Both the position numbers and the translations under genes were made by a program. This document shows positions 1 to 50,585 of a stretch of 50,585 bases of DNA, one piece after another; within the stretch, counting starts at the first letter, position 1, and each line of letters starts with the position of its first letter. This DNA is from Deltaproteobacteria bacterium (GTDB lineage Bacteria; Desulfobacterota; Binatia; DP-6). Location: the NCBI GenBank assembly GCA_005879585.1, contig VBKG01000335.1:1-50585 (forward strand), in the 5' to 3' direction. Under the pieces are notes generated by a model that saw only the letters and a list, made by a program, of their open reading frames with translations, did no database searches and had not been told where the DNA came from.

Positions 1-1171
1 TGACGGTCGAAGGGTTCAACGAGACTGCCGATACGCCGACCGTCGGCGGCGCCGTGCCGCACTGGCCCGCCACGCCGCCGCCGCCGCAGGTCTCGCCGAA
101 GTCGCAGCCGCACATGATGGTGCCACCGCAGCCGTCGGCGAGGCTTCCGCACGGCCCGCCGTGGACCGTGCCTCCCCTCGCGTCTAGGCACGTCCGCGGG
201 GTGCACCCTCCGGTCACGGTGAGCGGGGTCGTGACCGGCGCCTGGCCGGGCGCGCCCGAGCTCGCGCTGATCGTGACCGTCGTCGTGCTCGGGACCGAGT
301 TCGCGGCCTGGATCGTCGCGGCGCCGCCGCCATAGATGCAGCCGCCGAGGACCATCGGCTGGCCGTTGGCGATGACCGAGGCGACCGACGGGTTGCCGCT
401 CGTCACGCTGATGGGAATGCCGCGCGCCGGGGCCATCCGCGCGAGCTCGACGTCCATGATGGAGACGCCGCCCGGCGCGATCGTCGACGGCGAGAGCGTC
501 ACCTGCAGGATCTCGGGCGCCGGCGGCTCCGTTCCGCCCGGATTGAGCGTCAGCACCGAGGCGACCGGCACGAGCTGGCGATTGACCCCCGAGCTGTCGG
601 TATAGGCCAGATCGACGAAGAGGTTGACGTTGACCGGCGAGCTCACCACCGCCGTCGGCAGCGAGAAGCTCACCGACGTCTGACCGGCCGTGAGATTCGG
701 GACACCACAATACGCCCCCGGCACCAGGTCACCGCGGTCGATCTTCATGTTGGTGAAGGCGCCGGACGGATGCGCCGCCGCCAACGTGACGGTCAGGCCG
801 AGGTCGTTTCCACCCAGCGTGTTCGTCGTCGAGAGCTTGAGCGGCGCTGAACCGGAAAAGCAGACGTCGGAGGTCGAGGTGGAGCTCGAAGGCCGCGTGG
901 TACACCCGACGCTACATACCTGCGAAAGCCCGCAGTTGTTCTGCGTGAACCGCGGTCCCGAGGAGCATTTATAGATGACTCCCGCACTGCATTGATAGCC
1001 GTATGTCGTCCCGCCGCAGACCGTTCCCGAGATCGGGAAACCCTGGAGCGTCTGGGCGGTGCAGACCTGGAGGGGCGCGGCGTCGGCGATGGCTCCCGCA
1101 CCGCAGAGCCACACCACTCCAGCCAACAACGGAGCGATCAGCGACGACGGCAAGCGGCAGCGGGCTGCCAT
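1..1171 (-). CDS. Secreted cysteine-rich repeat protein, N-terminal part (runs off left edge)
   Basis: The reading frame is open from an ATG at 1171 to the window edge, giving 390 visible residues. A GAGGAG ribosome site lies about 6 nt upstream. The N-terminus is a classical signal peptide (basic start, hydrophobic LIAPLLAGVVWLCGAGA, then ADA). The mature part is rich in Ser, Thr, Gly and Cys. An early Cys pair region is followed by beta-rich Ig-like segments, one opening with VTLSPSTIAPGG. Next comes a compact Cys module (CTPRTC, DGCGG, MCGCDFGETC). Another segment, VSLNPSTV, begins at the edge, so the protein is modular and repetitive. Such Cys modules are common in secreted proteins of myxobacteria and relatives. 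The protein is probably extracellular or surface-exposed. I do not recognise a specific function. Confidence 0.75.
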   Translation of the reverse strand, partial: MAARCRLPSSLIAPLLAGVVWLCGAGAIADAAPLQVCTAQTLQGFPISGTVCGGTTYGYQCSAGVIYKCSSGPRFTQNNCGLSQVCSVGCTTRPSSSTSTSDVCFSGSAPLKLSTTNTLGGNDLGLTVTLAAAHPSGAFTNMKIDRGDLVPGAYCGVPNLTAGQTSVSFSLPTAVVSSPVNVNLFVDLAYTDSSGVNRQLVPVASVLTLNPGGTEPPAPEILQVTLSPSTIAPGGVSIMDVELARMAPARGIPISVTSGNPSVASVIANGQPMVLGGCIYGGGAATIQAANSVPSTTTVTISASSGAPGQAPVTTPLTVTGGCTPRTCLDARGGTVHGGPCGSLADGCGGTIMCGCDFGETCGGGGVAGQCGTAPPTVGVSAVSLNPSTV

Positions 1172-1503
1172 GGCGACTCCTCTTTGCGGGCGCGGGCGGT
1201 GCCCCCCGGACCGCTCGGTCATCGTTATCGCATAACGCGTTCCGGAGGAAGGAAGCCATACAGGCCTTCCCCGTCAGCTCGTCCCCCGAGCACCGTCCGC
1301 CGAAACCCCGTGCCGGGTCGGCTCGATCGCCGGACGTGCAGGTCGCCGCCGACGGTGCTACTCAAAAAGTGGTCTGCTGCCCAAGAAACGGGCGCTGGGA
1401 GGTGTGAGTTGCCGAGGAAAACCCGTTGCGGATCGGGCACGTGCCTTGCTGCTCCGTCGGTGAGCGTTCGCCGCGGGTCTCCGGCGGCGTAGGCCCGCCG
1501 AGC
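1172..1503. other. Divergent intergenic region, 332 bp
   Basis: This gap separates the minus-strand secreted protein from the plus-strand transglutaminase operon and should hold both promoters. I see no RNA gene. A perfect 10-bp palindrome (GGCACGTGCC) lies at 1436-1445, about 60 bp before the transglutaminase start, and could be an operator. AT-richer sequence around 1223-1235 (ATCGTTATCGCATAAC) may carry a promoter element for the minus-strand gene. An in-frame TTG at 1426 could extend the transglutaminase upstream, but the ATG at 1504 fits the family start better. Confidence 0.4.
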
Positions 1504-4500
1504 ATGCAGGTCGCAATCCATCACCGGACGGCGTACCGGTACGACCGGCTCGTGTCCCTGTCGCCGCAGACCGTCCGGCTGCGGCCTGCCCCGCATGCGC
1601 GGACCCGGATCGCTTCTTACTCTCTCCGGGTCGACCCCCAGCCCCACTTCCTCAACTGGCAGCAGGATCCGTTCGGCAACTGGCAGGCGCGCGTGGTGTT
1701 TCCGGGCGCGGTGCGCGAGTTCGTCGTCACCGTCGACCTCGTCGCGGAACCCGTGGCCTTCAATCCGTTCGACTTCTTCGTCGAGGACTACGCCGAGCGC
1801 TGGCCGTTCGCCTACGAGCGCCTGCTCGCGGAGGACCTGCGTCCCTACCTGCGACCGCAGCCGGCCGGACCGAACTTCCAGGAGCTCCTCGCTTCGATCG
1901 CGCGGGATCGGCGCAACACGATCGATTTCCTCGTCGAGCTGAACCAGCGTCTGCAGCGCCGCATCCGCTACCTGATCCGCCTCGAGCCGGGCGTCCAGAC
2001 ACCGGAGGAGACGCTCGCGAAGGGCTCGGGCTCGTGTCGCGACAGCGGCTGGCTCCTGGTGCAGTGCCTGCGCCACCTCGGCCTCGCCGCGCGCTTCGTC
2101 TCCGGGTACCTGATCCAGCTCCGGCCCGACGTGCGCGCGCTCGACGGTCCCTCCGGCCCCGAGGGCGACTTCACCGACCTGCACGCCTGGGCTGAGGTCT
2201 TCGTTCCCGGCGCCGGCTGGGTCGGGCTCGACCCGACGTCGGGCCTCCTCGCCGCCGAGGGCCACCTCCCGCTGGCGGCGACGCCGGAGCCGCAGGCGGC
2301 TGCGGCGATCAGCGGGGCGGTGGACGACTGCGACGTCGACTTCTCGCACGAGATGTCGGTGTCGCGCATCGCCGAATCGCCGCGCTCGACGAGGCCGTAC
2401 AGCGAGGAGCAGTGGGCGGCGATCGACACGCTTGGCCACGCCGTCGACCGCCGCCTGGCTGCCGGCGACGTCCGCCTGACCATGGGAGGCGAGCCCACCT
2501 TCGTCTCGCTCGACGACATGGAGGGCGCGGAGTGGAACGTCGCGGCCGTCGGGCCGACGAAGGAGGGGCTCGCGGCGACGCTCCTCGAGCGGCTGCGCGC
2601 GCGGTTCGCGCCCGACGGCCTCATCACCTACGGCCAGGGCAAGTGGTACCCGGGGGAATCGCTGCCGCGCTGGGTCTATGGTCTCTACTGGCGCCGCGAC
2701 GGCAAGCCACTCTGGCGCCTGCCGGTCTCGGCAGCGTCGCCCGCCGCAACGCCGGAGCTCGCCGAGCGCTTCCTGCGTCGGCTCGCCGTACGTCTCGGCC
2801 TCGACCCGGCGTGCCCCCAGCCCGCCTACGAGGACCCCGTCCACTACCTCGTGAAGGAGCGCCGGCTACCGGTGAACGTCGACCCGCTCGACAACCGGCT
2901 CGACGATCCCGAGGAGCGGGCGCGTCTCGCCGCGGTCTTCGAGCGCGGCCTCGGCACGCCGCGGGGTCACGTGCTGCCGCTGGCGCGTGGACCGACGGGC
3001 TGGACGAGCGAGCGCTGGACGTTCCGGAGCGGGTCACTCTTCCTCGTCCCCGGAGACTCTCCGCTGGGGCTCCGGCTGCCGCTCGACCAGCTGCCCTGGC
3101 TTCCGCCCGCCGACGTCCCGGCCGTGCTCGAGAGGGATCCGACGGCTGCGCCCGGCCGCCTGCCCGAGCCGGTCACGCGGCGCCAGCCGTGGCCGCCGGA
3201 CGCACCGCAGCGGCGCGCGGACGCGTCTTCCGAGCGGGCCGTTCGCACGGCGCTCTCCGCCGAGGCGCGCGACGGCTTCCTCAACGTCTTCATGCCGCCG
3301 GTCGCCAACGCCGAGGACTACCTCGAGCTCGTCGCGGCGATCGAAGACGTGGCCGCGGAGCTCCGCGCCCCGGTGCGGATCGAGGGCTATCCGCCCCCAC
3401 CGCACCCGGAGCTGAACCGCATGCAGATCACGCCCGATCCCGGCGTGATCGAGGTGAACGTCCACCCGGCGCGGTCCTGGGCGGAGCTGCGCGAGATCAC
3501 CGAGACTCTGTACGAGGAAGCCCGCGCCGCCCGGCTCAGCGCCGAGAAGTTCCTGATCGACGGGCGCGCCGTCGGCACGGGCGGCGGGAATCAGATCGTC
3601 GTGGGCGCGGCGCACCCGCTCGACAGCGCGTTCCTGCGCCGCCCGGACGTGCTCGGCAGCCTGCTGCGCTACTGGCAGAACCATCCCTCGCTCTCGTACC
3701 TGTTCTCGGGGCTCTTCATCGGGCCGACGTCGCAGCACCCGCGGGTGGACGAGGCGCGCGACGGTCAGCTCTACGAGCTGGACATCGCCCTCGCCACGCT
3801 CCCGCCGCGAGGTCGGGAGGCGCCCCCCTGGCTGGTCGACCGCATCCTGCGGAATCTCCTGGTGGACGTCGCCGGCAACACGCACCGGACCGAGTTCTGC
3901 ATCGACAAGCTGTACGCCCCCGAGTCGGCGAGCGGCCGGCTCGGCCTCGTCGAGCTCCGCTGCTTCGAGATGCCACCGCACCCGCGCATGAGCCTCGTGC
4001 AGCAGCTCCTCGTGCGAGCCCTCATCGCCTGGTTCTGGGAGGAGCCGTACGGACGCGCGCTCGTCCGCTGGGGCTCGCTGCTCCACGACCGCTTCCTCCT
4101 GCCGCACTTCGTCTGGGCGGACTTCGTCGAGGTGATCGCGGACCTCGAGCGCGCAGGGTTCCCGTTCCGCGTCGACTGGTTCACCGCACAGCACGACTTC
4201 CGCTTTCCGCGCTACGGTACCGTCCGCTACGGCAACGTCGAGATCGAGGTACGACACGCCCTCGAGCCGTGGCCCGTGCTCGGCGAGGAGCCCGGCGCCG
4301 GCGGCACGGCCCGCTACGTCGACTCGTCGCTCGAGCGACTCCAGGTGAAGGCGTCCGGGCTCACGCCCGGCCGTCACTGGGTCACCTGCAACGGCCGCGC
4401 GCTGCCGCTCGGCGCGACGGGCACGGCCGGCGTCGAGGTGGCCGGCGTCCGGTACCGGGCATGGCAGCCGGCGGCCTGCCTCCATCCCACGATCGGCGTG

Positions 4501-4743
4501 CACACGCCGCTGGTGCTCGACCTGTACGACACGTGGAGTGGGCGTGCGCTCGGCGGCTGTACCTATCACGTCGCGCACCCGGCCGGTCGCCACTACGAGG
4601 CGTTTCCGGTGAACGCGCGCGAAGCCGAGTCGCGGCGACTCTCCCGCTTCGAGCCGATCGGCCACACGCCAGGCGCGTACGCGGCGACGCCGCCGCGCGT
4701 CGACCCGGAGCATCCCTCGACGCTGGACCTCCGGGGGGTCTGA
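1504..4743 (+). CDS. Long transglutaminase-like protein (transglutaminase core + DUF2126)
   Basis: A 1079-residue protein. It opens with the bacterial transglutaminase N-terminal beta domain (about 1-110, starting MQVAIHHRTAYRYD). A papain-like transglutaminase core follows with the triad visible: Cys178 in GSCRDSGW, His227 in LHAWAEVF and Asp243 in GLDPTSG. The remaining ~750 residues match the DUF2126 half found only in the long form of this family. No signal peptide is seen, so it is cytoplasmic. It may act as a peptidase, amidase or amide-bond-exchanging enzyme on tagged peptides; the substrate is unknown. It is the first gene of an operon with the permuted ATP-grasp and alpha-E genes. 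The ATG at 1504 was chosen because homology begins there; no strong ribosome site is visible. Confidence 0.9.
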   Translation: MQVAIHHRTAYRYDRLVSLSPQTVRLRPAPHARTRIASYSLRVDPQPHFLNWQQDPFGNWQARVVFPGAVREFVVTVDLVAEPVAFNPFDFFVEDYAERWPFAYERLLAEDLRPYLRPQPAGPNFQELLASIARDRRNTIDFLVELNQRLQRRIRYLIRLEPGVQTPEETLAKGSGSCRDSGWLLVQCLRHLGLAARFVSGYLIQLRPDVRALDGPSGPEGDFTDLHAWAEVFVPGAGWVGLDPTSGLLAAEGHLPLAATPEPQAAAAISGAVDDCDVDFSHEMSVSRIAESPRSTRPYSEEQWAAIDTLGHAVDRRLAAGDVRLTMGGEPTFVSLDDMEGAEWNVAAVGPTKEGLAATLLERLRARFAPDGLITYGQGKWYPGESLPRWVYGLYWRRDGKPLWRLPVSAASPAATPELAERFLRRLAVRLGLDPACPQPAYEDPVHYLVKERRLPVNVDPLDNRLDDPEERARLAAVFERGLGTPRGHVLPLARGPTGWTSERWTFRSGSLFLVPGDSPLGLRLPLDQLPWLPPADVPAVLERDPTAAPGRLPEPVTRRQPWPPDAPQRRADASSERAVRTALSAEARDGFLNVFMPPVANAEDYLELVAAIEDVAAELRAPVRIEGYPPPPHPELNRMQITPDPGVIEVNVHPARSWAELREITETLYEEARAARLSAEKFLIDGRAVGTGGGNQIVVGAAHPLDSAFLRRPDVLGSLLRYWQNHPSLSYLFSGLFIGPTSQHPRVDEARDGQLYELDIALATLPPRGREAPPWLVDRILRNLLVDVAGNTHRTEFCIDKLYAPESASGRLGLVELRCFEMPPHPRMSLVQQLLVRALIAWFWEEPYGRALVRWGSLLHDRFLLPHFVWADFVEVIADLERAGFPFRVDWFTAQHDFRFPRYGTVRYGNVEIEVRHALEPWPVLGEEPGAGGTARYVDSSLERLQVKASGLTPGRHWVTCNGRALPLGATGTAGVEVAGVRYRAWQPAACLHPTIGVHTPLVLDLYDTWSGRALGGCTYHVAHPAGRHYEAFPVNAREAESRRLSRFEPIGHTPGAYAATPPRVDPEHPSTLDLRGV

Positions 4744-4754
4744 GGACAACCGCC

Positions 4755-6200
4755 ATGAACTGGCGACTCTACCGTTCGCCCGCGTTCGACGAGCTCCTGG
4801 AGGGAGCGGGAGAGCCGCGGGCTGCTGCCCGCCCGCTGGTCGAGTACCTGACCGGCCTCACCGCCGCGGAGCTCGCGGCGCGGCGCCTCGCCTCCGAGCT
4901 GACGATCAAGGCGATGGGCATCACCTTCACGGTCTATACGGACGGTCGAAACGTCGACCGGGCCTGGCCCTTCGACATCCTCCCGCGCGTCATCCCGCGG
5001 GCGGAGTGGGAACGGACCCAGGCGGCTCTGAAGCAACGCGTGATGGCGCTCAACTGCTTCATCCAGGACGTCTACACCGATCAGAAGATCGTCAAGGACC
5101 GCGTCTTTCCGAAGGAGCTGCTGGCCGATTCGAGGAACTACCGGCCGCAGTGCGCGGGCGTGAAGCCGAAAGGCGGCGTGTGGGCGCACGTCTGCGGCTC
5201 GGATCTCGTGCGCGACCGCGACGGCACGCTCTACGTGCTCGAGGACAACCTGCGCGTGCCGTCCGGGGTCTCGTACATGATCGAGAACCGCATGGTGACC
5301 AAGCGGGTCTTCCCCGAGCTGTTCGAGACGACGACCATCCTGCCGGTCGACGACTATCCGGCCCAGCTGTACGAGACGCTCGCGGGCCTCTCGCCCCGGC
5401 CGGGCGAGGTGCCGCTCGTCGTGCTGCTGACGCCCGGCGTCTACAACTCCGCCTATTTCGAGCATGCCTATCTCGCGCGGCAGACGGGCGTGGAGCTGGT
5501 GGAGGGCTCCGATCTGTTCGTCGCCGACGACGACTGCTGCTACATGCGCACGATCTACGGCCCCAAGCGGGTCGACGTCGTCTACCGGCGCATCGACGAC
5601 CTGTTCCTCGACCCGGAGGCGTTCAATCCCGAGTCCCTGGTCGGCGTGCCGGGCCTCATGCGTGCGTGGACACGCGGGAACGTCGCACTGGCGAACGCGC
5701 CCGGCGCCGGGGTGGCGGACGACAAGGTCGTCTATGCCTTCGTGCCCGACATGATCCGCTACTATCTCGACCAGCATCCGATCCTGCCGAACGTGCCGAG
5801 CTACCTCTGCTACCGCGCGAACGACCGCGCGCACGTGCTCGAGCAGCTGCAGAACCTGGTGGTGAAGCCGGCCAACGAGTCGGGCGGCTACGGGATCCTG
5901 ATCGGGCCGAAGTCGACCCGCGCCGAGCGCGAGAAGTTCCGCGAGCTGATCCAGGCCGACCCGCGGAACTACATGGCGCAGCCGGTGATCACGCTGTCCA
6001 CGGCGCCGACGCTCACCGACGACGGCCTCGAGCCGCGCCACCTCGACCTCCGGCCCTTCATCCTCTCGCGCGACGAGCCGTACGTGACGACCGGCGGGCT
6101 GACACGCGTCGCGCTGGTCAAGGGATCGCTCGTCGTCAACAGCTCGCAGGGCGGCGGCAGCAAGGACACGTGGGTGGTCGACGTCGAGGACACCGCCTGA
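4755..6200 (+). CDS. Circularly permuted ATP-grasp protein (predicted amide/peptide ligase)
   Basis: A 481-residue protein of the circularly permuted ATP-grasp type 2 family (former DUF404/DUF407). Family hallmarks seen are the early AMGITFTVY segment, GSDLVRDRDG, LEDNLRVPSGVSYM, the VVKPANESGGYG nucleotide-binding loop and RPFILS near the end. The permuted fold is predicted to couple ATP hydrolysis to amide or peptide bond formation. In this operon it would add residues to a peptide that the transglutaminase or Anbu later processes (inference from the literature on this cluster). It starts 11 nt after the transglutaminase stop. Its stop overlaps the next start (TGATG), which indicates translational coupling. 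Confidence 0.92.
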   Translation: MNWRLYRSPAFDELLEGAGEPRAAARPLVEYLTGLTAAELAARRLASELTIKAMGITFTVYTDGRNVDRAWPFDILPRVIPRAEWERTQAALKQRVMALNCFIQDVYTDQKIVKDRVFPKELLADSRNYRPQCAGVKPKGGVWAHVCGSDLVRDRDGTLYVLEDNLRVPSGVSYMIENRMVTKRVFPELFETTTILPVDDYPAQLYETLAGLSPRPGEVPLVVLLTPGVYNSAYFEHAYLARQTGVELVEGSDLFVADDDCCYMRTIYGPKRVDVVYRRIDDLFLDPEAFNPESLVGVPGLMRAWTRGNVALANAPGAGVADDKVVYAFVPDMIRYYLDQHPILPNVPSYLCYRANDRAHVLEQLQNLVVKPANESGGYGILIGPKSTRAEREKFRELIQADPRNYMAQPVITLSTAPTLTDDGLEPRHLDLRPFILSRDEPYVTTGGLTRVALVKGSLVVNSSQGGGSKDTWVVDVEDTA

Positions 6201-7120
6201 TGCTCTCGCGTCTCGCCGACAACCTCTACTGGTTCGGCCGTTACCTCCAGCGCGCGGAGAACACGGCGCGTCTCATCAACGTCAACACGATCCTCTCGAT
6301 GGACCTGCCGCGCCGGGTGGAGCTCGGATGGGAGCCGCTCGTCGACCTGGTCGGAGCGCACGGCCTCTTCGCGCAGCTCTACGAGGCCAACGGCGAGGAC
6401 GACGTCGTCCGCTTCCTCTCCGTCGACGACCGTAACCCCGGCTCGATCCTCTCCTCGCTGCACCACGCGCGCGAAGCCTTGCGCACGACGCGGGATTACA
6501 TGCCGGGCGAGGTCTGGGAGCGGGTGAACGACATGTTCTTCTACGTGCAGGACAAGGGCGAGCGCTCGCTCGGACGCGCCCGCCGGCACATCTTCCTCGA
6601 GAGCATCCTCGACTGTGCGCTCGGCATCCACGGCCTCCTCGCGTTCAACATGAGCCACGACGTCGGCTTCCACTTCCTCGGCATGGGCGCCAACCTCGAG
6701 CAGGCCGACATGACCACCCGGATCCTCGACGCGCGGTCGACGCGCGCGATCCCCGCCGAGGACGGTGCGTCGTTCGAGGCCGTGGAATGGATGAGCGTGC
6801 TCCGCTCGTTGACCGCGGATCAGACCTACCGTCGCCACGTGCGGAGCCGCGTCGCCGGAACGTCCGTCACGCGGTTCCTGCTCCAGAATCGCGAGTTCCC
6901 GCGGTCGGTCGCGTGCTGCCTGCTGCGGATCGGCGCCACGCTGCCACAGCTGCCGCCGCACGAGGCGGTCGAGCGAGAGCTGCAGCGGACCCTCCTCATG
7001 GTGCAGAACGTGGTCCTCGAGGGGCTGACCGGCCCGAGCCTCAAGCAGACGATGGACGAGATCCAGAAGGGCCTGCTCAGCCTGAATCAAGCGCTGAGCT
7101 CCGCGTTCTTTCGCAGCTGA
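6200..7120 (+). CDS. Alpha-E domain protein (DUF403)
   Basis: A 306-residue, almost entirely helical protein with the family start MLSRLADNLYWFGRYLQRAE and conserved acidic and aromatic positions (the E of RAEN, HIFLESILDC, SHDVGFHFLGMG, LEQADM). Alpha-E proteins always accompany permuted ATP-grasp genes and are thought to form a complex with them. No catalytic activity has been assigned. Its start ATG overlaps the ATP-grasp stop by one base, so the two products are probably made in equal amounts. The gene ends one base before the convergent Anbu stop codon, leaving no room for a terminator between the two. Confidence 0.9.
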   Translation: MLSRLADNLYWFGRYLQRAENTARLINVNTILSMDLPRRVELGWEPLVDLVGAHGLFAQLYEANGEDDVVRFLSVDDRNPGSILSSLHHAREALRTTRDYMPGEVWERVNDMFFYVQDKGERSLGRARRHIFLESILDCALGIHGLLAFNMSHDVGFHFLGMGANLEQADMTTRILDARSTRAIPAEDGASFEAVEWMSVLRSLTADQTYRRHVRSRVAGTSVTRFLLQNREFPRSVACCLLRIGATLPQLPPHEAVERELQRTLLMVQNVVLEGLTGPSLKQTMDEIQKGLLSLNQALSSAFFRS

Positions 7121-7121
7121 G

Positions 7122-7865
7122 CTACCGGGACGAGGTCTCCCAGTCGAACTTCGGAAGGCTGCGGAGCGCATCGGCGATCTTACGGCCCCAGGCCTCACGA
7201 AGCTGCGCGTAGTACCCGGTGTCTGGCTCGAGACGGACCTTCCGTGCCAGGCTGAACGCGTCTCGGCAGAGGATGGCCAGATCGAGCGGCGGCCCGACCG
7301 ACAGGTTGCTCTTGATGGTGGAGTCGAGCGAGACCAGCGCGCAGCGTGCCGCATCCTCCAGCGACACCTCCGGCCGGATGATGCGGTCGAGGATCGGCTT
7401 TCCGTACTTGCTCTCGCCGAGCTGCAGGTACGGCGTCTCCGGCGAGCACCAGATGCAGTTGCCCTCCGGGTAGATCAGATAGAGCGACGGAGGCTCGCCG
7501 CTGATCTGACCACCCAGGATGAGGGTGACGCGCAGGTCGACGCCGCCATACTGCCCCTGCACGGACGTGTCCTTCTGCGCGCGCGTCGACACGCCGCCCA
7601 CGTACTCCGCGACGTCGTACATGCCGCGCGCGCTCCGCAGCGAGACGGGGGCCTCCGGGTTATCGAGGTCGCGCCTCATCTGGGCGAGGATCGCGTGCGT
7701 GGTGGCGAGGTTGCCGGCCGACAGCAGGACGAGCGAGCGCTCGCCCGGGAACTCGAACACGTGCATCTTGCTGTACGTCCTGATGTCGTCCACGCCCGCG
7801 CTGGTCCGCGTGTCGGACGCGAAGACGAGGCCGTCGTTCACCTGGATCGCCACGCAGTAGGTCAT
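7122..7865 (-). CDS. Anbu proteasome-type peptidase (ancestral beta subunit)
   Basis: A 247-residue proteasome-fold Ntn hydrolase. After Met removal the mature N-terminus is Thr1 (TYCVAIQVNDGLVFASDTR). Asp17 and Lys32 sit where the catalytic Asp17/Lys33 of proteasome beta subunits lie. Anbu lacks the alpha subunits and ATPase of a true proteasome and forms open helical or ring assemblies. It is typically encoded beside the transglutaminase, ATP-grasp and alpha-E genes, as here, although in this window it is on the opposite strand and converges with them. The frame continues upstream through the tRNA, so the ATG at 7865 is the correct start: it places the catalytic Thr at position 2. Confidence 0.92.
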   Translation of the reverse strand: MTYCVAIQVNDGLVFASDTRTSAGVDDIRTYSKMHVFEFPGERSLVLLSAGNLATTHAILAQMRRDLDNPEAPVSLRSARGMYDVAEYVGGVSTRAQKDTSVQGQYGGVDLRVTLILGGQISGEPPSLYLIYPEGNCIWCSPETPYLQLGESKYGKPILDRIIRPEVSLEDAARCALVSLDSTIKSNLSVGPPLDLAILCRDAFSLARKVRLEPDTGYYAQLREAWGRKIADALRSLPKFDWETSSR

Positions 7866-7918
7866 CGGTGGGGTTCTGGGAGTGGCTGCGAGCGGGTGCC
7901 CGTCACGAGGGCGTCGAG

Positions 7919-7992
7919 AGCGGGTGAGCGGGGTCGAACCGCCGACCTTGTGCTTGGCAAGCACACGCTCTAGCCAACTGAGCTACACCCGC
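7919..7992 (-). tRNA. tRNA-Gly (anticodon GCC)
   Basis: A full cloverleaf can be drawn on the minus strand. It has a 7-bp acceptor stem (GCGGGTG/CACCCGC), a D arm with GCTC/GAGC, an anticodon stem TGTGC/GCACA around the loop TTGCCAA (anticodon GCC) and a five-base variable loop. The T arm GGCGG/CCGCT (one G-T pair) encloses TTCGACC. The discriminator base is T and CCA is not encoded. The gene lies 53 bp upstream of the Anbu start on the same strand, so the two may share a transcript. Confidence 0.95.
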
Positions 7993-8118
7993 AGCAGAGC
8001 GAAGTCGGTCACTTACCATCGTGCCCCAGGAGCCGCAAGGCCTGCACGCGTCCACGGTGCGTCCGAGGCGCTGTTTCAGGCGCGCTGACGAGCCGCGCGC
8101 GGCGAGCCGCATACCGCG

Positions 8119-11100
8119 TCAGCCGGCATTGGCCGAGCGCTCCGGCTCCGCCACGGCAGCAAGCTCCGGCTCGAGCCGTCGCAGCTCGCGTTCGAGCGTC
8201 GCGTAGGCGTCGTCGGCCGGCTGCATGTCGCCGAGCCGCGCGATGGCCTCGAGGCGGCGCGCCGCCTCGGCGGCCGCACCCGCGGCGAGCGTGGCGAGCG
8301 CGCCCTTCAACGCGTGCGCCGGGCGCGTGAGGGCGTCCGCGTCGCGCCGGGCGAGCGCGTCGCGAATGTCCGCGAGGAGCCGCTCGCTCTCGACGCGGAA
8401 GGTCTCCACCAGGTCGAGCAGCAGCTCGGGGTCGTGGTCGGCACGCTCCAGGAGCGCAACGCGGTCGAGGACGGCGCCGTCGGTGCGCGGGATCGGTGCG
8501 GACCCCTGCGCCTGGGGCTCCCCGGTAACGACGCGCTCCAAGGTCGTGAACAGCTCTTCGGCGTCGACGGGCTTGGATACGTAGGCGTCCATGCCGACGT
8601 CGAGACAGCGCTCGCGGTCGCCCTTCATCGCATGCGCCGTGAGGGCGACGACCGGCACATGGCCGCCTTGAATCCGTTCGCGCGCCCGGAGCGCCTCCGT
8701 CGCCTCCAAGCCGTCCAGCTCGGGCATCTGCACGTCCATCACGACGACGTCGAATCGTTCGCGATCGAGCGCGCGGAGCGCCTGCCGTCCGTCCTCGACT
8801 GCGACCACGGTGTGACCCCGCTTCTGCAGGAGCCGGACGGCCACCTTCCGATTCACCGCATTGTCCTCGGCGAGAAGCACGTGCAGGGGTCTTCCTGTCC
8901 ATGCCACGACCGCTCGCGGTCGGATGTCCTGCGGGCGCTTCTCGCAGATCGCCTGGATCGTTTCGAGCAGGTGGGACGCGACCACGGGCTTCGTGAGATA
9001 CCCGGTCGCCTCGACGTCCGTCGCGCGCTGGCCCGGCGCCCCGAGCAGGACGACGGGAATCGCGGCAAACAACGGCTCAGCGCGCACCCGGCGAACGAGC
9101 GCCGGGCCGTCCATGTCGGGCATCTCGACGTCGACCAGGGCAAGGTCGTACGCGACTTGCCCGTCGTGCGCGCCGCCGAGGGCGGCGAGCGCCTCGGCCC
9201 CAGCCGCAACGCCATCGGCCCGCAGGCCCCACGCCGTCAGCATCTCGACGAGGATCCTCCGGCTCGTCGCGCTGTCGTCGACGACGAGCACCCGACGGCC
9301 ACGCAGCGCCGCCGCGTCGATCCGCTCGCCGCGAGCGCCGTCCTCGGGCGCGCGGTCGAGGCGCAGCGTGACGTGGAAGGTGCTGCCGCGGCCAGGCTCG
9401 CTCTCGACCCAGATGCGGCCACCCATGAGCTCGACGAGTTGCGAGGCGATGGCGAGCCCGAGACCGGTGCCACCGTGGCGCCGGGTCATGGAGCCGTCGA
9501 CCTGGACGAACGCGCCGAAGATCATCTCCTGCTTCTCGCGCGCGATGCCGATCCCCGTGTCGCTCACGGTGACGTGCAGCGCGACGTCGTCCGCCGCCAG
9601 CTGCTCCACGCCGACGCGCACCACCACCTCACCTTCGTCGGTGAACTTGATGGCGTTGCCGACGAGGTTCGCCACCACCTGCCGCAGGCGGCCGGGGTCG
9701 CCGAGCAGCGCGTCCGGCACGTTGCCCGCGACATCGCACGCGAGCTCGAGCCGCTTCTGATGGGCTTGCAGCGCGTGCGTTCGGAGGGTGGCGCCGAGCG
9801 AATCCCGGAGGCTGAAGGCGACGCGCTCGAGATCGAGCCGCCCGGCCTCGACCTTCGAGAAATCGAGGATGTCGTTCAGGAGGGAAAGCAGCGAGCCGGC
9901 GGAGAGCTTCACCGTTTCCAGACACTCGCGCTGCTCGCTGTCGAGCTTCGTGTCCAGGGCGATGTCCGTCATCCCGATGATGGCGTTCATCGGGGTGCGG
10001 ATCTCGTGGCTCATGTTGGCGAGGAACTGCGATTTCAAGCGAGCGGCCTCCAGCGCCTGGTCGCGCGCCTCGGCCGCCTCGGCTTCGGCCCGCTTGCGCT
10101 CGATCGCGATGCCGCCGAGCTGCGCGGCCGTCTCGATCAGCGCGATCTCGTCGTCGCTCGGCCCCCGTGCCTCGCGGTAGTAGCTCGCGAACGTTCCCAG
10201 GACGTGGCCGCGTGCCGAAAAGATCGGCTCGGACCAGCAGGCACGCAGGCCGTGTCGCCCGGCGAGATCGCGAAACGCCGTCCATAGCGGATCGCGCTGG
10301 ATGTCCTCCACGATCACCCGCTCGCGACGGTGGGCCGCCGTCCCGCAGGAGCCGGCGGCAGGTCCGATCGTGATGCCGTCGACCGCCCGGTTGTAGTCCT
10401 CGGGGAGGCTCGGCGCAGCGCCGTGCCGGAGCCGCTCGCCCTCGAGACAGAGGACCGAGCACTGCATCCCGGGCGCCTGCTCCTCGATCGTGCGAACGAG
10501 CACGGCGAGCACGTCGGGAAGACTCGCCCCCGTGGCGAGCACCTCGAGCACGTGCTTCTGGCCTGCCTTCAGCGCCTCCGCACGCCGGCGCGCGGTGATG
10601 TCCTCTATGGTCCCGACATGGCCGGTCACGCGGCCGTCCTCGGAGAGGATCGGCTTGCTGCGGGCGTGCACCCATCGCACGTCGCCGCGCGGGGTCCGCA
10701 TGCGGAACTCCTGCTCGTCCTCCCGCTTCTCGTGTACCGCCGCCGTCCACCGCGCGACGACGGCAGCGCGGTCGGCCGGATCGACGGCGCGCTGCCATCC
10801 ATCGCCGACCGCCTCCGCCTCGTCGATGCCGGCGATCTCTGCCCAGCGCGCGTTGATGTAGACGGAGCGACCGTCGGCGTCGGTCCGGAACATGCCGACG
10901 GGCGACGCAGCGCTGAGCGTGCGAAAGCGCGCTTCGCTCGCCTTCAGCTCGGCCGTGCGCTCGAGGACGGTCTCCTCGGTCTTCTGCCGCGCCACTTCCA
11001 GCTCCGCCCGGTGGCAGGCGATGTCCCACATCTCGCGAACGCTCTGCAGGCACGCGTTGATCAGGAACGTATCCTCGAACGCCACCCAGGCGGCGTGCTC

Positions 11101-11616
11101 GAGCCATCGCCACGGCGAGGGGGTCAGCAGACCGTAGACCGACTGTGGCCAGTACACCCCGCGCAGGAAATGGTCGGTGGCGACGAGCAAAGTCGCGGGC
11201 ACGAAGACCTTCCAGTCGCGGTAGAAGGCGAGGAAGGCGAGGGAGCCGAAGACGTGGAAGTGCGTCTCGATGCGCCCCCCGGACAGGTGGATCAGCAACG
11301 CGGACATGATCATCTGCCCGGCCGCGACGGCGTGGCGCGTGAAGACCCTGCCCGGCCACCCGATCGCGAGGCCGACCGGAACGAGCGTCGTCGCGCCACC
11401 GAGAAAGATGGCCGCCCACACGTGGATGTGCGTCCGGCTCGCGGCGCCCATCCAGGTCAGCGGCGAGACCCAGTAGGCCGCGGCGATGGCCGCCAGCCAC
11501 TGGAACAGCATGAGGCCGGCGAACAGGCGGTCCGTGCGCTCGTAGATCCGCTGGCGGTGCGCGCGGAAGAGCTCCGCGGACCGTCGCGCGATCAGCTCAT
11601 CGAGCTCGTTCGACAT
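8119..11616 (-). CDS. Hybrid histidine kinase: His-rich membrane sensor-PAS-GAF-HisKA-HATPase-REC-REC-Hpt
   Basis: A 1165-residue membrane kinase. Residues 30-200 form several membrane helices with conserved His and aromatic clusters (RTHIHVW, ETHFHVFG, TDHFLRGVYWPQSVYG). Then come PAS/PAC (about 225-345), GAF (360-500), HisKA with phospho-acceptor His537 (ANMSHEIRTPMNAIIGMT), HATPase (to 750), REC1 (Asp829), REC2 (Asp961) and an Hpt domain with His1101 (HALKG). In REC1 the usual switch Thr/Ser is Gly (VVLLGAPG), so its output may be altered. It starts 3 nt after the RedB-like gene and is last in the kinase operon. The His-rich sensor could bind metal, haem or quinone (inference). Confidence 0.93.
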   Translation of the reverse strand: MSNELDELIARRSAELFRAHRQRIYERTDRLFAGLMLFQWLAAIAAAYWVSPLTWMGAASRTHIHVWAAIFLGGATTLVPVGLAIGWPGRVFTRHAVAAGQMIMSALLIHLSGGRIETHFHVFGSLAFLAFYRDWKVFVPATLLVATDHFLRGVYWPQSVYGLLTPSPWRWLEHAAWVAFEDTFLINACLQSVREMWDIACHRAELEVARQKTEETVLERTAELKASEARFRTLSAASPVGMFRTDADGRSVYINARWAEIAGIDEAEAVGDGWQRAVDPADRAAVVARWTAAVHEKREDEQEFRMRTPRGDVRWVHARSKPILSEDGRVTGHVGTIEDITARRRAEALKAGQKHVLEVLATGASLPDVLAVLVRTIEEQAPGMQCSVLCLEGERLRHGAAPSLPEDYNRAVDGITIGPAAGSCGTAAHRRERVIVEDIQRDPLWTAFRDLAGRHGLRACWSEPIFSARGHVLGTFASYYREARGPSDDEIALIETAAQLGGIAIERKRAEAEAAEARDQALEAARLKSQFLANMSHEIRTPMNAIIGMTDIALDTKLDSEQRECLETVKLSAGSLLSLLNDILDFSKVEAGRLDLERVAFSLRDSLGATLRTHALQAHQKRLELACDVAGNVPDALLGDPGRLRQVVANLVGNAIKFTDEGEVVVRVGVEQLAADDVALHVTVSDTGIGIAREKQEMIFGAFVQVDGSMTRRHGGTGLGLAIASQLVELMGGRIWVESEPGRGSTFHVTLRLDRAPEDGARGERIDAAALRGRRVLVVDDSATSRRILVEMLTAWGLRADGVAAGAEALAALGGAHDGQVAYDLALVDVEMPDMDGPALVRRVRAEPLFAAIPVVLLGAPGQRATDVEATGYLTKPVVASHLLETIQAICEKRPQDIRPRAVVAWTGRPLHVLLAEDNAVNRKVAVRLLQKRGHTVVAVEDGRQALRALDRERFDVVVMDVQMPELDGLEATEALRARERIQGGHVPVVALTAHAMKGDRERCLDVGMDAYVSKPVDAEELFTTLERVVTGEPQAQGSAPIPRTDGAVLDRVALLERADHDPELLLDLVETFRVESERLLADIRDALARRDADALTRPAHALKGALATLAAGAAAEAARRLEAIARLGDMQPADDAYATLERELRRLEPELAAVAEPERSANAG

Positions 11617-11619
11617 GGC

Positions 11620-12097
11620 TCAGGCGCCTTCCCGATTTCCGAGTAGCGAGCAGCCGAAGACCGGCGTGCTCGCCGGCGCCGCTCCTCCGCTCGAGAGCAC
11701 CGCGACGATCGCGGCGCGCCCCGCGTTGTCGCCCTCGTGTCCGCGGGAGGACGTGATGCCACCCTGGAAGAGGAGGCGCCCATCGCCGTCGTAGACGGCG
11801 GTCTGACCGGAGGTCACGGCACCGAACCGCAGTCCCTCGGCACCGCCATCGTCGGACGAGAGCGAGATGCCCGGGATCGCCGCCGCGCGCCGCCAGAGGT
11901 CCGTCTGGTCCCAGTCGTCCGGCACGCCGGGTGGCTTCACGAAGACCACGTGGGCAACGAGAACGCCGGGGAGATGAGCCATCAGCCGGTCGAGCTCCTC
12001 GAGGCTCGCGCGCGAGCAGGGACAATGTGGGTGGATCATCATCACCAACGAGCCACGAGAGGCCGGCGACCGTACCGATCACGCGGCGGCGGGTCAT
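11620..12097 (-). pseudogene. RedB-like thioredoxin-fold protein, frame disrupted near 12050
   Basis: The ATG at 12097 overlaps the stop of the upstream kinase (ATGA) and begins a membrane-anchor-like segment (MTRRRVIGTVAGLSWLV). The conserved domain then continues in another frame from a TTG at 12048 (MIHPHCPCSRASLEELDRLM). From that point 142 residues are open to the stop at 11620, including a CPC motif and a WDQTDLWRRAAAIPG segment like thioredoxin-related RedB proteins. Relatives, as I recall them, have a spacer between anchor and domain that is missing here. An internal deletion or indel is therefore likely, either real or a sequencing error. If the TTG is used, an anchor-less product could still be made. 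The tight spacing to the next kinase suggests a shared redox or metal signalling role. Confidence 0.6.
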
Positions 12098-13298
12098 CGC
12101 GCGGCCGCGGGGACGAGCCCTTCGAGCGTCGCGAACAGCTCCTCGGAGCTCACCGGCTTGGCGAGGTACGCGTCCATGCCCGCATCGAGGCAGCGCTCGC
12201 GATCCCCCTTCATCGCATGGGCGGTGAGGGCGACGATCGGCACGTGTCCACCCTCCGCGCGCTCGCGCGCGCGGATCGCGGCCGCCGCCTCGAACCCGTC
12301 CATCTCCGGCATCTGGACGTCCATCAGGACGACGTCGAACCGCTCGCGATCGAGCGCCTGCAGCGCCTGCCGACCGTCCTCGACCGCAACCACCGTATGG
12401 CCCCGCTTCTCGAGCAGGCGGACAGCCACCTTGCGGTTCACGGCATTGTCCTCGGCGAGCAACACCCGCAGCGCGTGACCGCCACCAAAAAGCGGCGTGG
12501 GCGCCGACTCCGGAGCCGGACGGAGACACTCTCTTCCCACACGTGCCGTGAAGTGAAAGACGCTTCCCCGGCCGATTTCGCTCTCGAGCCACATGTTCCC
12601 GCCCATCAGCCGCACGACGTCCGCGGCGATGGCGAGGCCGAGGCCCGTGCCCCCGTACCGCCGACTGGCCGAGCCGTCGCCCTGCACGAACGGCTCGAAG
12701 ATCGCCTCCTGATTCTCGCGCGCGATGCCGATGCCGGTGTCGGCGACGCTGCAGTGCAGCAGCGTCTCGTGCGCCGCCGCCTCGGCGTCCAACCGGACGG
12801 CCACCCCACCCTGAGCGGTGAACTTGATCGCGTTGTCGACGAGCTTCTCGATCACCTGGCAGAGGCGTCTCGCGTCCCCCGTGGCCCGCTCGGGCACCGA
12901 CGATAGGACCTCACACGTGAGCGCGAGGCCTCTGTCCCGGGCCCGCCGTTCGTGTGCGCGGACGGATCCCTCGACGCTCGCGCGCACGTCGAATGGTGCA
13001 CGTTGCACCGCCGGTCGGCCGGCGTCGAGTGCGGAGAAGTCGAGAAGATCCTCCAGCAGCGTGAGAAGCTCGCCGGCGGCCGCCTGGGCGGCGGTCAGGT
13101 AGTCACGCTGCTCGGCCGTCAGGTCCGTCGCGAGCGCGAGGTCCGTCATGCCGAGGATCGTGGTCAGGGGCGTGCGGACCTCGTGGCTCACATTCGCCAC
13201 GAACTCGGCCTTCGCGCGCGCCGCATCGAGCACGGCGTGCCGCGCCTGGCGAAGCGCGGCCTCGGCGCATGGATTGCCGACCATGTCGAGAGACCCCG

Positions 13299-13302
<4 letters not shown>
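12094..13302 (-). CDS. Hybrid histidine kinase without sensor domain (HisKA-HATPase-REC)
   Basis: A 402-residue soluble kinase. It starts almost directly with a HisKA helix carrying His40 (ANVSHEVRTPLTTILGMT). The HATPase follows (about 140-255, with DTGIGI and GGTGLGLAI), then one receiver domain (278-395) with Asp328 in LMDVQMPEMDG and Lys382. There is no transmembrane or PAS segment, so input must come from a partner, most simply the upstream membrane kinase. Its ATG overlaps that gene's stop (ATGA), and its own stop overlaps the start of the RedB-like gene. The receiver is very similar to REC2 of the 1165-residue kinase (both contain AEDNAVNRKVAVRLL), which suggests duplication within the operon. 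Confidence 0.92.
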
Positions 13303-16286
<2,984 letters not shown>

Positions 16287-16287
16287 G

Positions 16288-16693
16288 TCAGATCAGCGCG
16301 CGCAGCAGATCCATCGTCGTGACGATGCCCTGGACCACTTTCCGGCGCTCGTCGTCGACGACGATCAGGCAGCGGAACCCAAAATGGAGAAACAGCTTGG
16401 CCGCCTCGGAGAGCGACGTGTCGGACTCGATACAGCGCGGCGGGGTGCTCATGACGTCGCGCACGAGCGGACAGCACCCCCACGGCGCGCTGACCGTGCA
16501 CGACGGGCAGATGGTGAAACGGGTGCTTCTCGAGCAGCAGCATCGCGTCCTGCATTGTCTGCGTGTCCTGCAGGACCACGACCTTCACGACCTTATGGGT
16601 CATCAGCTGGCCCACTCGCCGGGCGCGGCGGGGGTCGTCTCCGAGGACGCCCACCGACAGCCGTGCGAATGGCTCGGCCCGGTTGCCCATCAA
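16288..16693 (-). pseudogene. CBS-domain pair protein interrupted by a frameshift
   Basis: The first CBS half (QLMTHKVVKVVVLQDTQTMQ through HHLPVVHGQRAVGVLS) is in one frame. The second half (VRDVMSTPPRCIESDTSLSE through DDERRKVVQGIVTTMDLL, ending at 16288) is in another. The break lies at about 16468-16476. CBS domains normally read GVLSDRDL at this point, and the sequence fits loss of 8 bases from that motif. Without the shift the first frame continues with 50 low-complexity Arg/His/Pro residues and stops at 16283. The intact form would be a small adenosine-nucleotide-sensing CBS protein, the first partner of the kinase operon. It is either a recent pseudogene or an assembly error. Confidence 0.75.
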
Positions 16694-16758
16694 CTGTTCA
16701 GTATCGGGTCATCTCCCCATCGGCTTGAGGGCCAACACCGGCTGTTCGCCGAGCGCCG

Positions 16759-17022
16759 TCAGTCCGGATCTTCCTCGAGCGGCGCCGTTGGCGCGGGTGC
16801 GGACCCACGCTGGAGGATCAGGCGACTCGCCCTGATGAGGGTCGACTGCACGTCCTCTGGAATCTGTTCGGCCTCGCTCCGACTCATGCCGCGCAGCTTC
16901 GTGTCGCCGTCGGGCACCAGCCAGGCGCCGCAGTTGAGACAGACCGTCACGTCACCTGCGCGTGGCCTGTCGTTCACCGGGTTGTTGCAGTTCGGACACG
17001 GCACGTCCGTATGTCCCTCCAT
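16759..17022 (-). CDS. Small zinc-ribbon protein, function unknown
   Basis: An 87-residue protein whose ATG at 17022 follows an excellent ribosome site (AAGGAGG, 8 nt before the start). That rules out the longer frame from 17079. Two pairs of cysteines (CPNC at residues 8-11 and CLNC at about 27-30) form a treble-clef or zinc-ribbon motif. A helical region (RSEAEQIPEDVQSTLIRASR) and an acidic tail follow. I do not recognise a named family. It precedes the CBS gene by 65 bp on the same strand and may be the first gene of the kinase operon. The 291 bp upstream, to the end of pgsA, hold no gene or RNA that I can recognise and should contain its promoter. Confidence 0.7.
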   Translation of the reverse strand: MEGHTDVPCPNCNNPVNDRPRAGDVTVCLNCGAWLVPDGDTKLRGMSRSEAEQIPEDVQSTLIRASRLILQRGSAPAPTAPLEEDPD

Positions 17023-17313
17023 CGCTACCCCCTCCTTCCGCCCGGACATCGGTCCGACCGTGAGTATGCCCTGCAGCACTCTCTAGCAGACTTCAGGCGG
17101 CTCTTGAACTCTCACGAGTGCAAGAAGCGATCCGCCGGGTCTTCCGCGCGCAACTCCCGCCCGCCGGTTCGTGCACCGGCGTGATGCCTGCGCCGAAGCC
17201 ATGTCGACCCGCGCCGCAGTCAGACAACCGTCTTCGACCGCGCGCCCGTCCGCACAATCGTGTCCGCCGGCCGCCAAGATCGCACCTCGGGCGAGCGACG
17301 GCTCCCGGTGCCG

Positions 17314-17898
17314 TCAATCGAAGCGGACATGACGAAGGATGCGGACGTGGTAGTCGACACCCGACCAGATCCCGAGAACGAGCGCGACCCACAGAAACAA
17401 CATGCCCCCCGCGTGGAAGTCGACGGCGAGCTGCGTGGCGGGAATCGGGTACCGATAGTGCAGCAACAGGGCCTCGACCGCCAGCATCTGGAAGATCGTC
17501 TTGTACTTTCCGAGCTCCTGGGCCGGCAGGCGAACACCCTCGCTCGAGGCGATGCCGCGCAGCCCGGTGACCGCGAGCTCGCGCACGACGACGAGCACCA
17601 CCATCCACGCCGGGACGCGCGGCTCCTGCGGCTGCGCCGCCAGCATGATCAGCACAGCCGCGATGATCAGCTTATCGGCGAGCGGGTCGAGGAACTGACC
17701 GAGCGCCGTCGTGCTGGCGCGCCGGCGCGCGAGCCAGCCGTCGAGAAAGTCCGTCACGCAGGCGACGAAGAAGACGAGGCCGGCGACGACGCGCGCCTCG
17801 CGTCCGGACCGCATGAGCGTCACGACGATCACCGGGACGAGACCCACCCGGAAGAGGCTCAGCAGATTCGGGACGGCCCGCGGTCGAACGGCGAGCGT
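17314..17898 (-). CDS. pgsA: CDP-diacylglycerol-glycerol-3-phosphate 3-phosphatidyltransferase
   Basis: An integral membrane enzyme that makes phosphatidylglycerophosphate, the first step to phosphatidylglycerol. The CDP-alcohol phosphatidyltransferase motif is complete: Asp50, Asp53-Gly54, Ala57-Arg58, Gly67, Asp71 and Asp75 (TDFLDGWLARR, GQFLDPLAD). It opens with the typical PNLLSLFRVGLVPVIV. No ATG, GTG or TTG lies where the protein should begin. The best placed codon is an ACG at 17896-17898, just after a GGGAGG sequence and 14 nt past the upstream stop, which gives 194 residues (normal size). The nearest canonical starts are a GTG at 18018, overlapping the transglycosylase by 107 bp, or a GTG inside the first helix. 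Confidence 0.88.
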   Translation of the reverse strand, partial: TLAVRPRAVPNLLSLFRVGLVPVIVVTLMRSGREARVVAGLVFFVACVTDFLDGWLARRRASTTALGQFLDPLADKLIIAAVLIMLAAQPQEPRVPAWMVVLVVVRELAVTGLRGIASSEGVRLPAQELGKYKTIFQMLAVEALLLHYRYPIPATQLAVDFHAGGMLFLWVALVLGIWSGVDYHVRILRHVRFD

Positions 17899-17911
17899 GC
17901 GCCCTCCCGCC

Positions 17912-18571
17912 TCAGCGGCCGGCCGCGACCACGTCCAACGCCGCGGAGAGGTAGGCGGCCCGGTAGCGCAACACGCGAGCCAGATACTCGCGCGTTTCTG
18001 CGATTGGCGGGACGCCACCGGCGTCTTCGACGCGTTGGGTGCCGGCGTTGTACGCGGCGACCACGAGCGGCAGGTTCCCGCCGTACCGGTCGAGGAGCAT
18101 GCGCAGGTGCCGGCAGCCGCCCTCGATGTTGTCGCGCGGGAGGAAGACGTTGCGGACCTGATGGGACGCGGCCGTCTGCGGCATCAGCTGCATGAGACCG
18201 AGCGCGCCTGCGCGGGATACCGCGGTCCGGTCGAAATCGGACTCGGCCTTGATGACGGCCTTCACGAGCGCGTATTCCACCCCGTGGCGCGCGGCGATGT
18301 CCCGGATGAGACCGTCGTAGACCGTCGCGTCGGCTCGGGGAAGCGGCCGCGACAGCAGCGCGGGAAACCATCGCGGCCGCCCCGGCACCAGCATCGGCGT
18401 TCCCGGCGGCAGCGGTCGCTCGCGGATCACCAGCCGCGAGCCCGGAACCGCCGACACGTTCGTGAAGTGCCGGACGCCCCGTCCGTCGAGGTACGAGTAA
18501 ATGTCGGCGGAGGCCGCCGGGACGAAGCCCAGGACCATCGCCAGGACCGCCTCCCCCGTCCCCGGCCGCAT
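17912..18571 (-). CDS. Lytic transglycosylase (SLT domain)
   Basis: A 219-residue exported murein hydrolase that cleaves glycan strands to 1,6-anhydro products. A signal peptide (residues 1-22, ending AASA) is followed by a DUF4124-like stretch (DIYSYLDGRGVRHFTNV). The SLT fold has catalytic Glu110 in KAESDFDRTAVSRAGALGLM and the downstream motifs LMQLMPQTA, NIEGGCRHLRMLLDRYGG and AAYNAGTQRVE. The ATG at 18571 was chosen because it directly precedes the signal peptide. It is followed at 14 bp by pgsA and is divergent from nadB, with 85 bp between the two starts. Confidence 0.9.
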   Translation of the reverse strand: MRPGTGEAVLAMVLGFVPAASADIYSYLDGRGVRHFTNVSAVPGSRLVIRERPLPPGTPMLVPGRPRWFPALLSRPLPRADATVYDGLIRDIAARHGVEYALVKAVIKAESDFDRTAVSRAGALGLMQLMPQTAASHQVRNVFLPRDNIEGGCRHLRMLLDRYGGNLPLVVAAYNAGTQRVEDAGGVPPIAETREYLARVLRYRAAYLSAALDVVAAGR

Positions 18572-18656
18572 CGCGGCCACGATACGGAACGCCGCTCGGG
18601 AACGCAAACCATCGGCGTCGCTTGACCGGGCCCGCAGGGCACGCGAAGCTCGCCAC

Positions 18657-20279
18657 GTGCCCGTGGAAGGCGACCTCCTCGTCATCGGCAGCGGCATCGC
18701 CGGACTCACCTGCGCCCTCGAGTGTGCCCGCCATGCGCGGGTCGTCCTGGTCACGAAGGACCGTCTCCCGGAGAGCTCGAGCCAGTACGCCCAGGGTGGC
18801 ATCGCGTCGGTCTGGAGTCCGGAGGACAGCTTCGAATCGCACATCGACGATACGCTCGCGGCGGGCGCAGGCCTCTGCCGCCGCGAGGTCGTCGAGACCG
18901 TCGTGCGCGAAGGACCGGCCGGCGTGCGGCGCCTGATCGCGCTCGGCGCGAACTTCGACGTGCGCGGGGACCCGGAGGAGCGCGAGTACGATCTCGGCCA
19001 GGAGGGCGGCCATTCGCGCCGCCGCATCCTCCACGCGCTCGACGCGACCGGCCACGAGATCATCCGCGCCCTCACGGAGGCGGTGCGCGGGGAACCTTCC
19101 ATCACCGTCCACGAGAACGCGCTCGCCGTGGATCTGCTCGTTGATCGCGACGGGGCGAATCCGGCGTGCTGGGGCGCCTACGTGCTCGATCGCGACACGC
19201 GGCGCGTCCACCGTTTTCTCGCCCGCGCGACGTTCCTGTGCAGCGGCGGCGCCGGCAAGGTGTATCTGTACACGTCGAACCCCGACGTCGCGACCGGCGA
19301 CGGCGTCGCGATGGCGTACCGGGCGGGCGCGCCGGTGGCCAACATGGAGTTCTTCCAGTTCCACCCGACGTGTCTCTACCATCCCGCCGCAAAGTCCTTC
19401 CTCCTGACCGAGGCGCTGCGCGGCGAGGGGGCGATCCTCCGGCGGCCTGACGGCGAGCCGTTCATGGCGCGCTACGACGAACGCGCGGAGCTCGCGCCGC
19501 GGGACGTCGTCGCCCGCGCAATCGACAACGAGATGAAGGTGCACGGGTTCGAGTGCGTCTACCTCGACATCAGCCATCGGGACGCCGATTGGGTCCGCCG
19601 TCGCTTTCCCACCGTGTACGAGCGCTGCCTGCAGTTCGGCTTCGACCTCGGCCGTCAGCCGGTCCCGGTCGTCCCGGCCGCGCACTACTCGTGCGGCGGC
19701 GTCGTGACGGACGTCCACGGCCGGACGGCGATCGAGCGCCTCTATGCATGCGGCGAGGTGGCGTGCACGGGTCTGCACGGCGCCAACCGGCTCGCGTCCA
19801 ACTCGCTGCTCGAGGCGCTGGTCTTCGGCCGTCGCGCCGCCGCCCACGCGCTCGACGCGCTCGCGACGGATCGGCACCAGCCGCCCGTGATCCCTCCCTG
19901 GGACCCGGGACGGGCCACGGACAGCGACGAGTCCGTCGTCGTCGCGCAGAACTGGGACGAGATCCGCCGCTTCATGTGGAACTACGTGGGCATCGTTCGC
20001 ACGGATCGTCGCCTCGCGCGGGCACGCGAGCGGATCACGCTGCTTCTAAACGAGATCCGGGAGTACTACTGGGACTTCCTGCTGACGAGCGACCTGGCCG
20101 AGCTCCGGAACATCGCCACGGTCGCGGAGCTCATCATCACGTGCGCGGCGAGCCGGCGCGAGAGCCGCGGGCTCCACTCCACGATCGACCATCCGCACAT
20201 CGAGGCGGCATGGGCGCACGACACCGTCGTGCGGCGGCGGGACGGTGAGCGGCCCGCCCTGCTGGCGCAGCGCGCCTAG
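18657..20279 (+). CDS. nadB: L-aspartate oxidase
   Basis: A flavoprotein that oxidises L-aspartate to iminoaspartate, the first step of de novo NAD synthesis (fumarate reductase/succinate dehydrogenase flavoprotein superfamily). The FAD dinucleotide motif is at the N-terminus (DLLVIGSGIAGLTCALE). SSQYAQGGIA, EFFQFHPTCLY, the active-site Arg region LTEALRGEGA and HYSCGGVVTD all match the family. The C-terminal helical domain is present. It is 540 residues from a GTG at 18657; a second GTG at 18663 is an alternative, and upstream in-frame codons would add a non-homologous Arg-rich stretch. No nadA or nadC is nearby. Confidence 0.93.
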   Translation: MPVEGDLLVIGSGIAGLTCALECARHARVVLVTKDRLPESSSQYAQGGIASVWSPEDSFESHIDDTLAAGAGLCRREVVETVVREGPAGVRRLIALGANFDVRGDPEEREYDLGQEGGHSRRRILHALDATGHEIIRALTEAVRGEPSITVHENALAVDLLVDRDGANPACWGAYVLDRDTRRVHRFLARATFLCSGGAGKVYLYTSNPDVATGDGVAMAYRAGAPVANMEFFQFHPTCLYHPAAKSFLLTEALRGEGAILRRPDGEPFMARYDERAELAPRDVVARAIDNEMKVHGFECVYLDISHRDADWVRRRFPTVYERCLQFGFDLGRQPVPVVPAAHYSCGGVVTDVHGRTAIERLYACGEVACTGLHGANRLASNSLLEALVFGRRAAAHALDALATDRHQPPVIPPWDPGRATDSDESVVVAQNWDEIRRFMWNYVGIVRTDRRLARARERITLLLNEIREYYWDFLLTSDLAELRNIATVAELIITCAASRRESRGLHSTIDHPHIEAAWAHDTVVRRRDGERPALLAQRA

Positions 20280-20283
20280 GAGG

Positions 20284-20542
20284 CCGACCCGAGATACATC
20301 TCGGGTCGGGACCGGACGCGAGAGTGGAACGCTCGGTGACCCGCGCGCGCCGCATGTCGCGGCCGGCGAAAGCCGGCGCGACAGACGAGGTACGCCCGCC
20401 CCGCCGACGCCTCTGTGCGAGGCCTGTCCAGCAAGCCGAAGGCTGGCGGCTTCACCGCTGCGGCGGCATCCGCCGATCGAGCGATGCGCGCCGGGCGCGT
20501 ACCCCGCATGCCGCTCCGACCCGAGACATGAGTCTCGGGTCG
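20284..20542. repeat. Element bounded by two near-identical palindromic hairpins
   Basis: The left hairpin is a perfect 12-bp stem (20284-20295 with 20298-20309, 2-nt loop). The right hairpin is a perfect 11-bp stem (20517-20527 with 20532-20542, loop ATGA). Both stems contain CGACCCGAGA. Inside lie a 6-bp stem closed by a GAAA tetraloop (20362-20377) and a further stem near 20428-20452. The element fills the gap between the convergent genes nadB and purF. It may be a REP/BIME-like repeat, a bidirectional terminator or a structured RNA. I noticed no other copy in this window. There is no T tract as in a classical terminator. Confidence 0.7.
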
Positions 20543-20547
20543 CGCGC

Positions 20548-21957
20548 CTAGCGCTCGCGCGCCTCGAACAGCTGGAACTGGCGAACGGGCACCTCCACGG
20601 GCGGCGCGATGGGATAGCGCCCCGTGAAGCACGCATCGCAGAAGCCCGCCCGCCGGCCGCCGGCGAACGTGTACAGGCCGGCCAGGCTGAGATACGCGAG
20701 GGAGTCCGCGCCGAGGTACTGCTGGATGTCGCCCACGCCGTGCGACGACGCGATCAGCTCCTCCCGCGTGGGCGTGTCGATCCCGTAGAAGCATGGGTGC
20801 GTCGTTGGCGGCGAGCTGATCCGCACGTGAACCTCGCGCGCGCCGGCCTGGCGGATCATGTGCACGAGCTTGCGGCTGGTGGTCCCGCGGACGATCGAGT
20901 CGTCCACCACGATGACGCGCTTGCCGGCGAGCACCTCGCGCAGCGCGTTCAGCTTCACCTTGACGCCGAAGTTGCGGATGGAGCTCGAGGGCTCGATGAA
21001 GGTCCGCCCGACGTAGTGATTGCGGATGAGGCCCATCTCGAACGGCAGCCCGGCCTCCTCCGCGTAGCCGATGGCGGCCGGGAGGCCCGAGTCCGGGACG
21101 GGGATGACGATGTCGGCCGGCACGCCGCTCTCGCGGGCGAGCTGCCGGCCGAGCTCCTTGCGCGCCTCGTACACGTTGCGCCCGAATACCTCGCTGTCGG
21201 GCCGCGCGAAGTACACGTACTCGAACACGCAGTGATGGCTCTCGCTCGCGGGGAACGGGCGCACCGAGTCGACGCCTCGCTCGCTGACGATCACGATCTC
21301 CCCCGGGTCGATCTCGCGCTCGAGACGCGCGTCGACGAGGTCGAGCGCGCACGTCTCCGAGGCGATCACGACGGCATCGCCCACGCGCCCGAGGACGAGC
21401 GGCCGGAAGCCCGCCGGGTCCCGCGCGGCGATCACCCGGTCCTCGGTCATGAAGACCAGCGAATACGCGCCGCGCACCTGGCTGAGCGCGTCGATGATGC
21501 GCTCGAGCAGCGTCGTCTCCGCGGACCGCGCGATCAGGTGGACGATGACCTCGCTGTCGACCGTCGACTGGAAGATCGCCCCGCGCGCCTCGAGCTTGGC
21601 TCGCAGCTCGTCCGCGTTCACCAGGTTCCCGTTGTGCGCGATCGCGAGCGCGCCGTGCGCCCACGACACCACGAACGGCTGACAGTTCTTCAGCACCGTC
21701 GAGCCGCTCGTCGAGTAGCGGTTGTGGCCGATCGCGAGGTGGCCGCGGAGCCGCGCCAGGATGTCGTACTGGAAGATGTCGGCGACGTGGCCCATGCCGC
21801 GGTGGCTGATCAGCGCCTCGCCGTTGGACGCGACGATGCCCGCCGACTCCTGCCCGCGGTGTTGCAGGGCGTAGAGGCTGAGGTAGGCGAGCGTCGCGGC
21901 CTCGGGATGGCCGTAGACGCCAACGACACCGCACTCCTCGTGGAACTTGTCGAACAT
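20548..21957 (-). CDS. purF: Amidophosphoribosyltransferase
   Basis: Catalyses the first committed step of purine synthesis (PRPP + glutamine to phosphoribosylamine). It has 469 residues. The N-terminal Ntn glutaminase carries an eight-residue propeptide before the nucleophile Cys9 ([11 protein letters not shown]). The PRTase loop [14 protein letters not shown] follows. Cysteines in [10 protein letters not shown] and [12 protein letters not shown] fit the iron-sulfur-containing Bacillus-type enzyme. A GGAGG site precedes the ATG by about 5 nt. It is the last gene of the pur run, 47 bp after purL. Confidence 0.95.
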
Positions 21958-22004
21958 CCGCGCCTCCGGAGTCTAGCCGAGCACCGTCCGCGAGTACATC
22001 GACG

Positions 22005-24215
22005 TCAGCCGCCGACGCGCTCCGGCAGCGCCCGGCGCCAGCGGGCCCGGGCGTGCTCGATCGGAAGGTCGATCATCTCGCCGATCACGAGGCTCGAGCC
22101 CCGCACCTCTCCGAGGACCGTGAAGGGGACGTCCTCGCGTCGGGCGAGGTCGCGCAGACGGCCGAGATGCCGGCGCCGCAGCGACACCAGCATGCGGGAC
22201 TGGCTCTCGCCGAACAGGAGGGCGTCGGCCCGCATGCCGCTCTCGACCGTGATGCGCGCGCCGAGACCCGCGCCGCCGAACGAGCACTCGGCGAGCGCGA
22301 CCGCGAGCCCGCCTTCCGCGACGTCGTGGGCCGAGCTCAGCAGCCGTTCCGTCGCCGCGGCGAGGCACACGCGCTGCAGCCGCTTCTCCGTTTCGAGATC
22401 GATCCAGGGGGGCGCGCCGCGCACGAGACCATGGACGACGGCGAGATACTCGCTCGCGTTCAGCTCCTCCCGCGTCCGGCCGAGCAGCACGATCGCGTCC
22501 CCCTCGGCCTTCCACCACGGCGTCAAGTGCGCCTCGACGTCGTCGAGCAATCCCACCATGGCGATCACGGGCGTCGGAGGAATGCTGCGACCGTCGGTCT
22601 CGTTGTAGAAGCTGACGTTGCCGCTCACCACGGGCGTGTCGAGCGCTAGACACGCGTCGCGAATGCCCGCGATGCCCTGCTGGAACTCCCACATGACGTC
22701 GGGCCGCTCGGGGTTGCCGTAGTTGAGACAGTCGCTCACGGCGAGCGGACGCGCACCGACCGCGACGACATTGCGCGCCGCCTCGACCACGGCGAGCACG
22801 GCGCCGAGATAGGGATCGAGGAGGCAGTAGCGACTGTTGCAGTCGACGGTGAGCGCGAGGCCCCGGGCCGTCCCCTCGATCCGGACAACGGCCGCATCGC
22901 CGCCGGGGCGCACCGCCGTGTTGCCGCCGACAAGCTGGTCGTATTGGCGATATACCCACTCACGCGAGCAGAGGTTCGGGCTTTCGAGGAGCTGCAGCAG
23001 GACCTCCGTCAGATCCGCGGGCTCGCGCAACGCGGCCAGCTCGAAGTGCTGGAGCTGCTCGAACCGCGCCGGCTCCTCGGCCGGTCGCCGGTAGACCGGG
23101 GCGCTCTCGGTGAGCGCTGCCACCGGCAGTGCGCACACCTCGCGCCCGTGCCAGCGAGCGCGGAACGTTCCGTCGTCCGTCACCCGGCCGATCACGGACA
23201 CTTCCAGATCCCAGCGGCGGAAGATCGCCTCGACGGCGGCCTCCGACCCCTGGCGGACCACCAGTAGCATCCGCTCCTGCGATTCGGAGAGCAGGATCTC
23301 CGCAGGCGTCAGCCCCGGCTCGCGCAGCGGGACGCGGTCGAGGTCGAGCAACATGCCGGCAGCGCCCCGCCCCGCCATCTCGAGCGCGCTCGACGTGAGG
23401 CCGGCGGCGCCCATGTCCTGGATGGCGACGATGTGGTCGGTCCCCATGAGCTCCAGGCACGCCTCGAGTAGGAGCTTCTCGGTGAACGGGTCGCCGACTT
23501 GCACCGCTGGGCGCTTCGCCGCCGCACCCGCATCGAAGGCCGCGGACGCGAGCAGGCTCGCGCCGTGAATGCCGTCCCGTCCCGTGCGCGAGCCGACGTA
23601 GACGACCGGGTTTCCGGGCCCCGCCGCGCGCGCGCGGAACAGCCGATCACGACGCGCCACGCCGCACGTGAACGCGTTCACGAGGATGTTGTGATCGTAG
23701 CCGGCGTCGAAGTAGAGGTCGCCGCCGACGGTGGGCACGCCGATGCAGTTGCCGTAATGGCCGATGCCGCCGACGACGCCCTTCACGAGGTACGGCGTCC
23801 GCGGATGGTCCAGGCGGCCGAAGCGCAGGGCATCGAGATTCGCGACGGGCCGGGCGCCCATCGTGAACACGTCGCGCAGGATGCCACCAACGCCGGTGGC
23901 TGCCCCCTGGAAAGGCTCGATGAACGACGGGTGATTGTGGCTCTCGATCTTGAAGACGGCGGCGAGCCCCTCGCCGATGTCGACGGCACCCGCGTTCTCG
24001 CCGGGACCCTGGATCACCTGCGGGCCCGTCGTCGGCAGCTGGCGCAGCCAGGCGCGCGAGCTCTTGTACGAGCAGTGCTCGGACCACATCACCCCGAAGA
24101 CGCCGAGCTCCTCGAACGTCGGCGCACGACCGAGAACCTCCACGACCTTGGCGTACTCCTCGGCCGTGAGGCCATGGTCGGCCGCGACGTCCGCGGTGAC
24201 CGCCGATACGCTCAC
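22005..24215 (-). CDS. purL: Phosphoribosylformylglycinamidine synthase, large subunit
   Basis: The 736-residue small-type PurL of the PurS/PurL/PurQ complex, which converts FGAR to FGAM using ammonia delivered by PurQ. Family signatures include GVMWSEHCSYKSS, the nucleotide-binding FKIESHNHPSFIEPFQGAAT, GARPVANLDALRFG and a second AIRS-like half (SDCLNYGNPERP, VSGNVSFYNET). It starts with a GTG at 24215 that overlaps the purQ stop (GTGA), so translation is coupled. Confidence 0.95.
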   Translation of the reverse strand: MSVSAVTADVAADHGLTAEEYAKVVEVLGRAPTFEELGVFGVMWSEHCSYKSSRAWLRQLPTTGPQVIQGPGENAGAVDIGEGLAAVFKIESHNHPSFIEPFQGAATGVGGILRDVFTMGARPVANLDALRFGRLDHPRTPYLVKGVVGGIGHYGNCIGVPTVGGDLYFDAGYDHNILVNAFTCGVARRDRLFRARAAGPGNPVVYVGSRTGRDGIHGASLLASAAFDAGAAAKRPAVQVGDPFTEKLLLEACLELMGTDHIVAIQDMGAAGLTSSALEMAGRGAAGMLLDLDRVPLREPGLTPAEILLSESQERMLLVVRQGSEAAVEAIFRRWDLEVSVIGRVTDDGTFRARWHGREVCALPVAALTESAPVYRRPAEEPARFEQLQHFELAALREPADLTEVLLQLLESPNLCSREWVYRQYDQLVGGNTAVRPGGDAAVVRIEGTARGLALTVDCNSRYCLLDPYLGAVLAVVEAARNVVAVGARPLAVSDCLNYGNPERPDVMWEFQQGIAGIRDACLALDTPVVSGNVSFYNETDGRSIPPTPVIAMVGLLDDVEAHLTPWWKAEGDAIVLLGRTREELNASEYLAVVHGLVRGAPPWIDLETEKRLQRVCLAAATERLLSSAHDVAEGGLAVALAECSFGGAGLGARITVESGMRADALLFGESQSRMLVSLRRRHLGRLRDLARREDVPFTVLGEVRGSSLVIGEMIDLPIEHARARWRRALPERVGG

Positions 24216-24946
24216 GGGGCCTGGACGCGGGGCTCGTCGCCGCGGCTTCGTCCGCCATCACGGAGCCACGACTGGACCGACCGGAAGACTGCGAGGCCGT
24301 CCTCGCCACCCACGAGACGCTCGGTGGCGTATTCCGGGTGCGGCATGAGGCCGAGCACGTTCCGCTCTGCGCTGCACACCCCAGCGATGTTGCCGAGCGA
24401 GCCGTTGGGGTTCGCTTCCGGCCCTACCCGCCCGGCCGCGTCGGCGTAGCGGAACACCACCTGGTCCCGCGCTTCCAGCTCGGCCAGCGTGGTCTCGTCG
24501 GCGACGTAGCAGCCCTCGCCGTGCTTGATCGGCAGGGTCAAGAGACTGCCGCGCCCACAGCTCGCGGTGAACGGCGTCGCGGTCGTCTCGATCCGGGCGA
24601 TCACGAGGTCGCAGACGAAGCTCAGCGAACGGTTGCGGACGAGGGCACCGGGCAGCAGACCCGCCTCGCACAGGATCTGGAAGCCGTTGCAGATGCCGAG
24701 CACGAGGCCGCCGCGCCGCGCGTGGGCGACGACGGCCGCCATGATGGGCGAGAACTTGGCCATCGCGCCGCAGCGCAGGTAGTCGCCGTAGGAGAATCCA
24801 CCGGGGAGGATCACGCAGTCGGCGCCGCGCAGATCCACGTCCTTGTGCCAGAGCGCGATGGCCTCGTCGCCGAGCACGCGCTCCACCACGCGGAGCGCCT
24901 GCGCGTCGTCGTTCGACCCCGGAAACGTCACCACACCCCAGCGCAT
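24212..24946 (-). CDS. purQ: Phosphoribosylformylglycinamidine synthase, glutaminase subunit
   Basis: A class I glutamine amidotransferase of 244 residues that supplies ammonia to PurL. The nucleophile is Cys86 in LVLGICNGFQILCE, and the His/Glu of LMPHPEYATE complete the triad. PGGFSYGDYLRCGAMA is the typical oxyanion region. The ATG at 24946 (MRWGVVTFPGSN) matches the family start. It follows purS by 4 bp. Confidence 0.95.
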   Translation of the reverse strand: MRWGVVTFPGSNDDAQALRVVERVLGDEAIALWHKDVDLRGADCVILPGGFSYGDYLRCGAMAKFSPIMAAVVAHARRGGLVLGICNGFQILCEAGLLPGALVRNRSLSFVCDLVIARIETTATPFTASCGRGSLLTLPIKHGEGCYVADETTLAELEARDQVVFRYADAAGRVGPEANPNGSLGNIAGVCSAERNVLGLMPHPEYATERLVGGEDGLAVFRSVQSWLRDGGRSRGDEPRVQAP

Positions 24947-24950
24947 GCGC

Positions 24951-25211
24951 CTAGCTCCGATCCGCGACGAGCTCCACGCGGTAATCCTCGATGACGCCGT
25001 TGGCGAGCAGCCGCTCGCACATCTGGCGGACGCGCGCATCGGCTGCCTCGCGCGATGCACCGCCGAGGCGCATCTCGATGTACTTGCCGACCGTCACATC
25101 GCTGACCTCGTCGAAGCCGAGCACGTGCAGCGACTGCTCGACCGTCTTGCCCTGCGGATCGAGGATGCCCCGCTTGGGGGTGACGTAGACCCGCGCCAGC
25201 AGGCCGGGCAT
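24951..25211 (-). CDS. purS: Phosphoribosylformylglycinamidine synthase subunit PurS
   Basis: An 86-residue subunit that bridges PurL and PurQ and helps channel ammonia. It begins MPGLLARVYVTPKRGILDPQ, the standard PurS N-terminus, and has VGKYIEMRLGG in the core. Its ATG overlaps the purC stop by one base (TGATG). Together with the short purL it shows that this organism uses the three-subunit FGAM synthase. Confidence 0.94.
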   Translation of the reverse strand: MPGLLARVYVTPKRGILDPQGKTVEQSLHVLGFDEVSDVTVGKYIEMRLGGASREAADARVRQMCERLLANGVIEDYRVELVADRS

Positions 25212-25924
25212 CACGCTGCCGCGGTGCAGATCCGGCGCGTCGCCTCCTGATACGCGTCCTCGACGCCGCCCATGTCGCGCCGGAAGCGGTCCTTGTCGAG
25301 CTTCTCGCCGCTCTGCTTGTCCCAGAACCGGCACGTGTCCGGACAGATCTCGTCGGCCAGGAGGAGCTTTCCGTGGTGACGCCCGAACTCGAGCTTCATG
25401 TCGACCAGCACGATCTCGCGCTGGTCCAGGAATTCGCGCAGCAGCGCATTCACGCGGAGTGCCGTCTCGTTGATGTGGGACAGCTCGTGCGCCGTCGCGA
25501 GCTTCAGATAGCGGATGTGCCAGTCGTTGATCATCGGGTCGTCGAGCGCGTCGTCCTTGTAGAAGTGCTCGAGGATCGGCTCGGGCAGGAGCTCGCCCTC
25601 GGGCTTCCCGAGGCGCTTCGCGAGGCTACCGGCCACCAGGTTCCTGGCGACCACCTCGATCTTCACGATCTCGCAGGCGCGCACCAGCATGTCACGATCG
25701 TTGAGGCGGCGGACGAAGTGCGTCGGGACGCCCTGCTCCTCGAGGAAGCGGAAGAGCACCTCGGACATGCGGTTGTTGAGGATGCCCTTGTCGACGATCG
25801 TGCCCCGCTTCTTGGCGTTGAACGCCGTCGCGTCGTCCTTGAAATGCTGGATCAACACGTCCGGGTCGGAGGTGCGATAGAGCTGCTTGGCCTTGCCCTC
25901 GTAGAGAAGCTCACGCTGCTCCAT
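25211..25924 (-). CDS. purC: SAICAR synthetase
   Basis: Phosphoribosylaminoimidazole-succinocarboxamide synthase, 237 residues. It joins aspartate to CAIR using ATP. It begins LLYEGKAKQLYRTSDPD (nucleotide-binding region) and contains EIVKIEVVARNLVAGS, LVDMKLEFGRH and ADEICPDTCRFW, all family motifs. The ATG at 25924 overlaps the 3' end of purB by 14 nt, and the stop overlaps purS. Confidence 0.95.
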   Translation of the reverse strand: MEQRELLYEGKAKQLYRTSDPDVLIQHFKDDATAFNAKKRGTIVDKGILNNRMSEVLFRFLEEQGVPTHFVRRLNDRDMLVRACEIVKIEVVARNLVAGSLAKRLGKPEGELLPEPILEHFYKDDALDDPMINDWHIRYLKLATAHELSHINETALRVNALLREFLDQREIVLVDMKLEFGRHHGKLLLADEICPDTCRFWDKQSGEKLDKDRFRRDMGGVEDAYQEATRRICTAAA

Positions 25925-27209
25925 CGTCGTCCTCCAAGGCCCGCGCGAAGAGAGTCTCGATATGCCGCAGGTGGTGTCGCATGTCAAAGAGGTCGGCGAT
26001 CTCCTGCGACGAAAGATGGCGGCCGACGTCCGGGTCGGCCGCGAGCCGCGTCTGAAAGTCGCCGCTCGCGAGCGCGTGACGCTGAACCCAGCGGTAGGCG
26101 TCGTCGCGCGTCACACCGCGCCGCACGAGCGCGAGGAGGATCTGCTCGGAGAAGATCGCCCCGCCCAGCCGTTCGAGGTTGGCGCGCATCACCGCGGGCC
26201 GGACCTCGAGCCCCTCGACGATGTCGGCCAGCCGCGCCAGCATGAAGTCGACGACGATCGTCGCATCCGGACCGATCACCCGCTCGACCGCGGAGTGGCT
26301 GATGTCGCGCTCGTGCCAGAGTGCCATGTCCTCGAGCGCGGCGAGCGCATGGGCGCGGACGAGGCGCGCGAGCCCGCATATGTTCTCCGCGAGCACGGGG
26401 TTCCGCTTGTGCGGCATCGCCGACGAGCCCTTCTGTCCGGGGGCGAAGGGCTCCGCCGCCTCCCCCACCTCGGTCCGCTGCAGGTGGCGGATCTCGAGGG
26501 CGATGCGCTCACACGTGCCGGCCACCACCGCGAGACTGGTGAACACCTCCGCGTGCCGGTCCCGGGGCACGACCTGCGTCGCGATCGGCTCGGCCTTGAG
26601 CCCGAGGCGCATGCAGACGGCGCGCTCGACGGCCGGATCGTGGTTAGCGAACGTGCCGACCGCACCCGAGAGCTTCCCGTAAGCGATGCCGTCGCGCGCC
26701 GACGCGAGCCGCTGCCGGTCGCGGCCGAGCTCCGCCCACCAGCTCGCGCACTTGAGGCCGAAGGTGATCGGCTCCGCATGGATCCCGTGCGTCCGGCCGA
26801 TCATGACCGTGTCGCGATGCTGAACGGCCTGGCGGCGCACCGCCTGCCGCAGCCGATCGACGCCCGCCAGCAGCAGGTTCGCAGCGTCACGCAGCTGGAG
26901 CGCGAAGGCGGTGTCGACGACGTCGCTGGAGGTGAGGCCCAGGTGGAGGTACCGTCCTTCGTCGCCCACGGTTTCCGCAACGGCCGACACGAAGGCCACG
27001 ACGTCGTGCTTCACCTCGTCCTCGATTGCCCGCATCCGCGCCACGTCGACCCGCGCCTCGGCCCGGAGCTTCCTCGCCGCCCCGGACGGGATCTCGCCGC
27101 GTTCGGCGAGCACGTCCGTCAAGACGAGCTCGATCTCGAGCCAGCGGGCGAGCCGGGCTTCCTCGGACCAGAGGCGGCCCATCTCGGGGCGGGTGTAGCG
27201 CGCCAGCAT
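25911..27209 (-). CDS. purB: Adenylosuccinate lyase
   Basis: A 432-residue fumarase/aspartase-superfamily enzyme that removes fumarate from SAICAR and adenylosuccinate. The signature GSSAMPHKRNP is at 261-271, with GRTHGIHAEP around His141 and LTSSDVVDT near residue 92. It starts 5 bp after dut. The overlap with purC implies coupled translation. Confidence 0.95.
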   Translation of the reverse strand: MLARYTRPEMGRLWSEEARLARWLEIELVLTDVLAERGEIPSGAARKLRAEARVDVARMRAIEDEVKHDVVAFVSAVAETVGDEGRYLHLGLTSSDVVDTAFALQLRDAANLLLAGVDRLRQAVRRQAVQHRDTVMIGRTHGIHAEPITFGLKCASWWAELGRDRQRLASARDGIAYGKLSGAVGTFANHDPAVERAVCMRLGLKAEPIATQVVPRDRHAEVFTSLAVVAGTCERIALEIRHLQRTEVGEAAEPFAPGQKGSSAMPHKRNPVLAENICGLARLVRAHALAALEDMALWHERDISHSAVERVIGPDATIVVDFMLARLADIVEGLEVRPAVMRANLERLGGAIFSEQILLALVRRGVTRDDAYRWVQRHALASGDFQTRLAADPDVGRHLSSQEIADLFDMRHHLRHIETLFARALEDDDGAA

Positions 27210-27214
27210 CGCGC

Positions 27215-27715
27215 TCAGCCCGCCCCGTGGCGGGCACGCGCCCGTCGGGGCGGGCGCGGCGTGTCCGTGCTGCCGAAGCCGCCCTCTCCGCGCTCACTGG
27301 CCGGCAGCTCGACCACTTCCTGCCATGCGACGTTCGCGACCGGGGCGACGACGAGCTGCGCGATGCGGTCGCCGCGACGGATGCGGACGGGTGCGGCCCC
27401 GAGGTTGACGAGCAGCACGCAGACCTCGCCACGGTAGTCGGTATCGATCGTGCCCGGCGCGTTGAGCAGGGTCAGCCCTTCCCGGTGCGCCAGGCCACTC
27501 CGGGGTCGCACCTGCCCCTCGTATCCGACGGGAATGGCGAGCGCGAGCCCCGTCGGTACGAGCCGCCGCTCGCCCGGGCGGAGCACCACGTCGGTCGAGA
27601 CGTCCGCGGCGAGATCCATGCCGGCCGCGCCGGGCGTCATGTAGCGAGGCAGCTCGAGCGGACGCGCGGTCCGCCTCACGCGGCGCACCCGGACCCGCAC
27701 GGCCCGCGCGGTCAC
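27215..27715 (-). CDS. dut: dUTP diphosphatase
   Basis: A trimeric dUTPase of 166 residues, slightly long at the N-terminus, which begins with an Arg-rich stretch. Motifs are AAGMDLAAD (1), [20 protein letters not shown] (2-3), [14 protein letters not shown] (4) and the C-terminal arm GEGGFGSTD (5). It hydrolyses dUTP to dUMP. It starts with a GTG that overlaps the peptidase stop (GTGA). It is placed between the M16 peptidase and the purine genes. Confidence 0.92.
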
Positions 27716-28965
27716 CCGCGCAGGACCTCGTCCGTCACCTTCTCGCCGCGCAGGTCGCCGAGGATCGTCAGTGCGAGCGTTCCCGGCCGGAAGAGACGCG
27801 TCGCCACGCGCACGATGTCATCGTTGGTCACGCCGTCGATCGCCGCCGCCACCTCTTCGAGCGGCACCTCGCGGCCGAAATAGATGTCGTTCGTCGCGAT
27901 GCGACTCATGCGGCTGTCGCTGGTTTCGAGGCCGAGCAGCATGTTGCCCTTGCGCTGGTTCTTCACCCGCTCGAGCTCCGCCGCCGCCAGCCCTTCCCGG
28001 GTGACGCGGTCGAGCTCGCCCCGGATGACGTCCACGACCTCCCGCACCCACTCGGCGCTCGTGCCGACGTAGAACCCGACATAGCCGGCGTCGAGGTAAC
28101 ACGACTGGAACGAGTACACGGTATACGCGCGCCCGCGACGCTCGCGGATCTCCTGGAAGAGCCGCGAGCTCATGCCGCCGCCGAGCGCGAGGTTCAGGAT
28201 GTGCGCCGCATAGCGGTCGGCGTCGGTCTGCGCGATGCCGGGTGTCCCGAGGCAGAGATGCACCTGCTCGAGACTCTTCTCGTGCACCCACAGGCCCGCG
28301 TGCGGGTCGGGCGGACGCCCGTCGACACGCACCGCGGTCCCGCGGAGATCGCCGAAGCTCTGTGCCGCGACCGCGACCAGCTCGTCGTGACGGAGGTTTC
28401 CGGCGGCGCTGATCAGGATCCGATCGGGCCGGTATCGTCGATCGAGAAACGCGAGAAAGTCATCGCGGCCGAAGCGGCCGACCGTTTCCGCGGTGCCCGC
28501 AATCGGCCGCGAGAGCGGATGCCCCGGCCAGAAAGCGAGGTTGAAAAGCTCGTGGACGTAGTCGTCGGGCGTGTCCTCGACCTGCGATATCTCCTGGACG
28601 ATGACCGACCGCTCGCGTTCGATCTCCTCGGCGGCGAAGCGCGAATTGGTGAAGATATCCGCGAGTACGTCGAGCGCGAGCGGCAGATGGTGCGGGAGAA
28701 CCTTGCCGTAATAGCAAGTGTATTCCTTGCCTGTGAACGCGTTCAGCACGCCGCCGACCGCGTCGATCTCCTCCGCGATGTTGGCGGCCGTGCGCCGCTC
28801 GGTGCCTTTGAAAAAGAGATGCTCGAGGAAGTGCGAGATGCCGGCCTGCTCCGGCGCCTCGTAGCGGGACCCGTTTTCGACCCAGATCCCGACGGTGACC
28901 GACGGCAGATCGGCGAGCTCCTCCGACAGCACCCGGACACCGTTCGGCAGCCGTGTAGCCCGCAT
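27712..28965 (-). CDS. M16 family zinc metallopeptidase (PqqL/processing-peptidase type)
   Basis: A 417-residue pitrilysin-type protease with the inverted zinc motif HFLEH at 45-49 and the downstream Glu region ([20 protein letters not shown]). The second half carries [20 protein letters not shown], the R/Y signature of M16 C-terminal domains. No signal peptide is seen. It follows pnp by 4 bp, an arrangement common in many bacteria; the physiological substrate is unknown. Confidence 0.92.
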
Positions 28966-28969
28966 GGGC

Positions 28970-31090
28970 TCAGGGGCGCGCCTCTTGGTCTTCGTCGGCG
29001 GGCTTCTTGAGCGTCTCCTTGCGCGAGAGACGGATCTTTCCCGACTTGTCCACCTCGAGCACCTTCACGTCGATGACGTCCCCCTCCTTGAGGACGTCGG
29101 ACACCTTCCGCACGCGCTCGTGCGCGAGCTGCGAAATGTGCACGAGTCCGTCCGTTCCCGGGAAGATCTCGACGAATGCGCCGAAGTCGACGATCTTGCG
29201 AACAGTGCCGCGATAGACCTTGCCGACCTCGGCCTCGGCGGTGACGGCGCGGATCTTGTCGATCGCGATCTGCATCGAGGTCCCGTCGGCGGAGGCGACG
29301 TACACGGTCCCATCGTCCTCGACGTCGATCTTGACGCCGGTCTCCTCCGTGATGCCGCGGATCACCTTGCCACCTGGACCGATCAGGTCACGGATGCGAT
29401 CGGGCTTGATGTGCAGCGTGATGATGCGCGGCGCGTACATCGAGAGCTCGCTGTGCGGCCGCGCGAGCGTGCGGCTCATCACGCCGAGGATGTGGAGGCG
29501 CGCGGTACGGGCCTCCTCGAGCGCCTGCTGCATGACCGCGCGCGTCACGCCGCCGATCTTGATGTCCATCTGCACCGCCGTGACGCCTTGCTCGGTACCG
29601 GCCACCTTGAAGTCCATGTCGCCGAGATGGTCCTCGTCGCCGAGGATGTCCGACAGCACCCGGACCTCGTCGCCCTCCTTGATGAGGCCCATGGCCACGC
29701 CGGCCACCGGCGCCTTGACCGGGACGCCGGCCGCCATCAGCGACAGCGACCCTCCGCACACGGTCGCCATCGACGACGACCCGTTGGATTCGAGCACCTC
29801 GGAGACGATGCGGATGGTGTACGGGAACTCCTCCTCGCCGGGCAGCACGGGGGTCAGCGCCCGCTCCGCCAGCGCGCCGTGGCCGACCTCCCGCCGCCCG
29901 GGGCCGCGCAGGAACTTCACCTCCCCGGTACTGAACGGCGGGAAGTTGTAGTGCAGCATGAACTTCTTGTACGTCTCGCCGATCAGCGCGTCGATCTTCT
30001 GCTCGTCGGAGGACGTGCCGAGCGTCGTCACCACGAGGGCCTGGGTCTCACCGCGGGTGAAGAGTGCCGAACCGTGCGTCCGCGGCAGCACCTCGACCTC
30101 GCAGCTGATCGGCCGGATGTCCGCGAGGCCGCGGCCGTCGATGCGCCGCCGCTCGTGGACGATGGTCTCGCGTACGACGTCTCGCGTCAGTCGGTCGAAG
30201 ATGTCGCCGACCTCCTTGGCCCGCTCCGGCGAGCCGTTGGCCACGGCGCTGACGACGTCCTGGCGTGCGGCGTCGAGCGCCGCGTACCGCTCCTGCTTCA
30301 CGGACGTGGCGAGCGCCGCGCGCAGCTTCGGAAGCGCGAGCTGCCGGACCTGCTGCTCGAGCGCGCCGTCGGTCTTCGCCTCGGTGACCGTGCGCTTCGG
30401 CTTACCGACCTGGCGCTGCAGCTGGTCCTGGAGGGCGATCAGGGGCTGCAGCGCCTCGTGCGCGGCGAACAGCGCCTCGAGAAGGACCTGATCCGGCAGC
30501 ATGCTGGCGCCGCCCTCGACCATCACGATGGCGTCGCGGCTGCCGGCGACGATCAGGTTGAGATCGCTCTCGGCGAGCTGGCTGGTCATCGGATTCACGA
30601 CGAAGCGTCCGCCGATGCGGCCCACGCGGACGGCGGCGATGGGACCGAGCCAGGGAACGTCGGAGAGGACGAGCGCGGTGGACGCCCCGACGATCGAAAG
30701 GACGTCGGGATCGTTTTCCTTGTCGTGCGACAGCACGGTGGCGATGATCTGCGTCTCGCACCGGAAGCCTTTCGGAAACAGCGGCCGGACGGGACGGTCG
30801 ATCAGGCGCGAAGTGAGGATCTCTTTTTCCGCCGGCCGGCCCTCGCGCTTGAAGAAGCCGCCGGGGATCTTACCGGCCGCGAAGGTCTTCTCCTGGTAGT
30901 CGCAGGTGAGCGGAAAGAAATCGATTCCCTCGCGCGGGGACGAACTGGCGGTGGCCGTGACCAGCACGACGGTCTCGCCGAACTGCACGAGCGCCGCGCC
31001 GCCCGCCTGCTTGGCCATGCGCCCTGTTTCGATGGACAGCGGCCGACCGTTAAAATCGACCTGTACTCGCTGATAGCTCGGACCCGACAT
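28970..31090 (-). CDS. pnp: Polyribonucleotide nucleotidyltransferase (PNPase)
   Basis: A phosphorolytic 3'-5' exoribonuclease of 706 residues. It has two RNase PH domains (the second contains [17 protein letters not shown] and the catalytic [16 protein letters not shown]), a helical linker, a KH domain ([20 protein letters not shown]) and an S1 domain ([20 protein letters not shown]). The ATG at 31090 follows a GGGAG ribosome site, whereas the longer frame to 31120 lacks one. A short stem-loop lies just upstream. It follows rpsO, as in most bacteria. Confidence 0.95.
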
Positions 31091-31103
31091 GCTGTTATCT
31101 CCC

Positions 31104-31119
31104 TGCGGCGACGGCCGCA
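31104..31119 (-). promoter_or_regulatory. Stem-loop in the rpsO-pnp gap
   Basis: A 6-bp perfect stem (TGCGGC/GCCGCA) with a four-base loop (CGTC) lies directly before the pnp ribosome site (minus strand). In enteric bacteria the pnp leader is an RNase III-cleaved hairpin used for autoregulation by PNPase. This stem is much shorter, so similar control is only a possibility. Confidence 0.3.
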
Positions 31120-31156
31120 CTTTTCGATCAGGCGAGCAGGACAGGGAGATGGAGCG

Positions 31157-31426
31157 CTACTTGCGGATGCCGAGGCGCTCGATCACGCTCTTGTAACGCT
31201 GGAAATTGCGTTGCTTGAGGTAGTCGAGCAGTCGCCGGCGCTGCCCCACCATCTTGAGCAACCCACGGCGGGAATGATGGTCCTTGCGGTGTACCTTGAA
31301 ATGCCCCGTCAGGTACCCGATGCGGCCCGTGAGCAGCGCGATCTGGACCTCCGGTGACCCGGTGTCCGTCCCGTGCCGACGATACGCCTGCACGAGCTCT
31401 TCCGTGCGCTCACGCACCACTGCCAT
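31157..31426 (-). CDS. rpsO: 30S ribosomal protein S15
   Basis: 89 residues, exactly the usual S15 length. It has the typical [19 protein letters not shown] and [20 protein letters not shown] segments. S15 binds the central domain of 16S rRNA early in 30S assembly. The ATG at 31426 was selected by homology and length; GGAGAGGG lies about 6-8 nt upstream. Confidence 0.96.
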
Positions 31427-31470
31427 CCCGAACCCTCTCCGTCTCTTTGTTCTCTCGCTTTGAAGTCCGG

Positions 31471-31499
31471 TCTGTAACATGCGGTTTGACGCATTGCAA
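31471..31499 (-). promoter_or_regulatory. Putative sigma-70 promoter for rpsO-pnp
   Basis: On the minus strand TTGCAA (31494-31499) and TACAGA (31471-31476) are separated by exactly 17 bp. They lie 45-73 bp upstream of the rpsO ATG in the only sizeable gap (92 bp) between truB and rpsO. The match to consensus is moderate. It would give rpsO-pnp and downstream genes transcription independent of the rimP promoter. Confidence 0.4.
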
Positions 31500-31518
31500 A
31501 GCCGCGCCGTCGCGGTGG

Positions 31519-32415
31519 TTACTCCCCGGCGTCGCTGCCGAGGACCCGCACGAGACGCCAACCGCGCCGTCCGACATCGGCCTCGATCACGCCGACCACC
31601 TCCCCGGCGGCATCGAGGAGCAACGCCGTCTCGTCGGGCGCCTCGGGAGGGGGCAACGCCGCGAGTGGCTCCTGCTGCCCGTGGCGAAGCCGCACGAACT
31701 GCGTCGCCGGAACTGCGAATGTCCGGTACGCGGCCAGCGCCGTCCGGAGCGGCACCAGGGGAAGGCCGGCGCGCGGCAGCACGGCGAGTGCGTCGGGTGT
31801 CCGCGCGTCGGCGATCCGGAACGGGCCGACCGCGACCCGCCGGAGCCGTTCGAGGTGGGCGACGGTGCCGAGCGCCTGGCCGATGTCGGCAGCCAGCACG
31901 CGAACGTACGTCCCCTTGGAGCAGGCCGCCGCGAACTCGATGGCGTCCAGCGGCCGGAGATGGAGCTCCAGCCGCTCGACGTCGATGTCGCGCGCCGCAC
32001 GTGCCACTTCGATTCCCCGCCGGGCGAGCTTGTAAAGGGGGACACCACCCTGCTTGAGCGCCGAGTACATCGGCGGAACCTGCTGCTGGGACCCGGTAAA
32101 CCGCGCCGCCACCGCGTCGACCATGGCCTGGTCGAGCGGCGGCACGGGCCGGGTCTCGACCGTGGCGCCGGTGTGATCGAGCGTATCGGTAGCAACGCCG
32201 AGGCGAATCGTGCCCGTGTACTCCTTGCGTTCGAGGAGCAGGTAGCGCGCCACCTTCGTCGCCTCGCCGAGGCAGAGCGGCAGCAGGCCGCTTGCGAACG
32301 GGTCGAGGGTCCCGAGGTGGCCGACCTTCGTGCGGCCGAGAACCGGGCGCAGCGCGCGGATCGCGCCCGCCGACGTCATCGCTTCAGGCTTGTCGACGAG
32401 CAGGATGCCGGTCAC
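31519..32415 (-). CDS. truB: tRNA pseudouridine(55) synthase
   Basis: A 298-residue enzyme that forms pseudouridine 55 in the T loop of tRNAs. The catalytic Asp38 is in [20 protein letters not shown]. Other landmarks are [13 protein letters not shown] at the start and [18 protein letters not shown]-terminal PUA-like segment is present. It starts with a GTG at 32415 that overlaps the rbfA stop (GTGA). Confidence 0.95.
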
Positions 32416-32774
32416 GCCTCCTCGTCATCCCGCGGCCGTGCCGGGCCACGCAAGAGCGCGTCGACGCGGTCGGCCGTGTCCGGCACGTCGTCGTACGTGA
32501 AACGCAGCTCGGGCGTGCCCCGCATGGCGAGCGCGTGGCCGATCTCGGCGCGCAGGAAGGGAGCCGAGCGCGCGAGCGCGCGCGAGACGTCGTCGCGTGC
32601 CGTCCCGCCGGCGAGTGTCCGGAAATACACCCGCGCGATGTGCAGATCCGGCGTCATCCGGACTGCGGTCACGATCACCTGTCGCAAGAGCGGGTTTCGC
32701 GCCTCCTCGAGCAACAACCGGGCGAGCTCCGCCTGCACGAGGTGTGCGACGCGCTCCGGTCGCCGGCTGGACAT
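32412..32774 (-). CDS. rbfA: Ribosome-binding factor A
   Basis: A 120-residue KH-type protein that assists 30S maturation. It begins RRPERVAHLVQAELARLLLE and has VRMTPDLHIARVYF and PELRFTYDDVPD, typical of the family. It is coupled to truB by a GTGA overlap and starts 18 bp after the DUF503 gene. Confidence 0.93.
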   Translation of the reverse strand: MSSRRPERVAHLVQAELARLLLEEARNPLLRQVIVTAVRMTPDLHIARVYFRTLAGGTARDDVSRALARSAPFLRAEIGHALAMRGTPELRFTYDDVPDTADRVDALLRGPARPRDDEEA

Positions 32775-32792
32775 GGCGCCCCCCTTTCGCGC

Positions 32793-33080
32793 TCAGTAAT
32801 GGAGGAACTCGACGTGTTCCGAACCGAGCTCGGCCACCTGCAGCTCGTCGATGAACCGCACGACCTCTTGCAGACAGCGCTCGACGTGCGGCCGATCCGC
32901 ACCCACCTGCGAGACGCCGAGGATCGCCCGCTGCCAGAGGTCGTGATCGTCGCATTCCGCGATCGACACGTTGAACTTGTTCTGCACGCGCGCCTTGATC
33001 GTGCGGAGCACGCTCCGCTTGCCCTTCAGCGAATGGTTCTCCGGCAGACGGACCTCCAGCCGGAGCACGCCGACGACCAT
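32793..33080 (-). CDS. DUF503 family protein
   Basis: A 95-residue protein of the YlxP/DUF503 family. The start MVVGVLRLEVRLPENHSLKGKR matches the family, with LRTIKARVQNKFNVSIAE and DDHDLWQRAILGVSQVG following. These proteins are almost always encoded between infB and rbfA and are thought to be linked to ribosome assembly or initiation, but no activity has been assigned. The ATG at 33080 was chosen by homology. Confidence 0.9.
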   Translation of the reverse strand: MVVGVLRLEVRLPENHSLKGKRSVLRTIKARVQNKFNVSIAECDDHDLWQRAILGVSQVGADRPHVERCLQEVVRFIDELQVAELGSEHVEFLHY

Positions 33081-33099
33081 GGCCGCGGGGTGTTCTCTC

Positions 33100-35805
33100 T
33101 CAGGCCGACGCCGCGGGTTGACCCTTGCTCGCCGTCGGCCCGAGACGCCGCGCGACCTGCTCGACCTCGTACGCCTCGACCACGTCGCCAGCCTTGACGT
33201 CCTGGAAGCCGTCGAGCGAGAGACCACACTCGTATCCGTTGGCGACCTCGCGCGCATCTTCCTTGAAGCGCTTGAGGCTGCCGATCCGCCCATCGTGCAC
33301 GACGACGTGGTCACGCAGGAGGCGCGCCTTGGCGCCACGGACGATCTTGCCGTCCGTGACGGCGCAGCCCGCGACCTGACCGATCCCCGAGACGGCGAAG
33401 ACCTGCCGGACCTCCGCACGGCCGAGCACCTTCTCGTGGAATGTCGGCTCGAGAAGGCCTTCGAGCGCGTCGCGCACGTCGTTCACCGCCTCGTAGATCA
33501 CCGTGTAGAGCCGGATGTCGACACCCTCGCGCTCGGCGAGCCCCGCCGCCTTGGGCTCCGGGCGCACGTTGAAGCCGATGATGATCGCGTTCGAGGCGGA
33601 CGCGAGCAGCACGTCGGACTCGGTGATCCCGCCGACCGAGCCATGGAGGACGGCGAGCCGCACGTCGTCCGTCGACAGCCGGCGGAGCGCCTCGCTGAGC
33701 GCCTCGACGGAGCCCTGCACGTCCGCCTTGAGCACCACCTTCAGCTCCCTCACCTCGCCGGTCTGGATCTGCTGGTAGAGCTCGTCGAGCGAGACCTTGG
33801 CCGTCTTGGCCATCTCCGCTTCGCGCTGCTTCGTCCGGCGGTGCTCCGCCACCTGGCGCGCCTTCTGATCGTCCTGCACCGCGACGAAGATGTCGCCGGC
33901 CTCCGGCACGCCGCCGAGACCGAGGACCTCCACTGGCGTCGACGGTCCGGCCGCGTCGATCCGGCGGCCCTTGTCGTCGACCATCGCCCGGATCCGCCCG
34001 TACTGCGTGCCGCACACGAAGGCGTCGCCCACCTTGAGCGTCCCCTCCTGGACGAGCACGGTCGCCACCGGGCCGCGACCACGGTCGAGCCGGGCCTCGA
34101 TGATGGTGCCCTTCGCCAGGCGGTTCGCCGTCGCGCGCAGCTCGAGAACATCCGCTTGGAGGAGGATCATGTCGAGCAGCTGGGGGACGCCCTCCTTGCT
34201 CTTCGCCGACACCGGAACGACGATCGTGTCGCCGCCCCAGTCCTCGGGCGCGAGCCCGTGATTCCCGAGCTCCTGCTTGACGCGTTCGGGGTTCGCGTCG
34301 GGCTTGTCGATCTTGTTGACGGCGACGAGGATCGGCACTTCCGCGGCGCGCGCGTGGTTGATGGCCTCGACCGTCTGCGGCATGACGCCGTCGTCGGCGG
34401 CGACGACCAGCACGACGAGGTCGGTCACCTTGGCGCCGCGCGCGCGCATCGCCGTGAACGCCTCGTGACCCGGCGTGTCGAGGAAGGTCACCTGCCGGCC
34501 ACCCACGTCGACGGTATACGCACCGATGTGCTGCGTGATGCCGCCGGCCTCCCCGGCGGCAACATCGGTGGACCGGACCGCGTCGAGGAGCGACGTCTTG
34601 CCGTGGTCGACGTGACCCATGAGGGTCACGACCGGCGCCCGTGTCGTCCGTCCCTCCGCTGCAGTGCCGGCTTCCTGCTCCGCCTCGAGCGCCTGCTCGA
34701 CGTCGAACGCGACGTTCTCGACCTGGTAGTCGAACTCGCCGGCGACCAGCGCCGCCGTGTCGTGGTCGAGCATCTGGTTGATGGTGGCCATCATCCCCAT
34801 GTCGAGTAGCTTCTTCAGCACCTCGCCCGCCTTGACGCCCATCGCTTTCGCCAGCTCCGCGACGCTGACCACCTCGGAAATGCGAATGACCCGCTTTGAC
34901 GCGCGGGGCACGGTGATCTCGGTCTTCCGCTGCTCCTTCCCCGGCAGCGCTCGTCGCTTCTGCGGCCGCTTGCCGCCGCGCATGAAGTCGCGCTCCATGG
35001 TGTCGAGCATGTCGGACTTCTTGATGACCTTGCGCCCCTTCTTCTTCTTGGGCGCGCCGTCGCTCGGTGCCGCCTCGGTACCCGGAGCGGCCTCTGCGCC
35101 CCGCGCGGACGGCGCCCCCGCGGGCGCCGTTGCCTTGCGAAGGTCGATCTTTCCGAGCACCTTCACGCCGCGCATCTCCTCGAACCCGGGCGGCGGTGCA
35201 GGGGGCGTCGCAGGGCGAGGCGGCGGGACGGGCACCGCGGGCCGCGCGGCGGGATGGGCGGCGATGGCTGGCGCTTCGGCAACCCGCTGCGCACGCGAAA
35301 CGTCGAGCGGCGCGGTCTCGGCCGGTGCGGTCGGGGGCGGTTCGTCCGGCCGCGGCGCGGCTTCCGGCATCCGTTCGGCTGGAGCGGCCGGTGTCGGCAG
35401 CGGCACCTCGGGCTCGAAGTCCAACGACGGCGGGATGTCGTCCACGCCGTCCCCCTCCGGCGGCGCTGGGGGCAGCTCCTCGCGCTTCAGCACCTCACGT
35501 GCGGTGCGGCGGCGGATCACGTTGGCACGGAGGCGGGTCTCGGTCGTCTGCTCGCGCGCCGTGACGAGCTGGTCGGCACCCGAGTCGCGCTCCGTCACGA
35601 CCCGCTCCGACACGACTCGCCCGGTCCCGAGCGAGACCGCCGGCCGCGGCGAAAGGCCGAGATCGTCCTTCAGCCGCTCGGCTTCCTCGTCGGTGAGCGA
35701 GCTCTGGGAGCGCTTGCCCCGGAGGCCGAGCTTCTCGGCGCGCGCCAGGATGTCCTTCGGGGCGACGCCCCAGTCTTTGGCCAGCTCGTGGATTCGCTTT
35801 GACAT
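33100..35805 (-). CDS. infB: Translation initiation factor IF-2
   Basis: A 901-residue GTPase that brings initiator tRNA to the 30S subunit. It has a short IF2 N-terminal domain ([20 protein letters not shown]), a long Pro/Ala/Glu-rich linker (about 100-250), a second IF2_N domain (about 305-355), and the G domain with GHVDHGKT at 397-404, [15 protein letters not shown] and NKIDKP. The beta-barrel and C-terminal domains ([28 protein letters not shown]) follow. It sits between ylxR and DUF503 as in most bacteria. Confidence 0.96.
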
Positions 35806-35811
35806 CCGCTC

Positions 35812-36087
35812 TTACCTCGAAGTCGCCGAGGCCGTGTCCAGCTGCGCCAGCAGGCGCTCCCGCTCGCGCATCGGAGGCGTGAGCCGAAGCGAGCGAACAG
35901 CCCCACGGCGGCGCACGAACGCGGCCCAGCAGGTCGGCACTCCATGCAGGTACGCCCCGCGCCCGGCCGCGCGACGGCCGACGTCGGCGCGCAGGCCCTC
36001 CGCCGTGGCCGTGAAGCGCATCAGGGCGGACTGCGGCGCCCGCGTGCCGCATCCCACGCAGGTACGCAGCGGGACGTGCGCGCTCAT
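35812..36087 (-). CDS. ylxR: YlxR (DUF448) RNA-binding protein
   Basis: A 91-residue basic protein. The family signature is clear: PLRTCVGCGTRAPQSALMRF, then GRRAAGRGAYLHGVPTCW. YlxR proteins bind nucleic acid (reported to modulate transcription or RNase P in other bacteria) and lie between nusA and infB. The ATG overlaps the nusA stop (ATGA); infB starts 6 bp after its stop. Confidence 0.92.
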   Translation of the reverse strand: MSAHVPLRTCVGCGTRAPQSALMRFTATAEGLRADVGRRAAGRGAYLHGVPTCWAAFVRRRGAVRSLRLTPPMRERERLLAQLDTASATSR

Positions 36088-37439
36088 CCGCGCTCCTCGT
36101 CGGCGGCGGGGTTCGGCTCGCCGGGTGGCGGAACGTTGCCTTCGCCCTCGGCGGCGTTCTCCGCGCGGCCCGCGACCGCGGCGGCCGCCTCCTCGGCGCG
36201 CCGCTGCACGATGTGCTCGCGCGCGGCGGCGATGATCGCCGGGGCGCGCTCCGGACCGACGCCGTCGATCTCGGCGATCGCCTCGACCTCGGACTCGGCG
36301 AGCTGTTCCGCCGATTTGACACCGTCCTGGATGAGCAGCTCGGCCGTGAGATCGCTGATCCCCGGCACGGCGGTGAGCGACGCGCGCGCCCGTCGCGCCT
36401 CGTCCTCCGCTTCCGATTCGCTGCGCACGTCGAGCTTCCAGGTCGTCAGCCGCGACGCCAGGCGGATGTTCTGTCCCTTCTTGCCGATCGCGAGCGAGAG
36501 CTGATCGTCGGGGACAATGACCTCCATGGCGTGCTCGTCTTCGTCCATGATGATCTTCGAGACCTTCGCGGGCGCCACGGCGCGGCAGACGTACTCGGCG
36601 GGATCGTTCGTCCACGGCACGATGTCGATCTTCTCTCCCCTCAGCTCCTGCACCACCGCCTGCACCCGCGTGCCGCGCATACCGACACAGGCACCCACCG
36701 GGTCGACGTCGCGGTCGTGCGACACGACGGCGATCTTCGCCCGCCCCCCGGGCTCGCGCGCTGCCCCCTTCACCTCGACGATGCCCTCGTAGATCTCGGG
36801 CACTTCCTGGCGGAAGAGCTCGATCAGCAGGCCCGGATGCGTGCGTGACAGCACGATCTGCGGTCCCTTCGGGGCCAGCTCGACGTCCAGGATGAATGCG
36901 CGGATGCGGTCGCCCTGGCGGTACCGCTCGCGGGGGATCTGCTCCTTCTCGGGCAGAATCGCGTCGGTCCGGCCGAGGTTCACGATGATGTTCTTCTTCT
37001 CGAAGCGCTGCACGATGCCCGACATCAGCTCGCCCTTCCGACCCTTGAACTCGTTGTAGATGATGTCGCGCTCGGCGTCGCGCACGCGCTGGATGATGTT
37101 CTGCTTCGCCGCCTGCGCGGCGATGCGGCCGAACTTTTCGGGCGGCAGCTTCGCAAGCAGCTGATCGCCGATCTCGGCGTCGGGGTCGAGCTCGCGCCGC
37201 GCCTCGTCGAGCGTCACCTGGTTGAGCGCGTCCTCGATCGTCTCGACGACGGTCTTGATCTCGAAGAGTTCCACTTCGCCGACTTCGGGATTGAACTTGG
37301 CCTCGATGTTCTTCTCGAGCCCGAAGGTCTTCTTGGCGGCCGACAGCATCGCATCCTCGAGCGCATGCACGATGATGTCCCGGTTGATGCCCTTTTCCTT
37401 GCACACCTGCTCGATGACGCGGTTCAGATCCGGCAACAT
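36084..37439 (-). CDS. nusA: Transcription termination/antitermination factor NusA
   Basis: A 451-residue RNA polymerase-associated factor. It has the N-terminal RNAP-binding domain (1-125), S1 (about 135-200, GDRIRAFILDVE), KH1 (about 230-295, DPVGACVGMRGTRVQAVV) and KH2 (about 300-345, LSLAIGKKGQNIRLAS). One helix-hairpin-helix region (about 355-410, VPGISDLTAELL and DGVGPERAPA) follows, then an acidic/Pro tail. As it acts on pausing and termination, it could feed back on the terminator in its own leader upstream of rimP. Confidence 0.96.
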   Translation of the reverse strand: MLPDLNRVIEQVCKEKGINRDIIVHALEDAMLSAAKKTFGLEKNIEAKFNPEVGEVELFEIKTVVETIEDALNQVTLDEARRELDPDAEIGDQLLAKLPPEKFGRIAAQAAKQNIIQRVRDAERDIIYNEFKGRKGELMSGIVQRFEKKNIIVNLGRTDAILPEKEQIPRERYRQGDRIRAFILDVELAPKGPQIVLSRTHPGLLIELFRQEVPEIYEGIVEVKGAAREPGGRAKIAVVSHDRDVDPVGACVGMRGTRVQAVVQELRGEKIDIVPWTNDPAEYVCRAVAPAKVSKIIMDEDEHAMEVIVPDDQLSLAIGKKGQNIRLASRLTTWKLDVRSESEAEDEARRARASLTAVPGISDLTAELLIQDGVKSAEQLAESEVEAIAEIDGVGPERAPAIIAAAREHIVQRRAEEAAAAVAGRAENAAEGEGNVPPPGEPNPAADEERG

Positions 37440-37455
37440 CGGCCCCTCCTGTCCC

Positions 37456-37950
37456 TCAGGCGTGCGCCGGCCGGGCCGGGCGAGCGAAGTGGTATTCGAT
37501 GTTGGCCTTCTCGATGGCCGCGAACGATAGCTCGACGCTGCCGACCGCCTGGTCCTGGACGGTGACGCCGTCGGCCGTCACGGCCTCGAGCGTACCGTGG
37601 AACACGCGCCGGTCGCGGACCGGGTCGTGCGTCCGCACGCAAACGCGCTGCCCGAGCGCCCGACGGAAATGGGCCTCGCGCAGCAACGGCCGGTTCACGC
37701 CGGGCGACGAGCACTCGAGCTGGTAGCGACCAGGAACGGTATCGTGCGCGTCGAGCACGTCGCCGAGCTCGCGGGAGATCCGCGCGAGCTCGTCGACCGT
37801 GACGCCACCGTCGGGCCGGTCGATCAGCAGCCGCAGGACGAGGCGTCCGCCCTCAGGGCGATACTGCACGTCGACGAGCTCGAGCCCCGCCCCCAGGGCG
37901 AGGGGCTCCGCGAGCTCCCAGACGCGGCGCGTCACCGCGGACGGGTCCAT
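37456..37950 (-). CDS. rimP: Ribosome maturation factor RimP
   Basis: A 164-residue factor for 30S assembly. Family motifs are GLELVDVQYRPEGGRLVLRL, IDRPDGGVTVDE, YQLECSSPGVNRPL and a C-terminal SH3-like domain. The ATG at 37950 lies 10 nt after a GGAGG site; an in-frame TTG nine bases upstream is too close to that site. It is the first gene of the long translation operon and is preceded by a terminator-like hairpin. Confidence 0.93.
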   Translation of the reverse strand: MDPSAVTRRVWELAEPLALGAGLELVDVQYRPEGGRLVLRLLIDRPDGGVTVDELARISRELGDVLDAHDTVPGRYQLECSSPGVNRPLLREAHFRRALGQRVCVRTHDPVRDRRVFHGTLEAVTADGVTVQDQAVGSVELSFAAIEKANIEYHFARPARPAHA

Positions 37951-37965
37951 GTGATGCAATCCTCC

Positions 37966-37994
37966 AAAATAAAAAAGTGGGCAAGGGGCCCACT
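37966..37994 (-). terminator. Intrinsic terminator in the rimP leader (candidate attenuator)
   Basis: On the minus strand a perfect 7-bp stem AGTGGGC/GCCCACT with a 5-nt loop runs straight into TTTTTTATTTT, then GGAGG and the rimP start. It lies downstream of the candidate rimP promoter, so it would stop rimP transcripts unless read through. It also ends any transcript coming from fadD. Autoregulation through NusA or a leader-binding factor would fit. Confidence 0.75.
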
Positions 37995-38027
37995 CAGGCT
38001 GGTCAGTGAAGGCCGGAAAGCGGGCAT

Positions 38028-38056
38028 TTTATACCACTTGGCCAAGCGACCCGCAA
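38028..38056 (-). promoter_or_regulatory. Putative promoter for the rimP-nusA-infB operon
   Basis: On the minus strand TTGCGG (38051-38056) and TATAAA (38028-38033) have a 17-bp spacer. The -10 matches consensus at five of six positions. It lies between the fadD stop (38076) and the leader terminator. The expected start near 38020 gives a leader of about 70 nt. Confidence 0.5.
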
Positions 38057-38075
38057 CGGTCAAACGGCACTCAGG

Positions 38076-39878
38076 TCATGCGTACATCTCCTCGATCACG
38101 GGCCCATAGCGCTGCGCGACGACCTTGCGTTTCACCTTGAGGCTCGGGGTGAGCTCGCCGCTCTCGGGCGAGAAATCGCCGGGCAGGATCCGGAAGTACT
38201 TGATCGATTCGAAGGATGCGAGGTGGCGGTTGACCTCGTCCACCTCGGTCTGGACGAGCGCTTGAACGTCGGCATCCGTCGCAGCCGTCTCGGGGCGGAC
38301 ATCCTCGATGCCTCGTCCCGCGAGCCAGCGCGCCAGCTCCTCCTGGTCGAGGGTGATCAGGGCGACGCAGTACTTCCGGTTGTCGCCGATGACCACCGCC
38401 TGGCTCACGTGCGGCTGCATCTTCAGCAGGTTCTCGATCTTCTGCGGGGCGACGTACTTCCCGCCTGACGTCTTGATCAGATCCTTCTTCCGGTCGGTGA
38501 TCCGAAGGAACCCCTCCGCGTCGACCTCGCCGATGTCGCCCGTATGGAACCAGGCCTGCGGGTCCCAGGCCTCTGCGGTCGCTTCCGGACGCCGGTAGTA
38601 TCCGTTCGCGACGTTGTCGCCGCGCGCCAGGATCTCGCCATCCTCGGCGATGCGGATCTCGCAGCAGTCGAGCGGCAGTCCGACCGTGCCGAACTTGAAC
38701 CGGTCCGGCCGGTTGACGGTGAGCGACGGCGTGGTTTCCGTGAGCCCGTACCCCTCGAGGATGAGAATGCCAATCGCGTGGAAGAACTCGAGGATCTCGC
38801 GCGCGAGTGGCGCCGCACCGGACGTCATGTACCGGATGTTCCCGCCGAGGAGCTGGTGGATCCTTGCGAACACCAGCCGGTGTGCGATGGCCGCCTGGAG
38901 CCGCGTGCCGAGCGGCACCGGGCGCCGCTCCTGCTCGCAGCGGCTCCGGGCCCGGCCGACACCCACGGCCCAGTCGAAGAGCGCGCGCTTCAGCGGCGGC
39001 GCGGCATCGCGCCCCGCCAGGATCCGCGCGTACACCTTCTCGTAGATGCGCGGCACGGCGGGCACGAGATGCGGATGCGCCGCCGCCATGTCCTCCGCCA
39101 GCGTGTCGATGCTGCGCGCAAACGCCGTCGTGGTGCCGGCGGCGATGCCGAGGTACTCGACCAGCCGCGCGAACGAGTGCGCGAGCGGGAGGAAGAAGAA
39201 GTCCACGTCTCCCTCGCGGATGAGCCCGGTCCGCAGCGCCGCCTCGACTGTCGCGAGATGGTTGCCATGGGTCTGGACCACGCCCTTCGGCGGCCCAGTC
39301 GTCCCGGACGTATAGACAATGGTGGCGACGTCGTCCCGGCCGAGCGCCTCGATGCGACGCTCGATCTCGGGTCGAACGCGGGGGAGCGCCTCCCGGCCCC
39401 GCTCGAGCAGCGCCCGCAACGATCCCGGCCCGTCGCCGTCGTCGATGGTAACCACCCGACGGAGCTGCACCGTCTGCCGGACGCCGTCGAGCTCGAAGCC
39501 ATGCGCCGTCAGCTCGTCGATCTTCGCTCGCTGCTTCGCGTTTTCCACGAGCGCGAGCGAGGACTCCGAGTTGGCGATGATGTAGCCGCATTCGGCGATC
39601 AGGCTCGACTGGTAGATCGGGATGGTGAGCGCACCGCACGCGAGGATCGCGAGATCGATCTCCATCCACTCCGGGCGTGTGGCGGACAGGATGGCGACGC
39701 GGTCTCCGACGCGCACGCCGTCGTCCAGCAGCGCCGCCGCGATCGCGAGCACGCGGGCTTCCGTCTCGGCCCACGTCACCTCGCGCCACGCGTCGCCCGC
39801 GCGGTAGCGGTAGCGGGGACGCGTCGACAGGTCCGCCGCCCGCGTGAAGAACATCTGCGGAAGATTGGTGAACGGCAT
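38076..39878 (-). CDS. Long-chain fatty acid-CoA ligase (AMP-forming)
   Basis: A 600-residue ANL-superfamily adenylating enzyme. The P-loop is YTSGTTGPPKGV at about 189-200. GYGLTETTPSLTVN, WFHTGDIGEVDAEGFLRITD and RKKDLIKTSGGKYVAPQ are the A5, A7 and A8 motifs; near the end, TPSLKVKRK carries the candidate catalytic Lys. It most resembles bacterial FadD15/FAA1-type long-chain acyl-CoA synthetases. The exact acyl chain cannot be read from sequence. No beta-oxidation genes adjoin it. Confidence 0.9.
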   Translation of the reverse strand: MPFTNLPQMFFTRAADLSTRPRYRYRAGDAWREVTWAETEARVLAIAAALLDDGVRVGDRVAILSATRPEWMEIDLAILACGALTIPIYQSSLIAECGYIIANSESSLALVENAKQRAKIDELTAHGFELDGVRQTVQLRRVVTIDDGDGPGSLRALLERGREALPRVRPEIERRIEALGRDDVATIVYTSGTTGPPKGVVQTHGNHLATVEAALRTGLIREGDVDFFFLPLAHSFARLVEYLGIAAGTTTAFARSIDTLAEDMAAAHPHLVPAVPRIYEKVYARILAGRDAAPPLKRALFDWAVGVGRARSRCEQERRPVPLGTRLQAAIAHRLVFARIHQLLGGNIRYMTSGAAPLAREILEFFHAIGILILEGYGLTETTPSLTVNRPDRFKFGTVGLPLDCCEIRIAEDGEILARGDNVANGYYRRPEATAEAWDPQAWFHTGDIGEVDAEGFLRITDRKKDLIKTSGGKYVAPQKIENLLKMQPHVSQAVVIGDNRKYCVALITLDQEELARWLAGRGIEDVRPETAATDADVQALVQTEVDEVNRHLASFESIKYFRILPGDFSPESGELTPSLKVKRKVVAQRYGPVIEEMYA

Positions 39879-39902
39879 GCGTGGCGTTCCGGGGAGGTAC
39901 CG

Positions 39903-39908
39903 TATAAT
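39903..39908 (+). promoter_or_regulatory. Perfect -10 box upstream of the GalT-family gene
   Basis: TATAAT lies 33 bp before the ATG at 39941; the -35 region (GTGGCG, 16 bp upstream) is poor. Transcription from it would begin near 39915. That argues against the GTG at 39911 as the start codon and supports the ATG at 39941. Confidence 0.4.
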
Positions 39909-39940
39909 AGGTGAAATCCGCGGCTCAAGGGCTCGGCACC

Positions 39941-40948
39941 ATGCCCGCGCGGCCGCTCAATCGCATGTCCGAGCTGCGCCGCGATCCCATCCTGCGCCGG
40001 TGGGTGATCATGGCCCCCGAGCGCGGGGCCGACACCCTCGCTCGCAGGGGCGAGCCGCCCGCCGACGCCGGGGAGGCGCGCGGGCCGTGCCCGTTCTGTC
40101 CCGGCAGCGAGTCGCTCAATCCGGACGAGATCGCCGTCGTCCGCGACGGCACGGGGTGGGCGGTGCGCGTGACGCCCGACAAGAAGCCGCTCCTCCACAT
40201 CGAGGGCGACCTCGGCCGCCGCGCCGCGGGCATGTTCGACCTCATGAACGCCATCGGCGCGCACGAGCTCGTGACCGACGTGCCGGCCCACACGCTCACC
40301 TGGGCCGACTTCCCGCTCCCGCAGATGACCCGGCTCCTGGAGCTGTACCGCGCCCGGACGCGCGACCTGCGGCGCGACACACGGTTTCGCTTCGTCGTCG
40401 TCCTGAAGAACCACGGCGCCACGTGGAGCCGCTACGGGCATTCACATTCCCATGTCGTCGCGACGCCCTTTCCCCCGAAGCGCCTCGAGGAGGAGGTCGC
40501 GGGGGCGCGCGAGTACTATCGGATGCGCGAGCGGTGTGTCTTCTGCGACCAGATCAGCGAGGAGCTCCGCGCCGGCGAGCGCGTGGTCGCGCGCAACGCC
40601 GATTTCCTCACCTTCGCGCCGTTCGCCTCGGAGCATCCGTACGAGATGTGGATCGCGCCCCTGGAGCATGCCGCCGACTTCGGAACGCTCGCCGACGGCG
40701 CGGCCGCATCACTGGCGGAGCTGCTGGTCGACGCCCTCGCGCGGCTGCGCACCGCGCTCGCGGACCCACCGTACAGCGTCGCGCTTCACGCCGGCGCCGT
40801 CGACGGTGGCGCGCAGGCGGAATTCCACTGGCATTGGGAGATCGTGCCGCACCTCGGCCACGAGCTCGGGATGGAATGGGCGACGGGCATCTTCTCGAAT
40901 CCCGTGCCGCCCGAGGAGGCCGCCCGCCGCCTCCGGGCCCGGCGCTAG
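39941..40948 (+). CDS. GalT-family nucleotidyltransferase (hexose-1-phosphate uridylyl/adenylyltransferase type)
   Basis: A 335-residue member of the HIT/GalT superfamily. It begins ELRRDPILRRWVIMAPER. It has Cys pairs CPFC (50-53) and CVFC (199-202) for metal, the nucleophile motif GHSHSHVVATPF (His167, His169) and a second motif EFHWHWEIVP. In GalT the motif ends in Gln (HxHxQ); here it is His171, as in HIT hydrolases and transferases. The reaction may be uridylyl or adenylyl transfer, so the galactose role is unproven. No Leloir-pathway genes are nearby. The stop shares the palindrome CTAG with the convergent greA stop. Confidence 0.82.
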   Translation: MPARPLNRMSELRRDPILRRWVIMAPERGADTLARRGEPPADAGEARGPCPFCPGSESLNPDEIAVVRDGTGWAVRVTPDKKPLLHIEGDLGRRAAGMFDLMNAIGAHELVTDVPAHTLTWADFPLPQMTRLLELYRARTRDLRRDTRFRFVVVLKNHGATWSRYGHSHSHVVATPFPPKRLEEEVAGAREYYRMRERCVFCDQISEELRAGERVVARNADFLTFAPFASEHPYEMWIAPLEHAADFGTLADGAAASLAELLVDALARLRTALADPPYSVALHAGAVDGGAQAEFHWHWEIVPHLGHELGMEWATGIFSNPVPPEEAARRLRARR

Positions 40949-41439
40949 CGCTCGTCGGTCCGGCGGGCCGCCTGCCGGTCGTGCATCGTGACCAGCTCGA
41001 CGATCTGGAAGCTGCGCTTGCCGCGCGGGGTCTGCACCTCGACCTCGTCTCCCAGCGCCTTGTTCATGAGGGCGCGGCCGAGCGGCGAGGAGAGCGATAT
41101 CTGGCCCTTGGCCGCGTCGACTTCTTCGGGAAACACGATCTCGTAGACCGTCGGCTCCCCGGCGTCGACATCCTCGACGGTGACCCGGCTGCCGTACGCC
41201 ACCACGTCGTGCGGGATCGACGCGATGTTGTACATCGAGAGCTCCCGGATCCGTCCCTCGAGCTGCGCGATGCGTGAGCGCACGAAGTCCTGACGTGCCT
41301 TGGCCGCCTCCCACTCCGCGTTCTCGGAGAGGTCGCCGTGCTCGCGCGCCGTCTCGAGCTCCTTCGGCAAGCGAAACGTCAGCTCGTGCTTGAGGTCGGC
41401 CAGCTCCTTCTTGAGCCGGCCCAGGACGGGCAGCTCCAT
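40945..41439 (-). CDS. greA: Transcription elongation factor GreA
   Basis: A 164-residue Gre factor that stimulates transcript cleavage by stalled RNA polymerase. The N-terminal coiled coil contains the tip region HGDLSENAEWEAAKARQ with the acidic residues needed for cleavage. The C-terminal FKBP-like domain has ISLSSPLGRALMNKALGDEVEVQTPRG. The ATG at 41439 was chosen since it lies 4 bp after the YqeY-like gene. Its TAG stop is the complement of the stop of the convergent GalT gene. Confidence 0.93.
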   Translation of the reverse strand: MELPVLGRLKKELADLKHELTFRLPKELETAREHGDLSENAEWEAAKARQDFVRSRIAQLEGRIRELSMYNIASIPHDVVAYGSRVTVEDVDAGEPTVYEIVFPEEVDAAKGQISLSSPLGRALMNKALGDEVEVQTPRGKRSFQIVELVTMHDRQAARRTDER

Positions 41440-41443
41440 CGCC

Positions 41444-41890
41444 CTACGATTCGGCGAGGACACGGCGGGCGAGCTCGCTCGCCTGCCGTCCGTCGTACCC
41501 GCCGGGATGGCGTGCCCGGAGTGCGGTCATGATGGCGCCGATCGAGCGGCCGCCCTCGGTCGCCGCGATCTCGCGAATCACGCGCTCGAGCGCCGCGGCG
41601 TCGAGCCCGGACGGAGCATACGCTTCGAGCATCTCGCGCTCGCTCCGGTTCTGCGCCACGAGCTCGGTTCGCCCGCCGCGCGCCGCGAAGTCTTCCGCCT
41701 CCTCGCGCTTCCGGATCTCGCGACGGACGAGCTGCACGAGGTCGGCCTCCGCAAGGTCGCCCCCGCGGCGCTCCACCTTCAAGTTCTTCGCCGCGGCCAG
41801 GAGCCCTCGCAGCACGTAGACGCGCGGCATGTCGCGCGCCTTCATCGCACAGGTGAGGTCGTCCGCCAGCTGCGCTTCGCTGAGACCCAT
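41444..41890 (-). CDS. GatB/YqeY domain protein
   Basis: A 148-residue helical protein homologous to the tail domain of the GatB tRNA amidotransferase subunit. It begins LSEAQLADDLTCAMKARDMPRV and has RREIRKREEA and AAATEGGRSIGAIMTALRAR-type segments. Family members bind tRNA-related partners, but the role of the free-standing form is not established. It forms a two-gene operon with greA and is divergent from comF. A TACAAT box on the minus strand near 41920-41925 could be its -10 element. Confidence 0.9.
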   Translation of the reverse strand: MGLSEAQLADDLTCAMKARDMPRVYVLRGLLAAAKNLKVERRGGDLAEADLVQLVRREIRKREEAEDFAARGGRTELVAQNRSEREMLEAYAPSGLDAAALERVIREIAATEGGRSIGAIMTALRARHPGGYDGRQASELARRVLAES

Positions 41891-41972
41891 TCTCCGCTAC
41901 CCTAAGGGAGATCCCCGCATATTGTAAAGCGACCATTGCATCAGCCAGCGCGCCACGTCACCCAGCATCTCG

Positions 41973-42680
41973 ATGCTCCGCGGGTGGCTCCGGCTCCTTC
42001 TCGACGTCGTGTTTCCCGCCACGTGCGAAGGGTGCGACACGACACTCCCTGCCGGCCACCCGTCGTGTCTCTGCGACGCATGCAAAGCGGCTCTCGGGCG
42101 TGCGGAGGGGTCGCTCTGCGAACGCTGCGGGGTTCCCGTGGCCAGCGACTCGCCATGCGCCGCGTGCCGGACCCGGCCGCCGGCCTTCGGGCGCGCCCGC
42201 GCCGCCGGCTGGTACGTCTCCGGCAGCGTGCTCGCGTCGGCGGTCCAGAGTCTCAAGTATCGCCGACGCCGCCACGTCGCGGACGTGCTGGGCGCGCATC
42301 TCGCGGCCCACTACCCGTTTCCGACCGACGTGGTCCTCGTACCGGTCCCGCTTCATCCGGCCCGCCTGCGGGCCCGGGGCTTCAACCAGGCGCTGCTGCT
42401 CGCCCGCGCGCTCGGGCGCCGGTGCGGGCTACCCGTCGCATCTCGTGCGCTGGTCCGCCGCCGGGCGACTCGCGCCCAGCCCGGCCTCGATGCGGCCGAG
42501 CGCCGGCGAAACCTCCGACACGCGTTCCGCGTGCGTACGCCGGGGGCGGTGGCGGGCCGGCGGGTCGTCCTCGTCGACGACGTGTTGACGACCGGGGCGA
42601 CGGCCGACGCCTGCGCCCGGGCGCTGCTCGTAGCGGGGGCCCTTCGGGTCGACGTCTATACCGTGGGGCGGGCACCGTGA
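41973..42680 (+). CDS. ComF family phosphoribosyltransferase-like protein
   Basis: A 235-residue protein. The N-terminal zinc-binding part has several Cys pairs (CEGC, CDAC, CERC, CAAC). The type I PRTase fold ends with the PRPP loop VVLVDDVLTTGATADACARA. SLKYRRRRHVADVLG, PVPLHPARLRARGFNQA and RRNLRHAF are ComF landmarks. In naturally competent bacteria ComF proteins take part in DNA uptake or processing. In others the role is not known, and I see no other competence genes here. Confidence 0.9.
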   Translation: MLRGWLRLLLDVVFPATCEGCDTTLPAGHPSCLCDACKAALGRAEGSLCERCGVPVASDSPCAACRTRPPAFGRARAAGWYVSGSVLASAVQSLKYRRRRHVADVLGAHLAAHYPFPTDVVLVPVPLHPARLRARGFNQALLLARALGRRCGLPVASRALVRRRATRAQPGLDAAERRRNLRHAFRVRTPGAVAGRRVVLVDDVLTTGATADACARALLVAGALRVDVYTVGRAP

Positions 42681-42732
42681 CCGCCGGCTGGTGGGCCTTG
42701 AGGGGTCGGACGCGCAGCGCTAAAGGAACGGC

Positions 42733-43374
42733 GTGGTCGCGGCCGGCGTTCTGATCTCCGGGGCGGGCACGAATCTGCAGGCCATCATCGACCAGATTGC
42801 CGCGGGTCGACTCGCCTGCACGCTTCGCGTGGTGATCTCGAACCGCGCCGGCGCCCCCGGCATCGCCCGTGCCGTGCGAGCGGGCGTGCCGGTGCGGGTG
42901 ATCGACCATCGCGCCTTCGCGCGCCGCGAGGACTTCGACCGGGCTCTGCTGGACGTCCTCCGCGAGGCCGGCGCCGAGCTCGTCCTGCTCGCCGGATTCG
43001 ATCGCCTGATCACGCGGACTCTCATCGACGCCTTTCCGCTAAGGATCATGAACATCCACCCGGGGTTGTTGCCGGCCTTCAAGGGACTCGACGCGCAGGG
43101 CGCGGCGCAGTCGTACGGCGTCAAGATCGCGGGCGCGACCGTCCATTTCGTCGACGAGCAGACCGACCATGGTCCGATCATCCTGCAGGGCGCGGTCCCC
43201 ATCGGACCCGACGACACCGAGGCCGAGGTCCACGACCGCATTCTCGCCGTCGAACACGAGATCTACCCGGCCGCCATCCAGTTCTTCGCCGAAGGCCGGC
43301 TCGAAGTGGAGGACCGAAGAGTGCGGGTCCGAGGTCCGCGACCGGCCGTGACGGCGTCGCTGGTCTCGTGGTGA
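42733..43374 (+). CDS. purN: Phosphoribosylglycinamide formyltransferase
   Basis: A 213-residue GART that uses 10-formyl-tetrahydrofolate to formylate GAR. The catalytic set is Asn107, His109 (MNIHPGLLPAF) and Asp145 (HFVDEQTDHGPII). The N-terminal phosphate loop is LISGAGTNLQAI. It begins with a GTG at 42733 preceded by AAGGA. It lies 20 kb away from the main pur cluster and on the other strand. The last ~20 residues extend beyond the usual end. Confidence 0.93.
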   Translation: MVAAGVLISGAGTNLQAIIDQIAAGRLACTLRVVISNRAGAPGIARAVRAGVPVRVIDHRAFARREDFDRALLDVLREAGAELVLLAGFDRLITRTLIDAFPLRIMNIHPGLLPAFKGLDAQGAAQSYGVKIAGATVHFVDEQTDHGPIILQGAVPIGPDDTEAEVHDRILAVEHEIYPAAIQFFAEGRLEVEDRRVRVRGPRPAVTASLVSW

Positions 43375-43423
43375 TGGGCAGCCGTTTGAAAGCTAATGAT
43401 TCGACCAAGGCCTGAACTGATGC

Positions 43424-44875
43424 ATGTCTGACGTCGCGTCCATCCTCGCCGATGTCCGGTCGCTCGCCAATCGTGGCGCGCACCACGCAATCGTCGCCCG
43501 CTACGGCGGGCTCGACGACACGCCAGAGGAAGAAACGTGGAACTCCACGGAGCTGCTCTTCGAGATCGGCCGGGCCTTCGGCATGCTCGGCAACGAGGAG
43601 AAGGTCGAGCGCTACCTGCTGCGCTGCGCCGAGCTCGCGCCGCGTCGGGCCGCCGTCTTTCACTGCGCGATCGGCTGGTACTTTCAGCGCAAGAAGAAGT
43701 GGACCAAGGCGCTCCGCTGGTACGATCGCGCGCTCGCATCGTTCCCGACCTATCATCTCTGCCTGTTCCGCCGCGGGTACTGCCTCGAGAAGCTGCATCG
43801 ACCCCGGGAGACGGTGGAGGCGCTCGCGCGGGCGCGAGACATCTGGGAGAAGGCGCCGAGCGAGCAGCGGCAACGCGGCCGTGGGGTCCAAGTGCAGGTG
43901 CTGTTCCACCTGTCGCGCGCGCTGCGCGATCTCGGCGAGTTCGATGCCGCCGCCGATGCCCTCGATGCCTGCTGCGCGCTGGACGAGGGGAGCGATCCGC
44001 CTGCCATCCGTCCCGAGCACATGCTCGCCAACCGCGGCGAGCTGAACCTCCGGCGCGGCGACCTCGAGGCGGCGGCCACCGCGTTCCGCGAAGCGCGCGC
44101 CCTCGATCCCGCGTCGAGCTACCTCTGCGAACGGCTCGGCCGGGTCCACGAGCTCTCGGGAGACCATGCGGCCGCGGAAGCGGCGTACCACGAGGCGGCC
44201 GCTCTACCGCGCGGCGCGTTTGCGTTTCTCGCGCTCGGGCGCTTCCAGGCGCGTGTCAGCGGGGACCTGCCGGGCGCCGCGTCGGCGCTGGTCGAGGCAC
44301 TCCGTCGCGTGCCCGCCGCCGAACCGCTCGTGCGCGTGGAACTCGCTCGCATCGAGCTCGCCGTGGGACGGCGAACGGCGGCGCTGAGACAGGTCGAGCG
44401 CGCGCTCGCCTGCCGCCGCGAGGGCGGGTTCGCGGAAGGCCTGCGCCTGGCCGCGGATATCTGTGCGCAGCTCGGACGGGCACCGGACGCGCACCGGTAC
44501 CTCGAGCAGCTCGTGCGTCTCCATCCTGGTGAGGCGGACGCTGCCGCACGCGCCGCGGCATCCGCGGCGGCCCCGGAAGGCCATCTCCCGCCGCCACCAC
44601 CGGACCCCGCACTGCCCCCAGCGCTCGCCGTGCTCGGCGACGCAGCAGTGGGCGCAGCATGCGACGATCGCCACGACGGCATCGTCGACCGCTTTTTTCC
44701 AGAGAAGGGGTTCGGATTTCTGCGTTACGGCAACGGGGAATCCATCTTCTTTCACGTCACGCAGTGCGAGGACGGGGCCGACGGCATCAGCGTCGGCACC
44801 CGCGTCACCTTCGTCGTCGGGCACAACGCCAAGAAGGGGAAGCCGCAGGCGGAAGTGGTTCGGCGCCTCACCTGA
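43424..44875 (+). CDS. TPR-repeat protein fused to a C-terminal cold-shock domain
   Basis: A 483-residue, apparently cytoplasmic protein. Residues 40-370 form about nine degenerate TPR helix pairs (for example AVFHCAIGWYFQRKKKWTKA and ANRGELNLRRGDLEAAATAF). An Ala/Pro-rich linker (375-415) leads to a complete cold-shock domain at 417-483. The domain has RNP1-like KGFGFLRY and RNP2-like IFFHV plus the basic end KKGKPQAEVVRR. The CSD should bind single-stranded RNA or DNA and the TPRs a protein partner, so an adaptor in RNA metabolism is plausible. No ribosome site is obvious. It stands alone between purN and korA. Confidence 0.85.
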   Translation: MSDVASILADVRSLANRGAHHAIVARYGGLDDTPEEETWNSTELLFEIGRAFGMLGNEEKVERYLLRCAELAPRRAAVFHCAIGWYFQRKKKWTKALRWYDRALASFPTYHLCLFRRGYCLEKLHRPRETVEALARARDIWEKAPSEQRQRGRGVQVQVLFHLSRALRDLGEFDAAADALDACCALDEGSDPPAIRPEHMLANRGELNLRRGDLEAAATAFREARALDPASSYLCERLGRVHELSGDHAAAEAAYHEAAALPRGAFAFLALGRFQARVSGDLPGAASALVEALRRVPAAEPLVRVELARIELAVGRRTAALRQVERALACRREGGFAEGLRLAADICAQLGRAPDAHRYLEQLVRLHPGEADAAARAAASAAAPEGHLPPPPPDPALPPALAVLGDAAVGAACDDRHDGIVDRFFPEKGFGFLRYGNGESIFFHVTQCEDGADGISVGTRVTFVVGHNAKKGKPQAEVVRRLT

Positions 44876-44910
44876 GGCCGCCTGGCGACGCGCGAACGCG
44901 CCGCTCTGGA

Positions 44911-44939
44911 TTGCAAAGCGCCCGGACGCACGCTATCCT
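44911..44939 (+). promoter_or_regulatory. Putative promoter for korAB
   Basis: TTGCAA (44911-44916) and TATCCT (44934-44939) are spaced by 17 bp in the 138-bp gap before korA. They would give a leader of about 65 nt. The region 44967-44990 downstream is locally AT-rich and could hold a second promoter. Confidence 0.4.
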
Positions 44940-45013
44940 CGTTCCCGTCGGGTTTTCGGGCACAAGTCCACGAAAAACTTGGTTATTCTACGCAGGCGAG
45001 GAGGCCTTCGGAA

Positions 45014-46888
45014 ATGGCGGACGGCGTAGCGACGCTGGCGAAGCCGATCGAGGAGCGCGACGCGATCGTCATCCGCTTCGCGGGTGATTCCGGTGACGGC
45101 ATGCAGGTCACCGGGATGCAGTTCACCACCGGGTCCGCACTCGCCGGCAACGATCTCGCGACGCTCCCGGACTTTCCCGCCGAGATCCGCGCCCCCGCGG
45201 GGACGCTCGCCGGGGTCAGCGCCTTCCAGCTGAACTTCTCCTCGCTGCCGGTGTTCACGCCCGGCGACGACCTGGACGTCCTCGTCGCCATGAATCCCGC
45301 CGCGTTGAAGACGAACGTCGAGGATCTGAAAGCCGGCGGCATCCTGATCGTCGACAAGGAGAGCTTCCACGAGCAGAACCTGAAGAAGGCGGGCTACGAC
45401 CACAACCCGCTCACCGACGGCTCTCTCGCGCGATACCAGCTCTTCCAGATCGACGTGACCAAGCTCACCACCGCCGCCTTGCAGGACCTCGGGCTCTCGG
45501 CGCGCTCGGTCTTTCGTTGCCGCAACTTCTTCTGCCTCGGCGTGACGTCGTGGCTCTACCACCGCCCGATCGAGCCCGCGGAACAATGGATCCGCGACAA
45601 GTTCCGCAAGACGCCCGAGCTCGTCGAGGCGAACGTCCGCGCGCTGCACGCGGGATACCACTTCTCGGAGAACGCCGAGCTGTTCGCCGTCTCGTACAGC
45701 GTCAAGCCCGCCGTCATCCCGCCGGGCCGCTACCGGAACATCACCGGGAACACCGCCACGGCGCTCGGCTTCGTCGCGGCAGCACACAAGGCGAAACGCC
45801 CGCTGTTCCTCGGCAGCTATCCCATCACGCCTGCGAGCGACGTGCTGCACGAGCTGTCCACCTTGAAGCAGTTCGACGTCTACACCTTCCAGGCCGAGGA
45901 CGAGATCGCAGGGGTCGGCGCGGCGCTCGGCGCGGCCTTCGGCGGCGCGATCGCGATCACCACCACCAGCGGTCCCGGGATGAACCTGAAGGCCGAGACG
46001 ATCGGCCTGGCGCTGGCCGTCGAGCTACCGCTCGTCATCACCGACATCCAGCGCGCCGGGCCTTCGACCGGGATGCCCACGAAGACCGAGCAGGCGGACC
46101 TCCTCATGGCGATGTACGGTCGCCACGGCGAAGCTCCGGTTCCCGTGCTGGCCGCGGCGACACCGGCCGACTGCTTCACGATGGCGTACGAGGCGGTCCG
46201 CATCGCCGTCAAGTACATGACGCCGGTGATCCTGCTCAGCGATGGGTTCCTCGCCAATGGAGCGGAGCCGTGGCCGATCCCCGATCCCGATACCCTGCCG
46301 GACGTGCCGGTGACGTTCCGGACGGACCCCGGGGGCTTCTTTCCGTACGTCCGTGACGAGGAGTCCCTGTCGCGGCCGTGGGTGATTCCCGGGACGCCGG
46401 GCCTCGAACACCGGATCGGCGGCCTCGAGAAGGAGTACCTGACCGGGAACGTCAGCTACGCGCCGACGAATCACGAGCAGATGATGCGCGTCCGGGCGCG
46501 CAAGGTGGCCGGCATCGTGCGGGAGATCCCGCCGACCGAGGTCTTCGGCCCGGCGGACGGCGAGCTGCTGCTCGTCGGCTGGGGCGGTACCTACGGGTCC
46601 ATCCGGCAAGCCACGAGCCAGCTGCAAGCCGCCGGACACCGCGTGGCGCACGTTCACCTGCGCCACCTGAACCCGCTGCCCGCCGACCTCGAGAGTATCC
46701 TCGGCCGCTATCGCCGCGTGCTCGTCCCCGAGATCAACCTCGGTCAGCTCGTGAGGCTCCTCCGCGCGGAGTACCTGGTCGACGCCATCGGCTTCAACAA
46801 GGTCCAGGGTCGCCCATTCAAGGTGGCCGAGATCGTCGCACGCTGCCTCAAGCTGCTCAACGGCGAGCACGGGGAGGTGCCCTCATGA
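45014..46888 (+). CDS. korA: 2-oxoacid:ferredoxin oxidoreductase, fused gamma/alpha subunit
   Basis: A 624-residue subunit. The N-terminal gamma domain (about 1-200) begins AIVIRFAGDSGDGMQVTGMQ. The alpha part holds the pyrimidine-binding domain (LGSYPITPASDVLHELS, FQAEDEIAGVGAALGAAFGG, TTTSGPGMNLKAETIGLA, RAGPSTGMPTKTEQADL) and a C-terminal transketolase-like domain. With KorB it oxidatively decarboxylates a 2-oxoacid to the acyl-CoA and reduces ferredoxin; 2-oxoglutarate is the likely substrate by similarity. GGAGG precedes the ATG by 9 nt. The stop overlaps korB (ATGA). Confidence 0.92.
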   Translation: MADGVATLAKPIEERDAIVIRFAGDSGDGMQVTGMQFTTGSALAGNDLATLPDFPAEIRAPAGTLAGVSAFQLNFSSLPVFTPGDDLDVLVAMNPAALKTNVEDLKAGGILIVDKESFHEQNLKKAGYDHNPLTDGSLARYQLFQIDVTKLTTAALQDLGLSARSVFRCRNFFCLGVTSWLYHRPIEPAEQWIRDKFRKTPELVEANVRALHAGYHFSENAELFAVSYSVKPAVIPPGRYRNITGNTATALGFVAAAHKAKRPLFLGSYPITPASDVLHELSTLKQFDVYTFQAEDEIAGVGAALGAAFGGAIAITTTSGPGMNLKAETIGLALAVELPLVITDIQRAGPSTGMPTKTEQADLLMAMYGRHGEAPVPVLAAATPADCFTMAYEAVRIAVKYMTPVILLSDGFLANGAEPWPIPDPDTLPDVPVTFRTDPGGFFPYVRDEESLSRPWVIPGTPGLEHRIGGLEKEYLTGNVSYAPTNHEQMMRVRARKVAGIVREIPPTEVFGPADGELLLVGWGGTYGSIRQATSQLQAAGHRVAHVHLRHLNPLPADLESILGRYRRVLVPEINLGQLVRLLRAEYLVDAIGFNKVQGRPFKVAEIVARCLKLLNGEHGEVPS

Positions 46889-47901
46889 GCGCGCCCGGCG
46901 CGAGCGAGCCGAAGCTCGGCAAGAAAGACTTCGTTTCCGATCAGGATGTCCGCTGGTGCCCCGGCTGCGGCGATTACGCCATCCTGTCGCAGGTCCAGAA
47001 GGTGCTGCCCGAGCTGGGCATCCCGCGCGAGCGGTTCGTGTTCGTCTCGGGGATCGGGTGCTCGAGCCGGTTCCCCTACTACGTCAACACGTACGGTTTT
47101 CACTCGATCCACGGACGGGCACCCGCGATCGCGACGGGACTCAAGGCGTCGCGCCCGGAGCTGTCGGTCTGGATCGTCACGGGCGACGGCGACGCCCTGT
47201 CGATCGGCGGCAACCACGTGATCCATCTGCTGCGCCGCAATCTCGACGTGAACGTGCTCCTCTTCAACAACAAGATCTACGGGTTGACCAAGGGGCAGTA
47301 CTCGCCAACGTCGGAGGTGGGCAAGATCACCAAGTCGACGCCGATCGGCTCCGTCGATCACCCCTTCGACCCGATCGCCCTCGCGCTCGGCGCCGAGGCG
47401 AGCTTCGTCGCGCGCAGCGTGGACGTCGAAACCCGGCACCTGCAGGACATCGTGCGGCGCGCGCACGAGCACCGCGGCACGTCCTTCGTCGAGATCCTCC
47501 AGAACTGCAACGTGTTCAACGACGGCGCGTTCGCCGACGTCACCGAGAAGGCGACGAAGGCGGACCACACGCTCGTGCTCGAGCACGGGAAGCCGCTCGT
47601 CTTCGGGAAGGACCGCGACCGGGGCATTCGGTTGCGCAACTTCCAGCCCGAGGTGGTCCAGCTGGGCGACGGCGTCACCGAAGCCGACCTCCTGGTGCAC
47701 GACGAGACGAATCCCGCGCTCGCCTACCTGATCGCGCGGCTCGGTCCGCCGGACTTCCCGACGCCGATCGGCGTGTTCACCGCCGTGGAACGGCCCTGCT
47801 ACGATGCGGCGCTCGGTCAGCAGATCGCGAGCGCACGCGCCAAGAACCCGCCCGATCTCCGCGCGCTGCTCAACCGCGGCGACACCTGGACGGTCTCGTA
47901 G
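46885..47901 (+). CDS. korB: 2-oxoacid:ferredoxin oxidoreductase, beta subunit
   Basis: A 338-residue thiamine-diphosphate-binding subunit. Cysteines for the single 4Fe-4S cluster are in RWCPGCGDYAI and GIGCSSRFPYY. The ThDP/Mg motif is TGDGDALSIGGNHVIHLLRR with NNKIYGLTKGQYSPTS. There is no delta (polyferredoxin) subunit next to it, so this is the two-subunit form. It is translationally coupled to korA. Its stop is 1 bp from the stop of the convergent CBS gene. Confidence 0.93.
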   Translation: MSAPGASEPKLGKKDFVSDQDVRWCPGCGDYAILSQVQKVLPELGIPRERFVFVSGIGCSSRFPYYVNTYGFHSIHGRAPAIATGLKASRPELSVWIVTGDGDALSIGGNHVIHLLRRNLDVNVLLFNNKIYGLTKGQYSPTSEVGKITKSTPIGSVDHPFDPIALALGAEASFVARSVDVETRHLQDIVRRAHEHRGTSFVEILQNCNVFNDGAFADVTEKATKADHTLVLEHGKPLVFGKDRDRGIRLRNFQPEVVQLGDGVTEADLLVHDETNPALAYLIARLGPPDFPTPIGVFTAVERPCYDAALGQQIASARAKNPPDLRALLNRGDTWTVS

Positions 47902-47902
47902 C

Positions 47903-48430
47903 TCAGCCGCCGTCGCGTCCGCGCCACGCCTGGCCGCGGGTCGCGTCGGGCGGGAGCGTGAGCACGTCGTTCGGGAAGAAGTCGACGATGTAGTCGACGA
48001 TGTCCTTCACCGAGATGATCCCGACGGGACGGCGCTCGTCGTCGACCAGCGGCACGTGGCGGAATCCGCCGACGCTCATCTTGTTGAGGGCGTAGACGAT
48101 CGGGTCCGTCGCGGCGAGCACTTCGGGGTCGGGGGTCATGAAATCTCTGATCGGCCGCGCGACGTCGGCACGGTCGAGCTTCAGGAGGAGATCCCGCTCC
48201 GTGATGATGCCGACGAGTCGTTCCGCCTCGACGACGAGGACACACCCGATGCGGTGCTCGCGCATGACACGGATCATCTCGTCCACGGTCGCACTCGGCG
48301 GCAGCGACACCGGCGGCCGCGGATTCAGGTGGCGGATCGGCGCCCTGATCATGTGCTGATCGAGCACCCGATTACCCTTATTGGCTTTGTCGGTGAGGAG
48401 GTCGATGTCCTCCTCTATCCATTCTTCCAT
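47903..48430 (-). CDS. CBS-domain pair protein
   Basis: A 175-residue protein with two CBS repeats (about 40-95 and 100-155), recognisable from GIITERDLLLKL and VGIISVKDIVDYIVDF. The N-terminus (MEEWIEEDIDLLTDKANKGN) is specific to this subfamily. Such stand-alone pairs (Bateman modules) bind adenosine nucleotides and regulate partner enzymes; the partner is unknown. Its start overlaps the end of the upstream transferase gene by 16 nt. It ends 1 bp after korB on the other strand. Confidence 0.9.
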   Translation of the reverse strand: MEEWIEEDIDLLTDKANKGNRVLDQHMIRAPIRHLNPRPPVSLPPSATVDEMIRVMREHRIGCVLVVEAERLVGIITERDLLLKLDRADVARPIRDFMTPDPEVLAATDPIVYALNKMSVGGFRHVPLVDDERRPVGIISVKDIVDYIVDFFPNDVLTLPPDATRGQAWRGRDGG

Positions 48431-49224
48431 GACCGTCCTCCGACAGCCCGGCGATCCGAGACTCGTTCGGAGTGTCCACCTGCCCCCGCGGCCCTGTCAA
48501 GGGTCGCCAGGCGTGAGCCGAGTCGGGCGAGGATCGTGGCCGTACGTGGGAGATCGACGGCGCCGCGGGCGAGCAGCACCGCCAGCCGCTTCAGGTCCGT
48601 GCCTTCGTCGACGTCGAACGTCGGCGGCAACAGGTGCGTCCGCAGACCCAGACGCCTCGCCCGCCGCCGCGTCGCGGCGAACACCCCGTCGCTGCCCCAG
48701 CGGATGTCGCGGAAGAGGGACTGCCGCCACGCCTTCACGCCGATCAGGTAGTAGCCGCCATCGATCGCCGGGCCGAGGACGAGGTCGGCGCCCGCGGTGA
48801 GCCTCGCCGCGGCCTCCGCCAGCGCCGCCGTCGAGACGTGCGGCGCGTCGGCCCCGAGCACGACGACGGGGCCGCGCCCCCGCGCCAGCTCGTCGCGGAT
48901 CGCGTGCGCCATGCGCTCGCCCAGGTCGCGCCCACGCTGGAGCCGACAGCGCCAGCGTGCCGGCCGCCGCCCGAGCAACGCGCGGAACGACGCCCCGCGC
49001 GGCCAGTACGCCCACGTGACGGCATACGGCAGCGTCGCGAGCCGGGCCGCCAGGTCGCGGACGAACGCCCGGCTCAGGTCGGCCGCGGTTCTCGGCCCGA
49101 CCGCCGCAGCGAGGCGGGTCTTCACCCGGCCCGGGGCCGGGTGCTTGACCATGACGACCAGTCGCGCGTCAGCGGCCTGGACGGAACGATTCGACGTACG
49201 CGACAACCGCGTCGATTTCCGCAT
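48415..49224 (-). CDS. TIGR04282-type nucleotide-sugar transferase-like protein
   Basis: A Rossmann-like GT-A protein of the family annotated as arsenosugar-biosynthesis-associated glycosyltransferase. It begins RLVVMVKHPAPGRVKTRLAA and contains VVVLGADAPHVSTAALAEA and LGPAIDGGYYLIGV, the conserved signatures. The start is uncertain. ATG 49224 gives 269 residues and keeps the first beta strand, but overlaps the cytochrome c gene by 56 nt. ATG 49152 gives 245 residues but cuts that strand. Most members occur far from arsenic genes, so the arsenosugar label is weak. Confidence 0.8.
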   Translation of the reverse strand: MRKSTRLSRTSNRSVQAADARLVVMVKHPAPGRVKTRLAAAVGPRTAADLSRAFVRDLAARLATLPYAVTWAYWPRGASFRALLGRRPARWRCRLQRGRDLGERMAHAIRDELARGRGPVVVLGADAPHVSTAALAEAAARLTAGADLVLGPAIDGGYYLIGVKAWRQSLFRDIRWGSDGVFAATRRRARRLGLRTHLLPPTFDVDEGTDLKRLAVLLARGAVDLPRTATILARLGSRLATLDRAAGAGGHSERVSDRRAVGGRSWKNG

Positions 49225-49516
49225 CGGAGAGCGCGCCCGCGAACGGCGCCATCAGTGTGCCGCGCTTGCCGTCGCGAACGACCTGCCGGACGTCGGCGGC
49301 CGTCCGGCCGCGCCAGAACTCGGCATCGCGAAGGTTCCTCGGCCGCGGATCCATCGCGGCCGCGGCGAGGCCGTTGCCGTCACCGGTCGCGCCATGGCAC
49401 GCGGCGCAGCGCTGCTCGTAGATCACCCGCCCGCTGTCCGACTCGGCCGCGCTGCGGCCCGCGCCGGCCAGCACGACCACCAGCGCGACGGCGAAGCCGG
49501 GCGCGCGGCGACTCAT
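49169..49516 (-). CDS. Small periplasmic c-type cytochrome
   Basis: A 115-residue protein with a signal peptide (1-24, MSRRAPGFAVALVVVLAGAG) and one haem-binding CAACH (37-41). GTLMAPFAGALSD contains the probable axial Met88. It ends YVESFRPGR, as monohaem class I cytochromes of the cytochrome_CBB3 family do. It is likely a periplasmic electron carrier. Its ATG overlaps the stop of the glutaredoxin gene (ATGA). Confidence 0.92.
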   Translation of the reverse strand: MSRRAPGFAVALVVVLAGAGRSAAESDSGRVIYEQRCAACHGATGDGNGLAAAAMDPRPRNLRDAEFWRGRTAADVRQVVRDGKRGTLMAPFAGALSDAEIDAVVAYVESFRPGR

Positions 49517-49773
49517 CCCTGCTGCTCGCGAAGCGCCGTGAGCTCGCCCGCCGCATCGAGCTTCGCGAGCTCCTCGAAGCCGCCGATCGACCGCCCATCG
49601 ATGAAGATCTGCGGCACTGTCCGGCGTCCCGTTCGACGCATGACGTCCGCCCGCAGTGCCGCGTCGTCGCCGACGTCGAGCTCCTCGAACGGAATGCCCC
49701 GCTCCGCGAGCAGACGCTTGGCCCGTACGCAATACGGACACATCGTCGTCGTGTATACCTGCACGCGAGCCAC
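49513..49773 (-). CDS. grxC: Glutaredoxin 3 type
   Basis: An 86-residue cytoplasmic glutathione-dependent disulfide reductase. It has the active site CPYC at 12-15, the cis-Pro TVPQIFIDG and the GSH-binding IGGFEEL. It is the first gene of a tightly overlapping minus-strand group with cytochrome c, the transferase and the CBS protein. Confidence 0.94.
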   Translation of the reverse strand: MARVQVYTTTMCPYCVRAKRLLAERGIPFEELDVGDDAALRADVMRRTGRRTVPQIFIDGRSIGGFEELAKLDAAGELTALREQQG

Positions 49774-49819
49774 TCGCCGAAGCTAGACGCGGTCCGTCGC
49801 GCTTGCAAGCACGCGCGCG

Positions 49820-49848
49820 TTGACAGGCCGCAGGGCCGCCGATACCGT
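49820..49848 (+). promoter_or_regulatory. Putative promoter of mazG, possibly leaderless
   Basis: A perfect TTGACA (49820-49825) is followed after 17 bp by TACCGT (49843-49848). The expected transcription start, about 7 nt downstream, falls on the A of the mazG ATG at 49855. No ribosome site is visible. Confidence 0.45.
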
Positions 49849-49854
49849 CCCGCG

Positions 49855-50585
49855 ATGGCTGACCGCCCGCCGGTCGATTCCTTCGTCCGCCTCGTGGAGA
49901 TCATGGCGCGGTTGCGGAGCCCCGGCGGGTGCCCGTGGGACCGTGAGCAGAGTCCCGAGAGCCTGCGGCCGTACGTGATCGAAGAAGCCTACGAGGTCGT
50001 CGAGGCGATCGAGCGCGGCGACCCCGATGCGCTCCGTGACGAGCTCGGCGACCTCCTCCTGCAGGTCGTCTTCCAGGCCCAGCTCGCGGCCGAGGGCGGC
50101 CGGTTCACGATCGCCGACGTCGCCGCGGCGATCGCCGACAAGCTCGTGCGCCGTCACCCCCACGTCTTCGGTGACGTCGAGGTGCGCGACGCGGATGAGG
50201 TCATGCGCAACTGGCGCCGCATCAAGGCGGAGGAGCAGCGGGCGCGCGGCATTGAACCCGATCCGCTCGCCGGTGTTCCGGCGGGATTGCCCGCGCTGGC
50301 GCGGGCGCAGCAGCTCGGCCAGAAAGCGCGCCAGCTGGGCCTCGACTGGCCCGACGTCACCGGCGTGCTGGCGAAGCTCCGCGAAGAGCAGGCGGAGCTC
50401 GAGGCCGCCGTTGCGGCCGGAGACCGGACCGCCGCGGCGCAGGAGCTCGGCGACGTCCTGCTGACGCTCACGAGCATCGCCCGCCATCTCGATGTGCCTG
50501 CCGAGATGGCGCTCCGCGACGCTACGGACCGGTTCGTCGGACGCGCCCGCCGCGCCGCGAACGTCGCCGCGACGCGGGGCACGGC
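49855..50585 (+). CDS. mazG: Nucleoside triphosphate pyrophosphohydrolase MazG (partial, runs off right edge)
   Basis: 243 residues are visible. The first MazG domain has GGCPWDREQSPESLRPYVIE and the Mg-binding acidic set EEAYEVVEAI (Glu43, Glu44, Glu47) and DELGDLLLQ (Glu63, Asp66). The second domain starts with LPALARAQQLGQKARQLGLD and ELGDVLLTL. This is the double-domain form of about 260-270 residues, so only some C-terminal residues are missing. It hydrolyses NTPs and dNTPs to monophosphates and is linked to house-cleaning and (p)ppGpp control in E. coli. Confidence 0.93.
   Translation, partial: MADRPPVDSFVRLVEIMARLRSPGGCPWDREQSPESLRPYVIEEAYEVVEAIERGDPDALRDELGDLLLQVVFQAQLAAEGGRFTIADVAAAIADKLVRRHPHVFGDVEVRDADEVMRNWRRIKAEEQRARGIEPDPLAGVPAGLPALARAQQLGQKARQLGLDWPDVTGVLAKLREEQAELEAAVAAGDRTAAAQELGDVLLTLTSIARHLDVPAEMALRDATDRFVGRARRAANVAATRGT

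Follow-up and report, generated by a model that had tools for sequence, protein, structure and literature searches.

The question raised by this locus is what fills the gap between two convergent genes, nadB and purF, in the window (that is, the whole stretch of 50,585 nucleotides analyzed, from a Deltaproteobacteria bacterium): a structured RNA, a terminator, or a mobile repeat. The identities of both genes were confirmed with curated models, and the 268 bp separating their stop codons consist wholly of the element, so that the claim of an exact fit, made in a first, sequence-only reading of this DNA, was borne out. The two perfect stems of 12 and 11 bp described there were likewise recovered to the base, as was a hairpin with a GAAA loop in the core. 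The features of the locus are as follows:

18501-20279, plus strand: nadB, L-aspartate oxidase (TIGR00551/PRK09077), start codon uncertain
20276-20279, plus strand: left insertion junction CTAG, including the nadB stop TAG (20277-20279)
20276-20383, plus strand: left end unit (covariance model R1, 98.7 bits, own-genome search)
20278-20282, plus strand: left terminal motif AGGAG
20284-20309, plus strand: left outer hairpin, perfect 12-bp stem, with covariation
20355-20383, plus strand: left inner hairpin TGTCGCGGCCGGC-GAAA-GCCGGCGCGACA, 12 pairs and one bulged G, with covariation
20512-20513, strand not applicable: internal deletion junction, 65 bp of the full-length copies missing here, right inner hairpin gone
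20517-20542, plus strand: right outer hairpin, perfect 11-bp stem
20544-20551, minus strand: right end, degenerate AGGAG (here AGGCG) plus CTAG, including the purF stop (CTA at 20548-20550, i.e., TAG on the minus strand)
20548-21957, minus strand: purF, amidophosphoribosyltransferase (TIGR01134)

The core had been described as structured and 207 bp long; the structure holds, while the size needs correction, since 208 nt separate the two 10-bp-armed hairpins and this copy is short of 65 bp, a deletion which accounts for its missing right inner hairpin. The fold of the window element has a z-score of -4.8 as RNA and -4.3 as DNA.

The element belongs to a repeat family. In the 5.28-Mb assembly of the source genome (G000, 625 contigs), the hairpin pattern CGACCCGAGA-N2-10-TCTCGGGTCG has 93 matches, against none for the reversed control, an excess well beyond chance, and these hairpins mostly form inverted pairs ending an element of about 333 bp. 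A BLAST search with the window copy returned about 40 core copies, one of them 100% identical over 235 bp. According to an alignment of 28 copies, the full-length element runs from a CTAGGAG-hairpin with loop TACA to a hairpin with loop CATGAG followed by CTCCTAG; its left and right portions of about 111 bp are inverted relatives of each other (about 75% identical), each end unit of about 107 nt comprising two hairpins. Among the 34 hairpin pairs in the fetched G000 loci the commonest spacing is 273-275 nt, and both outer hairpins are retained in many copies with internal deletions. The copies are dispersed and extragenic, lying at the 3' ends of many different, unrelated genes. Their near identity points to a recent spread, and the one-base indels that distinguish them argue against a conserved reading frame. 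Some G000 loci (L077-L082) carry what appears to be an older subfamily, with 5-nt loops of the GAAG/CTTCG type and more divergent cores, which has the outer hairpin in common; at L080:2501-2525 a lone 25-nt family hairpin, possibly a remnant, stands between convergent genes where both sister species, G001 and G002, have larger elements.

The hairpins are maintained by compensatory change. Across 28 units from six genomes both the outer and the inner hairpin covary: 98.8% of the hairpin cells are paired and double changes occur in 8 of the 24 pairs, a result reached in none of 500 shuffles, although the units were gathered with a stem-shaped pattern allowing several bases at variable positions. 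The arms CGACCCGAGA, CGACCCAAGA, CGAGCCAAGA, CGCCCCAAGA, CGGCCCAAGA and CGATCCAAGA are each paired with a matching second arm, and a full-length copy folds into one long interrupted hairpin (z-score of -9.9 as RNA). The covariation points to recognition of a single-stranded hairpin rather than of a duplex site. The absence of a second copy and of covariation had been named beforehand as grounds for refutation; the 93 hairpins and the covariation contradict both.

The family is restricted to one lineage. The covariance model search of the genome and its relatives that had been recommended at the outset covered 7 genomes of the GTDB family, of which 6 have the unit, and 138 others from the class, of which none does; G005 has at least 27 units and G003 no element. 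Neither viral contigs nor plasmids gave a match to the element. A contig search for the hairpin pattern found it elsewhere in Actinobacteria, Chloroflexi and one Clostridia MAG, once per genome or record, and these matches look like chance palindromes; in the literature, the stem sequence matched only unrelated oligonucleotides.

The comparison with the sister species provides evidence of mobility. Orthologous junctions were located through chained searches with C-terminal segments of the proteins on either side and were then read. Twenty G000 sites could be located in G001 and/or G002, and in 19 of them at least one relative lacks an element. In the empty junctions the convergent genes are 1 to 71 nt apart, stop codons included, and several overlap in CTAG or CTAA: for instance, G001 reads ggtggCTAGgctgc where the filled G000 site reads ggccgCTAGGAGCG...GCCTCCTAGgcggcg, empty sites read ggCTAGgc in G001 and ggCTAGcg in G002, and at L066, a junction adjoining an IF-1-like gene, G002 has cggCTAGcgc. 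The nadB-purF junction itself is empty in G002 (TTAGCGGTCTAA) and is occupied in G001 by a different element of 183 bp with the same CTAGGAG end. At 6 of the 20 junctions a relative carries a different or a related element, which marks junctions of this kind as hot spots. The element is thus mobile, as presence and absence between sister species demonstrate, and we are almost certain that it is a mobile repeat of the REP/MITE type. The initial proposal of a REP/BIME-type or MITE-like repeat therefore stands as regards copies, inverted doublets, covariation and empty sites, and has to be amended in that the tag is AGGAG and not that of a canonical GTAG REP.

Other small elements share these surroundings. 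The G001 element of about 183 bp, with ends CTAGGAGGCTGTCCGAGTAACG...CGGTTACTCGGACAGACTCCTAG, lies at the nadB-purF junction (L222:425-604, G001 C96) and at a few other places (L218:1590-1768 and L219:1235-1409). A third, multi-hairpin element of about 122 bp, starting with AGGAGCGCGACCCAAGATTCTCCGCGCGCG, is found at gene junctions in G000 and G001 (L207:261-384, L211:942-1065, L208:3103-3203, L040:4543-4656, L181 and L186), and a suspected IS at C392/C388/C600 turned out to be another non-coding element of about 122 bp.

The ends of the copies reveal a site preference. Their consensus, (CT)AGGAG, is separated from the stem by one or two nt. Among 73 ends from G000, conservation increases toward the interior of the element (C 64%, T 66%, A 74%, G 77%, G 84%, A 82%, G 86%), and in G001 the CT is present in 24 of 25 ends and the bases after it are nearly invariant. 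The tetranucleotide CTAG is rare in this DNA, at 0.38 to 0.51 of the Markov expectation. Many of the non-CTAG ends differ only in the first two bases (CC, GC, GT, TG, TA, TT, AT) and keep AGGAG intact, some ends vary within AGGAG too, and TA is present at most ends overall. Where an end departs from CTAG, it differs from the other end of its copy, which argues against a 4-bp duplication; for this reason a target duplication of CTAG, or of TA, was down-weighted after serious consideration. Together with the variation in the first two bases, this favors, without proving it, an insertion of AGGAG...CTCCT at CT^AG with no duplication. The insertion boundary lacks a clean base-for-base empty site, and point mutations could mimic or hide a duplication of TA or CTAG.

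The same ends bear on the neighboring genes, as CT|AGGAG...CTCCT|AG supplies TAG stops to them, here to nadB and purF, both of which are left intact. In G000, 41 called genes read into an end of the element; the stop codon is TAG in at least 29 of them, in 22 cases at precisely -8, versus 27% TAG in background genes. By gene orientation, 11 copies in G000 were called convergent, 7 tandem and none divergent. We suggest that the element is a non-autonomous, REP-doublet-like repeat (REPIN/BIME) made of two inverted units of about 107 nt, each bearing AGGAG and a perfect hairpin of 10-12 bp at its end and a second hairpin inside. Its insertion would be preferred at CT^AG, a rare tetranucleotide present where convergent genes share or abut their stop codons, and the ends AGGAG...CTCCT would rebuild CTAG on both sides, so that each gene would retain or recover a TAG stop, with a hairpin following a few nt later. 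A single-strand transposase (Y1/HUH, RAYT-like) acting in trans would recognize the outer hairpins as DNA structures, and any effect on mRNA 3' ends would be a by-product. To this reading as a whole, in which a REPIN-like, non-autonomous element depends on a single-strand transposase (Y1/HUH) that acts in trans, we assign a probability of about 0.6.

Concerning the mobilizing enzyme, RAYT-like genes are indeed abundant: 21 matching stretches occur in G000, and they are also common in G001 and G002, the match to NF047646 (E = 5e-11) lying below its curated cut-off. RAYT-like Y1 transposase genes and fragments (TWGGRRPGAGRK...DDHVHL) are expanded in these three genomes (L104-L109, L283-L312). 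The REP-associated tyrosine transposase that the sequence-only reading had advised looking for could not be linked to the element: in two overlapping sets of 6 and 30 loci, within the limits of a fragmented assembly, no RAYT-like gene is flanked by the family hairpin, and no RAYT or other transposase lies between or beside family hairpins in the loci examined. The search of G005, an element-rich genome, gave no homologue of the queried RAYT, and G003 has RAYT homologues without the element. At the fetched unpaired ends of G000 no autonomous copy, with a transposase between the hairpins, was seen, and such a copy may be missing because of the fragmentation into 625 contigs. Given the lack of a hairpin-flanked RAYT and of a homologue in G005, the anatomy of the element leads us to infer the enzyme: AGGAG adjoins a hairpin that covaries, CT lies alongside, and a duplication is not evident. 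The single-strand DNA mechanism and the lack of target duplication are inferred as well.

A different mobilizer has then to be considered, namely a DDE transposase, IS630-like or similar, moving the element as a MITE into the TA of CTAG with duplication of TA or CTAG, the hairpins being merely palindromic terminal repeats. Most copies do have CTAG on both sides, TA is always possible as a duplication, and the IS630 copies of G000, G002 and G003 also have CTAG on their flanks. However, the IS630 ends (GTGG...) differ from those of the element, with no shared terminal repeats; no PF13358 gene is present in G001 or G005, both element-rich; the non-CTAG ends of one copy do not match; and covariation of a perfect hairpin is not expected for a duplex-binding site. 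We consider this explanation unlikely, though it is the strongest of the rivals. IS630 itself was rejected as the mobilizer because of its different ends and its absence from the two element-rich genomes. The IS630-family copies, with GTGG/GTGC ends and CTAG on their flanks (L201:124-1296, L202:1371-2507 and L203:1377-2494), apparently represent an independent use of the CTAG target.

It might also be supposed that selection, and not insertion preference, has kept hairpins at convergent ends, the element terminating or stabilizing both transcripts. Hairpins 4-5 nt past the stop codons of both genes in many copies fit this idea, as do the survival of both outer hairpins in many internally deleted copies and the lone hairpin between two stops at L080. 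Against it, neither hairpin of the window copy is followed by a T run and the terminator scan made no call, in keeping with the early statement that this is not a simple terminator; the same gene pairs in the relatives have few nt between their stops and no such hairpin; some copies lie between tandem genes; and the near-identical copies point to recent spread. This explanation thus appears improbable. A T run and a terminator call are lacking, and the relatives have no such element at these genes. The data give no support to a role in the expression of nadB or purF, though the element may affect transcript 3' ends. As for a conserved structured RNA (an sRNA or a cis-regulator) of nadB/purF, which the sequence-only reading had also entertained, the strong predicted fold and the covariation speak for it, but it is very improbable, as the element has no link to any gene type and lies at the 3' ends of unrelated genes, the same junction is empty in G002 and differently filled in G001, and Rfam gave no match to the element even at E 1 (its sole match in the window being a tRNA elsewhere). 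A riboswitch finds no support either.

Returning to the REPIN-like reading, the comparison makes both empty and filled sites visible for a REP-like element, ties the familiar placement of REPs at gene 3' ends to the choice of a target (CTAG at stops), instead of or besides a regulatory role, and adds an uncultured soil lineage, whose tag is unusual, to those in which REP doublets are known. A broader generalization is conceivable, and we advance it tentatively: lineage-specific single-strand mobile repeats might land safely at overlapping convergent CTAG stops and rebuild TAG on both sides, and AGGAG-ended elements with unrelated cores might repeatedly take the same junctions in sister species. 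Because two sister species have different AGGAG-ended elements at nadB-purF and a third has none there, target choice versus selection becomes testable at this junction.

Among known systems, TA-duplicating MITEs such as RUP or Correia are small, non-coding, provided with inverted-repeat ends and inserted around TA. The element resembles them in all these respects and differs in that no matching transposase ends were found and its terminal perfect hairpins covary. With IS200/IS605 (TnpA, Y1/HUH) it has in common a subterminal hairpin preceded on its 5' side by a guide-like motif, CT where cleavage is presumed to occur, and no evident duplication; unlike them, it has symmetric inverted ends and no tnpA inside. 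The end statistics would favor an IS200/IS605-like mechanism. The REPINs of Pseudomonas fluorescens SBW25 (PMC3116915) are closer: there, as here, inverted palindromic units replicate as one, with compensatory changes and many extragenic copies. Indeed, the inverted palindromic doublet, the many extragenic copies and the compensatory change (with the reservation concerning the stem pattern used to collect the units) are all found. REPIN units are about 70-110 bp apart with a proximal RAYT (PMC3116915), whereas here the whole spans about 333 bp, with two hairpins per unit, an AGGAG tag, a CTAG target at convergent stops and no associated RAYT found. As in a REPtron, RAYT-like genes are present in the genome, and in the loci examined none is flanked by the same REPs. 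The GTAG REP/BIME/TIR families of Y1 transposases (PMC3733652) also lie between convergent or tandem ORFs, have termini that often give TAG and include heterodimers whose loops differ; long TIR families containing self-complementary tracts have been described as well (PMC3733652). The element departs from GTAG REPs in its AGGAG tag, with no GT[AG]G tetranucleotide at 0-2 nt on the 5' side of its hairpin, and no Y1 transposase gene was flanked in any locus examined. The behavior of the element nevertheless has precedent, since the Y1 nucleases associated with REPs (TnpA_REP) make their cut at CT or CA beside the hairpin, under the guidance of the tetranucleotide on its 5' side (PMC8266576), and GTAG REPs, which are reported to lie between convergent or tandem ORFs, often contribute the TAG stop (PMC3733652). 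The AGGAG tag, the two hairpins per unit and the larger size make it a variant of the documented REP families rather than a member of one.
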